Shown in pieces: positions 1 to 64,000 of a stretch of 64,000 bases of DNA; position 1 is the first letter of the stretch; every line of letters begins with the position of its first letter. A model generated the notes under the pieces. The model was not told where the DNA came from. It made no database searches and worked only from the letters and a program-made list of their open reading frames with translations. The stretch comes from Spirochaetota bacterium (GTDB taxonomy: Bacteria > Spirochaetota > Spirochaetia > Treponematales > UBA12059), in assembly GCA_022703505.1 (NCBI GenBank), contig JAKLDN010000004.1:1-64000 (forward strand), read 5' to 3'. Both the position numbers and the translations under genes were made by a program.

Positions 1-1
1 C

Positions 2-628
2 TACGCGGGTCTCTCGGTGGCGCGCCGGGGGAGCGACGCCCTGCGCCTGACGGTACCCCTGGGAACCCTCTCCCTGGCGGAGGCCGTTGCGGCCCCCGCC
101 TCGGATCCCGCCGAGGGAACCTACGCCCTCCGGGCCGCGGGCCTTCTGTTCGGCACCCTGGAGGGCTCCCTGGTAGCGGCCCGGGACGGGGCGTCTGACA
201 TGTGGATCGGCGGGGGGGACTTCAAGTTCGACCTGACATGGATCAGCTTCCACGGGGACGCGGCCTATTCCGCCCCGGACTCGGGCGGGGCCGGAAACCT
301 GCGGGCGGCCTTCGGATTCGATACATCCTTCGGGGACTTCGTCCTGGGGGCCGAGTACTACTTCAATGGCGCCCATGGGACCGATCCTCTCTTCCCGGGG
401 GCCCACAACGTCTACGCGGCCCTCTCCTGGAGCGCCGCGGACTACAGCACCCTGGCATTGTCCGCCCTGGGGGACCTGGAAGCCGGACTCTTCGCGGCCA
501 CCCTGACCTGGGCCTGGGACCTGGCCCAGAACGGGGGCCTCACGACCTACCTCCGGCTTTCCAACGGCCAGGCGGGGACTGAACAATGGACCGGCCAGGC
601 GGGGGTGCAGCTGGAAGTCAAATTCTGA
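2..628 (+). CDS. Outer-membrane beta-barrel protein, 3' part (5' end outside window)
   Basis: The reading frame is open to the left edge, so the start lies outside the window; a GTG at 17 is only an internal candidate. The visible 200 or so residues alternate polar and hydrophobic positions with many Gly, Tyr and Trp residues (for example FKFDLTWISFHGDAAY and LGAEYYFNGAH). It ends in LEVKF, a C-terminal phenylalanine typical of outer-membrane barrels recognised by the Bam machinery. No specific family is recognised. It resembles in style the barrel gene at 42752-44080. Role inferred: porin-like or export channel. Confidence 0.6.
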   Translation, partial: YAGLSVARRGSDALRLTVPLGTLSLAEAVAAPASDPAEGTYALRAAGLLFGTLEGSLVAARDGASDMWIGGGDFKFDLTWISFHGDAAYSAPDSGGAGNLRAAFGFDTSFGDFVLGAEYYFNGAHGTDPLFPGAHNVYAALSWSAADYSTLALSALGDLEAGLFAATLTWAWDLAQNGGLTTYLRLSNGQAGTEQWTGQAGVQLEVKF

Positions 629-650
629 CGAAAGCACCATTTCCGGATTT

Positions 651-819
651 AACCGCGGAGAACACGGAGAATGATACGGGAGGACAGGATAACAGGATGT
701 ACGAAAGGATTGACAGGATAGAAGTTAGATAAAATCAATTATGACGGATATCTTGTTGATCCTGTCGTTCCTATCCAGACTGGCTTCATCCTCCGTGCGC
801 TCCGTGCTCTCCGTGGTTG
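651..819. repeat. Composite inverted repeat, copy A
   Basis: AT-richer intergenic block between two genes. The outer arms are accgcggagaacacggag on the left and a matching ctccgtg..ctccgtggt series on the right. The inner arms carry acaggat repeats on the left and atcctgt on the right. It could fold into one long imperfect hairpin. Similar blocks lie at 2496-2714 and 28307-28523. No ORF in it has coding character. Confidence 0.7.
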
Positions 820-850
820 ATTCAAGAAAACATACTCCGGTCGCGGGCCG

Positions 851-1267
851 TCAGAGGTCGATGTCCGTCCGGAAGAGGGATCCCGCCCAGTCCGCGGCCG
901 CGGCCTCGAGTTCGGACGCCGCCGGGAGTTCGGCCAGGAAGCTGGAGGATTCCCGGATCAGGGACCGGGAGAGGTGCTCCGCGGCTGAACTGAGGAGCTC
1001 CCGGTCCGCCCGAAACCGGGCAAGGGCGGGAACCACAATGGCCGCGGCCAGGCAGGCGGCCAGGGCGGCCGCCCCGACGATCCGGACGCGGAACCGCCCC
1101 GGGCTGAACCGGGGATGCCGCGGGGATGCGACCGCGCCTTCGAGGTGCGCCGCCCCGTAGCCGAGCGCTCCGCCCGACCGGACTTTCTCGGACGCTTCGG
1201 CGGCCGTCTCCGCGGCCCGCCGGAGCAGGGCGCCGAGGGCCTTGTCCCGCACGTCATCCCGTCTCAT
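851..1267 (-). CDS. Single-TM protein, candidate anti-sigma factor
   Basis: 138 aa. The ATG overlaps the stop of the upstream sigma gene as ATGA, so the two are probably translationally coupled. The first 60 or so residues are charged and helical. One hydrophobic segment spans about residues 62-84 (IVGAAALAACLAAAIVVPALA), followed by about 50 residues that would be periplasmic. No zinc-binding anti-sigma motif (HxxxCxxC) is visible. Position directly after an ECF sigma gene and this topology suggest a membrane anti-sigma factor, similar in arrangement to CnrY of the CnrYXH system. The function is inferred from context, not from homology. Confidence 0.6.
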   Translation of the reverse strand: MRRDDVRDKALGALLRRAAETAAEASEKVRSGGALGYGAAHLEGAVASPRHPRFSPGRFRVRIVGAAALAACLAAAIVVPALARFRADRELLSSAAEHLSRSLIRESSSFLAELPAASELEAAAADWAGSLFRTDIDL

Positions 1268-1863
1268 GGTTCCACTCCTTCCTCCGCGAGGATCCCGCGG
1301 AGCCGGGTTCGCGCCCGGGCCAGACGGCTCTTTACGGTGCCCTCCGGCATCCGGAAGGCGTCCGCCAATTCCGCGACGGACGCCCCTTCCGCGTCCCGGA
1401 GGTAGACCAGGCTGCGGTCCGGATCCCCCAGGCGGTCCAAGGCGGCCAGGACGCGGTCCGCCAGGATCGCCCGCTCGGCGTCCCCGGCAGGGTCTCGCCC
1501 GGTTCCCTCCGTCCCGCCGGCGGCTCCGAGAACCGCGGCCCGCTCGGTCCGGCCCCGAGCCCGGGTTTCCTTTCGCAGGGTATCCAGGCAGGCCCGGCGC
1601 ACCACCCCGGCCAGGAACACGAAGGGCTCCGATTCGGCGCGGTATCCCCGGAGGGCGTCCAGCATCCTTCGGTAGCCCTCCTGGAGGGCGTCCTCCAGGA
1701 GCCCCGGGTCGCGCCGGGCCGCGGAACCCAGGACGGCGGCGGCCACCCGCCGAAGGGCGGGATCGTACCGCCGTACCAGGGCCGCGAAGGCCTCGGAATC
1801 CCGACCGGCGTTCCACCGGTGCACGTTCTCGCGGTCCGCCGCGGAACCGGGATCCCCGTTCAT
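1264..1863 (-). CDS. ECF-type RNA polymerase sigma factor
   Basis: 199 aa, the usual ECF length. Region 2 is recognisable (EAFAALVRRYDPALRRVA, then DALQEGYRRMLDALRGY). Region 4 is the helix-turn-helix LVYLRDAEGASVAELADAFRMPEGTVKSRLARARTRL. It starts 5 bases after the Spy/CnrX-like gene stop and overlaps the TM protein gene, so the three form one operon. It would direct RNA polymerase to stress genes when released by its anti-sigma factor. The targets are not known from this window. Confidence 0.9.
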   Translation of the reverse strand: MNGDPGSAADRENVHRWNAGRDSEAFAALVRRYDPALRRVAAAVLGSAARRDPGLLEDALQEGYRRMLDALRGYRAESEPFVFLAGVVRRACLDTLRKETRARGRTERAAVLGAAGGTEGTGRDPAGDAERAILADRVLAALDRLGDPDRSLVYLRDAEGASVAELADAFRMPEGTVKSRLARARTRLRGILAEEGVEP

Positions 1864-1868
1864 TCGGC

Positions 1869-2429
1869 TCAGAACAGGGCCTGCAGGATCTGGAGCATGG
1901 CCCGGATCTGGGCGGGGTTCTCGGACTTCGCGATGAAGTCTTCCAGCTTGCCCGCCCGCTCGGCCGCCTGGACCATCTGGGCGAGGCGGTACATGTTGGC
2001 CCAGCGCTCCGGTCCCAGCATCTCCTTGAGCCGGATGTTGCGCTCAGCCTGGATCATCCGCATCCGGAATTCCAGCTCCATGCTCTGCCGGAGAGTGCGC
2101 TCCACCTCCTGCCGGTTCACCCGCTCCTCCAGCATGAGCCGGGTCATCCGGGCCTGCATCTCCCGGAGCTCCGCCCGGACCCGGACCAGCTCCCCTTCCT
2201 GCTCCTCCAGCATCAGCCGGATCCGTTCCCGCTCCTCGGTCTTGAGCTGGAGCCGGTCCATTACCCGGGCCGCCTCGCCGGCGCCGTAGGCCGGGGCGGT
2301 CTCGGAACCCGTCCGGTCGCCCGCGGGGGCGGCGTCGCCCCCGCCCGCGCCCGCGCCCGCCTTCGGCCCCTGGGCCGACACGGAGAATACAAGACAAAGC
2401 GCCAGCAACGCCACGATGATCTTCTTCAT
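1869..2429 (-). CDS. Periplasmic Spy/CpxP/CnrX-like protein
   Basis: 186 aa. An ATG at 2429 is preceded by AGGAGG at good spacing; a longer frame upstream has no such site. Residues 1-19 form a signal peptide (MKKIIVALLALCLVFSVSAQ). After a Gly/Ala-rich linker, the rest is long charged helices with two LTxxQ-like elements (LQLKTEERERIRLML and LKEMLGPERWANM). This fits the Spy/CpxP and heavy-metal-sensor (CnrX) group of periplasmic helical proteins. As first gene of an operon with an ECF sigma factor and a membrane protein, a periplasmic sensor role is likely. It could instead be a chaperone. Confidence 0.65.
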   Translation of the reverse strand: MKKIIVALLALCLVFSVSAQGPKAGAGAGGGDAAPAGDRTGSETAPAYGAGEAARVMDRLQLKTEERERIRLMLEEQEGELVRVRAELREMQARMTRLMLEERVNRQEVERTLRQSMELEFRMRMIQAERNIRLKEMLGPERWANMYRLAQMVQAAERAGKLEDFIAKSENPAQIRAMLQILQALF

Positions 2430-2837
2430 ATCATCCTCCTGCCTACAGGTCGCCGCGGAGGCCGGTTCGGTTGCATAAATAGTTGCCAGGATTTTACCAC
2501 GGAGGTCACAGAGACCACGGAGAAAAGGCCTTAGAACCACCTATCGAACAAGATAAACATGATTGAGTATGGATGAACAAGATACGATCAATCGATGAAT
2601 CGTATTTCATATCCCCATCTTGTTAATCTTGTCCTATCTTGTGAATCCTGTTGGATCTATGGTTCCAGAGCCTTATTCATTCCCTCCTCCGTGCCCTCCG
2701 TGATCTCCGTGGTCGATTCCGGAAAGATCCAATCGCCCGCGCAGTTTACGGACCCGTGCGTTGTATGGCATACTCCTCCGCGCGGTCCGCGGCCCCCCGG
2801 TCCACGGACCCTTCTCGAACATACCTGGAGGAGCATC
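2430..2837. other. Intergenic region between divergent operons
   Basis: About 400 bases with no supported gene. It must hold the promoters of the minus-strand sigma operon and of ileS. Most of it is composite repeat copy B (2496-2714). No T-box leader, tRNA or clear promoter pair was recognised here; boxes before ileS are weak. Confidence 0.6.
2496..2714. repeat. Composite inverted repeat, copy B
   Basis: It begins accacggaggtcacagag and ends with ctccgtgatctccgtggt, inverted arms like those of copy A. The interior is low GC, with repeated acaagat on the left and atcttgt..tcctgt on the right. It differs strongly in base composition from the flanking genes. It is non-coding. Confidence 0.7.
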
Positions 2838-5800
2838 GTGTACAAGCCCGTGGATCCCAAGGTCAGCTTCCCGAAGATGGAGGAGGAGGTCCTCGCCTTC
2901 TGGAACGAGCACCGCGTCTTCGAGAAGTCCGTTGAACAGCGCGAAGGCAGCCCGGAGTACGTCTTCTTCGACGGCCCCCCCTTCGCCACCGGACTTCCGC
3001 ACTTCGGACACTTCGTACCGGGGACCATCAAGGACATCATCCCTCGCTACCAGACCATGAAGGGCAGACGGGTGGAGCGCCGCTTCGGCTGGGACTGCCA
3101 CGGCCTTCCCGTGGAGAACCTGATCGAGAAGGAGCTGGGCCTCAATTCCAAGACGGACATCGAGAAGTTCGGCATCCCCGAGTTCAACGAGGCCTGCCGG
3201 GCCTCGGTGCTCCGGTACGTCAAGGAATGGCGGACCATCATGACCCGGGCGGGGCGCTGGGTCGACTTCGACCACGACTACAAGACCATGGACCCGGACT
3301 ACATGGAGTCCATCTGGTGGGTGGTCAAGGCACTCTGGGACAAGGGCCTCATCTACGAGGGCCACTACATCCTGCCCTACTGCCCCCGCTGTTCCACGGT
3401 CCTTTCCAACCACGAGCTCCAGCTGGGGGGCTACAAGGACGTCCACGATCCGGCCATCACGGTGCGGTTCAAGGTCCGCTCGGTGCCGAAGGGCTTCCAC
3501 GACAAGACCCTGGCGGACGGTTCGGCCTACCTGGTCGCCTGGACCACCACCCCCTGGACCCTGCCCTCCAACCTGGCCCTGACCCTGGGCCCGGACGTGG
3601 ACTACGTCTGCGTCCGGGACGGGGCGGAACGCTACGTCCTGGCGGAGGCGCGCCTTTCCGCGTACTACAAGGACCCTGCGGCCCTGGAGGTCCTCTGGAA
3701 GAAGAAGGGCTCCGAGCTCAAGGGCATCGAGTACGAGCCGCTGTTCCCCTACTTCGAGCATACCCGGGCGGAGGGCTCCTTCCGTACCTTCAACGCCGAC
3801 TACGTCACCACCGAGGACGGCACGGGGATCGTGCACACCGCCCCGGGCTTCGGGGAGGACGACTACCAGACCCTGAAAGGCACGGGGATCCCCACGGTCT
3901 GCCCCGTGGACGCGGAGTGCCGCTTCACCGGGGAGGTGGCGGACTTCCGGGGCCTCTTCGTCAAGGACGCGGACAAGCCCATCATCGAGAGGCTCAAGGC
4001 CGAGGGCCGGCTCGTGAAGCGGGAGCAGTACCTACACGCCTACCCCCACTGCTGGCGCTGCGAGAGCCCCCTGATCTACCGGGCCGTGGGATCCTGGTTC
4101 GTCAAGATCGATCCCGTGAAGCCCATGATGCTGGACGCCAACTCCCGGATCCGCTGGGTCCCGGGGCACATCCAGACGGGCCGCTTCGGCAAGTGGCTGG
4201 AGAACGCCCGGGACTGGGCCATCAGCCGCAACCGCTACTGGGGCAACCCCCTTCCGATCTGGAAGTGCGACTCCTGCGAGGCGACGGTGTGCGTGGGGAG
4301 CCGTGGGGAGCTCAAGGAACTCTCCGGAGCCGAGCCTGTGGACCTGCACAAGCACTTCGTGGACGGGATCACCTGGAAGTGCTCCTGCGGCGGGACGATG
4401 CGCCGCATCCCCGAGGTCCTGGACTGCTGGTTCGAGTCGGGCTCCATGCCCTACGCCCAGGTACACTACCCCTTCGAGAACAAGGCCCATTTCGAGGCCA
4501 ACTTCCCCGCGGACTTCATCTGCGAAGGGCTGGACCAGACCCGGGGATGGTTCTACACCCTGACCATCCTGGCCGCCGCCCTCTTCGACTCCCCGGCCTT
4601 CCAGAACTGCGTGGTGAACGGCCTCGTGCTGGCCGCGGACGGGAAGAAGATGTCCAAGTCCCTGCGGAACTACACGGATCCCGTGGAGGTCATGGACCAG
4701 TTCGGGGCGGACGCCCTGCGCATCTTCCTCATGCACAGCCCCGTGGTGAAGGCCGACGACCTGCTCTATTCCGACGAGGGGGTCCGGGAGATCCTCCGGG
4801 GCATCCTGATCCCCTGGTGGAACGCCTACTCCTTCTTCGTCACCTACGCCAACATCGACAAGTGGCCCGAAACTTATCCGACCGCATTCGGAAGCGGTCC
4901 CGGCGGAGAGATCGCCGAAGCCGAAGGCTTCGGTGCCTCGGGAGCCGCCTTCGGCGGCTCCCGAGCGAATCCATTGGACCGGTGGATCCTCTCGGTGTGC
5001 GAGACCATGGTCGCCTCGGTGACCGAGGCCCTGGACGCCTACGACATGCAGAGGGCCATCGATCCCATCGTGGACTTCATCGACGCCCTGAACAACTGGT
5101 ACATCCGCCGCTCCCGCCGCCGCTTCTGGAGGAGCGGGGAGGATTCGGACAAGGCCGACGCCTACGCCACCCTGAACCGGGTCCTGCTGAGGCTCTCCCT
5201 GGCCGCGGCCCCGGTCGCGCCCTTCATCACCGACGAGATCTACCGCAATCTAAAGCGGCCCGGTATGCCGGAGTCCGTCCACCTGGCGGACTACCCGGTC
5301 TACGACGGGCGGTACAAGGACGAGGACCTGGAATGGAAGATGGCGGTGATCCGCAGGGCCGTCACCCTGGGCCGTGCCCTCCGGTACCAGCACAACCTCA
5401 AGATCCGCCAGCCCCTGGCCGCGGTCCACCTGGTGACCCGGGACGCCCGGGAGCGGGCGGTCCTCCTTGAAATGGAGGAGATCCTCCGGGACGAGCTCAA
5501 CGTGAAGCAGGTGGTCTTCCGGGAGGACGAGGAGGAGCTGGTCGAGTACCAGGCCAAGGCCAACTTCCGGGTCCTGGGCAAGGAGCTGGGCAAGGACATG
5601 AAGGCCGCGGCGGACCGGATCGAGAAGCTCGCCGGCAGACAGATCGCCAGCCTTTTGGAGGGCTCGGTCCTGGAGATCGAGGTCGCGGGCCGGCCGGTGG
5701 AGCTGACCAAGGACAAGCTGGACATCCGCCGCATCGAGAAGGAGAGCCTCAAGGTCGTGAACGAGGGGACCCTGACGGTGGCCCTGGACGCCGCGGTGAC

Positions 5801-6062
5801 CCCGGAGCTCCTCAAGGAGGGGTGGATCCGGGACCTCGTGCGGGGGGTCCAGAACCTCCGCAAGGAGGCGGGGCTCGAGGTGACGGACCGCATCCGGCTG
5901 ACCGTCCACGGATCCGACGCTCTGCGCGAGGCCTTCGTCGAGTTCGAGGACTTCGTCAAGAGCGAAACCCTGGCCGTGGAGGCCCGCTGGGCCGAGGAGC
6001 CCGGCATGTCGGAGATCGACATGGAAGGGGCCGCGTGGAAGGCGGGGGTGCGGAAAAAGTGA
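2838..6062 (+). CDS. ileS: Isoleucyl-tRNA synthetase, long eukaryotic-like type
   Basis: 1074 aa cytoplasmic class I synthetase that charges tRNA-Ile. The GTG start at 2838 follows GGAGG by 6 bases and gives the normal N-terminus VYKPVDPKVSFPKMEEEVLAFW; a longer frame upstream runs through repeat DNA. The HIGH-type motif HFGH is near residue 55, KMSKS begins at residue 604, and the editing domain lies between them. Length and the motif DCWFESGSMPYAQ fit the IleRS2 class, which is often mupirocin tolerant. An odd segment at about residues 677-712 (EIAEAEGFGASGAAFGGSRAN) is encoded by palindromic DNA and looks like an in-frame repeat insertion. Confidence 0.96.
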   Translation: MYKPVDPKVSFPKMEEEVLAFWNEHRVFEKSVEQREGSPEYVFFDGPPFATGLPHFGHFVPGTIKDIIPRYQTMKGRRVERRFGWDCHGLPVENLIEKELGLNSKTDIEKFGIPEFNEACRASVLRYVKEWRTIMTRAGRWVDFDHDYKTMDPDYMESIWWVVKALWDKGLIYEGHYILPYCPRCSTVLSNHELQLGGYKDVHDPAITVRFKVRSVPKGFHDKTLADGSAYLVAWTTTPWTLPSNLALTLGPDVDYVCVRDGAERYVLAEARLSAYYKDPAALEVLWKKKGSELKGIEYEPLFPYFEHTRAEGSFRTFNADYVTTEDGTGIVHTAPGFGEDDYQTLKGTGIPTVCPVDAECRFTGEVADFRGLFVKDADKPIIERLKAEGRLVKREQYLHAYPHCWRCESPLIYRAVGSWFVKIDPVKPMMLDANSRIRWVPGHIQTGRFGKWLENARDWAISRNRYWGNPLPIWKCDSCEATVCVGSRGELKELSGAEPVDLHKHFVDGITWKCSCGGTMRRIPEVLDCWFESGSMPYAQVHYPFENKAHFEANFPADFICEGLDQTRGWFYTLTILAAALFDSPAFQNCVVNGLVLAADGKKMSKSLRNYTDPVEVMDQFGADALRIFLMHSPVVKADDLLYSDEGVREILRGILIPWWNAYSFFVTYANIDKWPETYPTAFGSGPGGEIAEAEGFGASGAAFGGSRANPLDRWILSVCETMVASVTEALDAYDMQRAIDPIVDFIDALNNWYIRRSRRRFWRSGEDSDKADAYATLNRVLLRLSLAAAPVAPFITDEIYRNLKRPGMPESVHLADYPVYDGRYKDEDLEWKMAVIRRAVTLGRALRYQHNLKIRQPLAAVHLVTRDARERAVLLEMEEILRDELNVKQVVFREDEEELVEYQAKANFRVLGKELGKDMKAAADRIEKLAGRQIASLLEGSVLEIEVAGRPVELTKDKLDIRRIEKESLKVVNEGTLTVALDAAVTPELLKEGWIRDLVRGVQNLRKEAGLEVTDRIRLTVHGSDALREAFVEFEDFVKSETLAVEARWAEEPGMSEIDMEGAAWKAGVRKK
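4911..4965. repeat. REP-like palindromic insert inside ileS
   Basis: Within the ileS frame. The first half, from atcgccgaag at 4911 to gtgcc at 4937, matches the core of the tandem units at 19153-19336 apart from two missing bases and one substitution. It is followed by a perfect 13-bp stem, ctcgggagccgcc (4937-4949) pairing with ggcggctcccgag (4953-4965), with a TTC loop. The length keeps the frame open. Confidence 0.7.
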
Positions 6063-6073
6063 ATGGGTGAATC

Positions 6074-6134
6074 GTGAATAGGTGAACAGGGGGCTGGATA
6101 GGCGCACATTCACCTATTCACCTATTCACCTATC
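6074..6134. repeat. Inverted and tandem repeat between convergent genes
   Basis: gtgaataggtgaa at 6074-6086 is the exact reverse complement of ttcacctattcac at 6109-6121. The right side continues as tandem cacctatt units into the end of the regulator gene. It lies between the convergent ends of ileS and the DtxR-type gene. It may act as a hairpin that ends both transcripts, though it has no T-run. Confidence 0.55.
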
Positions 6135-6496
6135 GCCTCTTCAATCCTCTCCATCGTCTCCCGGGACAGGTAGTGCTCGATCCGGCAGGCGTCGCGCTCC
6201 GCGGTCTCCGGGGACACCCCGAGCACCCGGGACAGGTACTCCGTCAGGATCCCGTGCCGGCGAGCGATCTCCTCCGCGGCGTCCCGGCCGGCCGGGGTGA
6301 GCAGGATGGCCCCGTAACGCTCGTGCTCCGCGAGGCCCCGGTTCTCCAGCTCGTGCAGGGCGATGTGCACCGAGGGTTTGGACACCCCGAGCTCCCGGGC
6401 CATGTCCGTCACCCGGGCCTTCCCCTCCCGGCGCTCCAGGCGGACGATGGTTTCCAGGTACATTTCCAGACTTTCCGTCAACATCCCTTCGCTCAT
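6122..6496 (-). CDS. DtxR/MntR-family metal-dependent transcriptional regulator
   Basis: 124 aa from the ATG at 6496; an in-frame ATG at 6484 is also possible. The N-terminal winged helix (TDMARELGVSKPSVHIALHELENRGLAEHERYGAILLTPAG) is followed by the metal-binding dimerisation helix RDACRIEHYLSRETMERI, with the conserved Cys, Glu and His of the family. There is no C-terminal SH3-like domain, so it is of the short MntR type. It probably represses metal uptake genes when Mn or Fe is bound. A perfect 16-bp palindrome just upstream (6511-6526) is a likely autoregulatory operator. Confidence 0.85.
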   Translation of the reverse strand: MSEGMLTESLEMYLETIVRLERREGKARVTDMARELGVSKPSVHIALHELENRGLAEHERYGAILLTPAGRDAAEEIARRHGILTEYLSRVLGVSPETAERDACRIEHYLSRETMERIEEAIGE

Positions 6497-6510
6497 TCCC
6501 GGACTTGTCC

Positions 6511-6526
6511 GCGCATAATTATGCGC
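6511..6526. promoter_or_regulatory. Perfect 16-bp palindrome, candidate metalloregulator operator
   Basis: gcgcataattatgcgc is a perfect palindrome 15 bases upstream of the regulator start codon. AT-centred palindromes of this size are usual for DtxR/MntR dimers. Binding here is inferred. Confidence 0.55.
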
Positions 6527-6742
6527 ATCCCCCGTCATGGTTTTTTCGCCGTACCGGCGGCTCGGCCAGTATACTCCGATCCCGTTTCCGAAGCCATCCC
6601 GGCGGATGGTGGCGGGGAACCGACGTCGGATGGAGTTTTTCCGATTCCAGCAAACAACTTAACAATATGACTATTATTGTCAATGTATCATTCTTTCCGG
6701 GAAACCTTGGTCCTTTCTCTTGATACCGCGTTCTTATTTTAG

Positions 6743-6772
6743 TTGACAACTCCATTATGGTAAGTTTATTCT
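6743..6772 (+). promoter_or_regulatory. Promoter of cstA
   Basis: TTGACA (6743-6748), 18-bp spacer, TATTCT (6767-6772). The leader of about 35 bases contains AAGGAGG before the start at 6815. Confidence 0.55.
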
Positions 6773-6814
6773 CCCTGGAGAAACTTAAAGTTCCATTCTA
6801 AGGAGGAACATGGA

Positions 6815-8491
6815 ATGACTACCCTCATCGCGGTAGTAGCCCTGGTAATCTACCTGGCTTTCTACTTCACCTTCGGCAAGACCCTGCGGGACAAGCTCCT
6901 TCAGAGCGACAAGGCCCCCAAGGCCCCGTCCGAGCGGCTTTCCGACGGAGTGGACTACATCCCGACGAACAAGTTCGTCCTGTTCGGGCACCACTTCGCG
7001 TCCATCGCCGGCGCCGGCCCGATCACCGGTCCCGCCATCGCCGTGGCCTGGGGCTGGCTCCCCGGCCTTCTGTGGATCTGGATCGGCAACGTATTCCTCG
7101 GCGCCATCCACGATTATCTCTCCCTCACGGCCTCCGTGCGCTACGACGGCCGCTCGATGCAGTTCGTGTCCCAGGACCTGATCGGGAAGAACGCGGGCAA
7201 GACCTTCGCCTGGTTCATCCTGTTCCTCTGCATCCTGGTCGTCGCGGCTTTCGGAGACATCGTGGCCGGCCAGTTCGCCGCGGACGGGCGCGTCTTCTTC
7301 GCGTTCCTGTTCTTCTGCGTGGCGGCGGTCATCGCGGGCTACTTCATGTACAAGACGAAGCTGGGCCTGCCCGGCGGCTCCGTGATCGGCCTCGTGCTGA
7401 TCATCGTGGCCTTCTGGGCCGGTGAGATGCTCCAGGTCAAGTGGACCAAGGACGTCTACTTCCTGATCATCTTCGTGTACATCGTCCTGGCCTCCACCCT
7501 GCCGGTGAACCTCCTCCTCCAGCCCCGGGACTACCTGTCCTCCTTCTTCCTGTACTTCGGGCTCCTGGTGGGAGGCATCGCGGCCGTCATCGGCTTCAAG
7601 CCCCTGGAGGCCCTGGCCCCGGTCATCAGCCTGAACGCCAAGGTCATCGGCGGCGTGCCCTCCCCCTTCTGGCCGACGGTCCCCCTCGTGATCGCCTGCG
7701 GCGCCCTCTCGGGCTTCCACTCCCTGGTGGCGGCCGGCACCAGCTCCAAGCAGCTTGCCAAGGAGCAGGACGCCCTCTTCGTCGGATACGGCGCCATGCT
7801 CACGGAAGGCTTCCTGTCCACCCTGGTCATCGTGTCCATCGCCGCCTTCGGCAAGGCCGCCCTGGGCGACAAGCTCCTGGCCACCCCGGCCCTGGGCCGC
7901 TTCGTCCAGTCCTTCGCCAAGATGGTCAGCACCGAGCTGCCCTTCCTGCCGATGAGCTTCATGACCCTCTTCGCGGCGGTCTGGGTATCCACCTTCGCCC
8001 TGACCACCCTGGACACCACGAACCGCCTGGGCCGCTACATCATCCAGGAGATGGCCCTGCCCCTCAAGGACAAGAGCCCCGGCGCCTACAAGTTCTTCGG
8101 GAACAAGTGGGTGGCCTCCCTGATCATCGCCTTCCTGGGCATCTACCTGGCCCGGTCCGGCGGCTACAGCTTCCTGTGGCCCGCCTTCTCCGGCGCCAAC
8201 CAGCTGCTCGCGTCCATCGTCATGCTGACCGTAGCCGTGTGGGTGAAGAAGAAGCTCAATCCCCAGTACACCATGACCGTGCTGATCCCCGCCATCTTCC
8301 TGTGGGTGACGGTGACCTGCGCCCTGGTGTGGTACGTGGCCTTCGTGGTCCCGACCTTCTTCCGGGACATGGCCAAGACCAACGTCGTGATCACCGGTTC
8401 CATCGTCGGAGCCATGACCGTGATCATGCTGGTCCTGAACTTCGTGATGATCGGCGGCTTCCTGAAGAACTGGAAGACCAAGCAGGCGTAA
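6815..8491 (+). CDS. cstA: CstA-family peptide/pyruvate transporter
   Basis: 558 aa inner-membrane protein with about 16 hydrophobic segments. The N-terminal CstA signature is clear (GHHFASIAGAGPITGPAIAVAWGWLPGLLWIWIGNVFLGAIHDY). It is shorter than E. coli CstA (about 700 aa), as in the short-type family. Known members import peptides or pyruvate in carbon limitation. The start follows AAGGAGG. It has its own promoter, and a strong hairpin follows at 8502-8528, so it is probably a single-gene transcript. Confidence 0.9.
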   Translation: MTTLIAVVALVIYLAFYFTFGKTLRDKLLQSDKAPKAPSERLSDGVDYIPTNKFVLFGHHFASIAGAGPITGPAIAVAWGWLPGLLWIWIGNVFLGAIHDYLSLTASVRYDGRSMQFVSQDLIGKNAGKTFAWFILFLCILVVAAFGDIVAGQFAADGRVFFAFLFFCVAAVIAGYFMYKTKLGLPGGSVIGLVLIIVAFWAGEMLQVKWTKDVYFLIIFVYIVLASTLPVNLLLQPRDYLSSFFLYFGLLVGGIAAVIGFKPLEALAPVISLNAKVIGGVPSPFWPTVPLVIACGALSGFHSLVAAGTSSKQLAKEQDALFVGYGAMLTEGFLSTLVIVSIAAFGKAALGDKLLATPALGRFVQSFAKMVSTELPFLPMSFMTLFAAVWVSTFALTTLDTTNRLGRYIIQEMALPLKDKSPGAYKFFGNKWVASLIIAFLGIYLARSGGYSFLWPAFSGANQLLASIVMLTVAVWVKKKLNPQYTMTVLIPAIFLWVTVTCALVWYVAFVVPTFFRDMAKTNVVITGSIVGAMTVIMLVLNFVMIGGFLKNWKTKQA

Positions 8492-8501
8492 GCCCCCTGG
8501 A

Positions 8502-8528
8502 CCGGCCCGCGGGCTACCCGCGGGCCGG
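8502..8528 (+). terminator. Hairpin after cstA
   Basis: Perfect 12-bp stem ccggcccgcggg / cccgcgggccgg with a 3-base loop, 10 bases after the stop. There is no T-run, so intrinsic termination is uncertain. Confidence 0.5.
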
Positions 8529-8671
8529 CGTCGCGGCTTCGCACCGATCGGCGGCGGGGTGTCCGGAAGGCGTAAGGCCGCGGGCACCCCGTTCTTTTCG
8601 GGCCCGCTCCGCCCGGCGCGGCCGACCCGGCCCGACCGACACGGCCGGCCGACACTGCCCTGGAGATTTCC

Positions 8672-8950
8672 GTGAACAAGATCCTTAGAAAGGTGAAACG
8701 GGCCTGGCAGATCATGGGCCAGGTGAACCGAGAGCGCGCGGTGGGGATGCTGGAGTTCGAACTCAAGGAGCTCGAGAACATCTTCACCCTCCTGATCCTG
8801 GGGGGCTTCGTGGGCATGCCCTCCCCCCCCGCCCCCATAGCCATAGAACTCCTGCCCCTCCTGGAACGGGAGATGGCCGTCATGCTCAACCGCTCGGACT
8901 TCGCCCAGGACCCCGTCGGGGCCCTCATGGGCATCCTGGAAGTGGATTGA
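8672..8950 (+). CDS. Small protein of the ArsA/DUF59 cluster, unknown function
   Basis: 92 aa from a GTG start with a modest upstream CTGGAG. The basic N-terminus (NKILRKVKRAWQIMGQVNRERA) and an amphipathic helix precede a hydrophobic, Pro-rich stretch at about residues 37-62 (IFTLLILGGFVGMPSPPAPIAIELLPLL). The acidic C-terminus ends GILEVD. It could be a small membrane-associated adaptor. No family was recognised. It sits 16 bases before the ATPase gene and opens the four-gene cluster. Confidence 0.75.
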   Translation: MNKILRKVKRAWQIMGQVNRERAVGMLEFELKELENIFTLLILGGFVGMPSPPAPIAIELLPLLEREMAVMLNRSDFAQDPVGALMGILEVD

Positions 8951-8966
8951 GGAACAAGGAACCACC

Positions 8967-9899
8967 ATGCATTCCAACGCGTTTTTCCTGGGCAAGGGCG
9001 GGGTCGGCAAGACCACCCTGTCCGCCGCCTTCGGTCTGGCCCTGGCCCGGTCGGGCAAGAAGGTCCTCGTGGCCTCCCTGGACCCCGCCCACAACCTGGG
9101 GGACGTCTACCGGACCGTGCTGCGGGACACCCCCGTTCCCGTGGAACCCAACCTGGACGCCCTGGAGGTGGACCTGGCGGCCTGGGTGGACAAGTACCTG
9201 GAAGAGAGCCGCACGGAGATGAAGACCACCTACTCCTACGCGGGCACCCTGAACCTGGACTCCTTCTTCGATATCATGAAATACTCCCCCGGCACCGAGG
9301 AATACGCGGTGCTCTGGGCCATCGAGCATATACACTGCGACCTGGCCGCGGGCTACGACGTGGTGGTCTTCGACACCCCCCCCACGGCCCTCTCCCTGCG
9401 CTTCCTGGCCATGCCGGCCATCTCCAACCTCTGGGTGGCGGAGCTCACCAAGCTCCGGGAACGGATCCTGGACCGCAGGACCTCGATCACCCGGATCAAT
9501 CCCGAATCCGCCGTGGCCGCCTCCTGCGTGGACAAGGACGACGACAAGGTCTACGGACGCCTGGGTTCCATCCGGAAGCGCCTGTCCGCCCTCCAGAACC
9601 TCTTCTCCAAGGAAAGCTACGTGGCCGTGGTCCTCAACCCCGACCACCTCTCGGTCTCCGAGGCCCTCCGGATCCAGGAGGAGCTCGGCAAGATCGACAT
9701 CCCCCTCTCGGGACTCTGCGTCAACAAGCGCGGCGTATCCAAGGCGGATTGGTCCCTGGACAAGCGTCTGGCCGGGATCCGGGCCTTCGACTTCACCTTC
9801 CGGACCGGGGGCTTGCACGAGCGTGAGGATCTCCGTACGATCGAGACCGAAGCTCTCGTGGCGGACTTCCTGGCCTCGGGACCGAAAGGACGCGCATGA
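8967..9899 (+). CDS. ArsA/Get3-type SIMIBI ATPase
   Basis: 310 aa, one ATPase domain. The deviant Walker A GKGGVGKTT is at residues 9-17, a switch region SLDPAHNLGD follows, and the ArsA/Get3 signature FDTPPTALSLRFL starts near residue 135. There is no second domain as in E. coli ArsA, so the size is that of Get3 or single-domain ArsA homologues. Known relatives drive arsenite export or deliver tail-anchored proteins. The arsenic genes 3 kb away are a separate unit, while this gene overlaps a membrane protein gene and is followed by a MIP18-type gene. Role inferred: energy-driven delivery of a metal, cofactor or membrane protein. Confidence 0.88.
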   Translation: MHSNAFFLGKGGVGKTTLSAAFGLALARSGKKVLVASLDPAHNLGDVYRTVLRDTPVPVEPNLDALEVDLAAWVDKYLEESRTEMKTTYSYAGTLNLDSFFDIMKYSPGTEEYAVLWAIEHIHCDLAAGYDVVVFDTPPTALSLRFLAMPAISNLWVAELTKLRERILDRRTSITRINPESAVAASCVDKDDDKVYGRLGSIRKRLSALQNLFSKESYVAVVLNPDHLSVSEALRIQEELGKIDIPLSGLCVNKRGVSKADWSLDKRLAGIRAFDFTFRTGGLHEREDLRTIETEALVADFLASGPKGRA

Positions 9900-10546
9900 A
9901 CCTGAATCCCTACCTTCTGTCCGCCCTGGTCGTGATGGGCGTGGCCGCCACCGCCCAGTACTTCTTCGGTCGCAGGCGGAACAAAGCCCTGGCGGCCTCG
10001 ATCTCCCGGGGCCTGGAAGCCCTGCTCAAGCCCAACCACACAAACTACGTGAACATCGGCGGCTCCATCGGCTACAACTTCGTCTATACCCTGTCCACGG
10101 GCCCCTGGGTCAGCGCCAAGGGCACCATGACCCTGAGCCCCCGGCAGTCCCTGCTCTACCTCCCGATCTCCCGGCTCCTGGGCTTCACGGACCGGTTTTT
10201 CATCAACCTCTTCACCAAGAAGAAGATCAAGGGCGAGGCCCACATCGTGTCCCGGACGACCCTGCGGCGGGCCCGGATCGACGGGATCGAGGAGATGAAC
10301 CGGAGGGACGCCGAGGCGGGCGGGAAGCGCTTCGTCCTTCTCTGGCGGGGAACGGATCTTTCCTCGGAACTCGAATCCCTGCTGGCCGCCTTCCCGGAGC
10401 CCGGACGCCTACGGCATTTCTGTTCCTTCCCGGACAACAAGACCTTCTATTTGTACACGGTGCCCCGGGGCGGGGACGCGTCCGCGGACCTCGAGACCGT
10501 GCTTCACGCCGTCCCCCGGTTCCTGGATTCCAAGAAGGAGGCGTAA
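9896..10546 (+). CDS. Membrane-anchored protein of the ArsA/DUF59 cluster, unknown function
   Basis: 216 aa. The start overlaps the ATPase stop as ATGA. One N-terminal transmembrane segment lies at about residues 4-24 (NPYLLSALVVMGVAATAQYFFG), followed by basic residues and a cytoplasmic-looking domain of mixed alpha/beta character. It contains IGGSIGYNFVYTLSTGPWVSAKGTMTLSPRQS and a C-terminal half with FVLLWRGTDLSSELESLL. No family was recognised. Its conserved-looking glycine and tyrosine segments and coupling suggest a partner or client of the ATPase at the membrane. Confidence 0.8.
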   Translation: MNLNPYLLSALVVMGVAATAQYFFGRRRNKALAASISRGLEALLKPNHTNYVNIGGSIGYNFVYTLSTGPWVSAKGTMTLSPRQSLLYLPISRLLGFTDRFFINLFTKKKIKGEAHIVSRTTLRRARIDGIEEMNRRDAEAGGKRFVLLWRGTDLSSELESLLAAFPEPGRLRHFCSFPDNKTFYLYTVPRGGDASADLETVLHAVPRFLDSKKEA

Positions 10547-10548
10547 CC

Positions 10549-10827
10549 ATGGAACTCGATCCCGCCACCCGGGCCAAGTTCGACGCCGTCCTGGCGCGGG
10601 TCAAGGACCCGGTGAGCGAGCTGGCCCTCTCGGAGCTGAACCTGGTCTCCAAGATCCGGTATTCCGCCAAGGAAAAAGCCCTGGTGGTACGCCTGGACGC
10701 CGCCCCCCGGGCCCACGAATGCCCGGCCTGCTCCGCCATGAACGGCCAGATCATCGTCACCATCGAACGGACTCTCCGGGAGGAGCTGCAGAAGGAATTC
10801 CCGGGGTTCACCGTGGAATACGAGTGA
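10549..10827 (+). CDS. MIP18/DUF59 (PaaD/SufT-like) protein
   Basis: 92 aa. ATG at 10549, 2 bases after the previous stop, with AGGAGG upstream. The fold pattern matches the MIP18 family: VLARVKDPVSELALSELNLVSKIRY, then a strand ALVVRLDAAP, then ECPACSAMNGQIIVTIERTLREELQKEFPGFTVEYE with Cys58 and Cys61 in a CxxC. Family members take part in Fe-S cluster assembly. In Mrp/ApbC carriers this domain is fused to a SIMIBI ATPase; here it is a separate gene next to an ArsA-type SIMIBI ATPase. Confidence 0.7.
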   Translation: MELDPATRAKFDAVLARVKDPVSELALSELNLVSKIRYSAKEKALVVRLDAAPRAHECPACSAMNGQIIVTIERTLREELQKEFPGFTVEYE

Positions 10828-10941
10828 ATCCGGGGCCGGAGTTCCCGGCCCCGTCTCCCCCGAGCGAAGCAGCCGGCCATCCCATCCCGATGGAAGGGAA
10901 ACCTCTTTCCGGGTTTTCCGCGCTTTTCCACCCTTCGAAGT

Positions 10942-10971
10942 TTGCCAGATCCTTTGCGGATGTGGTACTAT
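10942..10971 (+). promoter_or_regulatory. Promoter of the lipoprotein/LysM operon
   Basis: TTGCCA (10942-10947), 18-bp spacer, TACTAT (10966-10971). It leaves a leader of about 110 bases before the GTG at 11085. Confidence 0.5.
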
Positions 10972-11084
10972 GGATAGTAGGTACCAGCTTACTCGAAGCT
11001 TCTGCACTCTCCGAACTCGTTCGTTCCGGCGATTCCCGCCGGAGCGGCGTGTCGAACGATAACAACAAAATCCTGGAGGTGCTT

Positions 11085-12146
11085 GTGAAGAGACTGATCC
11101 CGATCCTAGCCATCGGCGTGCTGCTGGCCGCGGGATGCGCAACCAAGCCCCCGGCTCCCGAGCCGGAACCTGTTCCCCAGCCCGCCCCGACGCCCTCGGT
11201 TTCCCAGGCCGAGGCGGACGCATTGCTCGCCGAGGCCACGGCCCTGCGCAAGAAGGCCTTCGACCTCAAGCTCTTCGAGGTCGTCGCCGACGACTACAAG
11301 GCGGCGGACGCCAAGTACGTGGAGGGCAAGACCGCCTACGACGCCAAGGACAACGAGAAGGCCGCCCCGGTCCTCAAGGAAACCATCGCGGCGTTCAAGG
11401 ACGTCCTGGCCAAGGGAGCCGGCATCCTGGCCGCGGAAAACCGCAAGCGGGCCGACGAGATGAAGGCCCTGGCGGTCAAGGAGGGAGCCCCCGAGACGGC
11501 CGCCGAGCGGATGGCCCAGGGAGACGCGGCCTACGCGGCGGGTGCCTCCCTCTCGGAGGCCAAAAAGGACGAGGAAGCCCTGGTAGCCTTCGAGAAGGCC
11601 CGCCAGACCTACGAGGCCGCCTACAAGAAGGCCCGGGCACTGGGAATCCGCGATTCCATCGAGGAGAAGGACTTCGCCCGGTACGACGCGGGCAACTTCA
11701 AGCTGGCGGATGAAAAGCTGGCCGAGTCGGACGCCCTCTTCGCGACCAATCCCGACGGAGCCCTGGACGCCCTGGACGAGGCCACCCTCCGGTACAACCT
11801 GGTGGTCCAGAAGGGCTGGCAGACCTACGCGGTCGAGCGAAAGGCCCCCGCGGACGACGCCAAGCGCAGATCCGAGGAGATCAAGGCCCAGGTGGCCGTC
11901 AAGGAGAAGTACGCCGAAGCCCTGGCGGTCTACAACAACGCCTCCGCGCTCCTGGCGGGAGGAAATTACCAGGAAGCCGGTCCCGAGTTCGACCGCTCCG
12001 CGGAGCTCTTCGAGGAAGCCTACGCCGAAGCCCAGGTCAAGCGGGACGCCGCGCTGGCGGCCCTGGCCGAGGCGGAGGCCCGGACCCAGGAGAGCGAATC
12101 CAAGGCCCGGTCCGGGGACGAGATCCTCGGCACGGCGGAAGAATGA
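11085..12146 (+). CDS. Envelope lipoprotein with long helical repeats
   Basis: 353 aa. The GTG start follows CTGGAGGT. The signal peptide with lipobox LLAAGC places the lipidated Cys at about residue 18, then a Pro/Glu-rich linker (PEPEPVPQPAPTPS). The rest is Ala/Lys/Glu-rich helical hairpins resembling degenerate TPR units (YKAADAKYVEGKTAYDAKDNEKAAPVLKETIAAFK and similar). It probably forms a scaffold between membrane and peptidoglycan. It is followed at 10 bases by a LysM protein gene. The pair recalls treponemal membrane antigens of the TmpA/TmpB kind, but this resemblance is weak. Confidence 0.8.
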   Translation: MKRLIPILAIGVLLAAGCATKPPAPEPEPVPQPAPTPSVSQAEADALLAEATALRKKAFDLKLFEVVADDYKAADAKYVEGKTAYDAKDNEKAAPVLKETIAAFKDVLAKGAGILAAENRKRADEMKALAVKEGAPETAAERMAQGDAAYAAGASLSEAKKDEEALVAFEKARQTYEAAYKKARALGIRDSIEEKDFARYDAGNFKLADEKLAESDALFATNPDGALDALDEATLRYNLVVQKGWQTYAVERKAPADDAKRRSEEIKAQVAVKEKYAEALAVYNNASALLAGGNYQEAGPEFDRSAELFEEAYAEAQVKRDAALAALAEAEARTQESESKARSGDEILGTAEE

Positions 12147-12156
12147 GGAGGCGGCC

Positions 12157-12849
12157 ATGAAACGCGCAACCCTGCTTATCGTCGCCCTGCTCATCGCCGC
12201 ATCGGTCTTCGGGCAGAGCCTGCTTCAGAACTCCTACTACCGGAAGAGCCTGGAGCTTAGGGCCCAGGCCGCGGAAGCCTTCGAGGCCGGAGACTACGAC
12301 GCGGCGGCGGACCTGGCCGCCCAGGCCCAGGAGTTCGCCCGGCTCTCGGACGAGTTCGTGGAGACCATGCTGGCCAAGAACCAGGCGGACCAGGCCTACG
12401 CGGCCGCCCAGGTCCGCATGACCTGGGCCGTGACAAACAATGTCCCGGACACCTACCCCAGCGAATGGTCCCTGGCGACCGCCCGCATGGCGCTGGCCGC
12501 GGCGGCCTACGAGTCGGAAAGCTGGCTGGACGCCGCGGAATACTCGGACCTGGTGCTGGAGGCCCTGGCGGACGTCACGGAGCGCCTGCCCCTGCCGAGG
12601 TACTATGCGGTCCGCCTGATCCCCGAACGCCGGGACTGCCTGTGGCGGATCGCTGAGTACCCCTTCGTCTACGGAGACCCCTGGAAGTGGCGGCTGCTCT
12701 ACGACGCCAACAAGAAGGTCTTGGTGAACCCCAACGATCCGGACCTGATCCTTCCCGGGCAAATTCTTGAGATTCCCAGCATCCGGGGAGAGACCCGGTC
12801 CGGGACCTGGGATCCTACCAAGCCCTACGTGGAACTGCCGAAGCCATAA
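12157..12849 (+). CDS. Exported LysM-domain protein
   Basis: 230 aa. The signal peptide MKRATLLIVALLIAASVFGQ is followed by a helical region with repeats (YRKSLELRAQAAEAFEAGDYDAAADLAAQAQEFA). The C-terminal LysM-like domain at about residues 148-200 reads YAVRLIPERRDCLWRIAEYPFVYGDPWKWRLLYDANKKVL, then PGQILEIP. LysM domains bind peptidoglycan. SD GAGGAG is upstream of the ATG. It forms an operon with the preceding lipoprotein and ends at a strong terminator. Confidence 0.85.
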   Translation: MKRATLLIVALLIAASVFGQSLLQNSYYRKSLELRAQAAEAFEAGDYDAAADLAAQAQEFARLSDEFVETMLAKNQADQAYAAAQVRMTWAVTNNVPDTYPSEWSLATARMALAAAAYESESWLDAAEYSDLVLEALADVTERLPLPRYYAVRLIPERRDCLWRIAEYPFVYGDPWKWRLLYDANKKVLVNPNDPDLILPGQILEIPSIRGETRSGTWDPTKPYVELPKP

Positions 12850-12877
12850 CTCTTCTTCCGATAGGGAGTTAAGTATT

Positions 12878-12908
12878 GCGAGGCCGCCCGTGGGCGGCCT
12901 CGCTTTTT
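12878..12908 (+). terminator. Rho-independent terminator
   Basis: Perfect 12-bp stem gcgaggccgccc / gggcggcctcgc followed by TTTTT. It lies between the LysM gene and the convergent arsR, and probably serves the plus-strand operon. Confidence 0.9.
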
Positions 12909-12925
12909 AATGGGCGAAAGTCCGA

Positions 12926-13252
12926 TCAGCCTTCCCCGGGGATCTCCAGCCGCTTCCTCCGGTTTTCCAGGATGGTCCCCTCCGCGCAGGCCGCCATGTC
13001 CAGGACGCAGGGCGCCACCAGGCGGTACTCCACCAGGGTCCCCCGGCGCTCGTCCTCGACGAATCCCGCCTCCTTGAGCTGGGACAGGTGCTTGGAGGCC
13101 GCGGACTTCTCGAGGCCGATCTCCGCCGCGAGCTCGCAGACGCAACGGGGCCGTTCCCGGAGCTTGTCCAGGATGTAGATTCGCGCGGGGTGCGCCAGGG
13201 CCTTGAACATCTCGGCCCGCAGGGAATACTTGCGCGGGATCGTGGGTTCCAT
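12926..13252 (-). CDS. ArsR/SmtB-family metalloid-responsive repressor
   Basis: 108 aa winged-helix repressor. Cys37-Val-Cys39 in RPRCVCELAAEIGL matches the ArsR metalloid-binding CVC motif at the start of helix 3. The recognition helix is SAASKHLSQLKEAGFVEDERRG. It is divergent from the thioredoxin-DGC-permease operon and probably represses it, and itself, until arsenite or a related metalloid binds. Its own promoter places the -10 box only 6 bases before the ATG. Confidence 0.92.
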   Translation of the reverse strand: MEPTIPRKYSLRAEMFKALAHPARIYILDKLRERPRCVCELAAEIGLEKSAASKHLSQLKEAGFVEDERRGTLVEYRLVAPCVLDMAACAEGTILENRRKRLEIPGEG

Positions 13253-13258
13253 GCCTCA

Positions 13259-13287
13259 ATGTTGCAAAGTTTCGAAACAATTGTCAA
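13259..13287 (-). promoter_or_regulatory. arsR promoter with a leaderless layout
   Basis: On the minus strand: TTGACA (13282-13287), 17-bp spacer, CAACAT (13259-13264), then 6 bases to the ATG. The palindrome gtttcgaaac (13269-13278) lies in the spacer and is a candidate operator. Confidence 0.5.
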
Positions 13288-13295
13288 GGAACCTC

Positions 13296-13324
13296 TTGAC
13301 AGATTTATGCAATGTTTCCATAAT
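13296..13324 (+). promoter_or_regulatory. Promoter of the thioredoxin-DGC-permease operon
   Basis: TTGACA (13296-13301), 17-bp spacer, CATAAT (13319-13324). An inverted pair, atgttgcaaa and tttgcaacat, brackets both divergent promoters and may bind ArsR. GGAGGAA lies before the ATG at 13343. Confidence 0.7.
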
Positions 13325-13342
13325 TTGCAACATGGAGGAACC

Positions 13343-13582
13343 ATGAAGATCCAGATCCTGGGGAAGGGCTGCCCCAACTGCGAACTCCTGGCCCAGCGCG
13401 CCCGGGAAGCCGTCGCGGAACTCGGCCTGGATGCCCAGGTCGAGAAGATCACGGACGTCGACAAGATCCTGGACATGGGGGTGATGATGACCCCGGCCCT
13501 GGCGATCGACGGGGACGTGAAGCGGGTGGGCAAGGTGCTCGCGAAGAGCCAGATCATCGAGATCCTGAAGGGAGGGAACTGA
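13343..13582 (+). CDS. Small thioredoxin/glutaredoxin-like redox protein
   Basis: 79 aa, matching the short thioredoxin family often called redox-active disulfide protein 2. The active site is Cys10-Pro-Asn-Cys13 and the cis-proline segment is MMTPALAIDG. It is cytoplasmic. As first gene of an ArsR-controlled operon it could reduce a metalloid-handling partner, either the DGC protein or the permease encoded next to it. Confidence 0.88.
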   Translation: MKIQILGKGCPNCELLAQRAREAVAELGLDAQVEKITDVDKILDMGVMMTPALAIDGDVKRVGKVLAKSQIIEILKGGN

Positions 13583-13583
13583 C

Positions 13584-13955
13584 ATGGCCGGATGCACCTG
13601 CGGAGGGACGTGCGAGACGAACCTTCTGTACGCCTGCTCGGGGGCGGCCAACACGGGTCTCCTGGCGGACCAGGTGATGCGGGCCCTGATGCGGGACAAG
13701 GTCGGAGTCGGCACCTGCCTGGCCGCCATCGGGGCGGGGCTCTCCGGATACCTGCAATCCGCCCAGTCGGCGACCCGCAACATCGTCCTGGACGGCTGCC
13801 CGGTGGCCTGCGGAGCCAAGATCTTCCAGAAGGCCGGCATCCCCTTCCAGCACCACATCCTCACGGAGTACGGAGTGGAGAAGGGCAAGACCCCCATCAC
13901 GGGAGATGTGATCGAGGACGTGGCGGCCCGGGTAGCGGCCAAGGTCCGCGCATGA
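13584..13955 (+). CDS. DGC-domain putative zinc-binding protein
   Basis: 123 aa. Cys-rich start (MAGCTCGGTCETNLLYACSGAANTG) and the family hallmark DGCPVACGAKI at about residues 73-83. DGC proteins carry four or more conserved cysteines and are predicted to bind zinc; their function is not established. It starts 1 base after the thioredoxin stop and overlaps the permease start as ATGA. A role in passing a metalloid or reducing equivalents to the permease is inferred. Confidence 0.85.
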   Translation: MAGCTCGGTCETNLLYACSGAANTGLLADQVMRALMRDKVGVGTCLAAIGAGLSGYLQSAQSATRNIVLDGCPVACGAKIFQKAGIPFQHHILTEYGVEKGKTPITGDVIEDVAARVAAKVRA

Positions 13956-15136
13956 GCGGGAAGGCCTGGACTCCGAACCGGAAGCTCCTGTACCTGGCGG
14001 GCGCCTTCCTGGCCGCCTACTTCATCCCCTGGGGCGCCCCCCGGGTAACCAGCGCCGTCCAGGAAGCCCTCCTCATGCTCTCCGAGTACGCCCGGGAGCA
14101 CGTCCTGCTCTGCCTGGTGCCCGCCCTGTTCATCGCCGGGGCCATCACGGTCTTCCTGAACCAGCAGGCGGTCCTGCGCTACCTGGGGCCGGACGCGAAC
14201 CGGGTGACCGCCTACGGGGTGGCTTCGGTGTCCGGGACCATCCTGGCGGTCTGCTCCTGCACGGTCCTCCCCATCTTCAAGGGGATCTACAAGAAGGGTG
14301 CCGGGCTCGGACCCGCGACCGCCTTCCTCTACTCCGGGCCGGCCATCAACATCCTGGCCATCGTCCTGTCCGCCAAGGTCTTCGGATGGAGGCTGGGGCT
14401 GGCCCGCGCCGTCGGGGCCGTGCTCTTCTCCGTCCTGATCGGACTGGCCATGGCCCTGATCTTCCGGAAGGAGGACGAGAGGCGCGCTGCCGACGCCCGC
14501 CTGTTCTCGGGATCCCAGGAGAAGCCTTCCCGCGGCCTGGGACAGATGATCGTCTACATGGCCAGCATGATCGGCATCCTGGTCTTCGTGAACTGGGCCG
14601 GTTCCCGGGGAGGCAGCGCCCTCTGGGACGCGATCCACTCCGCAAAGTGGTGGATCTCCGGGGCCTTCGCCCTGGTCCTCGCCTATACGGTGATCCGGTG
14701 GTTCGACCGGGACGAACGGATCGAGTGGGTGGTCGCCACCCGGGACTTCGCCCTCCAGATCCTGCCTCTCCTCTTCGGGGGGGTCCTGGTCGCGGGGTTC
14801 CTCCTGGGCCGGCCGGGGCGGGACGCCCTGATCCCGGGCGCCTGGATCGCCGGACTCCTGGGCGGCAACTCCCTGCTCGCCAACCTCTTCGCGTCCGTCG
14901 CGGGCGCCCTCATGTACTTCGCCACCCTGACGGAGATCCCCATCGTCCAGGGGCTCCTGGGCTCCGGCATGGGGCAGGGCCCCGCCCTGGCCCTGCTCCT
15001 GGCCGGACCGAGCCTGTCCCTGCCCTCGATCCTGGTCATCGCCGGAGAACTGGGCTGGAAGAAGACCCTGACGTACGTGGGATTGGTCGTCGCCCTTTCG
15101 ACGCTGGCGGGGCTGGCCTTCGGGGCCGCGGCCTGA
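13952..15136 (+). CDS. ArsP/DUF318-type permease
   Basis: 394 aa with about 10 membrane segments. The family signature VCSCTVLPIFKGIYKKGAGLGPATAFLYSGPAINILA sits near residues 93-130, with a paired similar region in the second half (GALMYFATLTEIPIVQGLLGSGMGQGPALALLLAGPSLSLPSIL). Relatives include ArsP, which exports trivalent organoarsenicals. Coupled to the DGC gene by an ATGA overlap. The substrate is inferred from ArsR control. Confidence 0.85.
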   Translation: MSGKAWTPNRKLLYLAGAFLAAYFIPWGAPRVTSAVQEALLMLSEYAREHVLLCLVPALFIAGAITVFLNQQAVLRYLGPDANRVTAYGVASVSGTILAVCSCTVLPIFKGIYKKGAGLGPATAFLYSGPAINILAIVLSAKVFGWRLGLARAVGAVLFSVLIGLAMALIFRKEDERRAADARLFSGSQEKPSRGLGQMIVYMASMIGILVFVNWAGSRGGSALWDAIHSAKWWISGAFALVLAYTVIRWFDRDERIEWVVATRDFALQILPLLFGGVLVAGFLLGRPGRDALIPGAWIAGLLGGNSLLANLFASVAGALMYFATLTEIPIVQGLLGSGMGQGPALALLLAGPSLSLPSILVIAGELGWKKTLTYVGLVVALSTLAGLAFGAAA

Positions 15137-15188
15137 GGTGTCGACCGGTCCTGCCCGGCGGTCCGGGCCGGACCGCCGGTCCCGCGGG

Positions 15189-15551
15189 TCAACTCCGTTT
15201 CGATCGCCCGGCGGAGCAGCGGACGCCGGCCCCGGGCGGCCGGATCTCGTCCGGGGATCCGTGGTCCCGCATCCCTTCCTCGATGCAGTCGACCAGGTGG
15301 CTCACGCAGTCGCAGACGATGGAGTACCGGCTGAACTGCCCCTCCCGCACGTCCCGCACCAGGCCCACCCGTTTCAGGACGGCCAGGTGCTTGGACACGG
15401 TGGTGATGTCGGAACCGACGGCCTCCGTGAGCTCCCCGACGCAGCGGGGTGCCTCCTCCAGCATCTCGATCATCAGGAGACGGGAAGGATGGGCCAGGGA
15501 CTTGAGGATGGACGCCCTGCGCAGAAGCCGTTCCCGATCCGGAATCTCCAT
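15189..15551 (-). CDS. Second ArsR-family repressor
   Basis: 120 aa winged-helix protein. The helix-3 CVC motif is absent (RPRCVGEL has one Cys, residue 37), but a C-terminal set Cys80-Asp-Cys82 and Cys89 ([15 protein letters not shown]) could form another metalloid site. Recognition helix: [22 protein letters not shown]. It is divergent from the ACR3 operon, and two near-identical palindromes lie between them. The C-terminal tail is Arg/Gly/Pro rich. Confidence 0.9.
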
Positions 15552-15569
15552 GTTCCATCACCATCCTGA

Positions 15570-15585
15570 TTGGCGATTCGGCCAA
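15570..15585. promoter_or_regulatory. Candidate ArsR operator, copy 1
   Basis: TTGGCgATTCGGCCAA, a palindrome with one mismatch, 17 bases upstream of copy 2. It lies upstream of the -35 box of the ACR3 promoter. Confidence 0.6.
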
Positions 15586-15592
15586 ACAATGC

Positions 15593-15621
15593 TTGACACA
15601 TTTGGCCTTTCGGCCAATAAT
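15593..15621 (+). promoter_or_regulatory. Promoter of the ACR3 operon with embedded operator
   Basis: TTGACA (15593-15598), 17-bp spacer, AATAAT (15616-15621). The perfect palindrome TTGGCCTTTCGGCCAA (15602-15617) fills the spacer, so a bound repressor would block polymerase. Confidence 0.75.
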
Positions 15622-15668
15622 AAGGCGAGATTCGTCGTCTGTCAACGCTTCAAGCCAAAGGAGCATCC

Positions 15669-16757
15669 ATGAGCGACACGCCGAACGCAGGTCTGGGATT
15701 CTTCGCGAAATACCTCTCGCTGTGGGTCGCGCTCTGCATAGCCCTGGGTGTGGCGATCGGATACTTCCTGCCCGGGGTTCCCGCCTTCCTGGGCAGGTTC
15801 GAGTACGCCAAGGTGTCCATACCCGTAGCCGTCCTGATCTGGCTCATGATCTACCCCATGATGTTGAAGGTGGACTTCACCAGCATCCGAAACGCCGGCC
15901 GGAAACCCAAGGGGCTCATAGTCACCCTGGTCGTCAACTGGCTCATCAAGCCCTTCACCATGTACCTGATAGCCTGGTTCTTCCTCAAGGTCGCGTTCAA
16001 AGCCTTCATACCTTCCGGCCTTTCGACGGAATACCTGGCCGGCGCCGTGCTCCTGGGGGCCGCGCCCTGCACCGCCATGGTCTTCGTATGGTCCTACCTT
16101 TCCGACGGGGATCCCGGCTACACGGTGGTTCAGGTGGCGGTGAACGACCTGGTAATCCTCTTCGCCTTCACCCCCATCGTGGCCTTCCTGCTGGGCGTGA
16201 GCGACGTCCGGGTCCCCCTGGACACCCTGATCCTCTCGGTCGTGCTCTTCGTGGTGATTCCCCTGGGATTCGGGGCCCTGACCCGCTCCCGGCTCATCCG
16301 GAAGCGCGGCAAGGAGTGGTTCGACGGGGTGTTCGTGAAGAAGTTCGACGGCATCACCGAGGGCGGCCTATTGCTCACCCTAGTCATCCTGTTCGCGTTC
16401 CAGGGCGAGGTCATCCTCCGAAATCCCATCGCCATCCTCCTGATCGCGGTCCCTCTGGTTCTCCAGACCTACTTCATCTTCTTCATCGGGTACGGATGGG
16501 CCAAGGCCTGGAAGGTCCCCTACGAGATAGCCGCTCCCGCGGGGATGATCGGGGCGTCCAACTTCTTCGAGCTGGCCGTGGCCGTGGCCGTGAGCCTCTT
16601 CGGCCTCTCCTCGGGCGCCGCTCTGGCCACGGTGGTGGGCGTGCTGGTGGAGGTGCCCGTGATGCTGTCCCTGGTCCGGATCGCCCGGGCGACCCGTTCC
16701 CGATTCCCGGGCGCGGCGGAGCCGGAAGCCGAGCTCGTGCCCTCCCGCGCGAAGTAG
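15669..16757 (+). CDS. acr3: ACR3-family arsenite efflux permease
   Basis: 362 aa inner-membrane protein with 10 predicted TM segments. The conserved [15 protein letters not shown] puts the essential cysteine at residue 134. The segment [18 protein letters not shown] is typical of the family. It exports arsenite using the proton gradient. AAAGGAGC precedes the ATG. It is first in an operon with a rhodanese-like gene and arsC, under the second ArsR. Confidence 0.94.
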
Positions 16758-16784
16758 CCGGCGGTCCCGCGAAGGAGGCGTTCG

Positions 16785-17282
16785 ATGTCCAGCCGGGCCC
16801 GCGTCGCGACGGATTTTTCAAGCGTCACGGGCGCCCTTCCCCGGACGGAAGGGATCCTCAACCTCACCCCCGCGGAGGCCGCCGAGTACCTCTCCAAGGG
16901 GGCGATCCTGGTGGACCTCCGGGAGGCCTACGAGACGAATTTCCGGGTATTCGAGGTTCCCCAGACCATCCACCTCCCCTGGACCCTTTTCTCCAAGGGC
17001 TTCGAGCGGCTGCCGCGGGACCGTCCCCTGGTCCTGGCCGACGCCTCGGGCATCTACGGCCGGGAGGCCGCCCGGATGCTCCGGAACGCCGGGTTCACCA
17101 ACATCGCGAAGATGGCGGGCGGCATGATCGACTGGGACCGGGAGGGCCTCCCGGTGAGGAGGGATCCCCTGTTCGAGCTATCCGGACAATGCGCGTGCAA
17201 GCTGAAAACCCGTACGGGCAAGAACCCCCTCCTGGACAAGAACGCCGTCGTGATCGACCCGTCCCGGGAGGAGTCGCCGTGA
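16785..17282 (+). CDS. Rhodanese-like protein without catalytic cysteine
   Basis: 165 aa. Rhodanese fold markers are clear: [26 protein letters not shown], then [21 protein letters not shown]. The active-site loop reads [13 protein letters not shown] where an active enzyme has Cys-x-x-Gly-x-x-Ser, so the sulfur-accepting Cys is replaced by Asp. A C-terminal extension carries Cys-x-Cys ([16 protein letters not shown]). It sits between acr3 and arsC and overlaps arsC as GTGA. It may bind or sense metalloid through the CxC rather than transfer sulfur. Confidence 0.85.
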
Positions 17283-17701
17283 AGAAGGTCCTTTTCCTGT
17301 GCGTCCACAACTCCGCCCGCAGCCAGATGGGAGAGGCCTTCCTCAAACGCCTCGCCCCTGAACGGTTTGAGGCCGAGAGCGCGGGGCTCGAACCGGGGAC
17401 GCTCAACCCTTACGTGGTCCGGGCCATGGCGGAGGCCGGAATCGACATCTCCCACAATCCCACCAAGAGCGTCTTCGACCTGCACGCCCGGGGCGCGGCG
17501 TTCGACTACGTGATCACCGTCTGTTCCAAGGAGGCGGCCGAACGCTGCCCGATCTTCCCGGGCCGGGCCGAGCGGATCCACTGGCCCTTCGAGGATCCGT
17601 CCTCCTTCCGGGGAAGCGACGAGGAGATCCTGGCCCGGGTCCGCTCGGTGCGGGACGAGATCGAGCGGGCCGTGCGGCGGTTCATCTCAGAGAGGGGCTG
17701 A
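17279..17701 (+). CDS. arsC: Arsenate reductase, thioredoxin-coupled LMW-phosphatase type
   Basis: 140 aa from a GTG overlapping the rhodanese stop. The phosphatase loop CVHNSARS has Cys8 and Arg14; the redox cysteines are Cys82 and Cys90 in [11 protein letters not shown]. It reduces arsenate to arsenite with thioredoxin as donor, supplying substrate for ACR3. The N-terminus [21 protein letters not shown] is canonical. The small thioredoxin encoded at 13343 is a possible, unproven electron donor. Confidence 0.95.
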
Positions 17702-17797
17702 CGATCCGACGGGAAGCCGCGGGACCCAGAATCGCGAGCCGTTCCACCGTTTGCGGTTTCTAACCGGATCCGTCATACTCTCCTTGGAGGGGAACGG

Positions 17798-19105
17798 ATG
17801 CTCGACACGGGCCGCCTGGCCGCGGATGAACGCCGCGCCTACAGGATCTTCCTCGTCTCCCTGCTGGGCGCCCTGGTGGTCCTGTTCACGGGGGTGTTCC
17901 TGGGCTTCACCGCGCGCAACGCGGACTTTCTCCGGGAAGTCGTGCTGGAGCGGGCCCAGTCCCTGTTCCGGCAGATCGTGATGACCCGTCAGTGGGCGTC
18001 CGAGTACGGCGGGGTCTATGTCCGGAAGGGCCCGGGGGTGGAATCCAACCCGTGGCTGGAGCACCCCGACCTACAGGCCGCGGACGGTTCCCTCCTGACC
18101 CTGCGCAACCCCGCCCTGATCACCCGGGAGATTTCGGAGATCGCCTCGGTGCGGGACGACTACCGGTTCAAGATCACCAGCCTCAACCCCCTGAATCCGG
18201 GGAATATTCCGGACGACTTCGAGCGAAGGGCCCTGCGTTCCTTCGAGGCCGGCGCCCTGGAGTACTGGGAAACCACGGACGGCCAAGCGGGCCGGGAGTT
18301 CCGCTACATGGGGGCGCTGAAAACCGAGCGATCCTGCCTGGCCTGCCACGCCAAGCAGGGGTACCGAGAGGGGGACATCCGGGGCGGCATCTCCGTCACC
18401 TTCCCGGTGGACCGGCTCGAGGGGGAGCTGAAGAAGAACGTCGCCCTGGTCTTCTGGCTCGAGCTTCTGATCGCGGCGGGGACCCTGGCGGCCGTCCTCT
18501 TCTTCGTGATCCGCCTCCGGCGGCAGTTGGACCGGGTGCGTTCGGAACTGGAGCAGGCCGCCACCCGGGACGCCCTGACGGGGCTGTACAACCGACGGTA
18601 CATCCTGGAGCGCTTCGTCCAGGAGGAATCCAAGTGCCGGAGGTCCGGCCAGCCCCTGGCCTGCGCTCTGATCGACGCGGACGACTTCAAGGCCGTCAAT
18701 GACCGGTTCGGTCACGCCGCGGGGGACGCTGCCCTGCGGATCATCGCGGAAAACTTGAAGTCCGGGGTCCGGGAATACGACATCCCCGGTCGCTTCGGCG
18801 GCGAAGAGTTCATCATCCTATTCCCGGGCGTACGCGCCGCGGAAGCCCGGATCGCCTGCGACCGGATCCGGGCGGCCATCGAGGCGTCGCCCCGGCCCCC
18901 GGTCCTGGAAACCGCCCGGCTCACGGTCAGCGTCGGAATCTCGGATACCGTCTGCTCCCGGGGCGCCGGGACGAACCGGGACAGCCTGGATTCCCTGCTG
19001 TTCCGGGCGGACGAGGCCCTCTATCGGGCCAAATCGGGCGGCAAGAACCGCTGCGAGACCTGCCCGGACGAATCCGGAAGCCCGGACCGGGAACCCGGGA
19101 CTTGA
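17798..19105 (+). CDS. Membrane diguanylate cyclase with c-heme-type Tll0287-like sensor
   Basis: 435 aa. TM helix at about residues 19-39; periplasmic DUF3365/Tll0287-like domain (residues 45-215) containing Cys180-Leu-Ala-Cys183-His184, a covalent haem c motif. A second TM lies at about residues 220-242, then a GGDEF domain with RFGGEEF at 332-338, an intact active site for c-di-GMP synthesis. An RxxD inhibitory site is not obvious. It is preceded by TTGCGG-17-CATACT and TTGGAGG. It probably senses redox state or a diatomic gas outside the membrane. It stands alone, convergent with the DUF4139 gene. Confidence 0.9.
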   Translation: MLDTGRLAADERRAYRIFLVSLLGALVVLFTGVFLGFTARNADFLREVVLERAQSLFRQIVMTRQWASEYGGVYVRKGPGVESNPWLEHPDLQAADGSLLTLRNPALITREISEIASVRDDYRFKITSLNPLNPGNIPDDFERRALRSFEAGALEYWETTDGQAGREFRYMGALKTERSCLACHAKQGYREGDIRGGISVTFPVDRLEGELKKNVALVFWLELLIAAGTLAAVLFFVIRLRRQLDRVRSELEQAATRDALTGLYNRRYILERFVQEESKCRRSGQPLACALIDADDFKAVNDRFGHAAGDAALRIIAENLKSGVREYDIPGRFGGEEFIILFPGVRAAEARIACDRIRAAIEASPRPPVLETARLTVSVGISDTVCSRGAGTNRDSLDSLLFRADEALYRAKSGGKNRCETCPDESGSPDREPGT

Positions 19106-19152
19106 CCCGGATTCCCTAGGAGCCTGTCGGAAGCGGCGTCCTCAGGGCGTCC

Positions 19153-19358
19153 GGGGCGCGAAAACGATTCTCCGGTAGCCTCGCCGAAGCCCGGATGGGC
19201 TTCGGCGCCGGCAAGGGGCGCGAAAGCGATCCTCCGGAAACATCGCCGAAGCCCCGAAGGCTTCGGCGCCGGCAAGGGGCGCGAAAGCGATTCTCCGGAA
19301 ACATCGCCGAAGCCTCGCAGGCTTCGGCGCCGGCAAGGGGCGCGAAAGCGCCCCTTGC
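19153..19358. repeat. Tandem array of a palindromic 61-62 bp repeat
   Basis: Three units at 19153-19214 (62 bp), 19215-19275 and 19276-19336 (61 bp), plus the first 14 bases of a fourth. Each unit starts ggggcgcgaaa and holds an inverted pair gccgaagcc...ggcttcggc. The array ends in a perfect 13-bp stem, cggcaaggggcgc / gcgccccttgccg, with a GAAA loop (19332-19360 approximately). It lies between convergent genes and would form the 3' end of the DUF4139 transcript. A copy of the core is inside ileS at 4911. Confidence 0.85.
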
Positions 19359-19360
19359 CG

Positions 19361-21016
19361 CTATTCCAGGCCCAGGATCGGCATGCCCCTCGGGTACTCC
19401 ACGCTGAAGGAAAGGGGCAGGACCGACTCCTTTCCGGCGGGGAGCTTCAGGGTCCACACGAACGTCTCGTTCTCGATCTTGCGGAGGGTGTCCGTATCCT
19501 TCGAATACGGCGGAGCCAGGGCCTTGACCACGATCTGCTCGTTCAGGGACACCGGGAGCTGGTCGGAGACCTCCAGGACGATGTCCCGCTTCTTGGAGTT
19601 CTTGACCTTGATCTCGTACTCCCAGGTGGTCTTGGATTTCTTGGTCAGGGCGCCGGTGTTCTCGTCGAACTTGCGCAGGAGCTTCCGCTCCACCCGGATG
19701 CCCTCGTCGATCCCCAGGTCGGCCTTGAAGGAACCGCCCGCGGGCACGGCTTCCAGGGCGGCGTCGGCCACGTAGGACCCGTCCACGTAGACGTGGGAAG
19801 GCCCGGCCAGTATGGGATAGGCGGAATCGTTCTTCACTTCGCAGCGGAAGTAGGCGTACGGCGAGAGCTTGGGTATCGCCGCGTAGGAGAAGGTCACGGG
19901 CAGGTCCAGGACGGCGATGGTGACAGTCCGGTCCTTGTTGTCCGAGGACACCGTGGTGGCCCCCGGGATGGCGAAGGTCACGGCGGTGGCGCCCGTGGAC
20001 GCTTGGGCCGTGTCGATCCGCATCTCCGGGGCGGGTTCGCCCCACGCTAGGTCCGAAGAGGATTCCGCCGCGCCGCGGACGCCCGCGGCGGCCGGAGCCG
20101 GGGCCGACTTGGCGGCCTCGTCCCGTCGCGCTGAGGGCGGGCTGTAGATATCCAGGTACCAGGGCGGCAGGACCGGGAGCGCTCCCCCCGCCTGGGGCCG
20201 GGCTGTGGACAGGAACAGCTCCGCGCCCTCCCAGCCCTCCCCGGTGTTCTGCCGAACCAGGGCCCGGTAGTGGACGGAGAGGCGGGCGGCCTCGGAATCG
20301 GCGCGAAGGACGTAGTCGGGGCGCCAGGAAGGGCCGGCGACCAGGTAGGAGACTTCCAGGACCGCCTTGGTCGGAGAGGAGGCGTCCAGGACCAGCTCCG
20401 CCTCGGTGACCGAGAGGCGCGTCCCGGCCCCCAGGCTCCGGATCTCCCGGTTCACCCGGTCGATCTCCGCCTGCAGGGCCTGGATCTCCCGGCGGGAGGT
20501 CCGGACCGTCTCGTTCACCGCCGCGTTCCGCTGTCGGTGGAAATCCAGCATCTTGGCCCAGGAGCCGGGATCCAGGGGCAGGGATTCGGAATTTCCGGCG
20601 TTGGAGGTCAGGCGCTTGGCCATGTCCGCCAGGAAAGTCCTCTCCGCCTCGGCCTCCCGGACCCGGTCGTTGACCAGGGTCAGCTTGTCCTCCAGGCCGC
20701 GCTTCTCGGTTTCCAGGGCCGTGAGCTGGGCGGACACGTCCCGGGTAAGCTGGCGGGCGGCCACCCTCACGTCCCGCAGGGTGAAGGCCCCCTTGCCGGA
20801 GACCTGGACGCTGGCGGGGTCCACCGAGGCGGGCAGGTTCCCGAAGAGGACCGTGGACTCGCCCTTGAACAGGCTCACCTCGGCCCGGCGGGTCACCAGG
20901 GCCCGATCCCCGTAGACCGTCACCCGCACCACCCGGGAAACCGCGGTCTCCTGGGCGCCCAGGGCCGCGGACAGGGCCAGAACCGCGAACAGGGTCATGA
21001 CAAGTCGCTTACGCAT
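19361..21016 (-). CDS. MuiA-like DUF4140/DUF4139 protein
   Basis: 551 aa. Signal peptide MRKRLVMTLFAVLALSAALGAQ, then an N-terminal DUF4140-type region (VVRVTVYGDRALVTRRAEVSLFKGESTVLFGNLPASVDPASVQVSG). A coiled coil covers residues 95-190, and the DUF4139 beta domain follows (VLEVSYLVAGPSWRPDYVLRAD to the end). The family is secreted or periplasmic; its biochemical role is unknown, and it is named after a mucoidy inhibitor. AGGAGGACCT precedes the ATG. It is last in a minus-strand run after the M18 peptidase, with the repeat array just downstream. Confidence 0.87.
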   Translation of the reverse strand: MRKRLVMTLFAVLALSAALGAQETAVSRVVRVTVYGDRALVTRRAEVSLFKGESTVLFGNLPASVDPASVQVSGKGAFTLRDVRVAARQLTRDVSAQLTALETEKRGLEDKLTLVNDRVREAEAERTFLADMAKRLTSNAGNSESLPLDPGSWAKMLDFHRQRNAAVNETVRTSRREIQALQAEIDRVNREIRSLGAGTRLSVTEAELVLDASSPTKAVLEVSYLVAGPSWRPDYVLRADSEAARLSVHYRALVRQNTGEGWEGAELFLSTARPQAGGALPVLPPWYLDIYSPPSARRDEAAKSAPAPAAAGVRGAAESSSDLAWGEPAPEMRIDTAQASTGATAVTFAIPGATTVSSDNKDRTVTIAVLDLPVTFSYAAIPKLSPYAYFRCEVKNDSAYPILAGPSHVYVDGSYVADAALEAVPAGGSFKADLGIDEGIRVERKLLRKFDENTGALTKKSKTTWEYEIKVKNSKKRDIVLEVSDQLPVSLNEQIVVKALAPPYSKDTDTLRKIENETFVWTLKLPAGKESVLPLSFSVEYPRGMPILGLE

Positions 21017-21062
21017 AGGTCCTCCTCCCGGATGGATGCCGAATCAAGACTGCCCGGAGCCC

Positions 21063-22376
21063 TCAGGCCCCGGGGCCTTTCTCGTAAAAGCGGCGCAAGG
21101 CCGCGGTCATGAAATCGTGGTCGTAGGATCCGGCGGTCTCCCGGATGGAGTGCATGGCCAGGAGCGGGGAGCCCACGTCCACGGTCCGGATCCCGCTGAG
21201 GGCGGAGGACAGGGGGCCGATGGTCGAGCCCGGGGTCAGGTCCGCCCGCACGGCGAACTTCTGGCAGGGGACCGCCGCGTCCTCGCAGCAGGCGCGAAAT
21301 CGGGCCTCCGACTCGGCGTCCGTGGCGTACTTGAAGTTGGCGTTGGCCTTGACCGCGGGTCCCCCGTTCAGGACGGGGGAGTAGGCCTCGTCGTACTTTT
21401 CCTGGAAGTTGGGATGCCAGCCCTGGGCGGCGTCCACGGACACGCAGAACGAGGCCGCCAGGGCGCGGTAGAAGCCCTCGGAATCGCAGCCCGAGCGGGC
21501 GCAGACCCGGGCCAGGACATCCCGGAGGAAGAGTCCGTCCGCCCCCTGCCGGGTCCCGGAGCCGATCTCCTCGTTGTCGAAGAAGACGGCGGCCTGGCCG
21601 TGGGCCCCCGGGGGGGCCGCGTTGAAGGCCGCCAGGATGGCGTGACAGCCCGCCAGGTTGTCGATCCGCCCCGAGTTGACCAGCTCCCCGTCCCGACCCA
21701 GGATCACCGCCCGGCTCGCATCCACCAGGAAGAGCTCCGCCCCCAGGATGTCCCGTACGGGCACGCCCAGGTTCCGGGCCGTCTCGGCCAGGGCCCACGG
21801 AGCGTCCCCTTCCGCCGGCCTCCGGTCCGCCAGGGGGGCGGCCACCAGGGCGGGCAGGTGGTTCTGCACGTTGTACTCGAACCCCTTGTTGACCTCCCGA
21901 TTGAGGTGGATGGCCAGGTTCGGGATGACCGCCGCGGGTCCCGCGGGGTTGACCAGCCGGAGCTCCGGGCGGCCGTCCGAGCCCCGGACCGCGGCCCGGC
22001 CCGCCAGGGCCAGGGGCCGGTCCAGCCAGGTGGACAGGATGGGCCCCCCGTAGACCTCCACCGCGATCCGGTCCCCCGCCCTGTGCCGGAGGGACTTTTC
22101 CGGCCGGACCCTTAGGGCCGGGGCGTCCGTGTGGGCCCCCGCCAGGGCGAACCCGGTCCGGGCGGGGGATTCGCCGCCGATCCGGAAGGCGACGAGGCCG
22201 GAGCCGTTGCGGACCACGTAGTAGGTCCTGCCGGGTTCCAGGTTCCACTCGCTCCGCTCGTCCAGGGCCAGGGCTCCCCGGGCCTGGAGGGCCGCGGCCA
22301 GGGCGTCGGCGGCGTGGAACTGGGTGGGCGAGGCGTCCAGAAAATCGCAGAGGCTCTTCGCGGAAACGGCGGGCAT
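21063..22376 (-). CDS. apeB: M18-family aspartyl aminopeptidase
   Basis: 437 aa. The start at 22376 has AGGAG 5 bases upstream; the ATG at 22391 is an alternative adding 5 residues. Zinc-peptidase motifs are intact: AGAHTDAPALRVRP, FFDNEEIGSGTRQGADG and the C-terminal LAMHSIRETAGSYDH. M18 enzymes are cytoplasmic dodecamers that remove N-terminal acidic or hydrophobic residues from peptides. It follows merR by about 55 bases in the same direction. Confidence 0.92.
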   Translation of the reverse strand: MPAVSAKSLCDFLDASPTQFHAADALAAALQARGALALDERSEWNLEPGRTYYVVRNGSGLVAFRIGGESPARTGFALAGAHTDAPALRVRPEKSLRHRAGDRIAVEVYGGPILSTWLDRPLALAGRAAVRGSDGRPELRLVNPAGPAAVIPNLAIHLNREVNKGFEYNVQNHLPALVAAPLADRRPAEGDAPWALAETARNLGVPVRDILGAELFLVDASRAVILGRDGELVNSGRIDNLAGCHAILAAFNAAPPGAHGQAAVFFDNEEIGSGTRQGADGLFLRDVLARVCARSGCDSEGFYRALAASFCVSVDAAQGWHPNFQEKYDEAYSPVLNGGPAVKANANFKYATDAESEARFRACCEDAAVPCQKFAVRADLTPGSTIGPLSSALSGIRTVDVGSPLLAMHSIRETAGSYDHDFMTAALRRFYEKGPGA

Positions 22377-22431
22377 GGCGGCTCCTGACATCGGGTTCTT
22401 CCGGAAAGGGTATCACCCCCGGGGCGGTCTT

Positions 22432-22749
22432 TCAAGGAAGGCTGTTCAGGGAAAGGATGTAGGCCCGGACCAGGAGGGCGCGGATCTCGAAGGCCCGGGC
22501 CCGGAGGTCCTGCCGGGGTCCGGAGGCCTCCCGGATCAGCACCTCCCGGGCGGCCTCGGGGGAGAGCCCCCTCCGCCGGACCAGGTGCTTGACCCGGAGC
22601 AGGGCCAGGAGCTCCGCCTCGGAGTATTCCCGGCGGCCGGACTCGCTGCGCCGCGGGGAGACCAGGGGGACGGACCGCTCCCAGTACCGGATCACGTGGG
22701 CCTTCTCCCCCAGGACCCGCTCCACCTCCCCGATCGAGTAGGAGCGCAC
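22432..22749 (-). CDS. MerR-like DNA-binding protein
   Basis: 105 aa. MerR winged HTH: SIGEVERVLGEKAHVIRYWERSVPLVSPRRSESGRREYSEAELLALLRVKHLV. A short helical C-terminus without cysteine motifs suggests it is not a classic metal sensor. The gene starts 4 bases after der and is probably co-transcribed with it. Similar small MerR proteins downstream of der are plausible regulators, but no target is visible. Confidence 0.82.
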   Translation of the reverse strand: MRSYSIGEVERVLGEKAHVIRYWERSVPLVSPRRSESGRREYSEAELLALLRVKHLVRRRGLSPEAAREVLIREASGPRQDLRARAFEIRALLVRAYILSLNSLP

Positions 22750-22753
22750 GGCC

Positions 22754-24157
22754 CTACGCCCGGTCCGCCTTCCAGGAGGAGGAACCCCGGACTTCCAGGC
22801 CCACGGGGATCAGGGAGAACCCCAGGTCGGAGCGTATCTTGTTCTTGAGGTACGAGAGGTAGGACTCCCCGACGGCGTCGGGGCGGCTTGTGAAGAGGAT
22901 GAACTTGACCGGGTTGATCCCGGACTGCACCGCGTAGCGGAGCTTGAACCGGGTGCGGGGTCCCACGGGGGGCGGATAGGCCGCCACCCAGTCCTCCACG
23001 GCCTTGTTCAGGGCGGAGGTCTCGATCTTCCGTGTGAGCTGGCCGAAGACCGCCAGGAGCATGTCCAGGAGCTTGGGGACTCCCGTTCCCTCCTTGGCGG
23101 ACAGGGGAAGGACCGGGGCGAAGGCCATCTGGCCGAAGAAGTACCGGAGCTTGTCCCGGGAGGCCTCGAAGGAGTTCTTCAGGTCCGGCATCCGGTCCCA
23201 CTTGTTCAGGGCGAAGACCAGACCCCTCCCCTTCTCCACCGCCAGGGCGGCGATCTTCTTGTCCTGGTCCGTGAGACCCTCCTGGGCGTCGATCATGAGG
23301 ACCACGATATCGCAGTCCTCCACGGTGCGGATGGCCCGGTTCACGGAGTAGTACTCGACGTCCTCGTGGACTTTCTTCTTCCGGCGGATCCCCGCGGTGT
23401 CCAGGACCGTGATGCGCCGTCCCTTCCAGGTCGTGGATCCCTCCACCACGTCCCGGGTGGTGCCCGCGATCTCGCTGACCAGGGACTTCTGTTCCCCAAG
23501 AAGGCGGTTCAGGAGGGTTGATTTGCCCGTATTGGGTTTGCCCAGGATGGCCACCCGGACGTCGTCGTGCAGGTCCTCCTCCGAGGAGACCTTGGAGAAG
23601 TCCAGGCGGGCGACGATGCGCTCCACCAGTTCGTCCACGTTCCGGCCGTGCTCCGCGGACACGGCCACCAGCTCCGAAAAGCCCAGCCGGGCGAAGCCGT
23701 AGGCCAGGGCGTCCCGCTCCGGGCTGTCCGTCTTGTTGACCACCAGGATGGTGCGGTCCGCCCTTCGGCGGAGCCGGGCCGCGAGCTCCTCGTCCTCCGG
23801 GGTCAGGCCGGTGGCGTCCACCAGGAAGAGGATGAGGTCGGCCTTGTCCAGGGTGGCCACGGACCGCCGGGACACCAGGTCGTTCATGTCCGATCGCTCC
23901 AGGGTCACGCCCCCGGTGTCCACCAGGAGGACCCGGCGCTCCGTGCCCGGCAGGACGCATTCGGCGTCCACGGGATCCCGGGTGACTCCCGGGGTGGGGT
24001 CCGTGATGGCCCTGCGCTTGCGCAGGAGTCGGTTGAAGAGGGTGGATTTGCCTACGTTCGGCCGTCCGGCTACGACCACGACGGGGAGGTTCCGGTATCG
24101 GGTCCGGGCCGCGGGTGCCGCGGGGGCGGCGGGTTCCTGGGGGTTCGTCTCTCGCAT
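22754..24157 (-). CDS. der: Ribosome biogenesis GTPase Der (EngA)
   Basis: 467 aa. ATG at 24157 after AAGGAAG. Two tandem GTPase domains: G1 sites GRPNVGKST and GKPNTGKST, G3 DTGG and DTAG, G4 NKTD and NKWD. The C-terminal KH-like domain includes PPPVGPRTRFKLRYAVQSG and PVKFILFTSRPD. It acts in 50S ribosome maturation. The N-terminal extension is Ala/Pro-rich (NPQEPAAPAAPAART). It sits between ptsI and merR. Confidence 0.97.
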   Translation of the reverse strand: MRETNPQEPAAPAAPAARTRYRNLPVVVVAGRPNVGKSTLFNRLLRKRRAITDPTPGVTRDPVDAECVLPGTERRVLLVDTGGVTLERSDMNDLVSRRSVATLDKADLILFLVDATGLTPEDEELAARLRRRADRTILVVNKTDSPERDALAYGFARLGFSELVAVSAEHGRNVDELVERIVARLDFSKVSSEEDLHDDVRVAILGKPNTGKSTLLNRLLGEQKSLVSEIAGTTRDVVEGSTTWKGRRITVLDTAGIRRKKKVHEDVEYYSVNRAIRTVEDCDIVVLMIDAQEGLTDQDKKIAALAVEKGRGLVFALNKWDRMPDLKNSFEASRDKLRYFFGQMAFAPVLPLSAKEGTGVPKLLDMLLAVFGQLTRKIETSALNKAVEDWVAAYPPPVGPRTRFKLRYAVQSGINPVKFILFTSRPDAVGESYLSYLKNKIRSDLGFSLIPVGLEVRGSSSWKADRA

Positions 24158-24210
24158 GTCTTCCTTGCCGCTCGGGGCGGATCTGTTTCGGCCGGTCGGG
24201 CCGTTCGGGT

Positions 24211-25953
24211 TCACCGGAATACGCCCGCCTCCGGGTCGATGCGCTCCCGGAGGTAGCGCTCGATCTCCGCGGCGGACTCCATGGCCAGGACCTCCCGGGC
24301 CAGGGAGGCGGCCTCGCCGGAATCCGCGCCCCGGAGGAGGCGCTTGATTTCCGGGATGCTGACGCTGGACATGGAGAACTCGTCCAGGCCCAGGCCCAGG
24401 AGGACCAGGGCCGCGTAGGGGTCCGAGGCCATCTCTCCGCACATTCCCACGGAAATGCCCGCCGCCCGGCCCGCCTCGATGGTAGCCTTGATCAGGCGCA
24501 GGACCGCGGGGTGGAAGGGTTGATGGAGGTAGGCCACCTTCTCGTTGCCCCGGTCCACGGCCAGGGTGTACTGGATCAGGTCGTTCGTCCCGATGGAGAA
24601 GAAGGCCGACTTCTTGGCCAGGATGTCCGCCACCAGGGCCGCGGAGGGCACCTCGATCATGATCCCCACGGGGATGTCCTCGCGGAAGGCGTAGCCCGCC
24701 GCCCGGCATTCTGCCTTGGCGCGTTCCAGCAGGGCCAGGGCCTGGTCCAGCTCCTCGGGCACGGAGATCATGGGGAACATGATCCGGGCGTCCCCCTCCA
24801 CGGAGGCCTTGAGGATGGCCCGGAGCTGGGTCAGGAAGAGGTCGTCCCGGGAGAGGCACAGGCGGATGGCCCTCCATCCCAGGAGGGGATTCTTCTCCTC
24901 CCGGCCCGAGAGCTCGGGGAGGGCCTTGTCGCCTCCCAGGTCCAGGGTCCGGATGGTGACGGGTCGGCCTTCCATGGACTTGAGCACGGACCGGTAGGCC
25001 CGGTACTGCTCCTCCTCCGAGGGGATGCGGCCGGGCTGGAGGAAGAGGAACTCGGACCGGAACAGGCCCACCCCGTCGGCACCGTGCCTGCGGACCGTGT
25101 CCACCTCCTCGGGTATCTCGATGTTGGCCTTGACCAGGATGGACCGGCCGTCCTTGGTCCGGACGGGCAGGACCTCGGTAGCCAGGAGGGCCTTCTCCCG
25201 CTCGACGTCCCGAGATCGGACCTGCTCGTAGCGGATCAGGGTGGATTCGTCGGGTTCCACGACCACCCTGCCCTTGCGGCCGTCCACGATCACCCCGTCC
25301 CCGTTGCGCACGTTCCGGGTGGCCCCCGCGACGCCCAGGACCGCGGGGATCTCGAAGGCCCGGGCCAGGATGGCCGCGTGGCTGGTCTTCCCGCCCCCGT
25401 CCAGGACCAGGGCTTTCACCGCCCGCTTGTTCATGGCGATGATGTCCGAGGGCAGGAGGTTGTGGGCGACCAGGACGATCTCGTCCTCCAGGTCGGAGAG
25501 GGTGAACCGCTCCCGGAACATCAGGTGGTTCAGGATGCGCTTGGTGACGTCCCGGATGTCCGCCACCCGGTCCTGGATGTAGGGATCCTGGACCCGGGAG
25601 AGCTGCTCGATCAGTTCCTGCTCCCGCTGGAAGACGATCCACTCGATGTTCCGGAGGGACTCCCGGAGGGAGGACTCGAGGCCCTCCATGAGCTCGGGAT
25701 CCTCCAGCATGAGGAGGTGGGCGTCGAAGATCGCGGAATGGGTCGGACCCATCTCGCTTCGGGCCCGGTCCCGGAGCTCCGTGATCTCCCCGCGGGCCTT
25801 GCCGATGGCCGTCCGGAACCGGTCCCACTCGGAATCCACGTCCGCCGTGCGGATATAGTAGTTCGGTATGGAGACGTCCTCGTCCTCCAGGAAGAGGAAG
25901 GCTTTTCCGATGGCGATGCCCGGGGAAACCGGGACCCCGGTCAATTCTATCAT
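24211..25953 (-). CDS. ptsI: PTS enzyme I (phosphoenolpyruvate-protein phosphotransferase)
   Basis: 580 aa. ATG at 25953 gives the usual N-terminus MIELTGVPVSPGIAIG. The phosphorylated histidine is His192 in GGGKTSHAAILAR. PEP-binding motifs: GVGLFRSEFLF, RTLDLGGDK, and the active Cys region GISVGMCGEMASDP. It transfers phosphate from PEP to HPr. No HPr gene is in the window, but an EIIA gene lies at 55010. The promoter lies so close that the ATG is the predicted transcript start. No SD is present. Confidence 0.95.
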   Translation of the reverse strand: MIELTGVPVSPGIAIGKAFLFLEDEDVSIPNYYIRTADVDSEWDRFRTAIGKARGEITELRDRARSEMGPTHSAIFDAHLLMLEDPELMEGLESSLRESLRNIEWIVFQREQELIEQLSRVQDPYIQDRVADIRDVTKRILNHLMFRERFTLSDLEDEIVLVAHNLLPSDIIAMNKRAVKALVLDGGGKTSHAAILARAFEIPAVLGVAGATRNVRNGDGVIVDGRKGRVVVEPDESTLIRYEQVRSRDVEREKALLATEVLPVRTKDGRSILVKANIEIPEEVDTVRRHGADGVGLFRSEFLFLQPGRIPSEEEQYRAYRSVLKSMEGRPVTIRTLDLGGDKALPELSGREEKNPLLGWRAIRLCLSRDDLFLTQLRAILKASVEGDARIMFPMISVPEELDQALALLERAKAECRAAGYAFREDIPVGIMIEVPSAALVADILAKKSAFFSIGTNDLIQYTLAVDRGNEKVAYLHQPFHPAVLRLIKATIEAGRAAGISVGMCGEMASDPYAALVLLGLGLDEFSMSSVSIPEIKRLLRGADSGEAASLAREVLAMESAAEIERYLRERIDPEAGVFR

Positions 25954-25960
25954 TGGACGT

Positions 25961-25989
25961 ATTTTAGCGTAGACCGGGTGGGGTGTCAA
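25961..25989 (-). promoter_or_regulatory. ptsI promoter, leaderless layout
   Basis: On the minus strand: TTGACA (25984-25989), 17-bp spacer, TAAAAT (25961-25966), then 7 bases to the ATG. Near-consensus boxes, no SD. Confidence 0.75.
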
Positions 25990-26020
25990 ACCGGAGGGGC
26001 GGACGTTCCGCCGGGGCGGA

Positions 26021-26977
26021 TCAGTTCAGCAGGAGCATGGGGTTGACCGTCCGGCCGTTCTTGAGGACGGTGAAATGCAGGTGGCTCCCCGTGGAGTACC
26101 CCGTGTTGCCCACCGCCCCGATCCGTGTCCCGATGGAGACCGCCTGGCCTTTCCGGACCGCTATGCTGTCCAGATGTGCGTACATGGACGCGTACCCCGA
26201 GTGGTGGGAGATGATGACGTAGTTGCCCGAGACGGCGTTGTACCCCGTGGTGGATACCCGCCCCTCCATGGCCGCCCGGACCGAAGCCCCGTGGGGGGCG
26301 CCGATGTCGATGCCCGTATGGAAGGTCCGGGTGCCGGAGAAGGGATCGTCCCTCCATCCGTACCAGCTGGTGATCCAGCCCCGGATCGGCCACTTGAACA
26401 GGTCCCCGTTGATCTCCCGGAGGGTGAAGCTGGAAAGCCGGGCGTCCGGGAGGAAGAGCTTCCGGCCCTCAAAAAGCGTACCGGGACCCACCCGGTTCAC
26501 CTCGGCCACCCTGTCCGCGGGGACGGAATACTTGGCCGCGATCGATTCCACCGTATCCCCCGCCGTCACTTCGTGCAGGATGCCGTTCATGTTGGGAATC
26601 TTGAGGTGGGTCCCGATCCGGATGGCCCGGGTATTCCGGATGTCGTTGAAGCTGATCAGGGTGTCCACGGTCACGCCGAAGGCCTCCGCGATCATTCCGG
26701 GTATATCGCCCTTCTTGACCTCGTAGACCTGGTACCAGAGCCCCTCGTCCCGGGGCGGGGTCTCCGCGATAAGTTCCGCCCCCGCCTCGGCCTCGAGGGT
26801 CTCCAAGGCGAGGGTCCGCATGTCCGCGGAGCCGACGGACACGGCCGCGTCGGGGAGGCTTGCCGGGGAACCCAGGAAGAGCGCCGCGAAGACGAGCGCC
26901 GAGGATACGGCCGCGAAGGTCCCGCGCCCGTCGAACGCCTCAAGGGGGTCCCTATGAAAAAACCTTGCAGCCCTCAT
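26021..26977 (-). CDS. LysM and M23 peptidoglycan endopeptidase
   Basis: 318 aa. N-terminal membrane anchor or signal (residues 20-38), two LysM-type repeats (YEVKKGDIPGMIAEAFGVTVDTLISFNDI and HEVTAGDTVESIAAKYSVPADRVAEVNRV), then an M23 domain. The zinc ligands of M23 are present: HTGIDIGAP (His and Asp) and SHLHF near the C-terminus. It cleaves peptide cross-links in the cell wall. The domain order is usual for envelope remodelling enzymes. It lies upstream of ptsI on the same strand but separated by the ptsI promoter. Confidence 0.92.
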   Translation of the reverse strand: MRAARFFHRDPLEAFDGRGTFAAVSSALVFAALFLGSPASLPDAAVSVGSADMRTLALETLEAEAGAELIAETPPRDEGLWYQVYEVKKGDIPGMIAEAFGVTVDTLISFNDIRNTRAIRIGTHLKIPNMNGILHEVTAGDTVESIAAKYSVPADRVAEVNRVGPGTLFEGRKLFLPDARLSSFTLREINGDLFKWPIRGWITSWYGWRDDPFSGTRTFHTGIDIGAPHGASVRAAMEGRVSTTGYNAVSGNYVIISHHSGYASMYAHLDSIAVRKGQAVSIGTRIGAVGNTGYSTGSHLHFTVLKNGRTVNPMLLLN

Positions 26978-27089
26978 CCCCTGCCCTCGCCCGCACCGTC
27001 AGACTCTCGAACCGCTCGTTCCACGGTCCATCCTAAACGAAATACTCCGGCCCCGCAACCGGAAATATGTGGCTCCGCCTCCCGGCCCC

Positions 27090-28247
27090 TCAATGGGGCA
27101 GGATGATGACGCTCACCTCTATGCCCCGGTCCAGGGCCGCGGCCTGGGCGGCGGCCTTGTCGATCTTACCCCGGGGCAGGGGATGGGGCGGGGCGTCCCC
27201 GATCAGCACGATCATCCGGGCCTCCGCGGACCAGGGAAAGGCCGTGGCCGCCTCGTGCAGGGCCTCGTACACCGCTTCGGGGATGTCGCGGCCCCCCGCC
27301 ACCCGGACGGCGGTCACGTTGGCCGTGAAGGCCCCGAAGTCCGCGGTGAAATCGTATCGCTTGGTCAGGTAGTCCTCGAAGTAGTCCTTGTAGAGGACCA
27401 GGCCCAGCCGGAAGGAGCGGAACTCCGAGATCCGGTCCCGGATCATGGCCGGAAGGCTCTCCTTCACCGCGTCGATGTCGTCCTTCATGCTGTCCGTGGT
27501 GTCCAGGCAGAGCACCAGGTCCACGGACTTCCCCCGGGCGGTGTCCAGGATCTTCCCGAGCTTGTCGTTGATGTCCTCCCGGCCCGTCGAAAAGAGGGCG
27601 TCGCCCTTGCCCGCCTGGGCGATGGCCTCGAAGGCCCGGACGGTCTCCTTCATGTACAGGCTCTTGTCCGGCTCCGCCGGGGGCGTCGGGGGAGGCGCGG
27701 GCCGGGGGAAGGGCTTCTGGGTCACCCGGATCTCGTAGGGATTGTCCCGGAAGCCCCCGGTATAGTCCGCGTAGGGCTTGGGGAAGGCCCGGATGTTCAC
27801 GAAGGTCCCGTCCGAGAGGAAGACCTCCCCCTGTCGCGACCAGGGGTACCCGTACTCTACGACCCAGGGCAGGAATATGTGGAAGGCGGATCCGAGTTCC
27901 GGATCCGGTTCCGGGGTGGAATCGATCAGGGACCAGATCCCCCGGGCGGGATCCAGGAACTTGCCGTCCAGCAGGCGCTTCTCGTCCCCGTTGACGGGAT
28001 TCTTCTCCGGGGCCCGGTAGGCGTAATTGTCCGCCTTACCCGCGGGATCCTTGGTGGTCTCCGTGAGCAGGACGCTCCCCAGGCCGGGCTTGGCGCGGAT
28101 GTAGAGGTGATAGCCCCCGTCGGCCCTCTGCTCGATCCGGAGATCCTCGGGGGCGAGGGTCAGGGCGGACGCCTCCCCCGGTGTCTGGGCGCCCGCGGAG
28201 AGGGCGAGGGCGGCCAGGGCGATCCACAGGACTTCGCGGGTCTTCAC
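27090..28247 (-). CDS. Exported von Willebrand factor A domain protein
   Basis: 385 aa from the GTG at 28247, giving the signal peptide VKTREVLWIALAALALSAGAQ. The ATG at 28286 would add 13 residues and lacks an SD; the start is uncertain. After an unrecognised N-terminal beta domain (residues 22-190) and a Pro-rich linker comes a vWA domain with VLCLDTTDSMKDDIDAV, a variant metal-ion site (Asp-x-x-x-Ser), then GDAPPHP. Such proteins bind partners through a divalent cation. No operon partner is evident. Confidence 0.8.
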   Translation of the reverse strand: MKTREVLWIALAALALSAGAQTPGEASALTLAPEDLRIEQRADGGYHLYIRAKPGLGSVLLTETTKDPAGKADNYAYRAPEKNPVNGDEKRLLDGKFLDPARGIWSLIDSTPEPDPELGSAFHIFLPWVVEYGYPWSRQGEVFLSDGTFVNIRAFPKPYADYTGGFRDNPYEIRVTQKPFPRPAPPPTPPAEPDKSLYMKETVRAFEAIAQAGKGDALFSTGREDINDKLGKILDTARGKSVDLVLCLDTTDSMKDDIDAVKESLPAMIRDRISEFRSFRLGLVLYKDYFEDYLTKRYDFTADFGAFTANVTAVRVAGGRDIPEAVYEALHEAATAFPWSAEARMIVLIGDAPPHPLPRGKIDKAAAQAAALDRGIEVSVIILPH

Positions 28248-28306
28248 CCTTCCAGTATCGGCGCGGATCTTCCTTCGAAAAAGCATGGAGGAAGCTGGAA
28301 AGGAGC

Positions 28307-28523
28307 GACAGGATAACAGGATTTTTAAAGGATCAACAAGATAGATCCTATATTTTTTACATATATAGAATTGGTTTAAAAATACGATAGCCAGCATCCA
28401 ACTGAATTCATCATAGTGAACGAGAAAGATCCGGAAAAACAGGATCCTATATCGCGTTCCATGTGAGATCATGGACGACATTTCCATCCTGTCCATCCGT
28501 ATTCAATCCTGTGTATCCTGTCC
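28307..28523. repeat. Composite inverted repeat, copy C
   Basis: A low-GC block in a gap of about 300 bases between the vWA and GH3 genes. It starts gacaggataacaggat and aaggatcaacaagat and ends with atcctgt/tatcctgtcc series, inverted relative to the left side. The outer cacggag arms of copies A and B are missing. The centre is very AT-rich (about 28346-28390). It is non-coding. Confidence 0.65.
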
Positions 28524-28545
28524 GCTCCCGTCCCCGTATTCGTCC

Positions 28546-29724
28546 CTAGTCAATTCCTTTTAGGAGCCCGAAACGGAGCTTCTGGGTCAGGATCCGGGCC
28601 GCGGCGTCCCGGACCCGGGCCTCCCGAAGCTCCCCGCTCCGGACCGCCTCCAGGAGGGCCCGATAGACCTCCCGGGCGACCCGTCCCCCGCTTGCCATGA
28701 CCATGTCGGCTCCGGCCCGGACGGCGGCAACCGCGGCGTCCCCCGCACCGCCCTCCCCGGACAGGGCCTTCATGGCCACGTCGTCGGTCAGGACGACGCC
28801 CCGGAACCCGAGCCCCTCCTTGAGCCGCCCGATCACCGCCGGCGACAGGGACGCCGGGGCCTCCGGGTCCAGGGCCGGGAACCGGGCGTGGGAAAGCATG
28901 ACGACCGCGACGTCGGCCCGGATCGCCCGGCGGAAGGGGGGATCGTAGAACGACTCGACCTCCCCGAGGGCCGCGGGAACGACCGGCACGGCCTTGTGGG
29001 GATCCTCCGAACCGTTTCCGGGATAGTGCTTGGCGGCGGCCGCGGTGCCCTCGGCCTGCTGGGCCGCGAGGAAGGCCGCCGCCAGGGCGCCGGCCTCCTC
29101 GGGATCCGCGGAGAAGGCCCGGGTGCCCAGGAAACCCCCGTTCCGGGCGTCCCAGGCCTCCGCAACGGGGGCGAGGTTGAGGTTGATTCCCAGGGCCTTG
29201 AGCTCCCGCCCGGCTACGGCCCCGGCCCGGGAAACGGCCGCGGGGCCCGCCTCACCCTGGGTCCGGGCGGAGGGCAGCCGGGTCACCCCGTCCCGGAACC
29301 GGAAGACGTCGCCCCCCTCGTGGTCCACCGCGATGAACAGGGGTATCCCCGCCCCGGTTCCCCGGGCGATCTCCTGGGCCAGGTCCAGGGCGGGCCGCAG
29401 GTCCCCGGCCGGGGGGGGGATGTTGAACCCGAAGAGGATCACCGCGCCCGCGGGGAGCTCCTCGAGGAGCCTGCGGGACGGCTGGTCCAGGGAGCCCCGG
29501 CCTCCGATCCCGGTCATGACCAGCTGTCCGCAGGCGGCCTCCAGGCTCAGGGCCCCGGCCAACACCCGGGCCCGCTCGGCATGCCCGGCCCAGGGATCGG
29601 AGGAGACGGCCGCGGGCTCCGAGGGATCGCCGGGCAGGCAGGCGGAAACCAGGGTCGCCAGGACCAGGACCGCCGCCCGGGCGGATGCGAAGACCGCTGC
29701 GGTCGGACTCGAACCGGGCCTCAT
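28546..29724 (-). CDS. GH3 beta-N-acetylhexosaminidase lipoprotein (NagZ-like)
   Basis: 392 aa. Signal peptide with lipobox (LVSAC, Cys at about residue 29). GH3 markers: FIAVDHEGGDVFRF, AKHYPGNGSEDPHKA (general acid/base Asp-His dyad region) and VVLTDDVAMKALSG with the Asp nucleophile. The enzyme removes N-acetylglucosamine from muropeptides or chitin-like sugars. E. coli NagZ is cytoplasmic; the lipoprotein form acts at the outer face of a membrane. It overlaps the MinD-like gene as ATGA. Confidence 0.92.
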   Translation of the reverse strand: MRPGSSPTAAVFASARAAVLVLATLVSACLPGDPSEPAAVSSDPWAGHAERARVLAGALSLEAACGQLVMTGIGGRGSLDQPSRRLLEELPAGAVILFGFNIPPPAGDLRPALDLAQEIARGTGAGIPLFIAVDHEGGDVFRFRDGVTRLPSARTQGEAGPAAVSRAGAVAGRELKALGINLNLAPVAEAWDARNGGFLGTRAFSADPEEAGALAAAFLAAQQAEGTAAAAKHYPGNGSEDPHKAVPVVPAALGEVESFYDPPFRRAIRADVAVVMLSHARFPALDPEAPASLSPAVIGRLKEGLGFRGVVLTDDVAMKALSGEGGAGDAAVAAVRAGADMVMASGGRVAREVYRALLEAVRSGELREARVRDAAARILTQKLRFGLLKGID

Positions 29725-30740
29725 GGGCCGCCCGCGGAGCCCTCGCCGGGGCCTTCCTCGACCGGGTAGTCCTGATCGCGGAAGGCTTCCTCCAGGGCGC
29801 CCGAGAGATCCTCGTCGTCCTCGAAGAGCCGGGGAGGCGCTCCCCCGGGCTGGGCGGCGATCCGGGCGGCCAGGGCCGCGGCCCCGCGGGCGAAGGGGGA
29901 TCCGGGGCGGGACAGGGCCAGGGGGGTGCGCTCGGCCACCGAGCGGGGCACCGCATCGTCCCGGAGGAGGAAGCCGACGTACTCCATCGGGATGCCCAGG
30001 TTGCGCGTGACCATATCCCGCAGGTGGAGCCCCAGGGAGGCGTCCTTGGGACCCCGGCCCTCGTTCAGGACCACCCGGGGGAAGAACCGGGAAAGCTGCT
30101 CCAGGGCCGGAGGGGCGGAGGCGGGAAAATCACGCGCGAGCTCCCGAGCCAGCTCCAGGAAGGAGGCTCCGGAGCCTTCCACGCGCCGGGACACGAAGTC
30201 CGCGACCCGGCGGCGCTCCTCGCTGGCCCGGGGGAAGGACCGGAACAGCATCCGGTAGACCGAAGTTTTCAGGAAGGAATAGGCGTTCAGGATCGAGGTC
30301 GCCTCCGGCTGGATGACCAGCAGGCCCGAGGAGGAGGTCAGGAAGAAGTCCACGACGTTGTAGGAGGAGCCGGCTCCCAGGTCCAGGAGGACGAAATCCG
30401 CGGGAAGGCGGGCGAGTTCCCGGAGGATCCTCTGCTTCACGAAGAACTCGAGGTTGGCCGTGCCGGGCAGGAGGTTATCCCCGGGGATGAACCAGAGCCG
30501 ATCCACCCGGGTCTCCACCAGGAGGTTGGCCAGGGATTTCTCCTGCCTCCAGGCCAGGGCCCCGATGCCCGGGTTGCGGTTCTTCACGCCCAGGCAGGTG
30601 TGCAGGTTCGCGCCCCCCAGGTCCAGGTCCGCCAGCACGACCGTCCTGCCCAGGCCGGCCAGGCAAACCCCCAGGTTCGCCGCGAGGACCGTCTTGCCCA
30701 CGCCCCCCTTGCCGGAGGCGATCGGAAGTATCGTGACCAT
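29721..30740 (-). CDS. MinD/ParA-superfamily ATPase
   Basis: 339 aa from ATG 30740. Deviant Walker A SGKGGVGKT (residues 9-17), ADLDLGGANLHTCLG as switch I region, and LLDLGAGSSYNVVDFFL as Walker B/switch II. The C-terminal acidic tail is low complexity. The sequence style fits the FlhG/YlxH or orphan MinD-like proteins rather than division MinD; no minC or flhF is adjacent. A role in polar or flagellar placement is possible but not shown. Confidence 0.82.
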   Translation of the reverse strand: MVTILPIASGKGGVGKTVLAANLGVCLAGLGRTVVLADLDLGGANLHTCLGVKNRNPGIGALAWRQEKSLANLLVETRVDRLWFIPGDNLLPGTANLEFFVKQRILRELARLPADFVLLDLGAGSSYNVVDFFLTSSSGLLVIQPEATSILNAYSFLKTSVYRMLFRSFPRASEERRRVADFVSRRVEGSGASFLELARELARDFPASAPPALEQLSRFFPRVVLNEGRGPKDASLGLHLRDMVTRNLGIPMEYVGFLLRDDAVPRSVAERTPLALSRPGSPFARGAAALAARIAAQPGGAPPRLFEDDEDLSGALEEAFRDQDYPVEEGPGEGSAGGP

Positions 30741-30826
30741 GCTACTCCGTGGTTTCCGCGCTCGAGTCGGACAACGCGATACCCTGACTGTACAGGAAGC
30801 GCCGGCCTCCGGCAAGACGGAGCGCC

Positions 30827-30855
30827 TTGAAGCGGAGGGCCCGGGGGGATACACT
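30827..30855 (+). promoter_or_regulatory. Leaderless-type promoter of the PEGA gene
   Basis: TTGAAG (30827-30832), 17-bp spacer, TACACT (30850-30855), then 6 bases to the ATG at 30862. No SD. Confidence 0.65.
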
Positions 30856-30861
30856 CGATCC

Positions 30862-32415
30862 ATGTCCAAGATCCTCCCCCGCGCCCTGGGCCTGGCCGCG
30901 GTCCTGCTGGCCGCCCTGCCCTGCCGGGCCTACACCCCCGATCCCCCCCCGGTCATCGAGGTGACGGACACCCAGACGGAGGGTTCCGCCTTCCTGATCC
31001 TGGAAACCTACCCGTCCGGCGCGGACGTCTACCTGGACCGGGTCTTCATCGGCCGGACTCCCCACGACCAGCGGGGTGTGGTTCCGGGCCTCCATGTCCT
31101 GCGATTCGAGCTGGCGGGCCACAGGTCCCGGGAACTGGTCCTGGACCTGGCGGAGAAGCGGACGTATACGATCCAGGTGATCCTGGTGCCCCGGACGGGC
31201 CGGCTTTCCGTCTCGGTCACCCCCACGGATGCCCGGGTATCCGTGGACGGCTCGGAGCTGTCCGGGTCCCTGGCCGAGGTGCCCGCGGGGATCCGCACCG
31301 TGCGGGCCTCCCGCTTCGGGTACGAGGAGGCCGTCCAGAACGTCTTCGTCCCCGAGGACGGGATAGCCTCCGCGGCCTTCGTCCTGGAACCCGCCCCCTT
31401 CACCCTCTCGGAGCTCCGCCTGAAACGGCCGTCCTTCAATCCCGCGAACACGGGCCCCCTGGGCCTCGCGGAGATACGGTTCACCGTCACGAGTTTCGGC
31501 CGGGCGGAGCTGGAGATCCGGGATTCCGGAGGCGAACGGGTAGCGCGGATCCCCGTGCCGCCCTTCGACCGGAACGTCCAGATCCTAGTCTGGGACGGCC
31601 GGGGCCCGGACGGACGTCCCCTTCCGGACGGAGAGTACTCCCTGGAACTGCGGGCCTTTCCGGAGGACCCGGGCACGGATCCCTCCGAATTCGTCCGTCG
31701 GGGGATCCTCCGGGTCGATTCCACCTTCCTGGTCGCACCCCGGGGGCTGTCCGGCGGATTGTCCGGGCTGGCCCTCTTCCCGGACCCCTTTACGGATCCG
31801 GGACGCCTTCTGCGCTTCCACGGGGCCGTCCGTCCCGCCTTCACCCCGGCGGGAGTCTTGGACGGTTCCTTCATCTCCCTGGGGGCCCAGACCGCCTTCG
31901 GCCCCGCAGGGGAAGCGGCCCTGCAGGGCTCCTTCGATCCCGGAGACGCCGATTCCGGTTCCCTCGGGGCGGGCCTGAAGCTGACCCTGGTCCGGGCGGA
32001 CCGGTTCCAGGCCGCGGCCTTCGCGGCGGCGGCCCTAGGCTCCCCCGGGGGGGATCCCGTCGCCGTGCCCCCGGCCCGCCTGGGCTTCTCCGCGGCCCTG
32101 GGCAGCCTCCGCGCCTACGGCGGGCTGGCCCTGGAGCTCGAGGTCCCCTCCTGGGCGGACCCCGCTCCCGTGCTGGCGGCCCGGGCCGGGGCGGCCCTGG
32201 CCGGAGGCCGCTTCGGCGCGGGGCTCTCGGCGGCGATCCGGACGGAAGCCCTGGCGGGCGGATTCGCCCTGGACGGCACGATCCGGACGGCCCTGGAGGC
32301 CCGGGCCTTCCTGGCCCCCCTGCCCCTGGCCCTGGGCCTCTGCCTGGGCGTCGACTTCGACGTAGGCGGCCTTTCCGCCCTCCGCACCGGCCTGGAACTT
32401 TCCCTGACCTTCTGA
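30862..32415 (+). CDS. PEGA-domain outer-membrane protein
   Basis: 517 aa. Signal peptide to about residue 23 (ALPCRAYT). Two PEGA repeats (FLILETYPSGADVYLDRVFIGRTPH..., then LSVSVTPTDARVSVDGSELSGS...). A FlgD-like beta domain follows (VTSFGRAELEIRDSGGERVARIPVPPFDRNVQILVWDGRGPDGRPLPDGEYSLELRA). The final 190 residues are Gly/Ala/Leu-rich beta strands ending LSLTF, like a membrane barrel. A surface or envelope role is inferred. It is divergent from the MinD-like gene. Confidence 0.82.
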   Translation: MSKILPRALGLAAVLLAALPCRAYTPDPPPVIEVTDTQTEGSAFLILETYPSGADVYLDRVFIGRTPHDQRGVVPGLHVLRFELAGHRSRELVLDLAEKRTYTIQVILVPRTGRLSVSVTPTDARVSVDGSELSGSLAEVPAGIRTVRASRFGYEEAVQNVFVPEDGIASAAFVLEPAPFTLSELRLKRPSFNPANTGPLGLAEIRFTVTSFGRAELEIRDSGGERVARIPVPPFDRNVQILVWDGRGPDGRPLPDGEYSLELRAFPEDPGTDPSEFVRRGILRVDSTFLVAPRGLSGGLSGLALFPDPFTDPGRLLRFHGAVRPAFTPAGVLDGSFISLGAQTAFGPAGEAALQGSFDPGDADSGSLGAGLKLTLVRADRFQAAAFAAAALGSPGGDPVAVPPARLGFSAALGSLRAYGGLALELEVPSWADPAPVLAARAGAALAGGRFGAGLSAAIRTEALAGGFALDGTIRTALEARAFLAPLPLALGLCLGVDFDVGGLSALRTGLELSLTF

Positions 32416-32431
32416 CGTCCGAGGAGCCCCC

Positions 32432-33544
32432 ATGACCCCCGTTTCCCTTGTCGCCTGCGCATCCTACGATCCGGCCGCCCTCCGGGCCGCCGCGGCCCGG
32501 GCCTTCGACCTGGCGGACGGTCCGGATCCGTCCGGCAAGACCGTGCTCCTGAAGCCCAACCTCCTTTCCGCGAGCCACCCGGACAAGGCCGTTACCACCC
32601 ACCCGGAGGTCCTGCGGGCGGCGATCCGGCTGTTCCGGGAGCGAGGGGCGGCCCGGATCCTGGTGGGCGAGTCCCCGGGCTGGCAGAGCGCCTCCCTGGT
32701 GGCCGGCAGGACGGGCGTCCGGGCCGTGGTCGAGGAGGAGGGCGTCGAGTGGGCGGACTTCTCCGAGTCCGCGGTCATGGAGGTTCCGGAAGGCCGGGTG
32801 GTCAAGCGCTTCGACGCGGCCCGGGCCGCCCTGGACGCGGACATCCTGGTGAGCCTTCCCAAGCTCAAGACCCACAAGCTCCTCTACTTCACCGGGGCGG
32901 CCAAGAACCTCTTCGGCATCGTGCCGGGGCTGGGCAAGAGCCGGTACCACCTGCGGTTCCCCGAGCGCCGGGAGTTCGGGGCCATGATCACGGACCTGGT
33001 CCTGGCCGCCAAGCCCGCGTTCTCCCTGATGGACGCCGTGGTCGGGATGGAGGGACCCGGTCCCGGAAACGGGACGCCCCGGCCCCTGGGCTGGCTCCTG
33101 GCCTCCCGGGACTGCCTGGCCCTGGACTGGACGGCCTCGGGCCTGATCGGGTACGAGCCCGGGGACATCCCCTACCTGGCGGACGCCCGGGACCGGGGCA
33201 TCCTGGTCCCCCGGGACATCGAGGTCCGGGGCCTGGATCCCGGGCGGGAGCGGGTGACGGATTACAAGCGGATCCACGTCCCCCACGACACCGACTTCTT
33301 CCGGGCCCGCCTGCCCGGCTTCGTACACCGGATCGCCCGGAACCTGGCCGTGGAGCGCCCCGCCTTCTCGGACCGGAGGTGCGTCGCCTGCGCGGGCTGC
33401 GTGAAGATCTGCCCCGCCGGGGCCCTCGCCTTCCGGGAGGGCAAGCGGGCCCCGGTGATCGACTATGCCGCCTGCATCCGATGCTACTGCTGCCACGAGA
33501 TCTGTCCCGCCGACGCGATCCGGCTGATCCGGCGGCCCTGGTGA
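32432..33544 (+). CDS. DUF362 protein with two 4Fe-4S clusters
   Basis: 370 aa. The DUF362 domain occupies residues 1-290 (VLLKPNLLS, THPEVLRAAIRLFRERGAARILVGESPG, DADILVSLPKLKTHKLLYFTGAAKNLFGIVPG). A C-terminal bacterial ferredoxin module has two motifs: CVACAGCVKICPAGAL and CIRCYCCHEICPADAI. Known relatives carry or use low-potential electrons; the partner is unknown. SD GAGGAG precedes the ATG. It follows the PEGA gene by 16 bases. Confidence 0.9.
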   Translation: MTPVSLVACASYDPAALRAAAARAFDLADGPDPSGKTVLLKPNLLSASHPDKAVTTHPEVLRAAIRLFRERGAARILVGESPGWQSASLVAGRTGVRAVVEEEGVEWADFSESAVMEVPEGRVVKRFDAARAALDADILVSLPKLKTHKLLYFTGAAKNLFGIVPGLGKSRYHLRFPERREFGAMITDLVLAAKPAFSLMDAVVGMEGPGPGNGTPRPLGWLLASRDCLALDWTASGLIGYEPGDIPYLADARDRGILVPRDIEVRGLDPGRERVTDYKRIHVPHDTDFFRARLPGFVHRIARNLAVERPAFSDRRCVACAGCVKICPAGALAFREGKRAPVIDYAACIRCYCCHEICPADAIRLIRRPW

Positions 33545-33569
33545 CGCGGCGGCGATCCCGGAGCGCCCG

Positions 33570-34865
33570 CTAGGAGACGACTCCGAAGTTCATGAACAGG
33601 TAGGGAAGCCGCTTGCGCAGGATGTCGTAGGAGAAGAAGCGCCGGCCCAGTCGGAAGTTGTGCTCCGCCCAATCCTCCCGCATCGAGGGGTCCGCCAGGA
33701 GCTCGATCGTCTGCCGGACGGTGTCCCGGGTTATGAACCCGTCGATGGACACCACCTTGAAGCCGATGGGGTCGATGTCCTGGGCGTAGATGGCGTACTG
33801 GTTCACCAGGATGGGTTTCCGGTAATAGACGGCCTCCAGGAAGGCGTTCCCGAAGCCCTCGTAGGTCGAGGGATAGGTGACGAAGTCGCAGGCCACGTAG
33901 GCGTCCCAGAGGCTGTAGACCTTGCCCCCGTCGGGCCTTGCGCCCCGCTCCGGGGCCAGCAGGTCGGGCCGGATCAGGAGCGGCACCTCCAGCAGGGCGG
34001 CGTAGTCCGTGATCCGGTTGAAGTAGGCGTTCCCCTCGTCCAGCTCGGGGTGGGAGATCAGGAGCCTGCCCCGCCCGGCCCCTTCGGGGGTCTTGTTGTA
34101 CCGGGCCACGAGTTCGATGGCGTTCTCGATGCCCTTCCGGGCCACGATGCGGGTGGGCTGGAGGAAGATGACCTCGTCCTCGGTCAGACCGAAATCCTTC
34201 CGGAAGCCGGCGTTGTAGGCGTCCGGTTTCACGGGCTCCTCGTCGAAGTCCCACACGTTGGGGATCATGAACGAGGATAGTCCGCAGCGGAAGGCCAGCT
34301 GCTGCCGGGCCTCGGTGTTGATCACCACGTGGGCGATGGAGTGCAGCTTGGGCGGGAAGGACCGGCCCAGGTAGTCCTCCGCGCAGCCGGTCAGGAACCG
34401 GGGCCGTTCCCAGAAGAAGTCGTGGTGGTGGGCGATGGTGGGCATCTCCGTCTCGGCGATCAGCTCCGTGATCGCCAGGCCCAGGGGGATGTGCATGGGG
34501 ATGGCCAGGGCGTTCTCGGGGATGATCAGGTCGACGCCGAAGTCCTCGATGAACTTGTACAGTTCCGCCTTGATCCCGCCCTTGATCTCCCCGACGTCCG
34601 CGGTCAGGCCCCGCCGTCGGGAGGCGTCCCGGAAGATCTCCTTGTGCAGGGCGTGGACTTCGGGCTGCAGGAAGTACGCGGCCGGGACGACCCGGGAACG
34701 CTCGGGGTACCAGTCCGACAGTCCGGAAAAGAAGAAGGTCTCGTAGCCGAGCTCCGTGAGCACGTCGTCCCATTTCCGGGTTTCCAGGGACACTCCGTCC
34801 GTCCCCTGAAGACGGGTGGACACGAACCCGATACGCCGGATATCCCGGGCCTTGGTCAGGTACAT
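33570..34865 (-). CDS. GT-B glycosyltransferase, family 4-like
   Basis: 431 aa. N-terminal half: IGFVSTRLQGTDGVSLETRKWDDVLTELGYE. C-terminal half has the sugar-nucleotide motif TYPSTYEGFGNAFLEAVYYRKPILV (E-x7-E type) and LQPTRIVARKGIENAIELV. A retaining transferase acting on envelope glycolipid or polysaccharide is likely. GGGAGG precedes the ATG. It is followed upstream on the same strand by HAD, GT and Nudix genes, so they may form a sugar cluster. Confidence 0.9.
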   Translation of the reverse strand: MYLTKARDIRRIGFVSTRLQGTDGVSLETRKWDDVLTELGYETFFFSGLSDWYPERSRVVPAAYFLQPEVHALHKEIFRDASRRRGLTADVGEIKGGIKAELYKFIEDFGVDLIIPENALAIPMHIPLGLAITELIAETEMPTIAHHHDFFWERPRFLTGCAEDYLGRSFPPKLHSIAHVVINTEARQQLAFRCGLSSFMIPNVWDFDEEPVKPDAYNAGFRKDFGLTEDEVIFLQPTRIVARKGIENAIELVARYNKTPEGAGRGRLLISHPELDEGNAYFNRITDYAALLEVPLLIRPDLLAPERGARPDGGKVYSLWDAYVACDFVTYPSTYEGFGNAFLEAVYYRKPILVNQYAIYAQDIDPIGFKVVSIDGFITRDTVRQTIELLADPSMREDWAEHNFRLGRRFFSYDILRKRLPYLFMNFGVVS

Positions 34866-34972
34866 CGCTGGGCCTCCCGGAAGAATGGAATGCCCGGAAG
34901 GAGCCGAACCGCGCCCCCGGGAAGTCTTCCGACTCTTATACTATCGGAGGTACCGGGCGCGGGTGCCAGGGT

Positions 34973-35986
34973 CTAGGATCGAAAGCTGCCGCCCGGACCG
35001 AGGGGAACGCAGAGGAAGGGATCCCTTCCCCCTAGTCGGAACACGGCGGAGGCCGCCAGGAACGTCGGCAGCACCGTATCCGGAAGGACTCCCTCCACCC
35101 GGTCGTCCCCGGCCCGGAGCCTCAGGGATCGGGCGTCCCCGGCGAACAGGGCCGTGCGGAACCCCGCCGCCCGGGCAGGGGCCATGTCGTTCAGAAGGTC
35201 GTTGCCCACGTAGACCGCCTCGTCCGGGGAGATCCTTCGGCTTGCGAGAGCCCGGGCCAGGATCCGGAAGAGCTCCGGGTCGGGTTTGGCCCGGCCCAGG
35301 CGCCAGGACCAGACCCGGAGGTCCGGCTCGAAACCCAGGGAATCCAGGCTCCGCCCGAAAGCGGCCTCCAGGGCCGGCTCGGTGTAGTACTGGGCGTTCG
35401 AGACGAGCCCCAGGGCCAGTCCGGACGAGCGGGCCGAATCCAGTAGTTCCGCCGCCCCGGGCATGGGGGCCGCGGGGTTGAGGACCGCTTCCCGGGCCGC
35501 CCCGAGGAGTCGCGCCTCCGGAAGGGACAGGCCGGTCAGGCGGGCCAGGAGGGCCGCCCCGTCCACCTCGGGCCAGGGCACCCCGGTTTCCCGGGCCGCC
35601 CGGTGCTCCGCCCGGATCTCCTCCAGAAGGCGCTCCTCGAACCGGGAGGGCCCCTCCCGGATTCCGAATTCCTTCAGAACCTCCGCCAGGGCCGCCGGGC
35701 CGGCATCCGGACCGGACTCGGCCGTCTCCGCGGCGGTGCCCACCTCCCCGGCGCCGCTGGACACGAGGGTTCCGTACACGTCCAGGATCAGGGCCCGGGG
35801 CCGCCGGGGCAGGGGCCTGCCGGCCAGGGACGAAAAGGGTTCCGGCAGGTCCGGGGGTGGAAGGGGCCGGACGGGCGGGGTCCGGTCCCGGAGGAAGGAA
35901 ACCAGCCGGGCATGCTCCTCCGGGGCCAGGGGGCCGGGCGGGGACCTGCCGCCGGGATCCGCGGGAACCCTCAGAGGCCGGGGCAA
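34973..35986 (-). CDS. HAD-superfamily hydrolase, TTG start
   Basis: 337 aa. No ATG or GTG fits; the TTG at 35986 has GGAGGG 6 bases upstream and overlaps the GT gene end by 16 bases. HAD motifs: LILDVYGTLVSS (I, nucleophile Asp), LALGLVSNAQ (II), KPDPELF (III, Lys) and AVYVGNDLLNDMAPARAAGF (IV). The DxYGT form recalls haloacid-dehalogenase-type members and phosphatases. The N-terminal 65 residues are Pro-rich without homology. Substrate unknown; it could be a sugar phosphate given the neighbours. Confidence 0.78.
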   Translation of the reverse strand: MPRPLRVPADPGGRSPPGPLAPEEHARLVSFLRDRTPPVRPLPPPDLPEPFSSLAGRPLPRRPRALILDVYGTLVSSGAGEVGTAAETAESGPDAGPAALAEVLKEFGIREGPSRFEERLLEEIRAEHRAARETGVPWPEVDGAALLARLTGLSLPEARLLGAAREAVLNPAAPMPGAAELLDSARSSGLALGLVSNAQYYTEPALEAAFGRSLDSLGFEPDLRVWSWRLGRAKPDPELFRILARALASRRISPDEAVYVGNDLLNDMAPARAAGFRTALFAGDARSLRLRAGDDRVEGVLPDTVLPTFLAASAVFRLGGRDPFLCVPLGPGGSFRS

Positions 35987-37398
35987 AAGAAGCCCTCCGG
36001 AGAAAGGAGCACCCGGGCCAGGGCCTCCCGGTCCGGGGCCGCCCCGGAGCCCGGACAGGCCGCCGTGCGTTCGTAGGCCGCGGCCAGGCGGTCCCCGCAG
36101 CGGTAGGGGGAGTATTCCTCCAGGGCTTCCGGAGGGGGCGGAGGCGGGGCGTCCCACCAGGATGTCAGGAAGGGATTTGCCCGTTCCATCTCCGCCGAGG
36201 CCGCCGGATCGTGGTAAAGCCGTTCCAGGATCTCGGCCTGGGCGGCCGGATCCAGGACGCCGAAGTCGGCTCCGCCTTCGGGAAGGGCCGCGGCGCGGAC
36301 CTCCGCCAGGCGGCCCGCCAGCCAGGTAGGCTCGCCTCCCAGGGCGTCCGAGAGGGCCCGGAAAACTGCCTGGAGGGCCGAGTCCAGCCGGGCTCCGAAG
36401 GCTTCCCGGGAGAAGAGTCCCTCGGGGACCCGAATGGCGGGATACAGGGCCGGATAGGGGATCCCGGTCGCCTCGAAGTCGGGCACCACGGAAGGAAGCC
36501 GCCTCCCCGCAACGGGCACTCCCCGGGCCAGGGGTTCCAGGAAGGAGAAGCCGAAGCCTTCCTTGACGGAGGTCGTGACCGCCGTCCGGGTCCGGGCATA
36601 GAGGGCGTCCAACGACGCGGAGAGTCCCGCCTCGAAGGACACCCGGGCTCCCGTTTCCCGGGCTAGGTACTTCCACGCCTCGTAGAGCGGGAAGTCCTTG
36701 GGATTGCTGGGGGGCAGGGTCACCGCCGCGGACAACCCCGGGGGCAGCCATCTCGAAAGGAGGATGACCTCCCCGAGGTTCTTCCGGGGTATGCCCCGTA
36801 CCGGGTAGAGGACCAGATCCCCCCGGCCGGCGGCGGCGCCGGGGGTCGGGGCTCCCGGCGCGGGAAGGGGGTTCGGCAGGAGTTCCAGATCGGACTCCGG
36901 GAGCCCCGCGGACCGCAGGGCCCGGTAGTCCCGGCCGTTCAGGACCGCCCAGCGGCAGCCCGCCGGATAGGGAAGCCTGTTCAGGAGCACGTCGGGGCGC
37001 CAGTCCTCGGCGAAGTCGTGGGCTTGGATGAGGACTCGCGCCCCGTCCCCGGACAGTACGGACAGTGCCGGGCAGAGGGCGGCGTTCTTGCGGATCGTGG
37101 GATTGTGGACGTGGTAGAGGAAGGGGCCCGAGCCTGCCAGCCGCTCCGCGGCGGCCGCCAGGTCCAGGGCCAGGGCGGCCCCCCGGTCCCGGGCCTTGTC
37201 CGTCGGGACGGGCTCCCCCGGCGGATCGTAGGCCAGGCCGGGCACCGCCTCCCAGGGCACCCCCGGCGGCTCCGGGGGCTCCTCCCCCGTCAGGAGGCCC
37301 GCCTCGATACCGGCCCGGGCGCAGGCGTCCAGGTGACGGCGGATCACCGTGGTCACCCCGCCGGGCTTGAGGTGGTAGTGGACGATGACGACCTTCAT
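35971..37398 (-). CDS. Glycosyltransferase, GT4-like, clustered with HAD and Nudix genes
   Basis: 475 aa. N-terminus MKVVIVHYHLKPGGVTTVIRRHLDAC is typical of GT4 enzymes. Acceptor and donor domain features: YPVRGIPRKNLGEVILLSRWL and TSVKEGFGFSFLEPLARGVPVAGRRL with the E-x7-E motif. The C-terminus is an extra helical region with a Pro run (DAPPPPPPEALEEYS). Its start overlaps the Nudix stop as ATGA. Confidence 0.88.
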   Translation of the reverse strand: MKVVIVHYHLKPGGVTTVIRRHLDACARAGIEAGLLTGEEPPEPPGVPWEAVPGLAYDPPGEPVPTDKARDRGAALALDLAAAAERLAGSGPFLYHVHNPTIRKNAALCPALSVLSGDGARVLIQAHDFAEDWRPDVLLNRLPYPAGCRWAVLNGRDYRALRSAGLPESDLELLPNPLPAPGAPTPGAAAGRGDLVLYPVRGIPRKNLGEVILLSRWLPPGLSAAVTLPPSNPKDFPLYEAWKYLARETGARVSFEAGLSASLDALYARTRTAVTTSVKEGFGFSFLEPLARGVPVAGRRLPSVVPDFEATGIPYPALYPAIRVPEGLFSREAFGARLDSALQAVFRALSDALGGEPTWLAGRLAEVRAAALPEGGADFGVLDPAAQAEILERLYHDPAASAEMERANPFLTSWWDAPPPPPPEALEEYSPYRCGDRLAAAYERTAACPGSGAAPDREALARVLLSPEGFFCPGL

Positions 37399-37949
37399 CC
37401 GCGCCGCCGGACGTAGAGGAAGGCCGCGGCCAGCATGAGGGCATGGTCCCAGCCCGGACCGCCCAGGCTTTCCAGGAATTCCTCTTCCGGTATCTCCCGG
37501 ACATCCACGATCTCGTGCTCATCCAGGGACTGGTCCCCCTCAGGGCGGAGATCCTCGGCCAGGTAGACCCGGAAGCGGTTGGTCAGGATGGCGGGATTCG
37601 GGGACAGGTCCCCCAGCAGGGTCAGTCGCCCGGCCGTGTAGCCCGTCTCCTCCCGGAGTTCCCGGGCGGCGGCCCGTTCCGGGTCCTCCCCGGACTCCAC
37701 GACACCGCCGGGGAACTCCAGGCTGACAGTGCCGCTCCCGTGGCGGAACTGGCGGACCGCCAGGACGTATCGAGCCCCGTTCCGCGTCAGGATCGGCACC
37801 ACGACTCCCCAGTCCGGGGCGTCCAGGATCACGAAGCGCCCCGTCTTGCCGTGGGGCCCTCTCCGTTCCACCTCGGAGGCCTTGAAGATTCCGAAATCCT
37901 GTATTGGACGCTCGCCCCGGGACTCCCAGGGATCCGATCCGTTGGGCAT
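37395..37949 (-). CDS. Nudix hydrolase (ADP-ribose pyrophosphatase type)
   Basis: 184 aa from ATG 37949. The Nudix box is intact: GGVVESGEDPERAAARELREETGY, with REETG. Upstream VVVPILTRNGARYVLAVRQFRHGSGTVSLEFPGG and the acidic motif near LAEDLRPEGDQSLDEHE fit NudF-type ADP-ribose or ADP-sugar hydrolases. It would limit nucleotide-sugar levels beside the glycosyltransferases. The promoter is at 37959-37987 with a short 9-base gap to the ATG. Confidence 0.9.
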   Translation of the reverse strand: MPNGSDPWESRGERPIQDFGIFKASEVERRGPHGKTGRFVILDAPDWGVVVPILTRNGARYVLAVRQFRHGSGTVSLEFPGGVVESGEDPERAAARELREETGYTAGRLTLLGDLSPNPAILTNRFRVYLAEDLRPEGDQSLDEHEIVDVREIPEEEFLESLGGPGWDHALMLAAAFLYVRRRG

Positions 37950-37958
37950 GGTTCCTTC

Positions 37959-37987
37959 ATAGTATTCTCTTGCCCGGGGGCTGGCAA
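37959..37987 (-). promoter_or_regulatory. Short-leader promoter of the Nudix-GT-HAD operon
   Basis: TTGCCA (37982-37987), 17-bp spacer, TACTAT (37959-37964), then 9 bases including gaagga to the ATG. Confidence 0.6.
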
Positions 37988-38060
37988 GCGCGGTTCTGTA
38001 TTGTATCCTGTCGCCGACCCGCGTACTGCGGGCCGTGGCAGCATCGTCAGGAGGTACAGC

Positions 38061-38405
38061 ATGGACATGCCCGACTGGGTCACCGGGTTTCCCGGAGCGG
38101 TAACGGTTTCCGACGGGAACCACAGGATACTTTGGATGAACGACAAGGCCGCCCAGGTCTTCTCCTCGGACGGTGGACGATCCCTGATCGGCGGAGACCT
38201 GATGGCCTGCCACAACGACCGGTCCAAGGAGATACTCCGGCGCATGCTGGCCGACGGGAAGCCGAACATCTACACGATCGAGAAGAAGGGGGTGAAGAAG
38301 CTCATCTACCAGACCCCCTGGAAGGACGAGTCCGGACGCGTCGCCGGGCTCGTGGAGCTCTCCCTGGAGATCCCCTTCGAGATGCCCCACTTCGTCCGGA
38401 GCTGA
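38061..38405 (+). CDS. Small single-PAS-domain protein
   Basis: 114 aa. The PAS fold fills the protein: GAVTVSDGNHRILWMNDKAAQVF, then LIGGDLMACHNDRSKEILRRMLADG, NIYTIEKKGVKKLIYQTPWKDESGRVAGLVELSLEIP. It resembles the PAS half of DUF438 proteins. GGAGGT precedes the ATG. No output domain is present, so it would signal through a partner or bind a small ligand. A Cys-His pair (ACHN) could bind a cofactor. Confidence 0.85.
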   Translation: MDMPDWVTGFPGAVTVSDGNHRILWMNDKAAQVFSSDGGRSLIGGDLMACHNDRSKEILRRMLADGKPNIYTIEKKGVKKLIYQTPWKDESGRVAGLVELSLEIPFEMPHFVRS

Positions 38406-38516
38406 ATCCCGCGGGCTCCGATCCCCGGTATCCATCCTAGTCCGCCTTCGAATGACCCTTGTTCTTTTTCTGACCACCGGTTATTATATGATCAGCGGTA
38501 ATAGCCGGAGGTGCGG

Positions 38517-39218
38517 ATGGGGATCCAGGAGCGGAAGAACCGGGAAAAGGAAGAGCGGAAAACCCTGATCCTGGCCAAGGCCAAGGAGCTGATCCTGGAG
38601 CACGGGATCGACGCCCTGTCCATGCAGGAGATCGCGGACGGAACGGAGTTGTCCAAGGCGACCCTCTACCTCTACTTCCAGAGCAAGGAGGCGATCCTCA
38701 AGGAGATCCTCGCGGAATCCGCCTCCGCCTTCGTGGAGTACGTGGAGTCCCGGATCTCCCCGGAGTCCTCGGGGATCGAGGCCCTGCGGACCCTCTGGGC
38801 CAGCTACATGAGCCTGTACGGGGAATCCCACGAAGTCTTCGTGCTCACCGGGATCAACAACTTCCTGGAGCCGGGCTTCCTGCTGGACCTGGGCCGGACC
38901 GGAGCGGACCTCGATACCCCGCCGGGGCGGATGCTGGCCATGATCGCCCGGGTGCTGGAACGGGGGATCGCCGACGGGACCCTCAAGACGGACCTCAAGC
39001 CCCTCAAGCTGGCCCGGACGGTCATCCTGATCGCCACAGCCATCATCGACACCGTGGCCCGCCTGCCCCGCCCCGCCCGGGACTCCCGCATCATCCTGGC
39101 GGAGATGAGGAGCGTCTTCGAACTGCTGATCCGGGGCCTGGCCGCGGACGGGACGGACCGGTCCCTCCTGGCCCTGCCCGACCTGGATGCCGGCCGGTCC
39201 CGGAACCGCCGTCCCTAG
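38517..39218 (+). CDS. TetR-family repressor
   Basis: 233 aa from the ATG 6 bases after GGAGGT; a GTG at 38511 overlaps the SD and is less likely. N-terminal HTH: TLILAKAKELILEHGIDALSMQEIADGTELSKATLYLYFQSKEAILKEI. The C-terminal ligand domain is hydrophobic and variable. It is the first gene of a TetR-MMPL-LolA-barrel operon, 19 bases before the exporter, and probably controls it in response to a hydrophobic ligand. Confidence 0.9.
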   Translation: MGIQERKNREKEERKTLILAKAKELILEHGIDALSMQEIADGTELSKATLYLYFQSKEAILKEILAESASAFVEYVESRISPESSGIEALRTLWASYMSLYGESHEVFVLTGINNFLEPGFLLDLGRTGADLDTPPGRMLAMIARVLERGIADGTLKTDLKPLKLARTVILIATAIIDTVARLPRPARDSRIILAEMRSVFELLIRGLAADGTDRSLLALPDLDAGRSRNRRP

Positions 39219-39237
39219 AGACCCGAGAGAGGACGTT

Positions 39238-41985
39238 ATGGAGAGATTCTTCCGCAGACCCTGGATCATCGTCGCGGTCATCGCGGCGGTCACCGTGTTC
39301 TTCGCGGCCCAATTGCCCCGGGCCCGGCTGGACAACAACAACTTCCGGTTCGTCCCCAAGGAAGACCCCGAACGCCTGGCGGCCGTCCGCATCGACGAGG
39401 ACTTCGGCAGCCAGATGATGATCCTGGTGGGGCTGGAAAGGAACTACGGGACGGTCCTGGAGCCCGACTTCCTGGAGAGCCTCCGGGCCTACGTGAAGGC
39501 CCTCGAGGCCGTTCGGGAGATCGACTCGGTCCAGTCCGTGATCTCCTCAGACTACGTGACCGGCACCCCGGACTCCATCGTGGTGGAGCCCCTGGTCCCG
39601 GAGGACTTCTCGGGCACCCGGGCCGAGATCGCGGAGCTCCGGGACCGCCTGAGTTCCTGGGACCTCTACCGGAGGTCCCTGGTGTCCGACGACTTCCGGG
39701 CGACCCAGGTCATGGTCTACCTGGACCTCCTGTCCGAGGAGGCCGGAGGCGAGGCCGCCCAGAGGGTCTTCGGGGAGGTCCGGCGCCTGGCCCGGGAGGC
39801 CGGATTCCCGGGCACCGAGATCTACCTGACGGGCATACCCGTCTTCAGCTCCGTGATCAACGAGGCCATGACCGCGGACCTGGTCTTCCTGATCCCCCTG
39901 GTGGTCATCGTGGTCCTGGCGGTACTCTTCCTGTCCTTCCGACGGGCGGGCGGGATCGTCCTGCCCCTCCTGACCGTCCTGATTTCCACGGTCTGGGCCG
40001 TGGGGGCCATGCCCCTGGCGGGGATCAAGCTCTCCATCCTGTCCACGGTCCTGCCCGTCATCTTGGTGGCCGTGGGGAGCGCCTACGGGATCCACGTGAT
40101 CAGCCATTACTACGACGAGATGGCCGGAGCGGGCGGGGTCGACGGGGAAACCCACCGGCGCATCGTCTTCCGGGCCCTGCGGACCGTCCGGGCCCCGGTC
40201 CTCCTGGCGGCCCTGACCACTTTCGCGGGTTTCGCCTCCTTCTGCTTCACCCCCGTGGTCCCCATCTTCGAGTTCGGGGTGTTCGCCAGCCTGGGGGTCC
40301 TTGCGGCCTTCGGGGTGTCCGTCACCCTCATCCCGGCCCTCCTCATCCTCCGGGGCCCGCCCCGGCGCCTTCCCCGGTACCGGATGACGGAGATCGAGAG
40401 CGGGTCCGAGGATCCCCTGAGCGCGGCCATCGCGGATTCCCTGTGCGCGGTCGCCCGCAAACCCAGGTCCATCCTGGCCTTGGCGGCCCTGGCCGCCTTC
40501 CTCTCCCTGTTCGGAGTCACCCGCCTGGTCATCGACAACGTCCTGGTGGAGTACTTCCGGGCGGATACCCAAATCGTACGGTCGGACCGCTTCATCCGGG
40601 AATATTTCGGGGGTTCGAAAACCATCAGCGTGGTGGTCCGGTCCCCGATCCCGGGGGAGGTGCTCCGGCCCGACGTCCTTTCCGCCCTGGACGGGCTTTC
40701 CGTCTACCTCCAGGAAAACGTCCCCGAGGTCGGGAAGGCCGCGGGGTTCACGGACCTGGTCAAGCGGATGAACCAGATCCTGAACGCCGACGAAAGCCCC
40801 GAGGGACTCCGGGCTTCGAAGGCAGCCGTCCCCGAGGGACCTCCCGGCGGAGCCGGCGGGGGAGAACCGGCGTTCGGATTCGGAACGGAGGGGGCCCCGG
40901 AAGCCGGAAGCGTCCCTGCCTTCGGATTCGCGGAGTTCCCGGAGCCCGCGGAAACATCCCTACCCCCGGCGTCGGCGGGCGCGGGAGGACCGGGATACCG
41001 GGAGGATACGGCCGTCCCGGTCTCGAAACCCCTGGACGCCCGGGGCGTGGCGGAGCTGGTCCGAGTCGCCCTGTCCGAGGGGCCCTCCCGGGGGCTCAGC
41101 GCGGACCAGCTGGCGGACCGTATCTACCGGGCGGTCAACTACCGGGGAGCCTCCTACTACGAGATCCCCTCGGATCCCGCCCGGTACGGCAAGACGGGCC
41201 CGGAGGAACTGAAGGCCCTGGTCTCGAACTACCTAGTCCTGATGGCCGGTGACCTCTCGGCCTTCGCGGACGATCCCCTGGAGCCGACGGCGATCCGCAC
41301 GGGGATCCAGCTCCGGACACTGGGCCAAATCGACACCGACCGCGCCGTCGGGGCCATCCGGGGCTACGCGGCGGAGCGGTTTCCCAAGGACGTGACCGTG
41401 GAAATCGGCGGCGCCGCCCTGGTGGAAAAATCCCTGAACCGCCTGGTCGTGCAGTCCCAGCTGACCTCCGTGGTCCTCTCCCTCGTGCTGGTCTTCCTGA
41501 TCCTGTCGATCTACTACCGTTCCGCCCTCGCGGGGCTGGTGGGCCTGGCGCCCCTGTCCGTGTCGGTCCTGGCCAACTTTGCCATCATGCAGGCCGCGGG
41601 GATCAAGCTGAACATCGGGACCGCCATGATGGCCAGCATCAACGTGGGAATCGGGATCGACTACATCGTCCACTACATGGCCGCCTACCATCGGGAGTAC
41701 CTGGCCGGGGGCGGGGGGGAAGGCTTCCTGCGGAGGACCTTCCTGACCTCCGGCAAGGCCATCCTCTTCAACGCCGCCTCCGTGGGGGCAGGCTTCGCGG
41801 TCCTCGTGCTCTCCCGGTTCAACATGCTAGCCGAACTGGGCTTCCTGATCTCCCTGGCCATGGCCTCCAGCGCCCTGGTCTCCCTGACCGTCCTTCCCGT
41901 GCTCCTGTCCCTGGCCGACCCGGCCTTCATCAAGCGGCCGCTTCCCGCGGATCGAGCCCGTTCGCCCTCGGAGGTATCCCCATGA
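39238..41985 (+). CDS. MMPL/RND-superfamily hydrophobic cargo exporter
   Basis: 915 aa inner-membrane protein with the two-fold RND layout: TM1 (residues 7-22), large periplasmic loop, TM cluster at about 215-385, a second TM after residue 400, second periplasmic loop, and a TM cluster from about 735. GSAYGIHVISHYYDE and NVGIGIDYIVHYMAAYHRE are the TM4/TM10-type signatures of the MMPL group. The second loop has a long Gly/Pro/Glu-rich linker at about residues 520-590. It is coupled to the LolA-like gene (ATGA). Lipid or lipoprotein-like cargo is likely. Confidence 0.88.
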   Translation: MERFFRRPWIIVAVIAAVTVFFAAQLPRARLDNNNFRFVPKEDPERLAAVRIDEDFGSQMMILVGLERNYGTVLEPDFLESLRAYVKALEAVREIDSVQSVISSDYVTGTPDSIVVEPLVPEDFSGTRAEIAELRDRLSSWDLYRRSLVSDDFRATQVMVYLDLLSEEAGGEAAQRVFGEVRRLAREAGFPGTEIYLTGIPVFSSVINEAMTADLVFLIPLVVIVVLAVLFLSFRRAGGIVLPLLTVLISTVWAVGAMPLAGIKLSILSTVLPVILVAVGSAYGIHVISHYYDEMAGAGGVDGETHRRIVFRALRTVRAPVLLAALTTFAGFASFCFTPVVPIFEFGVFASLGVLAAFGVSVTLIPALLILRGPPRRLPRYRMTEIESGSEDPLSAAIADSLCAVARKPRSILALAALAAFLSLFGVTRLVIDNVLVEYFRADTQIVRSDRFIREYFGGSKTISVVVRSPIPGEVLRPDVLSALDGLSVYLQENVPEVGKAAGFTDLVKRMNQILNADESPEGLRASKAAVPEGPPGGAGGGEPAFGFGTEGAPEAGSVPAFGFAEFPEPAETSLPPASAGAGGPGYREDTAVPVSKPLDARGVAELVRVALSEGPSRGLSADQLADRIYRAVNYRGASYYEIPSDPARYGKTGPEELKALVSNYLVLMAGDLSAFADDPLEPTAIRTGIQLRTLGQIDTDRAVGAIRGYAAERFPKDVTVEIGGAALVEKSLNRLVVQSQLTSVVLSLVLVFLILSIYYRSALAGLVGLAPLSVSVLANFAIMQAAGIKLNIGTAMMASINVGIGIDYIVHYMAAYHREYLAGGGGEGFLRRTFLTSGKAILFNAASVGAGFAVLVLSRFNMLAELGFLISLAMASSALVSLTVLPVLLSLADPAFIKRPLPADRARSPSEVSP

Positions 41986-42752
41986 AAAGAATCGCATCCG
42001 CCGCCGCGGCACTGGCCCTGGCGGTCCTGGCCGCGTCCGCCCAGGACGCTCAGGCGATCGCCCGGGCGGCCCGGGACCGCATCCGGGCGGACACCGTGTC
42101 CACCCGGGCCCGGATGGTCATCACGGACAAGTCCGGTGCCCAGACCGAACGCCTGGTGGACCAATACTCCGCCACGGTGGACGGGGCGGACGCCACGATG
42201 ATCGTGTTCCAGAAACCGGCCAGCGTGGCCGGCACCCGATTCCTTACCATCCAGGCCCCCGGGAAGCCCGAGGACCGGTGGATCTTCCTGCCCTCCCTGG
42301 GCAAGGTGCGCCGCATCTCCGCCGGGGAGGGATCCGGTTCCTTCATGGGTACCGACTTCTCCTACGACGACGTTTCCCTGATGGACCGGGATGTGGACCT
42401 GGACACCTTCACCCTGGCCCGGGAGGAGACCCTGGACGGGAAGGCCTGCTGGGTCCTGGAGGCCCGGCCCAAGGACCCGGGTTACCAGTACTCACGGATG
42501 CTCCTGTGGATCGGCAAGGCGGATTCCATCTCCTGGAAGATCGAGATGTACGACCGACGGGATGCCCCGGTGAAGGTCCTGACCATCGACAAGGTCCAGG
42601 ACATCCAGGGGCGCCTCTCGCCCGTGCAGACCACGGTGAGGAGCGTCCAGGCCGGGACGTCCACGGTCCTCTTCGTGGACATCCTCAAGTACGACGACAA
42701 GATCCCCCCGACGGTCTTCACCGTGCGGTTCCTGGAAACCGGGAGGCCCTGA
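41982..42752 (+). CDS. LolA-like periplasmic outer-membrane lipoprotein-sorting protein
   Basis: 256 aa. Signal peptide (MKRIASAAAALALAVLAASAQ). The beta-sheet domain matches the outer membrane lipoprotein-sorting family found with MMPL exporters: TRARMVITDKSGAQTERLVDQYS, RFLTIQAPGKPEDRWIFLPSLGKVRRIS, GSFMGTDFSYDDVSL, YSRMLLWIGKADSISWKIEMYD. It would ferry hydrophobic cargo from the exporter across the periplasm. It starts inside the exporter stop and ends overlapping the barrel start (TGATG). Confidence 0.88.
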   Translation: MKRIASAAAALALAVLAASAQDAQAIARAARDRIRADTVSTRARMVITDKSGAQTERLVDQYSATVDGADATMIVFQKPASVAGTRFLTIQAPGKPEDRWIFLPSLGKVRRISAGEGSGSFMGTDFSYDDVSLMDRDVDLDTFTLAREETLDGKACWVLEARPKDPGYQYSRMLLWIGKADSISWKIEMYDRRDAPVKVLTIDKVQDIQGRLSPVQTTVRSVQAGTSTVLFVDILKYDDKIPPTVFTVRFLETGRP

Positions 42753-44080
42753 TGAACCCCTTGAAACGCTCCTACCCCGCCCTTCTCCTCGCGATCGCCC
42801 TGGCCCTTCCCTCGTCCCGGGCCGCCGCCCAGGCCTTCGGATTCGGGACCGAGCCCTCCCCGGAGGATCCCGCGGCCGCCCCGGCCCGGGCGGCCCTCCC
42901 CGTCGAGGCTCGCGGCACGCTGTCCCTGGGTGCATTGCTCTTCCCGGAGGACCTTTCGGATCCGGCCGGGGGGAAACCCGAGGACGCGTCCCTTTTGCGG
43001 CTCGACCTGATCGCCGAGGGAAACGCGGTCCAGGCGGAGCTCCGGCTCCGGATCGGCAGATCCGCCCTGGAGGAAGCCACGGCGGCGGGCTTCCTGGACG
43101 AGGCGGTGGACGAGGCCTATCTCCGGCTCTTCCTGGGAACGGTGACCCTGGAGGGCGGGATCCGGAAGGTCGCCTGGGGCAAGGCGGACTCCCAGGGCCC
43201 CCTGGACGTCCTCAATCCCTTCGACTATACGGACATGACCGTGACGGACGACCTCGAGCGGAAGATCGCCCGCCCCCTCCTGCGCGCCGTCTGGGCCGCG
43301 GCCCCTAAAGTACAGGTGGAGGCGGTGTTCCTGCCGGCCTTCGAGCCCCACGCCGTCGACTTCACGGGCCGGTGGCAGCCCGCCGCGGTCCGGACGCTCC
43401 TGGCCTCCGGATACACGGGCTTCTCGGCGCCGGACACGGACGGCCTGGACTACGCCCAGGCGGGAGCGCGCCTTGCCGCGACCTCCGGCTCCCTGGACTG
43501 GGGACTCCAGTATTTCTACGGGTACCTGCCGACTCCCTCCTACGACGTGTCCACCTTCCCGACGGTGACGGTCCTCTACAACCGCTACCAACAGTTCGGG
43601 GCGGACCTGGCCGCGGTCTTCGGAGGCTTCGGCGTTCGGGCCGAGCTGGCCGCGAACCTCACGGAGGACCTCCCGGGGGACGACCCCCTGGTCTATAACC
43701 CGCGGATCGCCTTCTCTCTGGGGGCGGACCGGGGAATCGGGGCGGGGATCAACGTGAACCTCCAGTACGCCGGAACCGTCCGGCTCCTGGACGGCGGGGT
43801 CACCGCGCCGACGGACGTGGACTCGGGGACGGACGCCTTCGCGTCCACCCTCACCGCCGTGGCATCCCAAAAGCTCCTCCGGGACAAGCTCGAGTGGCGC
43901 CTGGCCGCGCTCTGGAGCCCGTCGGACGAGGATTTCCTGCTCATTCCCAGCCTGTCCTGGACCGAGGGGGACGCGGAGGTGAAACTGGCCGCGGGGATCT
44001 TCGGCGGAGATCCGGCCGGGCAGATGGGCCAGTACGCGGACGCCTCCTGGGTGCGGCTGACCCTGACCTACGCGTTCTGA
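42752..44080 (+). CDS. Outer-membrane beta-barrel partner of the MMPL exporter
   Basis: 442 aa. Signal peptide to about residue 26 (PSSRAAAQ), then AFGFGTEPSPEDP, a motif also present in the exporter linker. The rest is amphipathic beta strands ending LTLTYAF with a terminal Phe. The pattern LGTVTLEGGIRKVAWGKADSQGPLDVLNPFDYTDM resembles DUF1302-type barrels, which often neighbour MMPL and LolA-like genes. It is probably the outer-membrane acceptor or pore of the system. Confidence 0.83.
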   Translation: MNPLKRSYPALLLAIALALPSSRAAAQAFGFGTEPSPEDPAAAPARAALPVEARGTLSLGALLFPEDLSDPAGGKPEDASLLRLDLIAEGNAVQAELRLRIGRSALEEATAAGFLDEAVDEAYLRLFLGTVTLEGGIRKVAWGKADSQGPLDVLNPFDYTDMTVTDDLERKIARPLLRAVWAAAPKVQVEAVFLPAFEPHAVDFTGRWQPAAVRTLLASGYTGFSAPDTDGLDYAQAGARLAATSGSLDWGLQYFYGYLPTPSYDVSTFPTVTVLYNRYQQFGADLAAVFGGFGVRAELAANLTEDLPGDDPLVYNPRIAFSLGADRGIGAGINVNLQYAGTVRLLDGGVTAPTDVDSGTDAFASTLTAVASQKLLRDKLEWRLAALWSPSDEDFLLIPSLSWTEGDAEVKLAAGIFGGDPAGQMGQYADASWVRLTLTYAF

Positions 44081-44084
44081 AACC

Positions 44085-44393
44085 ATGCGAAGCGTCGTCG
44101 AGGAACTGATGGACAAGATCGCCGCGGAGTCCCAGGTTGGGCCCCGGCCGAGCCTGGGCCGAGCCCGGAGCCAGACCCGGGGAGTCCGGAGCGTGGCCCG
44201 GGGAGCTCGGAGCGTAGCCCGAGCGGACCTGGGTATGGTCCTCTTCGCGGAGCGGGAGGCGATCGACATCCTTTGGAAAGCCGCGGACGCGGCGGTCCGG
44301 GCGGAGGCGCCGGCGGGACTCGAAGGCCCGGAGGCGGCGGCGCTTGCCGCGGCGGTGGAGCGCCTCCGGCCCCTCTTCGGCCCCCGGGGCTAG
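44085..44393 (+). CDS. Small hypothetical protein after the exporter operon
   Basis: 102 aa starting 4 bases after the barrel stop; an internal ATG at 44109 has GAGGAA upstream and may be the true start. The N-terminal third has repeated SVARGARSVARAD from a local DNA duplication. The C-terminal half is a plausible helix pair (FAEREAIDILWKAADAAVRAE and ALAAAVERLRPLF). No family was recognised. Confidence 0.45.
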   Translation: MRSVVEELMDKIAAESQVGPRPSLGRARSQTRGVRSVARGARSVARADLGMVLFAEREAIDILWKAADAAVRAEAPAGLEGPEAAALAAAVERLRPLFGPRG

Positions 44394-44484
44394 GAGGCGA
44401 TCCCCTCGCCCTCCCCGTACTCGAAGACCTCCTTGACGGCCTTTCCGAAGAGTCGGGCCACCTTGGAGCCGTGTCCAGGAAAAT

Positions 44485-44514
44485 TCGACAGCCCTCCGTC
44501 CCCTTTGGTATACT
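44485..44514 (+). promoter_or_regulatory. Promoter of the flavodiiron protein gene
   Basis: TCGACA (44485-44490), 18-bp spacer, TATACT (44509-44514). The leader of about 40 bases carries CAGGAG. Confidence 0.6.
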
Positions 44515-44561
44515 TACCTTGGTCCCCGGCCTCGAGCCGGCCGCGACCCTCAGGAGAACCC

Positions 44562-45779
44562 ATGAAAGCCTTCCAGATCGCGGATTCCGTATACGCCCTC
44601 CACGCGGACATCGACTCGGCCGACCTCTTCGAGGGCATCTGGCCCATACCCCACGGGGTGTCCCTGAATTCCTATGTCGTCAAGGGGGAGAGGACGGCCC
44701 TGATCGACCTGGTCCGGGACTGGTGCGGGGCCCCCAAGGTCCTGGCGGCGGAACTCGCCTCGGTCGGGATCGACCTGGCCGGGATCGACTACCTCATCCT
44801 GAACCACCTGGAGCCGGACCACACGGGCTGGCTGGCGGAATTCCGCAAACTCAACCCCAAGGCGGAGATCCTGGCCACCGCCAAGGGCATAGAACTGGTG
44901 AAGAGCTTCTACAAGGAGACCGAGGGCCTCCGGGCGCTCAAGTCCGGGGACACCCTGGACCTGGGGGGCGGCAGGATCCTGGCCTTCGAGGAGGCCCCCA
45001 ACGTCCACTGGCCGGAGACCATGGTCACCTGGGACGCCAAGAGCGGGACCCTTTTCTCCTGCGACGCCTTCGGCAGCTACGGGAAGCTCGGGGACCGGAT
45101 CTTCGACGACCAGTTCACCGAGGAGGAGCATGCCTTCTTCGAGAAGGAGACCCTCCGCTACTACGCCAACATCGTGGCCAGCTTCGGGGTCTTTGTGAAG
45201 CGGGCGGTCCAGAAGCTCGCGGGCCTGGACATCAAGGTCATCGCCCCCAGCCACGGGATGGTCTGGCGGAAGGACCCGAAACGGATCGTGGAGCGGTACC
45301 TCACGTACGCGGGCTACCTGGACGGCGGGCGGGAGAAGGAGATCTGCGTGGTCTGGGGCTCCATGTACGGGAACACGAAGAAGGGGCTGGACGAGGTCCT
45401 GCGGGGGATCGAGGCCGAGGGAGTGCCCTACACCCTCCACCGGGTGCCCAACGAGGATCCCTCCTTCATCCTGGCGGACGCCTACAAGAGCGAGGGGATC
45501 GTCATCGCGATGCCCACCTACGAGTACCGGATGTTCCCCCCCATGGCCTACGTGCTCTCGCTCCTGGAGCGGAAGCATGTCAAGGGCAGGACGGCCCTGC
45601 GGATCGGGAGCTGGGGCTGGGTCGGGGGCGCCAAGAAGGAGTACGACGAGCTGATCGTCCCCCTGAAATGGAACTGCCTGGAATCCGTGGAGTGGGCGGG
45701 GGGAGCGGGCCCGGAGACGATGAAAACCCTCTACGAGAGCGGCCGGGAACTGGCCCGTCGGGTCAAGTCGGCACCCTGA
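44562..45779 (+). CDS. Flavodiiron protein (FprA-type)
   Basis: 405 aa. The beta-lactamase-like domain has diiron ligands His82, Glu84, Asp86, His87 (NHLEPDHTG), His149, Asp168 and His231. The flavodoxin domain starts near residue 258 (VVWGSMYGNTKKGLDEVLRG), with FMN loops MPTYEYRMFPPM and GSWGWVGGAKKEY. It reduces O2 to water or NO to N2O, a defence of anaerobes. No rubredoxin domain is fused. ATG after CAGGAGAACC. Confidence 0.95.
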   Translation: MKAFQIADSVYALHADIDSADLFEGIWPIPHGVSLNSYVVKGERTALIDLVRDWCGAPKVLAAELASVGIDLAGIDYLILNHLEPDHTGWLAEFRKLNPKAEILATAKGIELVKSFYKETEGLRALKSGDTLDLGGGRILAFEEAPNVHWPETMVTWDAKSGTLFSCDAFGSYGKLGDRIFDDQFTEEEHAFFEKETLRYYANIVASFGVFVKRAVQKLAGLDIKVIAPSHGMVWRKDPKRIVERYLTYAGYLDGGREKEICVVWGSMYGNTKKGLDEVLRGIEAEGVPYTLHRVPNEDPSFILADAYKSEGIVIAMPTYEYRMFPPMAYVLSLLERKHVKGRTALRIGSWGWVGGAKKEYDELIVPLKWNCLESVEWAGGAGPETMKTLYESGRELARRVKSAP

Positions 45780-45994
45780 AAAAATGGGCCGGCCGACTTC
45801 GCGTCGACCGGCCGTGCCCGACGGGGCCGCTTGAACTGACTGAATGAGCCCCAGACTTTTTTACATGACCACAAGGAGGTTTCGGAGAGGCGTACCGCCG
45901 CTCCGGGAGGACGGACGCTTACCCGACCGCGCCGCCCTCCTCTCCATTACAAACCGCTATGCGGATTCTGTCAACAGAAACATCCCGGAAGCGC

Positions 45995-46141
45995 TCACTT
46001 TTTCGACAGTTTTTCCAGGGCCGAGATGAGAAGATAGAACAGGAATAGAGTTACGAAGACCCCGGCCATGCCGAAGACGGCCAGTCCGGCAGCCTTTCCC
46101 AGTGTATCCGCGGACCTCAGGGTATCCAGCCAAGCTTCCAT
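45995..46141 (-). CDS. Small OadG-like subunit of a sodium-pumping decarboxylase
   Basis: 48 aa. AGGAGG stands before the ATG at 46141, 8 bases after the OadB stop. The protein has an N-terminal helix (MEAWLDTLRSADTLGKAAG), one TM segment (LAVFGMAGVFVTLFLFYLLISAL) and a basic end (EKLSKK). Position, size and topology fit the gamma subunit of the oxaloacetate or methylmalonyl-CoA decarboxylase complex. OadG normally anchors the alpha subunit; the C-terminal part that does so is missing here. Confidence 0.75.
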   Translation of the reverse strand: MEAWLDTLRSADTLGKAAGLAVFGMAGVFVTLFLFYLLISALEKLSKK

Positions 46142-46149
46142 ATATCCTC

Positions 46150-47277
46150 CTACCGGACCAGGAGGGGCACTAGGGCCAGCACCATGCCCCCCGCCACGAT
46201 GGACCCCAGCTGACCCGCCACGTTGGCGCCCACGGCCTGCATGAGGATGATGTTCCCCCGTTCCTCCTCCTGGGCCATCCTCTGGATGACCCGGGCGGAC
46301 ATGGGAAAGGCCGAGATTCCGCAGGCCCCGATCATGGGATTCACCTTCCGGTCACGGGGCAGGAAGAGGTTCAGGAACTTGGCGAAGAGCACCCCTCCGG
46401 CGGTGTCGAAGACGAAGGCCAGGAGCCCCATGCCCAGGATCAGCAGGGTTTCCCGGCGCAGGAAGGCATCGGCGCTCATGGTGGACCCGATGGTGATGCC
46501 CAAAAGGAGGGTGACCAGGTAGGCCAGCTCGTTCTGGGCGGTTTGGGAGAGCCGCTCCAGGACCACGGACTCCCGGATGAGGTTGCCGAACATCAGGGAG
46601 CCCACCAGGGGCACGCTGATGGGGGCCACGAAGCCGGAGATCATGGTCACCAGGATGGGGAAGAGGATTTTAAGCAGCCGGGGCACCGGCTCCTCGCGGT
46701 ACTCCATGCGCATCGTCCGCTCCTTCTTCGTGGTCAACAGGCGGATGACCGGAGGCTGGATGATGGGCACCAGGGACATGTAGGAGTAGGCCGCCACGGA
46801 GATGGGGCCCAGGTACTGGACGGCGAAGCGCTTGGCCACGTAGATGCTCGTGGGGCCGTCCGCGGCCCCGATGATCCCGATGGCCGCCGCGACCTTGAGG
46901 TCGAAGCCCAGGGCAACGGCCAGCAGGACCGTCGCGAAGATGCCCAGCTGGGCGGCCGCCCCGAAGAAGATCATCAGGGGGTTCTTGAACAGGGGGCCGA
47001 AATCGATCATGGCCCCCACGGCGATGAAGATGAGGATCGGGAAGAGCTCGGTCATGATCCCCGCGTCCAGGAGGATCCGGAGGAAGCCCGGCTCCTGGGC
47101 GGTCCCCACCGCGAAGGACAGGGGCAGGTTGGTCAGAATGGCCCCGAACCCGATGGGCAGGAGGAGCATGGGCTCGTACTCCTTCTTGACCGCCAGCCAG
47201 ATCAGGGCGCCGCCGATGGCGTACATGATGAATTGGCGGTAGCCGACCGATGTGAACCCGGCAAACAGCTCTTCCAT
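46150..47277 (-). CDS. oadB: Sodium ion-translocating decarboxylase beta subunit
   Basis: 375 aa with about 9 membrane segments. Family marks: PIGFGAILTNLPL, LIFIAVGAMIDFGPLF, AAIGIIGAADGPTSIYVA and LSQTAQNELAYLVTLLLGITIGSTM, with IGACGISAFPMSARVIQ near the end. It couples decarboxylation of a carboxybiotin carrier to Na+ export. The small gamma-like gene follows, but no alpha or biotin-carrier gene is adjacent. It starts 1 base after the CoaX-like stop. Confidence 0.93.
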   Translation of the reverse strand: MEELFAGFTSVGYRQFIMYAIGGALIWLAVKKEYEPMLLLPIGFGAILTNLPLSFAVGTAQEPGFLRILLDAGIMTELFPILIFIAVGAMIDFGPLFKNPLMIFFGAAAQLGIFATVLLAVALGFDLKVAAAIGIIGAADGPTSIYVAKRFAVQYLGPISVAAYSYMSLVPIIQPPVIRLLTTKKERTMRMEYREEPVPRLLKILFPILVTMISGFVAPISVPLVGSLMFGNLIRESVVLERLSQTAQNELAYLVTLLLGITIGSTMSADAFLRRETLLILGMGLLAFVFDTAGGVLFAKFLNLFLPRDRKVNPMIGACGISAFPMSARVIQRMAQEEERGNIILMQAVGANVAGQLGSIVAGGMVLALVPLLVR

Positions 47278-48072
47278 CTACCTATTCCTTTCATCCAGAA
47301 CGGCCAGCCCCTCCAGGGACAGCCAAGGATCGAAGAACGCGTATCCCCCCTCGGGGGCCAAAGCAAGGCCGATCTCGTCCCCCGTGCCCGCCGCAACCGC
47401 GGGACAATCCAACTCCTTGCGGAACAGGGCCACCATCCGGTCCACGAGGCCCGAATATCCCAGCAGGATCCCGGACTGGATGGACTGGGCGGAGTTCTTC
47501 CCGACGGCCCGGGCCGGAGGCTCCAGGCGCACCTGGGGAAGCTGGGCCCCGTTGGCCCGGAGGCTTTCCGCCGCGGCCTGGGGGCCCGGGGCGATGGCGA
47601 CGCCCAACAGCTCCCCCTCCCCGTTCACGGCGGTAAAGGTCAGCATGGCCTCGAAATCCACCACGATGCAAGCGGTCCCCAGCCGGGCGTAAGCCCCGAC
47701 GGCGTCGCAGACCAGGTCCGAGCCTACCTCCCCGGGAATGTCGGTGCGGATCTTCATCCCCGTCCGGATCCCCGGTCCCACGGTCAGGACCCGGCCGAGC
47801 CCCGCCTCGCCGGACCCGAAGGCCTGGGCGCAGGCGGACCTAAGCCGCGGGGTCAGGGAGGGCACCACCGAGGAGAGGATTACCCGATCCGCGGCTAGAG
47901 GGTCTACACCCTGCCGGGCGCAGAGGCCCGCCAGGGTCCATGCGTACTCCTCCGCGCTCCGCAGGGGATCGGCTCCCAGGCAGAACCGGGCCCTCCAACG
48001 GACCCCGGAGGGCCCGGGATCGCCCAGGCCCACCCGGATCGTCCGGTTCCGGGCATCCACCGCGGCGATCAT
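47278..48072 (-). CDS. CoaX-like type III pantothenate kinase, altered active site
   Basis: 264 aa ASKHA fold. The order of motifs fits CoaX: an N-terminal VDARNRT where VDxGNT is expected; GSDL (117-120), keeping the Asp of GADR but not the Arg; IVVDFEAMLTFTAV (137-149) where DFGTALTF is expected; then GVAIAPGP. The context, overlapping the PanT-like importer gene, supports a role in pantothenate use. Whether it still phosphorylates pantothenate is open because the phosphate-binding residues have changed. Confidence 0.75.
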   Translation of the reverse strand: MIAAVDARNRTIRVGLGDPGPSGVRWRARFCLGADPLRSAEEYAWTLAGLCARQGVDPLAADRVILSSVVPSLTPRLRSACAQAFGSGEAGLGRVLTVGPGIRTGMKIRTDIPGEVGSDLVCDAVGAYARLGTACIVVDFEAMLTFTAVNGEGELLGVAIAPGPQAAAESLRANGAQLPQVRLEPPARAVGKNSAQSIQSGILLGYSGLVDRMVALFRKELDCPAVAAGTGDEIGLALAPEGGYAFFDPWLSLEGLAVLDERNR

Positions 48073-48686
48073 GTCCCCTCGCCTTCCTCCCGGGCCAGGC
48101 GGGCCTTGCCGGAGGCTCCTTCAACGCCCTTCCAGGCGCTCACGATGGCCGCCGTGAAGACCGCCGCGGCCGCCGCCTCGACCAGTCCGTTGGACACGGC
48201 GATCCCCGCCAGCACCGCCGGCAGGGCCCCGGGCTCCACGCCGAAGACTCCGCTGATCTGGGCCGCCGCGGTGAGCCCCAGCATGGTCAAGACCCCGGCG
48301 GTGTTCACGAAGCTTCCGACAGCCCCGGCCAGGGCCGCCGCGACGGGCCGGAACTTGCCCCGGAAGGCGGCGTACACGGCCCAGGCCGCCAGCCCGATGG
48401 CCAGGCGGGGCAGGACGGACACCAGGGGATTCGTAAACAGGGGATCCAGGGGGCCGATGGGGGCCACCGCGGCCTTGACCAGGCTGGTCGCCCCGAAGAT
48501 GAGCCCCACGGAGACCCCCGCCCAGGGCCCTTCCAGCACGGCGGCCACGATGGCCGGGATGTGCATGACCGTCAGGGAGGCCCCTCCGAACCAGGGCAGG
48601 TACCCCAGGGGGGTCACCGCCAAGACCACGGACACGGCGCCCAGGGCGCCGGACACCACGATACGCCGCACGGAAGATCGTTCCAC
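48069..48686 (-). CDS. ECF transporter S component, PanT-like
   Basis: 205 aa. The GTG at 48686 follows GGAGG by 6 bases; an ATG at 48713 has no such site. Six TM segments with the PanT-type pattern: PWFGGASLTVMHIPAIVAAVLEGPWAGVSVGLIFGATSLVKAAVAP and FTNPLVSVLPRLAIG. It binds the vitamin and docks on the EcfT/EcfA module encoded just upstream. Overlap with the CoaX-like gene (ATGA) supports pantothenate as substrate. A hairpin (ccggccc/gggccgg, about 48793-48812) lies between it and ecfT. Confidence 0.82.
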   Translation of the reverse strand: MERSSVRRIVVSGALGAVSVVLAVTPLGYLPWFGGASLTVMHIPAIVAAVLEGPWAGVSVGLIFGATSLVKAAVAPIGPLDPLFTNPLVSVLPRLAIGLAAWAVYAAFRGKFRPVAAALAGAVGSFVNTAGVLTMLGLTAAAQISGVFGVEPGALPAVLAGIAVSNGLVEAAAAAVFTAAIVSAWKGVEGASGKARLAREEGEGT

Positions 48687-48817
48687 GTTCCACCTCCCAA
48701 GGTCCCGGTGCACGCCCGTGGGGGGTCGCGCCCGGACCGCAGATTCTATGGAGATCGGCGGAACCGAAATCCGGGCCGCCGACCTCCCGCCGGCCCCCTC
48801 GAGGGCCGGGTCGTGCC

Positions 48818-49651
48818 CTATCTAAAAACCGCGCCCGCCCAAAGGGCCGCGGCGGCGAAAGCCAAAGCGCCCAGCTTGACCGGGACGTCCCAGCGGCCGC
48901 CCCCGGATACGGCGTAGCGGGTCCTGGGACCCGAGGACCAGCCCCGGGCCTCCATGGCCTCCGCCAGGGCTTCCGCCCGCTCCAGGGCCCGGATCGTCAC
49001 GGGCACCAGCAGGGGCAGGTAGGCCCGGGCCTTCCGGATCGGTCCGCCCTTCCGGGATCCCAGGTCGGCTCCCCGGGCGGCCTGGGCCTTCACGATGGCC
49101 TCCAGCTCCCCCGCGACGATGGGGATGAACCGGAAGGCCACCGCCACCGTCAGGCCTAGGCCCCGGGCGGGAAAGCCGAACCGCTCCAGGGGAGCGAATA
49201 GGTCCTCCACCCCCCGGGCCGTGTCCCCCTCGGTTATCACCGACGTGAAGAGCCCCAGGGCCAGCATCAGGGTGGCGAACCGGAGCGCCATGGCCAGCAC
49301 CGCCAGGACCTCCCGGACCGTGAGGGAGACGGGGCCCGCCGCCAGGAGGACGGCGCTCCGGTCCTGGGGCCAGGTGAATACCACCTGCAGGAACGCGGCC
49401 AGGCCCACCAGGGGGAGGACCGGCAGGAAGCCCCGGAGCAGGGTCCGGGGGCGGATCCGGGCGAGGAGGGCGAATCCCAGGCAGGCGGCCGCCAGGATCC
49501 CCACGACCGGGGCGGATCCGGAAAAGCTGGCCGGCAGGATGAGGGCCAGGAGCCAGAGGTACTTGGCCGCGGGGGAGAGCCGGTGGACCGGGGAATCCCC
49601 CTCCACGTACATCCCGATGGAGACGTTCCGGAGGAACTCGATGTTCTTCAT
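48818..49651 (-). CDS. ecfT: ECF transporter T component (EcfT/CbiQ)
   Basis: 277 aa. ATG at 49651 overlaps the EcfA stop as ATGA. N-terminus MKNIEFLRNVSIGMYVEGDSPVHRLSPAAKYLWLL. Two ATPase-coupling motifs with Ala-Arg-Gly: QAARGADLGS and EAMEARGWSSG. It is the membrane scaffold that links ATPase strokes to S-component tilting. Confidence 0.9.
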   Translation of the reverse strand: MKNIEFLRNVSIGMYVEGDSPVHRLSPAAKYLWLLALILPASFSGSAPVVGILAAACLGFALLARIRPRTLLRGFLPVLPLVGLAAFLQVVFTWPQDRSAVLLAAGPVSLTVREVLAVLAMALRFATLMLALGLFTSVITEGDTARGVEDLFAPLERFGFPARGLGLTVAVAFRFIPIVAGELEAIVKAQAARGADLGSRKGGPIRKARAYLPLLVPVTIRALERAEALAEAMEARGWSSGPRTRYAVSGGGRWDVPVKLGALAFAAAALWAGAVFR

Positions 49652-51585
49652 GCCCCCGCCTCCCCGGCAGTTCGAGACGCCGGAAGCCCCGCGGATGCAC
49701 GGGACGGCGCGCCCCTGCCGAGATCCGCAAGGGCCCGGATCAGGCCCGCCTCGTCCACGATCCCCTCGGGCAGGACCAGGCCCGCCTCCCGGGCTCCCTC
49801 CGCGGCTCGGGCGCCGAAGGGCCGGGCGAGGCCCCAGGAGGGATCCCACCCGGCTCCGAAGATATACGCCGGGGTTTCCGCGGCCCGGAGCCGGCCTTCG
49901 GCCAGGACAACGACCAGGTCCGCCCGGGCCGCCTCCTCCATGGAATGGGTGGCGAACACCACGGTCCCGCCCTTCCTTCCGTAGGAGTAGACCAGTCCCA
50001 TGAGCCGTTCCCGGGATACCGGGTCCAGGGCGGACCCCGGTTCGTCCAGGAGCAGGGCCTCGGGCTCCATGGCCAGGACCGAGGCCAGGGCCAGCCGCCG
50101 CTTCTGTCCGCCCGACAGGGATCGTACGGGCCGGTCCCGGAACTCGTCGAAGGGCAGGCCCACGGCCTCCAGGGCGGAACGGACCCGGGCCACCAGGGCG
50201 GACCCCGAGAGCCCCTGATTGCGGGGCCCGAAAGAAACCTCGTCCCCCGCGTAGTACTCGAAGAGGGCCGATTCCGGACGCTGGACGGAAAGGGGGGTAC
50301 GCATCCGGAGGGCCCGGAGGTCCGTCTTCGGATCCGAGGTGTCGATCCCGAAGGAAAGGACCCTGCCCTTCTGGGGGAAAGCCAGGGCGGAAAGGAGCTG
50401 GAGCAGGCTGGATTTTCCGGAACCCGTGGCCCCCACCAGGGCGACCCGGCCGCCCCGGGGTATTCCCAGGTCGATGTCCGTCAAGGCTCGGCGCTCCTGG
50501 GGGGTGCCCGAAAGATAGCTGAGGCCCGCCCGGTCCGCCCGGAAGGCGGAAACCTCGGAACCGGAGACCAAGGGGGGCGACTCCCGTTCCGGATCCGCCC
50601 CGGCGGGCCGGTCGGGCCCGGGCGGAATGGCGGGTTCCGGGTCCAGCGGTTCGGGACGCATCCCGTCCCGGAGGGCCCGGGCCGCCCGGCGCCCCAGGTC
50701 CCCGGGCCTCTCTCCCACCACGGGCGGAAGGCCCAGAGCCCGGGCCAGGCTCCAGGACCGTGGGGGGGCCAGGCCCAGGGCGGCCAGGTTCCCCCGCCGG
50801 AAGAGCTCCTCGGGGGTTCCGTCGAAAGCCACCCGTCCCTCAGACAGGACCACGACCCGTCGGGCCCGGGCGGCCTCGTCCATGTCGTGGGTGACGTGGA
50901 TGACCGTGGCTCCCGAGGCCGCCAGGGCGTCCATCCGGTCCAGGATCTCCGACCGCCCCGCGGGATCGATCATGGAGGTAGCCTCGTCGAAGGCCAGGTG
51001 CTTAGGTCCCAGGACCAGGGCGCCGGCGACGGCCAGGCGCTGCTGCTGGCCCGCGGACAGGAAGCGGGTCGGGCTGGCGCTCTCCCGGGCCAGCCCCATC
51101 TCCTCCAGGGCGGCCCGGACCCTCTCCACCATTTCCGCCCGGGGGACGCCGAGGTTCTCGAGGCCGAAGGCGGTGTCCTCCTCAACGACGGAGGCTACGA
51201 TCTGGTCCGGGGGATTCTGGAAGACCAGGGCCAGGATCCGCCGGATGGAGCGGCGTTCCTCCGGGCGGGACGGATCCAACCCGTCCACCGCGACGGCGCC
51301 CGCAGGAGGGACGACCAGGCCGTTGAGGCAGCGGATCAGGGTACTCTTACCGGAGCCGTTCGCCCCGGCCACGGCCAGGTATTCCCCGTCTTCTATCCGA
51401 AGGTCCACGTCGACCAACGCGGGCGAGGAGGCGCCGGAATAGGTGTGGGAAAGGGATCGTATCTCGATCAACTCGGGCCCGCCGGAGGGCGCGGGATACT
51501 CACGAGGAGGGAAGGCATAGACACCTCGCGTCTCGGTCCCGACGGCCGTACGGAAGGTTCCGGGGCTTCGTCGATGCGGATCCAA
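49648..51585 (-). CDS. ecfA: Fused double ECF ATPase (EcfA-EcfA')
   Basis: 645 aa with two ABC domains in one chain. Domain 1: Walker A GANGSGKST, Q-loop region FQNPPDQIVA, signature LSAGQQQRLAVAGAL, Walker B HLAFDEATSMID. Domain 2: Walker A GATGSGKSS, signature LSGGQKRRLALASVL, Walker B ALLLDEPGSALD. A Pro/Glu-rich linker of about 60 residues joins them. Most ECF systems use two separate genes. The start is uncertain: TTG at 51585 or TTG at 51471 (LIEIRSLSHTYSG); no ATG fits. Confidence 0.88.
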   Translation of the reverse strand: MDPHRRSPGTFRTAVGTETRGVYAFPPREYPAPSGGPELIEIRSLSHTYSGASSPALVDVDLRIEDGEYLAVAGANGSGKSTLIRCLNGLVVPPAGAVAVDGLDPSRPEERRSIRRILALVFQNPPDQIVASVVEEDTAFGLENLGVPRAEMVERVRAALEEMGLARESASPTRFLSAGQQQRLAVAGALVLGPKHLAFDEATSMIDPAGRSEILDRMDALAASGATVIHVTHDMDEAARARRVVVLSEGRVAFDGTPEELFRRGNLAALGLAPPRSWSLARALGLPPVVGERPGDLGRRAARALRDGMRPEPLDPEPAIPPGPDRPAGADPERESPPLVSGSEVSAFRADRAGLSYLSGTPQERRALTDIDLGIPRGGRVALVGATGSGKSSLLQLLSALAFPQKGRVLSFGIDTSDPKTDLRALRMRTPLSVQRPESALFEYYAGDEVSFGPRNQGLSGSALVARVRSALEAVGLPFDEFRDRPVRSLSGGQKRRLALASVLAMEPEALLLDEPGSALDPVSRERLMGLVYSYGRKGGTVVFATHSMEEAARADLVVVLAEGRLRAAETPAYIFGAGWDPSWGLARPFGARAAEGAREAGLVLPEGIVDEAGLIRALADLGRGAPSRASAGLPASRTAGEAGA

Positions 51586-51618
51586 GCGCCGTGGTCAAGG
51601 TACGCGTTCCCGGGGGAT

Positions 51619-51647
51619 TTGTCAAGAAAACCCTCGTCCGCTAGAGT
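51619..51647 (+). promoter_or_regulatory. Leaderless-type promoter of the methyltransferase gene
   Basis: TTGTCA (51619-51624), 17-bp spacer, TAGAGT (51642-51647), then 6 bases to the ATG at 51654. The -35 box overlaps a minus-strand TTGACA (51620-51625) that probably serves ecfA with TACCTT. Confidence 0.6.
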
Positions 51648-51653
51648 GGGGGC

Positions 51654-52310
51654 ATGACCTGTCCCGTCTGCGGCCGCCGGGAACCCCGGAACCCCGATGC
51701 CCCGCCCTGGGCCCTCGTGCGGGACGCCTCGTATTTCCGGTGCCCCCGGTGCTCCTACGTATACCTAGACCGGAACCTCCTGCCCACGCCGGAGGAGGAG
51801 AAGGCCCGTTACCTCCTGCACCGGAACGATCCCGAGGATCCCGGCTACCGCTCCTACCTGGAGGATTTCATCCGGAAGGCGGTCCTGCCCTTCGCCCCGC
51901 CGGAGGGCAGGATCCTGGACTTCGGGTCCGGGCCCGTGCCCGTCCTGGCCCGCCTGCTCTCGGACCGGGGGTACCGGGTCTCCGCGTACGATCCCTTCTT
52001 CGCCCCGGACCGCACGGCTCGGACCGGCCCCTTCGACCTGATCGCCCTCCACGAGGTGGCCGAGCACCTGGCCCGCCCGTACTTCGAGCTCGCCCGGATC
52101 GCCCGGGCCCTGGCCCCCGGGGGCCGTCTGGCGATCCGGACGCGCTTCGCTCCGGAGGATCCCGGGGACTTCCGGACCTGGTGGTACCGGGAGGATCCCA
52201 CCCACGTGGGATTCTTCGGGAGCCGCTCCTTCGCGGCCCTGGCCGGACGGCTGGGGATGTCGGTGGATCTGGACGACGGCCGGGAGACCCTGGTGCTACG
52301 AAGCTTGTGA
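51654..52310 (+). CDS. SAM-dependent methyltransferase with zinc-ribbon start
   Basis: 218 aa. N-terminal zinc ribbon: MTCPVCGRREP and FRCPRCSYVYLDR. Class I methyltransferase core: ILDFGSGPVPVLARLLSDRGYRVSAYDPFF (SAM loop), FDLIALHEVAEHLARP and LAPGGRLAIRTR. Relatives of the Methyltransf_23 type often modify small molecules or sugars. The substrate is unknown. No SD; the ATG is the predicted transcript start. Confidence 0.87.
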   Translation: MTCPVCGRREPRNPDAPPWALVRDASYFRCPRCSYVYLDRNLLPTPEEEKARYLLHRNDPEDPGYRSYLEDFIRKAVLPFAPPEGRILDFGSGPVPVLARLLSDRGYRVSAYDPFFAPDRTARTGPFDLIALHEVAEHLARPYFELARIARALAPGGRLAIRTRFAPEDPGDFRTWWYREDPTHVGFFGSRSFAALAGRLGMSVDLDDGRETLVLRSL

Positions 52311-52316
52311 AGGGAT

Positions 52317-53651
52317 TCAGAGCTCCGCGGTCCCCAGGGCCTTCCTCCATCGGCCGCCCCGGAACCAGGCGAGTCCCGCCAGGGCCGTGGCCAGGTTGGA
52401 CACGAACATGGCTATCCAGATGGACATGGGTCCCATCCCGGCCAGGAAGGCCAGGGCGTAGGCCAGGGGTACCCGGACTATCCAGAGCCGGACGACGGAC
52501 AGGACCATGATGACCCGGGTGTCCCCGGCACCCTGGAAGGCCCCGGACAGCACCAGGTAGAGGCAGAAGAAGAGGACCGAGGGCGCCACGACCTTGAACA
52601 TGAGGTCCCCGACGGCCACCGCCTCCGGGTCGGCCACGAAAAACCGCACCAGGTGCCCGCCGAACGCGACCGACGCCGCCAAGGGCAGGCCCACCAGGAC
52701 CAGACAGAGGCGAAGGGCGGATCCTACGACCCGGGCCGCCCGGTCCTCGTCCCGGGCCCCCAGGGCCTGGCCGACCAGGGTGGTGGTCGCCACGGACAGA
52801 CCGTGGGCGGGAAGGTCGAAGAGGCCGATCAGTCGGTTCCCGACCCCGAAGGCGGCGATGGCCCCGGTCCCGAAGAGGTTCACCACCCCCTGGAGGACCG
52901 TGAAGCCCAGGGCGGACAGGGCCTGGCCGACCGAGGAAGGCAGGCCGATGCGGAGGATCAGGGCCGCGGCCTTGGGATCCGGCCGGAGGAGGGCGGGCCG
53001 CAGGCGCAGGGGCCCCCTTCCCTTCGCCAGGATGCGCAGGGAGAGGAAGGCCCCCAGGCCCTGGGAGAGGACCGTCGCGACTGCGGCGCCGGCTACCGAC
53101 AGGGCCGGGATCGGACCGAAGCCGAAGATGAGCAGGGGATCCAAAACCAGGTTGGCCAGGACGGCGGTCAGGTGGACCTTCAGGGGGGTCACGGTGTCCC
53201 CGATCGCGGAAAAGGACGATTGGAGCAGGAAGTAGGCGAACATGAAGGGCATGCCGCCCAGTACGATGCGCAGGTAGGTCAGGGCCGGTCCGAGGACCTC
53301 CGGGGGGGTGTTGAGCAGGCGGAGTATAGGGCGGGCGAGAACCAGGCCCGAGAGGGTCAGGACCCCGGACGCGGCGGCGAGGATGACCGCGGTCTGGTTC
53401 ATGTAGAAGTTCATCCGCTCCGCGTCGCCCCGGCCCTTCACCTGGGCGATCAGGGTCGTCCCGGCGCCCGAAAGCCCCGTGGCGAAGATGATCAGGAAGA
53501 ACACCAGGCTGGTCGACACGGAGGGCGCGGAGATCTCCGCGGAACCCAGCTTTCCCAGGAAGAAGGCGTCCGTCAGGTTGTAGAGGGTCTCCACCAGGCT
53601 GCCCGCCATCGCGGGGGCCGCGATCCTGAGGATCCTCCTGGCTTCCGTCAT
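52317..53651 (-). CDS. MATE-family multidrug/sodium antiporter
   Basis: 444 aa with 12 TM segments in two similar halves. Marks: IAAPAMAGSLVETLYNLTDAFFLGKLG, then LIGLFDLPAHGLSVATTTLVGQALGARDEDRA in the second half. It exports cationic drugs or metabolites. ATG 53651 matches the usual N-terminus MTEARRILRIAAPA; a longer frame is unlikely. The -10 box lies 6 bases before the ATG. Confidence 0.92.
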   Translation of the reverse strand: MTEARRILRIAAPAMAGSLVETLYNLTDAFFLGKLGSAEISAPSVSTSLVFFLIIFATGLSGAGTTLIAQVKGRGDAERMNFYMNQTAVILAAASGVLTLSGLVLARPILRLLNTPPEVLGPALTYLRIVLGGMPFMFAYFLLQSSFSAIGDTVTPLKVHLTAVLANLVLDPLLIFGFGPIPALSVAGAAVATVLSQGLGAFLSLRILAKGRGPLRLRPALLRPDPKAAALILRIGLPSSVGQALSALGFTVLQGVVNLFGTGAIAAFGVGNRLIGLFDLPAHGLSVATTTLVGQALGARDEDRAARVVGSALRLCLVLVGLPLAASVAFGGHLVRFFVADPEAVAVGDLMFKVVAPSVLFFCLYLVLSGAFQGAGDTRVIMVLSVVRLWIVRVPLAYALAFLAGMGPMSIWIAMFVSNLATALAGLAWFRGGRWRKALGTAEL

Positions 53652-53657
53652 GCCGCC

Positions 53658-53686
53658 AGAGTAGCCGCCCGGGCCCGGCATGTCCA
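53658..53686 (-). promoter_or_regulatory. Leaderless-type promoter of the MATE gene
   Basis: On the minus strand: TGGACA (53681-53686), 17-bp spacer, TACTCT (53658-53663), then 6 bases to the ATG. No SD. Confidence 0.65.
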
Positions 53687-53702
53687 GGGAGCCCGGGTTC
53701 GA

Positions 53703-53731
53703 TTGACGAGTATTCCCCTTCCGGTTAGACT
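53703..53731 (+). promoter_or_regulatory. Short-leader promoter of the DAACS symporter gene
   Basis: TTGACG (53703-53708), 17-bp spacer, TAGACT (53726-53731), then 9 bases to the ATG at 53741. No SD. Confidence 0.65.
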
Positions 53732-53740
53732 CGGCGAAGT

Positions 53741-54970
53741 ATGAAGATTTGGCTGAAACTGCTCATCGGGACCCTGCTGGGCACCTTCCTGGGTCTCCTC
53801 CTGCCCTCCGGCTCCCCGACGGACGCCACCCTGGGGATCCTCTTCGAGCTAGCGATCCGGGGCGGACGGTACATCTTCCTTCCCTTGATCTTCTTCTCCG
53901 TCCCGATCGCGGTTTTCGAGCTCTACGAGGACAGGAAGCTGGGTCCGACCCTGGGCAAGGCCGCCCTGATCTCGGCCGTCTCGGTCTTCGCCGCGTCGAT
54001 CCTGGGCGCCGTGGGCGCTTTCGTGCTTCAGCCGGATCGCATTCCCCTGGTCAGCGAGACCTCCGCGGTGGAGCCCCTGGCCTCGGCGGGGGACATCATC
54101 CTGGGGCTGTTTCCCCGCAACGCCTTCCAGGCTCTCGTCTCCGGCGGGGACGGACTGGCCCCCCTGCTCATCCTGGCGGTGATCCTGGGTCTGGCCTTTT
54201 CCTTCGACCAGGCGGTCACCAAGCCCGTGATCGGGATGTTCGACTCCCTCTCCCGGATCCTCTACCAGATCAACTCCTTCTTCGTCGAGATCCTGGCCGT
54301 CTTCTCGATCGCCGCGGCGGCGTACAACGCCCGGGCCTTCCGGACGGTCCTGGAGCTGTCGCTGTATCGGAGTCTGCTGCTCTCCGTGGCCGCGGAGGTC
54401 CTCTTCACGGTGCTCATCGTCCTGCCGGGCATCCTCTACTTCGCGGGGGGCCGGAAGAATCCCTTCCGCATACTCTACGGACTGGCCGGACCGGCCCTGG
54501 CCGCGGTCGTCTCGGGGGACCTCTTCTTCTGCGCAGGAACCCTGGTCAAGCACGGCAAGGAAAACCTGGGGATCCGGCGGAGATCCGGGACCCTGACCCT
54601 GCCCGTCGCCCTCCTGCTGGGCCGGGCCGGCACCGCCCTGGTCACCTCGACGAGCTTCATCGTCGTCCTGAACTCCTTCTCCAACATCGGGCTGACGGCG
54701 GAGAACCTTCTCTGGCTCCTCCTGTTCGTCCCCCTGTCCGCCTTCCTCCTGGGATCCGCCCCGGGCCGGGGACCCGCGGCCGCCCTGGCCCTGCTCTCGG
54801 GCCTGTACGGACGGGGCTTCGAGACGGGACACCTCCTCCTGGTCCAGGCCGCGATACCCCTCCTGCTGGCGGGCGCGTTCCTGGACGCGGTCTGGGCGGG
54901 CTGCGTATCCTGGCTGACCGCCCGCTCGGAGGGCCTGGCCGCGGAGCGCGAGGTGCGGAGATACATTTAG
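53741..54970 (+). CDS. Dicarboxylate/amino acid:cation symporter (DAACS family)
   Basis: 409 aa. GltP-like membrane protein: WLKLLIGTLLGTFLGLLLP, GGRYIFLPLIFFSVPIAVFELYEDRKLGPTLGKAALISA, and hairpin loops HP1/HP2 near VTSTSFIVVLNSFSNIGL. It imports dicarboxylates or acidic amino acids with Na+ or H+. Some canonical residues of the substrate site (NMDGT) are not visible, so specificity is open. The EIIA gene follows after its own promoter. Confidence 0.85.
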   Translation: MKIWLKLLIGTLLGTFLGLLLPSGSPTDATLGILFELAIRGGRYIFLPLIFFSVPIAVFELYEDRKLGPTLGKAALISAVSVFAASILGAVGAFVLQPDRIPLVSETSAVEPLASAGDIILGLFPRNAFQALVSGGDGLAPLLILAVILGLAFSFDQAVTKPVIGMFDSLSRILYQINSFFVEILAVFSIAAAAYNARAFRTVLELSLYRSLLLSVAAEVLFTVLIVLPGILYFAGGRKNPFRILYGLAGPALAAVVSGDLFFCAGTLVKHGKENLGIRRRSGTLTLPVALLLGRAGTALVTSTSFIVVLNSFSNIGLTAENLLWLLLFVPLSAFLLGSAPGRGPAAALALLSGLYGRGFETGHLLLVQAAIPLLLAGAFLDAVWAGCVSWLTARSEGLAAEREVRRYI

Positions 54971-54974
54971 CAAA

Positions 54975-55003
54975 TTGACTTTCCGCATGGCCGACCCTAC
55001 AAT
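54975..55003 (+). promoter_or_regulatory. Leaderless-type promoter of the EIIA gene
   Basis: TTGACT (54975-54980), 17-bp spacer, TACAAT (54998-55003), then 6 bases to the ATG at 55010. No SD. Confidence 0.75.
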
Positions 55004-55009
55004 CCTCCC

Positions 55010-55456
55010 ATGAACCTCCGCACCGTACTGAACGAGAAATCCATCGCCCTGCACCTGAAGGGCAGGACCAAGGACGAGATCATCCGGGAACTCCTGGAAG
55101 TCCTGGTCAAGAACGGGTCCGTGTCGTCCTTCGAGAAGGCCTACCAGGGCATCCTGGAGCGGGAACGCAAGATGTCCACGGGGATGAAGCACGGGATCGC
55201 CCTGCCCCACGGAAAGACGGACGCGGTGAAGGACCTGGCGGCCTGCGTCGGCGTGTCGGACTTCCCGATCGACTATGAATCCCTGGACGGAAAGCCCTGC
55301 CGGATCTTCATCATGCTCCTCTCCCCCCCCGCCAAGACGGGCCCGCATCTCCAGTTCCTGGCGGAGGTGAGTCTCCTGTTCCGGTCCGCGGCCAAGCGGG
55401 AAGCCCTTTTGGCGGCGGAGAATCCCGGCGCCGTCCTCCGGGCCCTTTCCGAATGA
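55010..55456 (+). CDS. ptsN: PTS EIIA protein, fructose/nitrogen type (PtsN-like)
   Basis: 148 aa, a stand-alone EIIA of the mannitol/fructose fold. The phosphorylated His is in KHGIALPHGKTDAV. Other marks: LEVLVKNGSVSSFEKAYQGILERERKMSTGM and IFIMLLSPPAKTGPHLQFLAEVSLLFR. No EIIB or EIIC is nearby, so it is probably regulatory. With ptsI at 24211 it suggests a PTS used for signalling. Confidence 0.9.
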   Translation: MNLRTVLNEKSIALHLKGRTKDEIIRELLEVLVKNGSVSSFEKAYQGILERERKMSTGMKHGIALPHGKTDAVKDLAACVGVSDFPIDYESLDGKPCRIFIMLLSPPAKTGPHLQFLAEVSLLFRSAAKREALLAAENPGAVLRALSE

Positions 55457-55499
55457 GCCGAAGCCGCGCGGCCCGGGCAGAGGGCGCGGGGTGAAGAAC

Positions 55500-55542
55500 A
55501 ACGGGCCGCCAGGGAAGAGATTCCCGGGCGGCCCGTCCGTTT
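55500..55542. terminator. Hairpin between ptsN and groES
   Basis: acgggccgcc pairs with gggcggcccgt around an inner gggaa/ttccc stem. It separates two convergent genes; on the minus strand it runs into a T-rich stretch after groES. Confidence 0.6.
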
Positions 55543-55560
55543 GCGGAGCTTCGCGAGAGG

Positions 55561-55827
55561 TCAGTCGATGACGGCCAGGATGTCGGACATCTTGACGATG
55601 AGATGGTCCGCGCCTTCCACCTTGATCTGGGTTCCGGCGTACTTGTCGTACATCACCTTCTCGCCCGCCTTGACCTTGATGACGTCCGCGTCGGTTCCCA
55701 CGGCGACCACCACGCCGGTCTGGGTCTTCTCCTGGGCGGTCTGCGGGATGATGATCCCGCCGGCGGTTTTCGCCTCGCTCTCCTGGATCTTGATGAGCAC
55801 GCGATCGCCCAACGGTTTCACTTTCAT
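55561..55827 (-). CDS. groES: Co-chaperonin GroES (Hsp10)
   Basis: 88 aa, complete. Canonical start MKVKPLGDRVLIKIQESEAKTAGGIIIPQTAQEKTQTG with the mobile loop, then KVKAGEKVMYDKYAGTQIKVEGADHLIVKMSDILAVID. It forms the heptameric lid of GroEL. AGGAGG precedes the ATG. No groEL is adjacent, unlike the usual bicistronic operon. Confidence 0.97.
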   Translation of the reverse strand: MKVKPLGDRVLIKIQESEAKTAGGIIIPQTAQEKTQTGVVVAVGTDADVIKVKAGEKVMYDKYAGTQIKVEGADHLIVKMSDILAVID

Positions 55828-55877
55828 GACGTAATCCTCCTGAGAACTGGGTCTGGGTTGTACGTAGGATAGGCAAA

Positions 55878-55907
55878 AATATACGAAAACCTGCCCGCCC
55901 GGGTCAA
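55878..55907 (-). promoter_or_regulatory. Promoter of groES
   Basis: On the minus strand: TTGACC (55902-55907), 18-bp spacer, TATATT (55878-55883). Leader of about 45 bases with AGGAGG. No CIRCE-type repeat was seen. Confidence 0.6.
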
Positions 55908-56003
55908 GGAGTCATCGATCTCCCGAACCCCTTCGAGTGGCCGGAGGATCATTTTTTCGGTAGATTCAAACCGTAAGACCCCATCGCCCTCAAGGGAGAA
56001 CCT

Positions 56004-57953
56004 ATGCCCGGCAAGAAAAAGACCTCTTGGGACAAGAATCTCATGAAACCCCGGACTCCGGGAGGAAAGGTGCCCAACCTCCCTCCCGGGTTCAACGGGT
56101 GGAGGCTGTCCCTCATATACATGGGGATGACCCTGCTCATGATCATCCTGTTCAACTGGTACATGGTCTCCTCGGACGAGACGGTCATCCCCTTCAGCGA
56201 CTTCAAGTCCAGGATCGACTCCGGGGAAATCGTACGGGTCGAGATGGATTCGTCCTGGTATCGGGGATACGTGCACTCCGAGTCCACGGCGGAAGGGCAG
56301 CCCTCCCTCTGGCCCCGCCGGATGGTTTCCAGCCCCGCCCTCCCCGCGGACAAACTGGCCTACAAGACCGTGCCGGTCTACGATCCGGACTTCACCAAGC
56401 TCCTGGACAGCAGGGCCGTGGTCTACTCGTCCGTACCCCGGGAGGGGAACGCGATGGTCTCGATCCTCCTCAACTGGGTATTGCCCTTCGGGGCCATATT
56501 CCTCCTGTGGAGGCTTCTGCAGAAGCGGCTGTCCAACGTGAACTCCAACGTCCTGGCCTTCGGCCAGAACAAGGCCATGATCGTGGCCGAGGGGGACGTC
56601 AAGGCGAGGTTCACGGACGTGGCCGGGGTGGACGAGGCCAAGGAGGAGCTGGTCGAGGTCGTGGACTTCCTCAAGTCCCCCAAGAAGTACACGGACATCG
56701 GCGGCAAGATCCCCAAGGGGGTCCTCCTGGTGGGCCCCCCGGGAACGGGCAAGACCCTCCTGGCCCGGGCCGTGGCCGGGGAGGCGGGGGTGCCCTTCTT
56801 CCGGATGAGCGGCGCGGAGTTCGTGGAGATGTTCGTGGGCGTGGGAGCCTCCCGGGTCCGGGACCTCTTCCGGCAGGCCCGGGAGAAGGCCCCCTGCATC
56901 ATCTTCATCGACGAGCTGGACGCCATCGGAAAGAGCCGGATCTCCGGCCCCATGGGAGGCAACGACGAGCGGGAGCAGACCCTGAACCAGCTCCTGGTGG
57001 AGATGGACGGCTTCGACGCGACCAGCGGGCTCATCATCCTGGCCGCCACCAACCGGCCCGACGTCCTGGACCCCGCCCTCCTCCGGCCCGGGCGCTTCGA
57101 CCGGCAGGTCATGGTGGACCGCCCGGACCTGATCGGCCGCCAGGCCATCCTGGCCATCCACGCCAAGGCGGTCAAGCTGGACGAGGCCGTGGACCTGGGC
57201 GATGTGGCCCGCTCGACCCCGGGCTTCGTGGGGGCGGACCTGGCCAACATCGTGAACGAGGCGGCACTCCTGGCTGTGCGGGGTGGACGGAGGAAGGTGG
57301 CCCAGCGGGACTTCGAGGCGGCCATCGAGAAGGTGGTCACGGGGCTGGAGAAGAAGAGCCGGGTCATGAATCCCGAGGAGCGGAAGGCCATAGCCTACCA
57401 CGAGGCGGGCCACGCCCTGGTGGCGGCCTTCACGGAGGGCTCGGACCCGGTCCAGAAGGTCTCCATCGTGCCCCGGGGCTTCGGGGCCCTGGGTTTCACC
57501 CTGCAGATGCCCACTGAGGACCGGTACGTGGTGACCGAGGGCCAGCTCCTGGGCCAGATCGACGTGCTCATGGGCGGCCGGGCCGCGGAGGAGATCGTCT
57601 TCGGGCGGATCTCCACCGGGGCGGCCAGCGACATCACCAAGGCCACGGACATCGCCCGCAGGATGATCACCGACTACGGGATGTCCGAACGCTTCCGGAA
57701 CGTGGCCCTGACCAAGCGGGGAACCGGGATGGGGGGAGTCCAGGACGCCTTCCTGACCCGGGAATACAGCGAGGAGACCCAGCGCTACGTGGACGACGAG
57801 GTGGCCAAGATCATAGCCGAGCGCTACGCCCTGGCCCTGAAGACCCTGCGGGACCGGAAGGCCCTGTTGGACACGGTGTCCGCGGAGCTCCTGGAAAAGG
57901 AGACCCTGGACGCGGCTCGGTTCCGGGAACTCGTGGGAACGACAACGGTATAG
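56004..57953 (+). CDS. ftsH: ATP-dependent zinc metalloprotease FtsH
   Basis: 649 aa. Two N-terminal TM segments (about residues 34-54 and 151-170) flank a periplasmic domain. AAA module: Walker A GPPGTGKT (244-251), Walker [35 protein letters not shown]. Zinc site HEAGH at 466-470 with the third ligand Asp in the later [11 protein letters not shown] helix region. It degrades misfolded membrane and short-lived cytosolic proteins. GGGAGA precedes the ATG. Confidence 0.97.
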
Positions 57954-57974
57954 GACATTTCAACAAATGTCCTA
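57951..57974. promoter_or_regulatory. Perfect 10-bp inverted repeat upstream of the symporter promoter
   Basis: taggacattt, loop caac, aaatgtccta. It starts at the ftsH stop codon and ends 9 bases before the -35 box of the next gene. It could be an operator or the ftsH 3' hairpin; no T-run. Confidence 0.5.
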
Positions 57975-57982
57975 GTACTCGC

Positions 57983-58011
57983 TTGACATTGTCTTAGTTT
58001 CATCGTAGCTT
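57983..58011 (+). promoter_or_regulatory. Promoter of the SSS symporter gene
   Basis: TTGACA (57983-57988), 17-bp spacer, TAGCTT (58006-58011); the leader of about 60 bases contains GGGGAGGT. Confidence 0.6.
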
Positions 58012-58078
58012 GACCGAAACGGGTTCAAGGGCCGGCCGGGAATGTTCCGGCCGAAACCCCGCCCCCGGGGAGGTCGAT

Positions 58079-59410
58079 ATGTGGGCCGATGTCATCCTTG
58101 TCGTCTATGCCGCCATCCTGCTGGGCATAGCCCTCCTGAGCTTGAAGTACAACACCAACCTCGAGAACTTCCTGGTCGCGGGACATAAGCAGAGGAAGAT
58201 CCTCGTGGTCGCGTCCATGCTGGCCTCCACGATCGGCGGGGGCATCACGATCGGGACGGTGGCGAACGCCTACCGGATAGGGTTCCCGGCCTTCTGGTTC
58301 GTGGCCGCCGGCGGGATCGCTCACTTCCTCCAAGGCGCCCTCCTGTCCGAGCGGGTGCGCGCCTCCGAGGCCCTCACCCTGCCGGACCTGGCCAACCGCC
58401 ACCTGGGACCCGCGGTGCGGATGGAGATCTCCCTGATCATCCTGGTGACCTGGATCGGCATCTCCGCGGCCCAGTTCGTGGCCGCCGCACGGATCATCAC
58501 GACCCTGACGGGCATGCCCCACGCGGGAGCCGTGGCCTCCGCGGCGGCCTTCATCGTGGTCTACACCCTGATCGGGGGCCAGAAGTCGGTGCTCCGCACG
58601 GACCTCTTCCAGTTCGGCATCCTGGCGGGGGCCGTCGTCCTGATACTGTCCTACCTCTTCCTGGCCAAGCCCCCCGCCCCGGGCACCGTGCGGATCGACC
58701 TGTTCACGGAGGCCTTCGGCCCCCTGGACCTGGTCTATTACGTGGTGGTGATGGGAGGCTCCTACTTCATCTGCCCGATGATGTTCTCCCGGATCCTTTC
58801 CGCCGACTCCCCCGCCAACGCCCGGAAATCCTCCTTCCTCTCCGGGACCGGGATGCTCTTCTTCGCCTTCGCCATCACCTTCGTGGGACTGTGGGCACGC
58901 GCCTCCCTGCCCGACCTGGGCGGCCTGGATCCCCTGAACTCCATCGCCCGGAACCACGTTCCCTCCGCCCTGGGCATCGTCCTGATCGTCGGCCTCCTGG
59001 CGGCCATCCTGTCCACCGCGGACACGGTCCTGATCACCGCGGCGGGCATCCTGGAGCACGACGTGTTCAAGGGCACCCGGGTGGCGGGGGTGAGGATGTG
59101 GACCGTGGCCGTCGGGGCGGTCGGGGCCGGGATAGCCCTATTCCAGACCGACGTGATCGCCATGCTAATGAAGACCTACAACGGCTACACCGCGGGCCTC
59201 GTGCCGGCCCTCTTCGTGGCCCTGATGCTCCCCGCGGGCCGGCGGGTCCGGCCCCTTTGGGGCTTCGCGGCCATAGCCGGAGGCTACGCCCTGGGCCTGG
59301 CGGGCAGCATCACGGGTTCCAAGGTCCTGCCCCTGGTCGGCATGGCGTTTTCCGCGGGAGTGGCCCTGGCGGGCATCCGCCCGGTCGAACCTTCGAACAC
59401 AAGGGCGTGA
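58079..59410 (+). CDS. Sodium:solute symporter (SSS family)
   Basis: 443 aa from the ATG after GGGGAGGT; an upstream in-frame start would add a basic, non-membrane segment. About 12-13 TM segments. SSS marks: LKYNTNLENFLVAGHKQRKILVVASMLASTIGGGITIGTVANAYRIGFPAFWF (unwound TM1 region) and IVGLLAAILSTADTVLITAAGILEHDVFKG (TM8, with the Ser/Thr-Asp Na2 site). Substrate unknown. Confidence 0.9.
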   Translation: MWADVILVVYAAILLGIALLSLKYNTNLENFLVAGHKQRKILVVASMLASTIGGGITIGTVANAYRIGFPAFWFVAAGGIAHFLQGALLSERVRASEALTLPDLANRHLGPAVRMEISLIILVTWIGISAAQFVAAARIITTLTGMPHAGAVASAAAFIVVYTLIGGQKSVLRTDLFQFGILAGAVVLILSYLFLAKPPAPGTVRIDLFTEAFGPLDLVYYVVVMGGSYFICPMMFSRILSADSPANARKSSFLSGTGMLFFAFAITFVGLWARASLPDLGGLDPLNSIARNHVPSALGIVLIVGLLAAILSTADTVLITAAGILEHDVFKGTRVAGVRMWTVAVGAVGAGIALFQTDVIAMLMKTYNGYTAGLVPALFVALMLPAGRRVRPLWGFAAIAGGYALGLAGSITGSKVLPLVGMAFSAGVALAGIRPVEPSNTRA

Positions 59411-59417
59411 CAATCGG

Positions 59418-59453
59418 GCAAGGGCTGTCATATTGACAATCGACAGCCCTTGC
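59418..59453. promoter_or_regulatory. Perfect 12-bp inverted repeat before fabH
   Basis: gcaagggctgtc and gacagcccttgc separated by 12 bases that include ttgaca. It lies between the symporter stop and fabH. It may be a hairpin ending the upstream transcript or an operator for the fab genes. Confidence 0.5.
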
Positions 59454-59496
59454 GTCAAACTCGCCCCCGGGACGACGGCGTCCCGAGGAGGCGAAC

Positions 59497-60483
59497 ATGG
59501 CCGTACTCATCCGATCCACGGGATCCTTCGTCCCGGACAACCGATATTCCAACGACCAGCTCTCCGCGATCGTGGACACCACGGACGAATGGATCCGTTC
59601 CCATACGGGCATCGGCGCCCGGCATATCGCCCCGGACGGCACGATGACCAGCGACCTGGCCCTGGGTGCCGCGAAAAGCGCCCTGGAAAAGGCGGGAATC
59701 GGCCCGGAGGAGGTCGATTACATCGCCGTGGCCACGGCCAGCCCGGACTACTTCGGCTTTCCCGCCACGGCCTGCATCGTACAGGACAAGCTGGGGGCCT
59801 CCAAGGCGGCCGCCTTCGACGTGGTCGCGGGATGCACGGGCTTCATCTACGCCCTGGACACGGTTTCCGCGATGCTGGAGGCCCGGAAGGCCCGGTACGG
59901 CCTGGTGATCGGGGCGGAGACCCTGTCCCGGATCGCGGACTGGGCGGACCGGTCCACTTGCGTCCTCTTCGGGGACGGGGCGGGCTGCGCCCTGCTGGAA
60001 AACTCCCAGGCCGAGACGGACCGGGGCCTCAAGGCCAGCATCCTGGGATCCGACGGCGGGGGAGCCCTGGACCTCTACCTGGCCCAGGGCATGCGGGACA
60101 AGACCTTCGACCGCGGTGAACCCTACCAGGATTTCCCGAAAATCGTCATGAACGGCAAGAACGTCTACAACTTCGCCGTGAAGGCCATCACCAAGCTGAT
60201 CGGGGACCTCCTGGAGAAGAGCGGCATCCCCCTTCCGGAGTTCCGCTGGATCGTCCCCCACCAGGCCAACCTGCGCATCGTCCAGGCCGCGGCAAAGCGC
60301 TTCGGTCTTCCGGAGGAACGCTTCTACCTGAACATCCAGGAGTACGCGAACACTTCCGCCGCCTCGGTGCCCATCGCCTTGAACGAGATCGCGGAAAAAT
60401 CCCTGGTGAAAGCCGGGGACCCGGTCATGCTCCTGGGCTTCGGCGCGGGGCTGACCTTCGGCGGGAGCGTCCTGAGGTACTGA
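59497..60483 (+). CDS. fabH: Beta-ketoacyl-ACP synthase III (FabH)
   Basis: 328 aa. Catalytic triad Cys113 (VVAGCTGFIYAL), His255 (IVPHQANLRIV) and Asn285 (YANTSAAS). It condenses acetyl-CoA with malonyl-ACP to start fatty acid synthesis. GAGGAGGCGAAC precedes the ATG. It is first of fabH-F-Z-V. Confidence 0.97.
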   Translation: MAVLIRSTGSFVPDNRYSNDQLSAIVDTTDEWIRSHTGIGARHIAPDGTMTSDLALGAAKSALEKAGIGPEEVDYIAVATASPDYFGFPATACIVQDKLGASKAAAFDVVAGCTGFIYALDTVSAMLEARKARYGLVIGAETLSRIADWADRSTCVLFGDGAGCALLENSQAETDRGLKASILGSDGGGALDLYLAQGMRDKTFDRGEPYQDFPKIVMNGKNVYNFAVKAITKLIGDLLEKSGIPLPEFRWIVPHQANLRIVQAAAKRFGLPEERFYLNIQEYANTSAASVPIALNEIAEKSLVKAGDPVMLLGFGAGLTFGGSVLRY

Positions 60484-60569
60484 CCATCGTCCGAGACCGC
60501 CTCCGGCGGCCTTGCCGGGGACGGGTCCGCGAGATACGCTAAGAATTCCAACGTTCGACAGGAGGAACC

Positions 60570-61817
60570 ATGGATACGAAACGCCGCGTAGTCGTGACCG
60601 GGATGGGGGTCGTGAGCCCCGTCGGCAACGATCTTGCGAGCTTCTGGGACGCCGTCAAGAACGGGCGTTCCGGCATAGGACCGGTGACCCGCTTCGACGC
60701 CTCCCGCCTGGAGGCCCGGATCGCGGGGGAGGTGAAGGACCTGGACGTCTCCCTCTGGATGGACAAGAAGGAGGCCCGGAAGATGGCCCTCTTCACCCAG
60801 TACGCCGTGTCCGCGGCGGCCCAAGCCTGGGCCCAGGCCGGCATGGACGGGGCCTCCACCCCCCGGGACCGGATCGCCATCGTGGTGGGCAACGGCATCG
60901 GCGGCGAGGAGATCCACTGCGAGTCCCACGCCAAGATGCTGGAGTCCGGGCCCGGGCGGATCCCGCCCATGACGATCCCCCTCATGATCATGAACGAGGC
61001 GGCGGGGAACATCGCCCTGCGCTTCCAGATCAAGGGCCCCGCCTACACCCAGGCCACCGCCTGCGCCTCCGGCACGGACGCCCTGGGCCAGGCCCTGGAC
61101 ATGATCCGCGCGGGACGCTGCGACGTCGCGATCGCGGGCGGCACCGAGGGGGCGATCACGGAGTTCGCCATCGGGGGCTTCTGCCGGATCCAGGCCCTGT
61201 CCACCAAGCGCAACGACGAGCCGGCCAAGGCCTCCCGCCCCTTCGATAAGGACCGGGACGGCTTCGTGATCGCCGAGGGCGCCGGGATGATGATCCTGGA
61301 GTCCTGGGAGCACGCCAAGGCCCGGGGGGCCGCGATCCTGGCGGAGTTCGCGGGGTACGGGGCCTCCTGCGACTCCTACCACCTGACCGCCCCGGACCCC
61401 GAGGGCTCGGGGGGCGCCCTGGCCATCCGCCGGGCCATCGAGGACGCGGGGCTCGCCCCCTCGGACATCCAGTACTACAACGCCCACGGGACCTCCACGC
61501 CGATCAACGATCCCACGGAGACCCTCATGGTCAAGAAGGCCTTCGGGGATCACGCCGGAAAGCTCAAGATCAGCTCCACCAAGAGCGTCACGGGTCACAT
61601 GATCGCCGCCGCGGGTGCCGTGGAGGCCATCGTCTGCGTGCAGGCCATCCGGGAAGGATTCTGCCCTCCCACGATCAACCTGGACGAGCCGGACCCCGCC
61701 TGCGACCTGGACTACGTCCCGAACAAGGGCGTGGCCCTCCCGGTCCGGGCCGCCGCCTCCGCCTCCCTGGGCTTCGGGGGACACAACGGCTGCGTCGTGT
61801 TCCGGAGGGCCGAATGA
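60570..61817 (+). CDS. fabF: Beta-ketoacyl-ACP synthase II (FabF)
   Basis: 415 aa. Catalytic Cys165 (TACASGTDA), His306 (NAHGTSTPINDPTET) and His343 (KSVTGHMIAAAGAVEA). It elongates acyl-ACP with malonyl-ACP. AGGAGGAACC precedes the ATG. The stop overlaps the fabZ start as ATGA. Confidence 0.97.
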   Translation: MDTKRRVVVTGMGVVSPVGNDLASFWDAVKNGRSGIGPVTRFDASRLEARIAGEVKDLDVSLWMDKKEARKMALFTQYAVSAAAQAWAQAGMDGASTPRDRIAIVVGNGIGGEEIHCESHAKMLESGPGRIPPMTIPLMIMNEAAGNIALRFQIKGPAYTQATACASGTDALGQALDMIRAGRCDVAIAGGTEGAITEFAIGGFCRIQALSTKRNDEPAKASRPFDKDRDGFVIAEGAGMMILESWEHAKARGAAILAEFAGYGASCDSYHLTAPDPEGSGGALAIRRAIEDAGLAPSDIQYYNAHGTSTPINDPTETLMVKKAFGDHAGKLKISSTKSVTGHMIAAAGAVEAIVCVQAIREGFCPPTINLDEPDPACDLDYVPNKGVALPVRAAASASLGFGGHNGCVVFRRAE

Positions 61818-62263
61818 GCGGGAAGAGCGCGGAAACCAGGGCGGAGGTGGAAGCCCTCCTTCCCCACCGGGATCCCTTCCGCTTCGTGGACTCCGTCCGG
61901 ATCGAGGGCGAAAAGATCCTGGGAAAGAAGCTCTGGACCGGGAACGAGTTCTTCTTTCCCGGCCACTTCCCCGGCCATCCCGTGGTGCCCGGGGTCATCC
62001 TCCTGGAAACCATGGCCCAGTGCGGGGGTGTGGGGGTCAAACTCCAGGGGATCGTGCCCGCGGGAACCTTCTTCTTCGCCGCCATGGACGGCATCAAGTT
62101 CCGCAAGCCCGTGTACCCCGGGGATACCTTCGAGATCGAGATCGTCAACCTCCGGGCCTCCAGCCGGGCGGTCAAGCAGCAGGGCATGGGCTACGTGAAC
62201 GGCGAGAAGGCCGTGGAAGCCTCCTGGCTCTGTCTGGTGGGGGTGGAGGGAGGTCCGTCGTGA
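61814..62263 (+). CDS. fabZ: 3-hydroxyacyl-ACP dehydratase (FabZ)
   Basis: 149 aa hot-dog fold. LLPHRDPFRFVDSV and the active-site helix FFPGHFPGHPVVPGVILLETMAQ, with His51 and Glu65. It dehydrates 3-hydroxyacyl-ACP to trans-2-enoyl-ACP, the substrate of the FabV encoded next, whose GTG overlaps its stop. Confidence 0.95.
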   Translation: MSGKSAETRAEVEALLPHRDPFRFVDSVRIEGEKILGKKLWTGNEFFFPGHFPGHPVVPGVILLETMAQCGGVGVKLQGIVPAGTFFFAAMDGIKFRKPVYPGDTFEIEIVNLRASSRAVKQQGMGYVNGEKAVEASWLCLVGVEGGPS

Positions 62264-63435
62264 AGCCGATGATCCGGAACAACATCTGCATGAACGCCCA
62301 CGGCCCGGGCTGCGAGGCCCTGACCGAGGGGTGGATAGCCCGGGCCCTGGAAGGAAAGCCGGCTATCCAGTCCGCCGTCGGAACCTCGGCCAAGAAGTAC
62401 CGGTCCGTCCTGGTCCTGGGGGGCTCCACAGGCTACGGCCTGGCTTCCCGGATCGTGGCCGCCTTCTGCCTGGGAGCCGACACGGTATCCGTCTCCTTCG
62501 AGCGGGAACCGAGCGACAAGCGGGCGGGAACACCGGGCTGGTACAACAACCGTGCCTTCGACCGGGCGGCCGTCGGGGCGGGCCTCCGGTCCTGGGGCCT
62601 GGACGCGGACGCCTTCGCGGACTCCACCCGGGAGGCGGTGATCGCCCTGGCCCGGGAGAAGGGGCTCATCTTCGACCTGGTGGTCTACTCCCTGGCCTCC
62701 CCGGTGCGTACGGATCCCAAGACCGGCCAGATGTACCGCTCGGTCATCAAGCCCCTGGACCGGCCCTACGAGGGGATCAACCTGGACGTCTTCTCCGGGA
62801 AGATCTCCCGGGCCACGGTCCAGCCGGCCTCTGCCGAGGAGGCGGAGCACACGGTCAAGGTGATGGGCGGCGAGGACTGGGAACTCTGGATCCGCGCCCT
62901 GCGGAACACGGGGGTCCTGGCCCCGGACGCCGAGACCCTGGCCTACACCTACATCGGCCCGGAGCACTCCTGGCCGATCTACCGGTCCGGCGCTCTGGGC
63001 AAGGCCAAGGCCCACCTGGAGGCCACGGCCCGGACCCTGGACTCCCTGCTCAAGCCCGGCGGGGGAGCCGCCTGGGCGGCGGTCATGAAGGCCGTGGTGA
63101 CCCGGGCCTCCGCGGTCATACCGGTCATCCCCCTCTACGTCTCCACCCTCTTCAAGGTGATGAAGGAGAAGGGAGTCCACGAGGACTGCCTGGACCAGGG
63201 ACTGCGGCTTTTCCGGGACCGCCTGCTCCGGAAGGACGTGCCCACGGACCCGGAACGCCGGATCCGCCTGGACGACCTCGAGATGAGCCCGGAGATCCAG
63301 TCGGAGACCACCCGCAGGATGATGACCGTGACGGAAGAGAACGCCGAGGCCGTGACGGACGCCGAGGGCTTCCGGACGGACTTCCTCCAGGCTCACGGTT
63401 TTGCTGTACCCGGCGTGGACTACGGGGAGGACTGA
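62260..63435 (+). CDS. fabV: Trans-2-enoyl-CoA/ACP reductase FabV
   Basis: 391 aa. GTG start overlapping fabZ. NAD(P)H-binding start: RSVLVLGGSTGYGLASRIVAAF. Catalytic Tyr241-x8-Lys250 in WPIYRSGALGKAK, the long spacing typical of FabV and the Treponema denticola reductase. It reduces the enoyl double bond and is insensitive to triclosan in known cases. FabG, FabD and ACP genes are not in the window. It closes a complete elongation subset with FabH, FabF and FabZ. Confidence 0.96.
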   Translation: MKPMIRNNICMNAHGPGCEALTEGWIARALEGKPAIQSAVGTSAKKYRSVLVLGGSTGYGLASRIVAAFCLGADTVSVSFEREPSDKRAGTPGWYNNRAFDRAAVGAGLRSWGLDADAFADSTREAVIALAREKGLIFDLVVYSLASPVRTDPKTGQMYRSVIKPLDRPYEGINLDVFSGKISRATVQPASAEEAEHTVKVMGGEDWELWIRALRNTGVLAPDAETLAYTYIGPEHSWPIYRSGALGKAKAHLEATARTLDSLLKPGGGAAWAAVMKAVVTRASAVIPVIPLYVSTLFKVMKEKGVHEDCLDQGLRLFRDRLLRKDVPTDPERRIRLDDLEMSPEIQSETTRRMMTVTEENAEAVTDAEGFRTDFLQAHGFAVPGVDYGED

Positions 63436-63441
63436 TGTACC

Positions 63442-63463
63442 GCGGGCGGCCCGTGCCGCCCGC
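63442..63463 (+). terminator. Hairpin after fabV
   Basis: Perfect 9-bp stem gcgggcggc / gccgcccgc with loop ccgt, 6 bases after the stop. No T-run follows. Confidence 0.55.
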
Positions 63464-63890
63464 CCGTGAACCGAGCACCGCACGCTTTCCCGGCCGCCGG
63501 GAAAGCCTTGCCGGTGAGGCCTCCGCCCCGGGCGGGATCTTCACCGGCCAGCCGCGGCCGCGCCCGGACCGTCGAGGAGGAGGCAGCCCAGAACCAACAT
63601 GAACCCACAAGGATACCAACCCGTAGATTGTCCGGAGCCCGGATACCTCCGGGGCTCGACGGCGGGCGAACGGCGGCAAAAAAGGAGACAGTCCCCAGGA
63701 TCCAGGACTCAGATGACGGGAGCCGGGTGTCGGGACTCGGGGGACGGGAACCCGGGAGAGCCGGACCCGGACCACCCCGGGTCCTTCCTGTCGGATGCCC
63801 CGGAAGCCGGAAATCAGGCTGATTCTACGAAACTTCACATAAAACCATACTGAACAATATTATCTGAACTCACCCCGTATTCTCTCTTCC

Positions 63891-63925
63891 GTCCACTGTC
63901 CACTGTCCACTGTCCACCGTCCACC
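63891..63925. repeat. Tandem heptamer repeat, five copies
   Basis: Units gtccact x3 then gtccacc x2. The last unit ends 2 bases before the TATACT box at 63928-63933, which is 6 bases from the ATG at 63940. It occupies the position of the -35 element. Confidence 0.85.
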
Positions 63926-63939
63926 GCTATACTCCCCCC

Positions 63940-64000
63940 ATGAACCTCCTGGTCCTGGAACCCCGCGAAATCGGAACCCCCCTGCCCCGCTCCGATCGAC
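63940..64000 (+). CDS. 5' end of a gene, probably RsmE 16S rRNA methyltransferase
   Basis: Only 20 residues are visible (MNLLVLEPREIGTPLPRSDR), cut by the window edge. The opening resembles RsmE (m3U1498 methyltransferase) N-termini of the type MNLLLLEP followed by a Leu/Asp/Arg stretch. TATACT 6 bases upstream and no SD imply a leaderless transcript. The identification is tentative. Confidence 0.4.
   Translation, partial: MNLLVLEPREIGTPLPRSDR

Follow-up and report, generated by a model that had tools for sequence, protein, structure and literature searches.

A conserved three-gene module of a Spy-like protein, an ECF sigma factor and a one-TM protein in Spirochaetota: a candidate autoregulated envelope-stress switch

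The window, by which we mean the whole stretch of 64,000 nucleotides that was analyzed, is the start of contig C9 in a spirochaete genome of 3.66 Mb and 14 contigs. Near its beginning, the minus strand carries the following features:

2449..2474, minus strand: ECF-type operon promoter GCAACC-N15-GCGAC, with the -35 element GCAACC at 2474-2469 and the -10 region CGAC at 2452-2449
2435..2440, minus strand: AGGAGG, the Shine-Dalgarno-like sequence of the Spy-like gene, from sequence reading
1869..2429, minus strand: gene for a Spy/CpxP-like secreted helical protein of 186 aa, from a profile match and predicted fold
1264..1863, minus strand: ECF sigma factor gene, 199 aa, with Sigma70_r2 and Sigma70_r4_2
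851..1267, minus strand: gene for a one-TM protein of 138 aa with its TM segment from residue 63, presumed anti-sigma factor

The layout is compact, with 5 bases between the Spy-like gene and the sigma factor gene and a 4-base overlap of the sigma factor stop by the start of the TM gene. Read from the sequence, these genes show a three-gene operon, in the order Spy-sigma-TM, headed by an ECF-type promoter motif. A preliminary description of this DNA had recognized a set made of a Spy-like sensor, an ECF sigma factor and a one-TM protein; the set was confirmed, with all ORFs at the positions listed above and in what corresponds to an X-H-Y order. The dN/dS ratio of the Spy-like gene was 0.19 against one congener, while against two congeners the sigma factor gene gave 0.32 and 0.33 and the TM gene 0.35 and 0.29. 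Values of 0.19-0.35 across the three genes indicate purifying selection.

The neighborhood read next to the module holds ileS and an operon encoding ABC, LolA-like and barrel-like proteins, with no RND or other efflux genes. The neighboring operon is convergent with the module and, per Pfam, encodes an ABC ATPase, FtsX/MacB permeases and a LolA_like (PF17131) protein; to these is added a protein without a Pfam match that was judged barrel-like by eye and whose end is at window positions 2-628. The coordinates of this operon are 2-628 in the window, 17-2351 in locus L031 and 3-4875 in locus L032, and a set resembling it by eye is also present in L033 and L037. Intergenic elements at 640-840 and 2490-2720 flank the three-gene operon. 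They consist of 9-nt units, (CTCCGTGNN)n, and ACAGGAT-type units, partly inverted, with inverted arms at 2489-2522 and 2687-2720. One unit of the flanking element, CTCCGTGNNCTCCGTG, occurs at 93 places in the window genome vs 0 in a reversed control.

The sigma factor matched the Pfam domains Sigma70_r2 (1.1e-9) and Sigma70_r4_2 (4.9e-11). Among solved chains, it matched sigma-H (6in7) at 9.2e-37, RpoE (1or7) at 7.8e-31 and CnrH (4cxf) at 7.6e-17, i.e., RpoE-type chains outscore CnrH. (For alignment A3, the sigma factor of L033, whose frame runs on, was cut at residue 200.) At E <= 0.001, the sigma profile has six matches in the window genome and PF13801 has one, so that a chance adjacency of Spy and sigma factor genes would be rare.

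The Spy-like protein matched the Metal_resist profile (PF13801) at 5.9e-6; the score of 26.9 bits falls short of the curated cut-off, which is 29.2. The same profile matched 23 of the 24 aligned Spy-like members at E <= 0.01. The N-terminus is signal-peptide-like by eye, and residues 50-184 were modeled as helices with high confidence. Searching the model against the PDB with Foldseek gave no match at E <= 0.001; the CnrX rows had E-values of 1.5-1.7, and their TM-scores, taken on the CnrX side, were 0.66-0.71. VIA-align ranked ZraP first (Z 11.4 over 78 residues), with CpxP (Z 8.9, 103 residues) and CnrX (Z 8.8, 99 residues) lying amid unrelated helical chains; the fold-match rows for the CpxP/Spy/ZraP family are 3lay and 3qzc. 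The fold match of this predicted structure is modest.

The metal ligands of CnrX include His. The mature window protein contains 0 His and 0 Cys, the 24 aligned members have 0-2 His and 0-1 Cys per protein, and no His, Cys or Met is invariant across them. It is because of this residue content that we disfavor the metal-sensing role considered for the Spy-like protein in the preliminary description. The residues that are invariant in all 24 members are Q92, E120, R124, Q127, R130, R142 and W143, and protein binding would appear to fit this conserved charged and aromatic set better than metal binding does.

Neither Pfam nor NCBIfam profiles matched the third protein of the operon at E <= 1. It has one TM segment, and across 24 members 43-74 residues precede the TM segment and a tail of 44-102 residues follows it. 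In all 24 the stretch before the TM segment is more positive than the stretch after it, which places the N-terminus in the cytoplasm (N-in). The zinc anti-sigma motif HxxxCxxC is present in 0 of 24 TM proteins in the order, the window protein included, as the preliminary description had said of the latter. A different pattern, [FYWL][VILA]xx[LIMV][WFMI], was found in the last 30 residues of 23 of the 24 proteins vs 0.8 expected on shuffling, the pattern having been written after viewing the alignment. The C-terminal motif of the window protein is WAGSLF, a variant of FVxxLW; for L037, the copy that entered the count is an upstream one beside FVAGLW. In the predicted structure, residues 3-31 form a helix, 33-54 are disordered, a long helix crosses the membrane at 56-112 and a C-terminal helix spans 117-131, all in a weak model (mean pLDDT 63.6, pTM 0.25). 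Sequence comparison of the family yielded no significant match among solved chains (best E 0.025) or among TM proteins outside the order (hhalign probability <= 47). The window TM protein is 65% identical to that of one congener, and for the same comparison the Spy-like protein is 97% identical.

A search with the sigma factor gave matches at E <= 4e-16 in 26 of the 146 relatives, and the Spy-sigma-TM order recurs repeatedly among the 29 relatives' loci read. Two loci, L048 and L050, were left out of the counts as other sigma factor operons whose anti-sigma proteins have CxxC by eye. A Spy profile (A2) matched 31 of the 146 relatives, from which 30 loci were read, the match in G118 having no locus and being left out; a sigma factor gene lies beside the Spy-like gene in 27 of these 30. 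Locus L077, which comes from the same genome as L052 and was counted once with it, is truncated where its contig stops; the other two are orphans:

L086, 644-1201: orphan Spy-like gene, genus g42, no sigma factor or TM gene adjoining
L087, 1375-1932: orphan Spy-like gene, genus g42, no sigma factor or TM gene adjoining

In the genomes of these orphans, which are only 87 and 82% complete, the best sigma factor matches (4.6e-5 and 2.3e-8) are on another contig, and no TM-profile match was found below 0.09. At E < 1e-10, the TM profile (A1) had matches in 26 of the 146 genomes, and 25 of the 26 matches directly adjoin the module sigma factor; the exception, G038, has its match on another contig and its sigma factor cut by a contig end. 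Since both the Spy and the TM profile were built from module members, these adjacencies are a matter of consistency and not an independent test. The TM gene follows the sigma factor gene in the module loci readable on that side, usually overlapping it. The gene order and counts above support the lineage-wide module suggested in the preliminary description and show that relatives retain the TM gene beside this sigma factor.

A sigma factor promoter motif had likewise been anticipated upstream of position 2429. The motif at 2474-2449, in which the 15-nt spacer is followed by one base before CGAC, answers to this and recurs in relatives. Within 250-bp regions upstream of Spy, the strict motif.AACC-N15-.CGAC was found in 20 of 25 modules (27 of 10,000 shuffles; 0/25 for the opposite strand) and then in 2 of 3 modules added later, for a total of 22/28 in the order; the modules without it are L034, L038, L016, L022, L025 and that of G013. 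As the promoter and C-tail patterns were both written after seeing the sequences, the first counts describe and do not test them. Later checks that do test the promoter motif came from Spy-like genes other than those of the modules. In genus g17, a second, more diverged Spy-like gene is located directly upstream of the module (L059, L060, L063-L066 and L068), and a relaxed form of the motif precedes six of the seven second genes (264 of 7,000 shuffles; 0/7 on the other strand), including those of G073 and G082, both of which miss the inner promoter. The second Spy gene of G107 starts outside its locus and was left out of this count. At the orphan Spy genes, the relaxed motif was found in 0 of 2 with 400 bp searched. 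With the motif standing before modules and second Spy genes and being absent at orphans, Spy is very probably a target of this sigma factor.

Genome-wide, the strict motif was counted against a reversed control at 33 vs 34 places in the window genome, 3 vs 4 in G009, 21 vs 7 in G044 and 54 vs 22 in G010, and the excess over control in the last two genomes means that the regulon may be wider there. For the window genome, no second credible promoter was found among the 32 places besides the operon's own. In one candidate gene, TolC-like by eye (L186), the motif falls within the coding region, and no convincing gene follows the motif places at L205, L207 and L210, that of L207 (G000:C11:101905-101930) presumably falling in a tmRNA tag region, by eye.

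All 21 motif places of G044 were read, and most lie inside long reading frames. The one credible promoter (L235, G044:C13:98658-99257) stands before the gene of a secreted 173-aa protein with weak resemblance to rubrerythrin and DUF2202 (0.011 and 0.019, below both cut-offs). Ten orthologs were found in 22 genomes (L241-L250), their starts being extrapolated. Three of the ten are preceded by the strict motif (34 of 10,000 shuffles), namely those of G044, G093 and G082, all in g17, where this amounts to 3/5 orthologs. The strict motif was not found before those of G049 and G030, also in g17, or before those of G000, G001, G095, G098 and G104, the region taken for G104 falling inside a coding-like stretch. 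Upstream of the orthologs of G000 (C9:199825) and G001 there is instead a TTGGCAC-N5-TTGC stretch, which by eye resembles a sigma-54 promoter. This secreted ferritin-like gene is likely an extra target of the sigma factor in part of g17, and Spy would therefore not be its sole output everywhere; judged by the motif, Spy is the recurrent predicted target.

The module was also followed beyond the order. The Spy profile retrieved 35 matches in 392 genomes, 26 of them outside the order, and 21 of the 26 were read as loci, the other five matches having no locus. An ECF sigma factor is present in all 21 loci read, with the order Spy then sigma in 19; L113 is arranged as sigma-TM-Spy, and L117 as sigma-TM with Spy about 0.8 kb further on. 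The protein encoded after the sigma factor contains a TM-like stretch in 20 of the 21, L105 ending at that point. Upstream of 18 of these modules, whose start codons were set by hand and which leave out L102, L113 and L117, a GAAC[CT] element with a CGAC or GGTC -10 was found in 14 (56 of 9,000 shuffles; 0/18 on the other strand). As a check with a profile from outside this analysis, PF13801 was searched against the same 392 genomes and matched in 137. Among the best 30 loci of these 137 genomes, an ECF sigma factor gene lies next to the Spy-family gene in 16, and 9 of the 14 loci without an ECF neighbor have 25-28% GC. Two genomes, G211 and G271, appear in both the best 30 PF13801 loci and the 21 loci of the Spy profile.

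HxxxCxxC proteins hold the slot of the TM protein in three of the 20 distant loci, namely L102, L103 and L110, and two of these proteins match zf-HC2 at 2.2e-4 and 3.6e-4, just under the cut-off. The third genes of L103 and L104 are related by eye, one with HxxxCxxC and one without, a pair which suggests that the zinc site was lost within the anti-sigma slot. That the one-TM protein is the anti-sigma factor of this sigma factor is very likely in view of where its gene lies and overlaps, its topology, the lack of both proteins in G088 and G095, and these HxxxCxxC slot occupants. Alternatively, it could be a small membrane protein whose gene simply shares a transcript with that of the sigma factor, which would agree with its having no family match and no solved homologue and with its fast evolution relative to Spy. 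We nevertheless hold this to be quite improbable, given that the protein follows the sigma factor in readable module loci, disappears together with it, and occupies a slot that elsewhere belongs to HxxxCxxC proteins.

We consider it fairly probable that the module is an autoregulated envelope-stress switch in which Spy serves as output and feedback sensor and the TM protein as anti-sigma factor. We strongly infer that the sigma factor reads the operon promoter and would therefore have Spy as its target, and that the anti-sigma factor holds the sigma factor at the inner membrane through its short cytoplasmic helix (residues 3-31). In the periplasm, the Spy-like protein would dock on the FVxxLW-type helix at the C-terminus of the anti-sigma factor and thereby keep the latter inhibitory. 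Damaged or unfolded envelope proteins would titrate Spy away and free the TM tail, upon which the anti-sigma factor may change shape or be cut and release the sigma factor. The released sigma factor would then transcribe spy, sigma and anti-sigma genes, and new Spy would restore binding, completing a homeostat. Sensing would presumably pass through the TM tail, whose FVxxLW-type motif could equally be a protease handle. A site-2-type M50 protease is encoded in the window genome, and as it is also present in all 14 control genomes, it lends weak support to cleavage.

More tentatively, and with some doubt, we propose that this switch may be a Spirochaetota-wide folding homeostat that works without metal sensing. 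The main target of its sigma factor would be a Spy-family chaperone, joined in one genus by a secreted ferritin-like protein, and an undescribed class of anti-sigma factor would gauge free Spy through the FVxxLW helix.

Spy might instead be output only, with the sigma/anti-sigma pair sensing some other envelope signal through the TM tail, as in CirYZ-Spy. Such an arrangement would accommodate the two genomes that keep Spy with no adjoining sigma factor of this kind and no TM match below 0.09, the nine loci of 25-28% GC that carry PF13801 genes without an ECF neighbor, and the motif before second Spy genes and the g17 ferritin-like gene. A tail of 44-102 residues, with no Pfam domain in the scanned members, is however small for a stand-alone sensor, and we regard this reading as possible but rather unlikely. 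We give far less credence to metal sensing of the CnrXYH type or a metal/redox variant, in which the Spy-like protein would bind a metal and the module would answer metal or oxidative stress, and rate this reading as very improbable. Its attractions are the name of PF13801, 'Heavy-metal resistance', the presence of CnrX among the fold matches, and a three-part logic as in CnrYXH (PMC4803752, PMC7689651). The protein may also have a Met-only metal site, with one Met column kept in 19 of 24 members, M125 invariant among the 10 family members compared, and 12 Met in the window protein. The second target of g17 is rubrerythrin/DUF2202-like, albeit below both curated cut-offs, which raises the odds of this reading slightly. 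Against these stand the missing His and Cys of the mature window protein, the 24-member alignment with no fully conserved His, Cys or Met, a neighborhood of ileS and the ABC/LolA-like/barrel operon with no efflux genes, and the ferritin-like gene of the window's own genus, which is without the motif. For the envelope-stress switch, then, damage to envelope proteins would be a more likely signal than metal bound by Spy.

Known systems share parts of this design. CpxP, Spy and ZraP are periplasmic helical proteins that can act as chaperone-like output and feedback inhibitor. The Cpx response resembles the module in having such a protein as possible output and feedback inhibitor; Cpx is a two-component system, whereas here an ECF sigma factor and an anti-sigma factor would take that place.

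The nearest parallel appears to be the CirYZ-Spy system of Phocaeicola vulgatus, a functional analogy by description rather than by protein sequence. There, cirY, spy and two other genes go up when cirZ, which encodes the anti-sigma factor, is deleted (PMC13114119). Genes for an ECF sigma factor, an anti-sigma factor and a Spy-like chaperone are found together in both, co-transcribed in Phocaeicola (PMC13114119) and read from sequence here. The freed sigma factor there raises its own gene and spy (PMC13114119), for which the counterpart here is a proposal. A further resemblance is that two Spy units with sigma/anti-sigma pairs occur in one genome (PMC13114119). The system further differs in belonging to Bacteroidota, in its order sigma-anti-sigma-spy and in its two further downstream targets (PMC13114119). 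The layout of such a system, an operon of the three genes behind an ECF-type promoter, is also that of the module here, with co-transcription predicted.

CnrYXH of Cupriavidus metallidurans combines a periplasmic sensor, an ECF sigma factor and a short one-TM anti-sigma factor in an operon transcribed by its own sigma factor (PMC7689651, PMC4803752, PMC4598750). CnrX is a transmembrane Co/Ni sensor, and CnrYXH drives efflux genes (PMC4803752, PMC7689651, PMC4598750); Met123 is a metal ligand of CnrX (PMC7689651). The sensor/sigma/anti-sigma logic in one operon is common to both systems. Cnr has the gene order Y-X-H and the module here X-H-Y, and while CnrX is transmembrane, the Spy-like protein here looks secreted and is without His or Cys. 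The cnr efflux genes are absent at the module, with no RND genes in the neighborhood read, and its sigma factor is closer in score to RpoE-type chains than to CnrH. By gene content and scores, then, the module is wired like Cnr but falls outside the Cnr family, and the Cnr kinship considered in the preliminary description is not supported. In Azospirillum brasilense, an operon of RpoE8, a hypothetical protein and a periplasmic heavy metal sensor is described (PMC12826043); this is an Alphaproteobacterium, and the operon is likened to the spirochaete module by gene description.

Searches of an open-licence library turned up no account of spirochaetes with an envelope circuit of the ECF/Spy kind, and a review of Leptospira sigma factors returned no match for 'Spy' (PMC12655853). 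If the reading proposed here is right, spirochaetes would gain a testable sigma factor, promoter, anti-sigma factor and likely output in one 1.6-kb operon, and the TM proteins would be a candidate anti-sigma family missed by Pfam and NCBIfam profiles. A sigma factor wired to a Spy-type protein would then recur in Proteobacteria, Bacteroidota and Spirochaetota.
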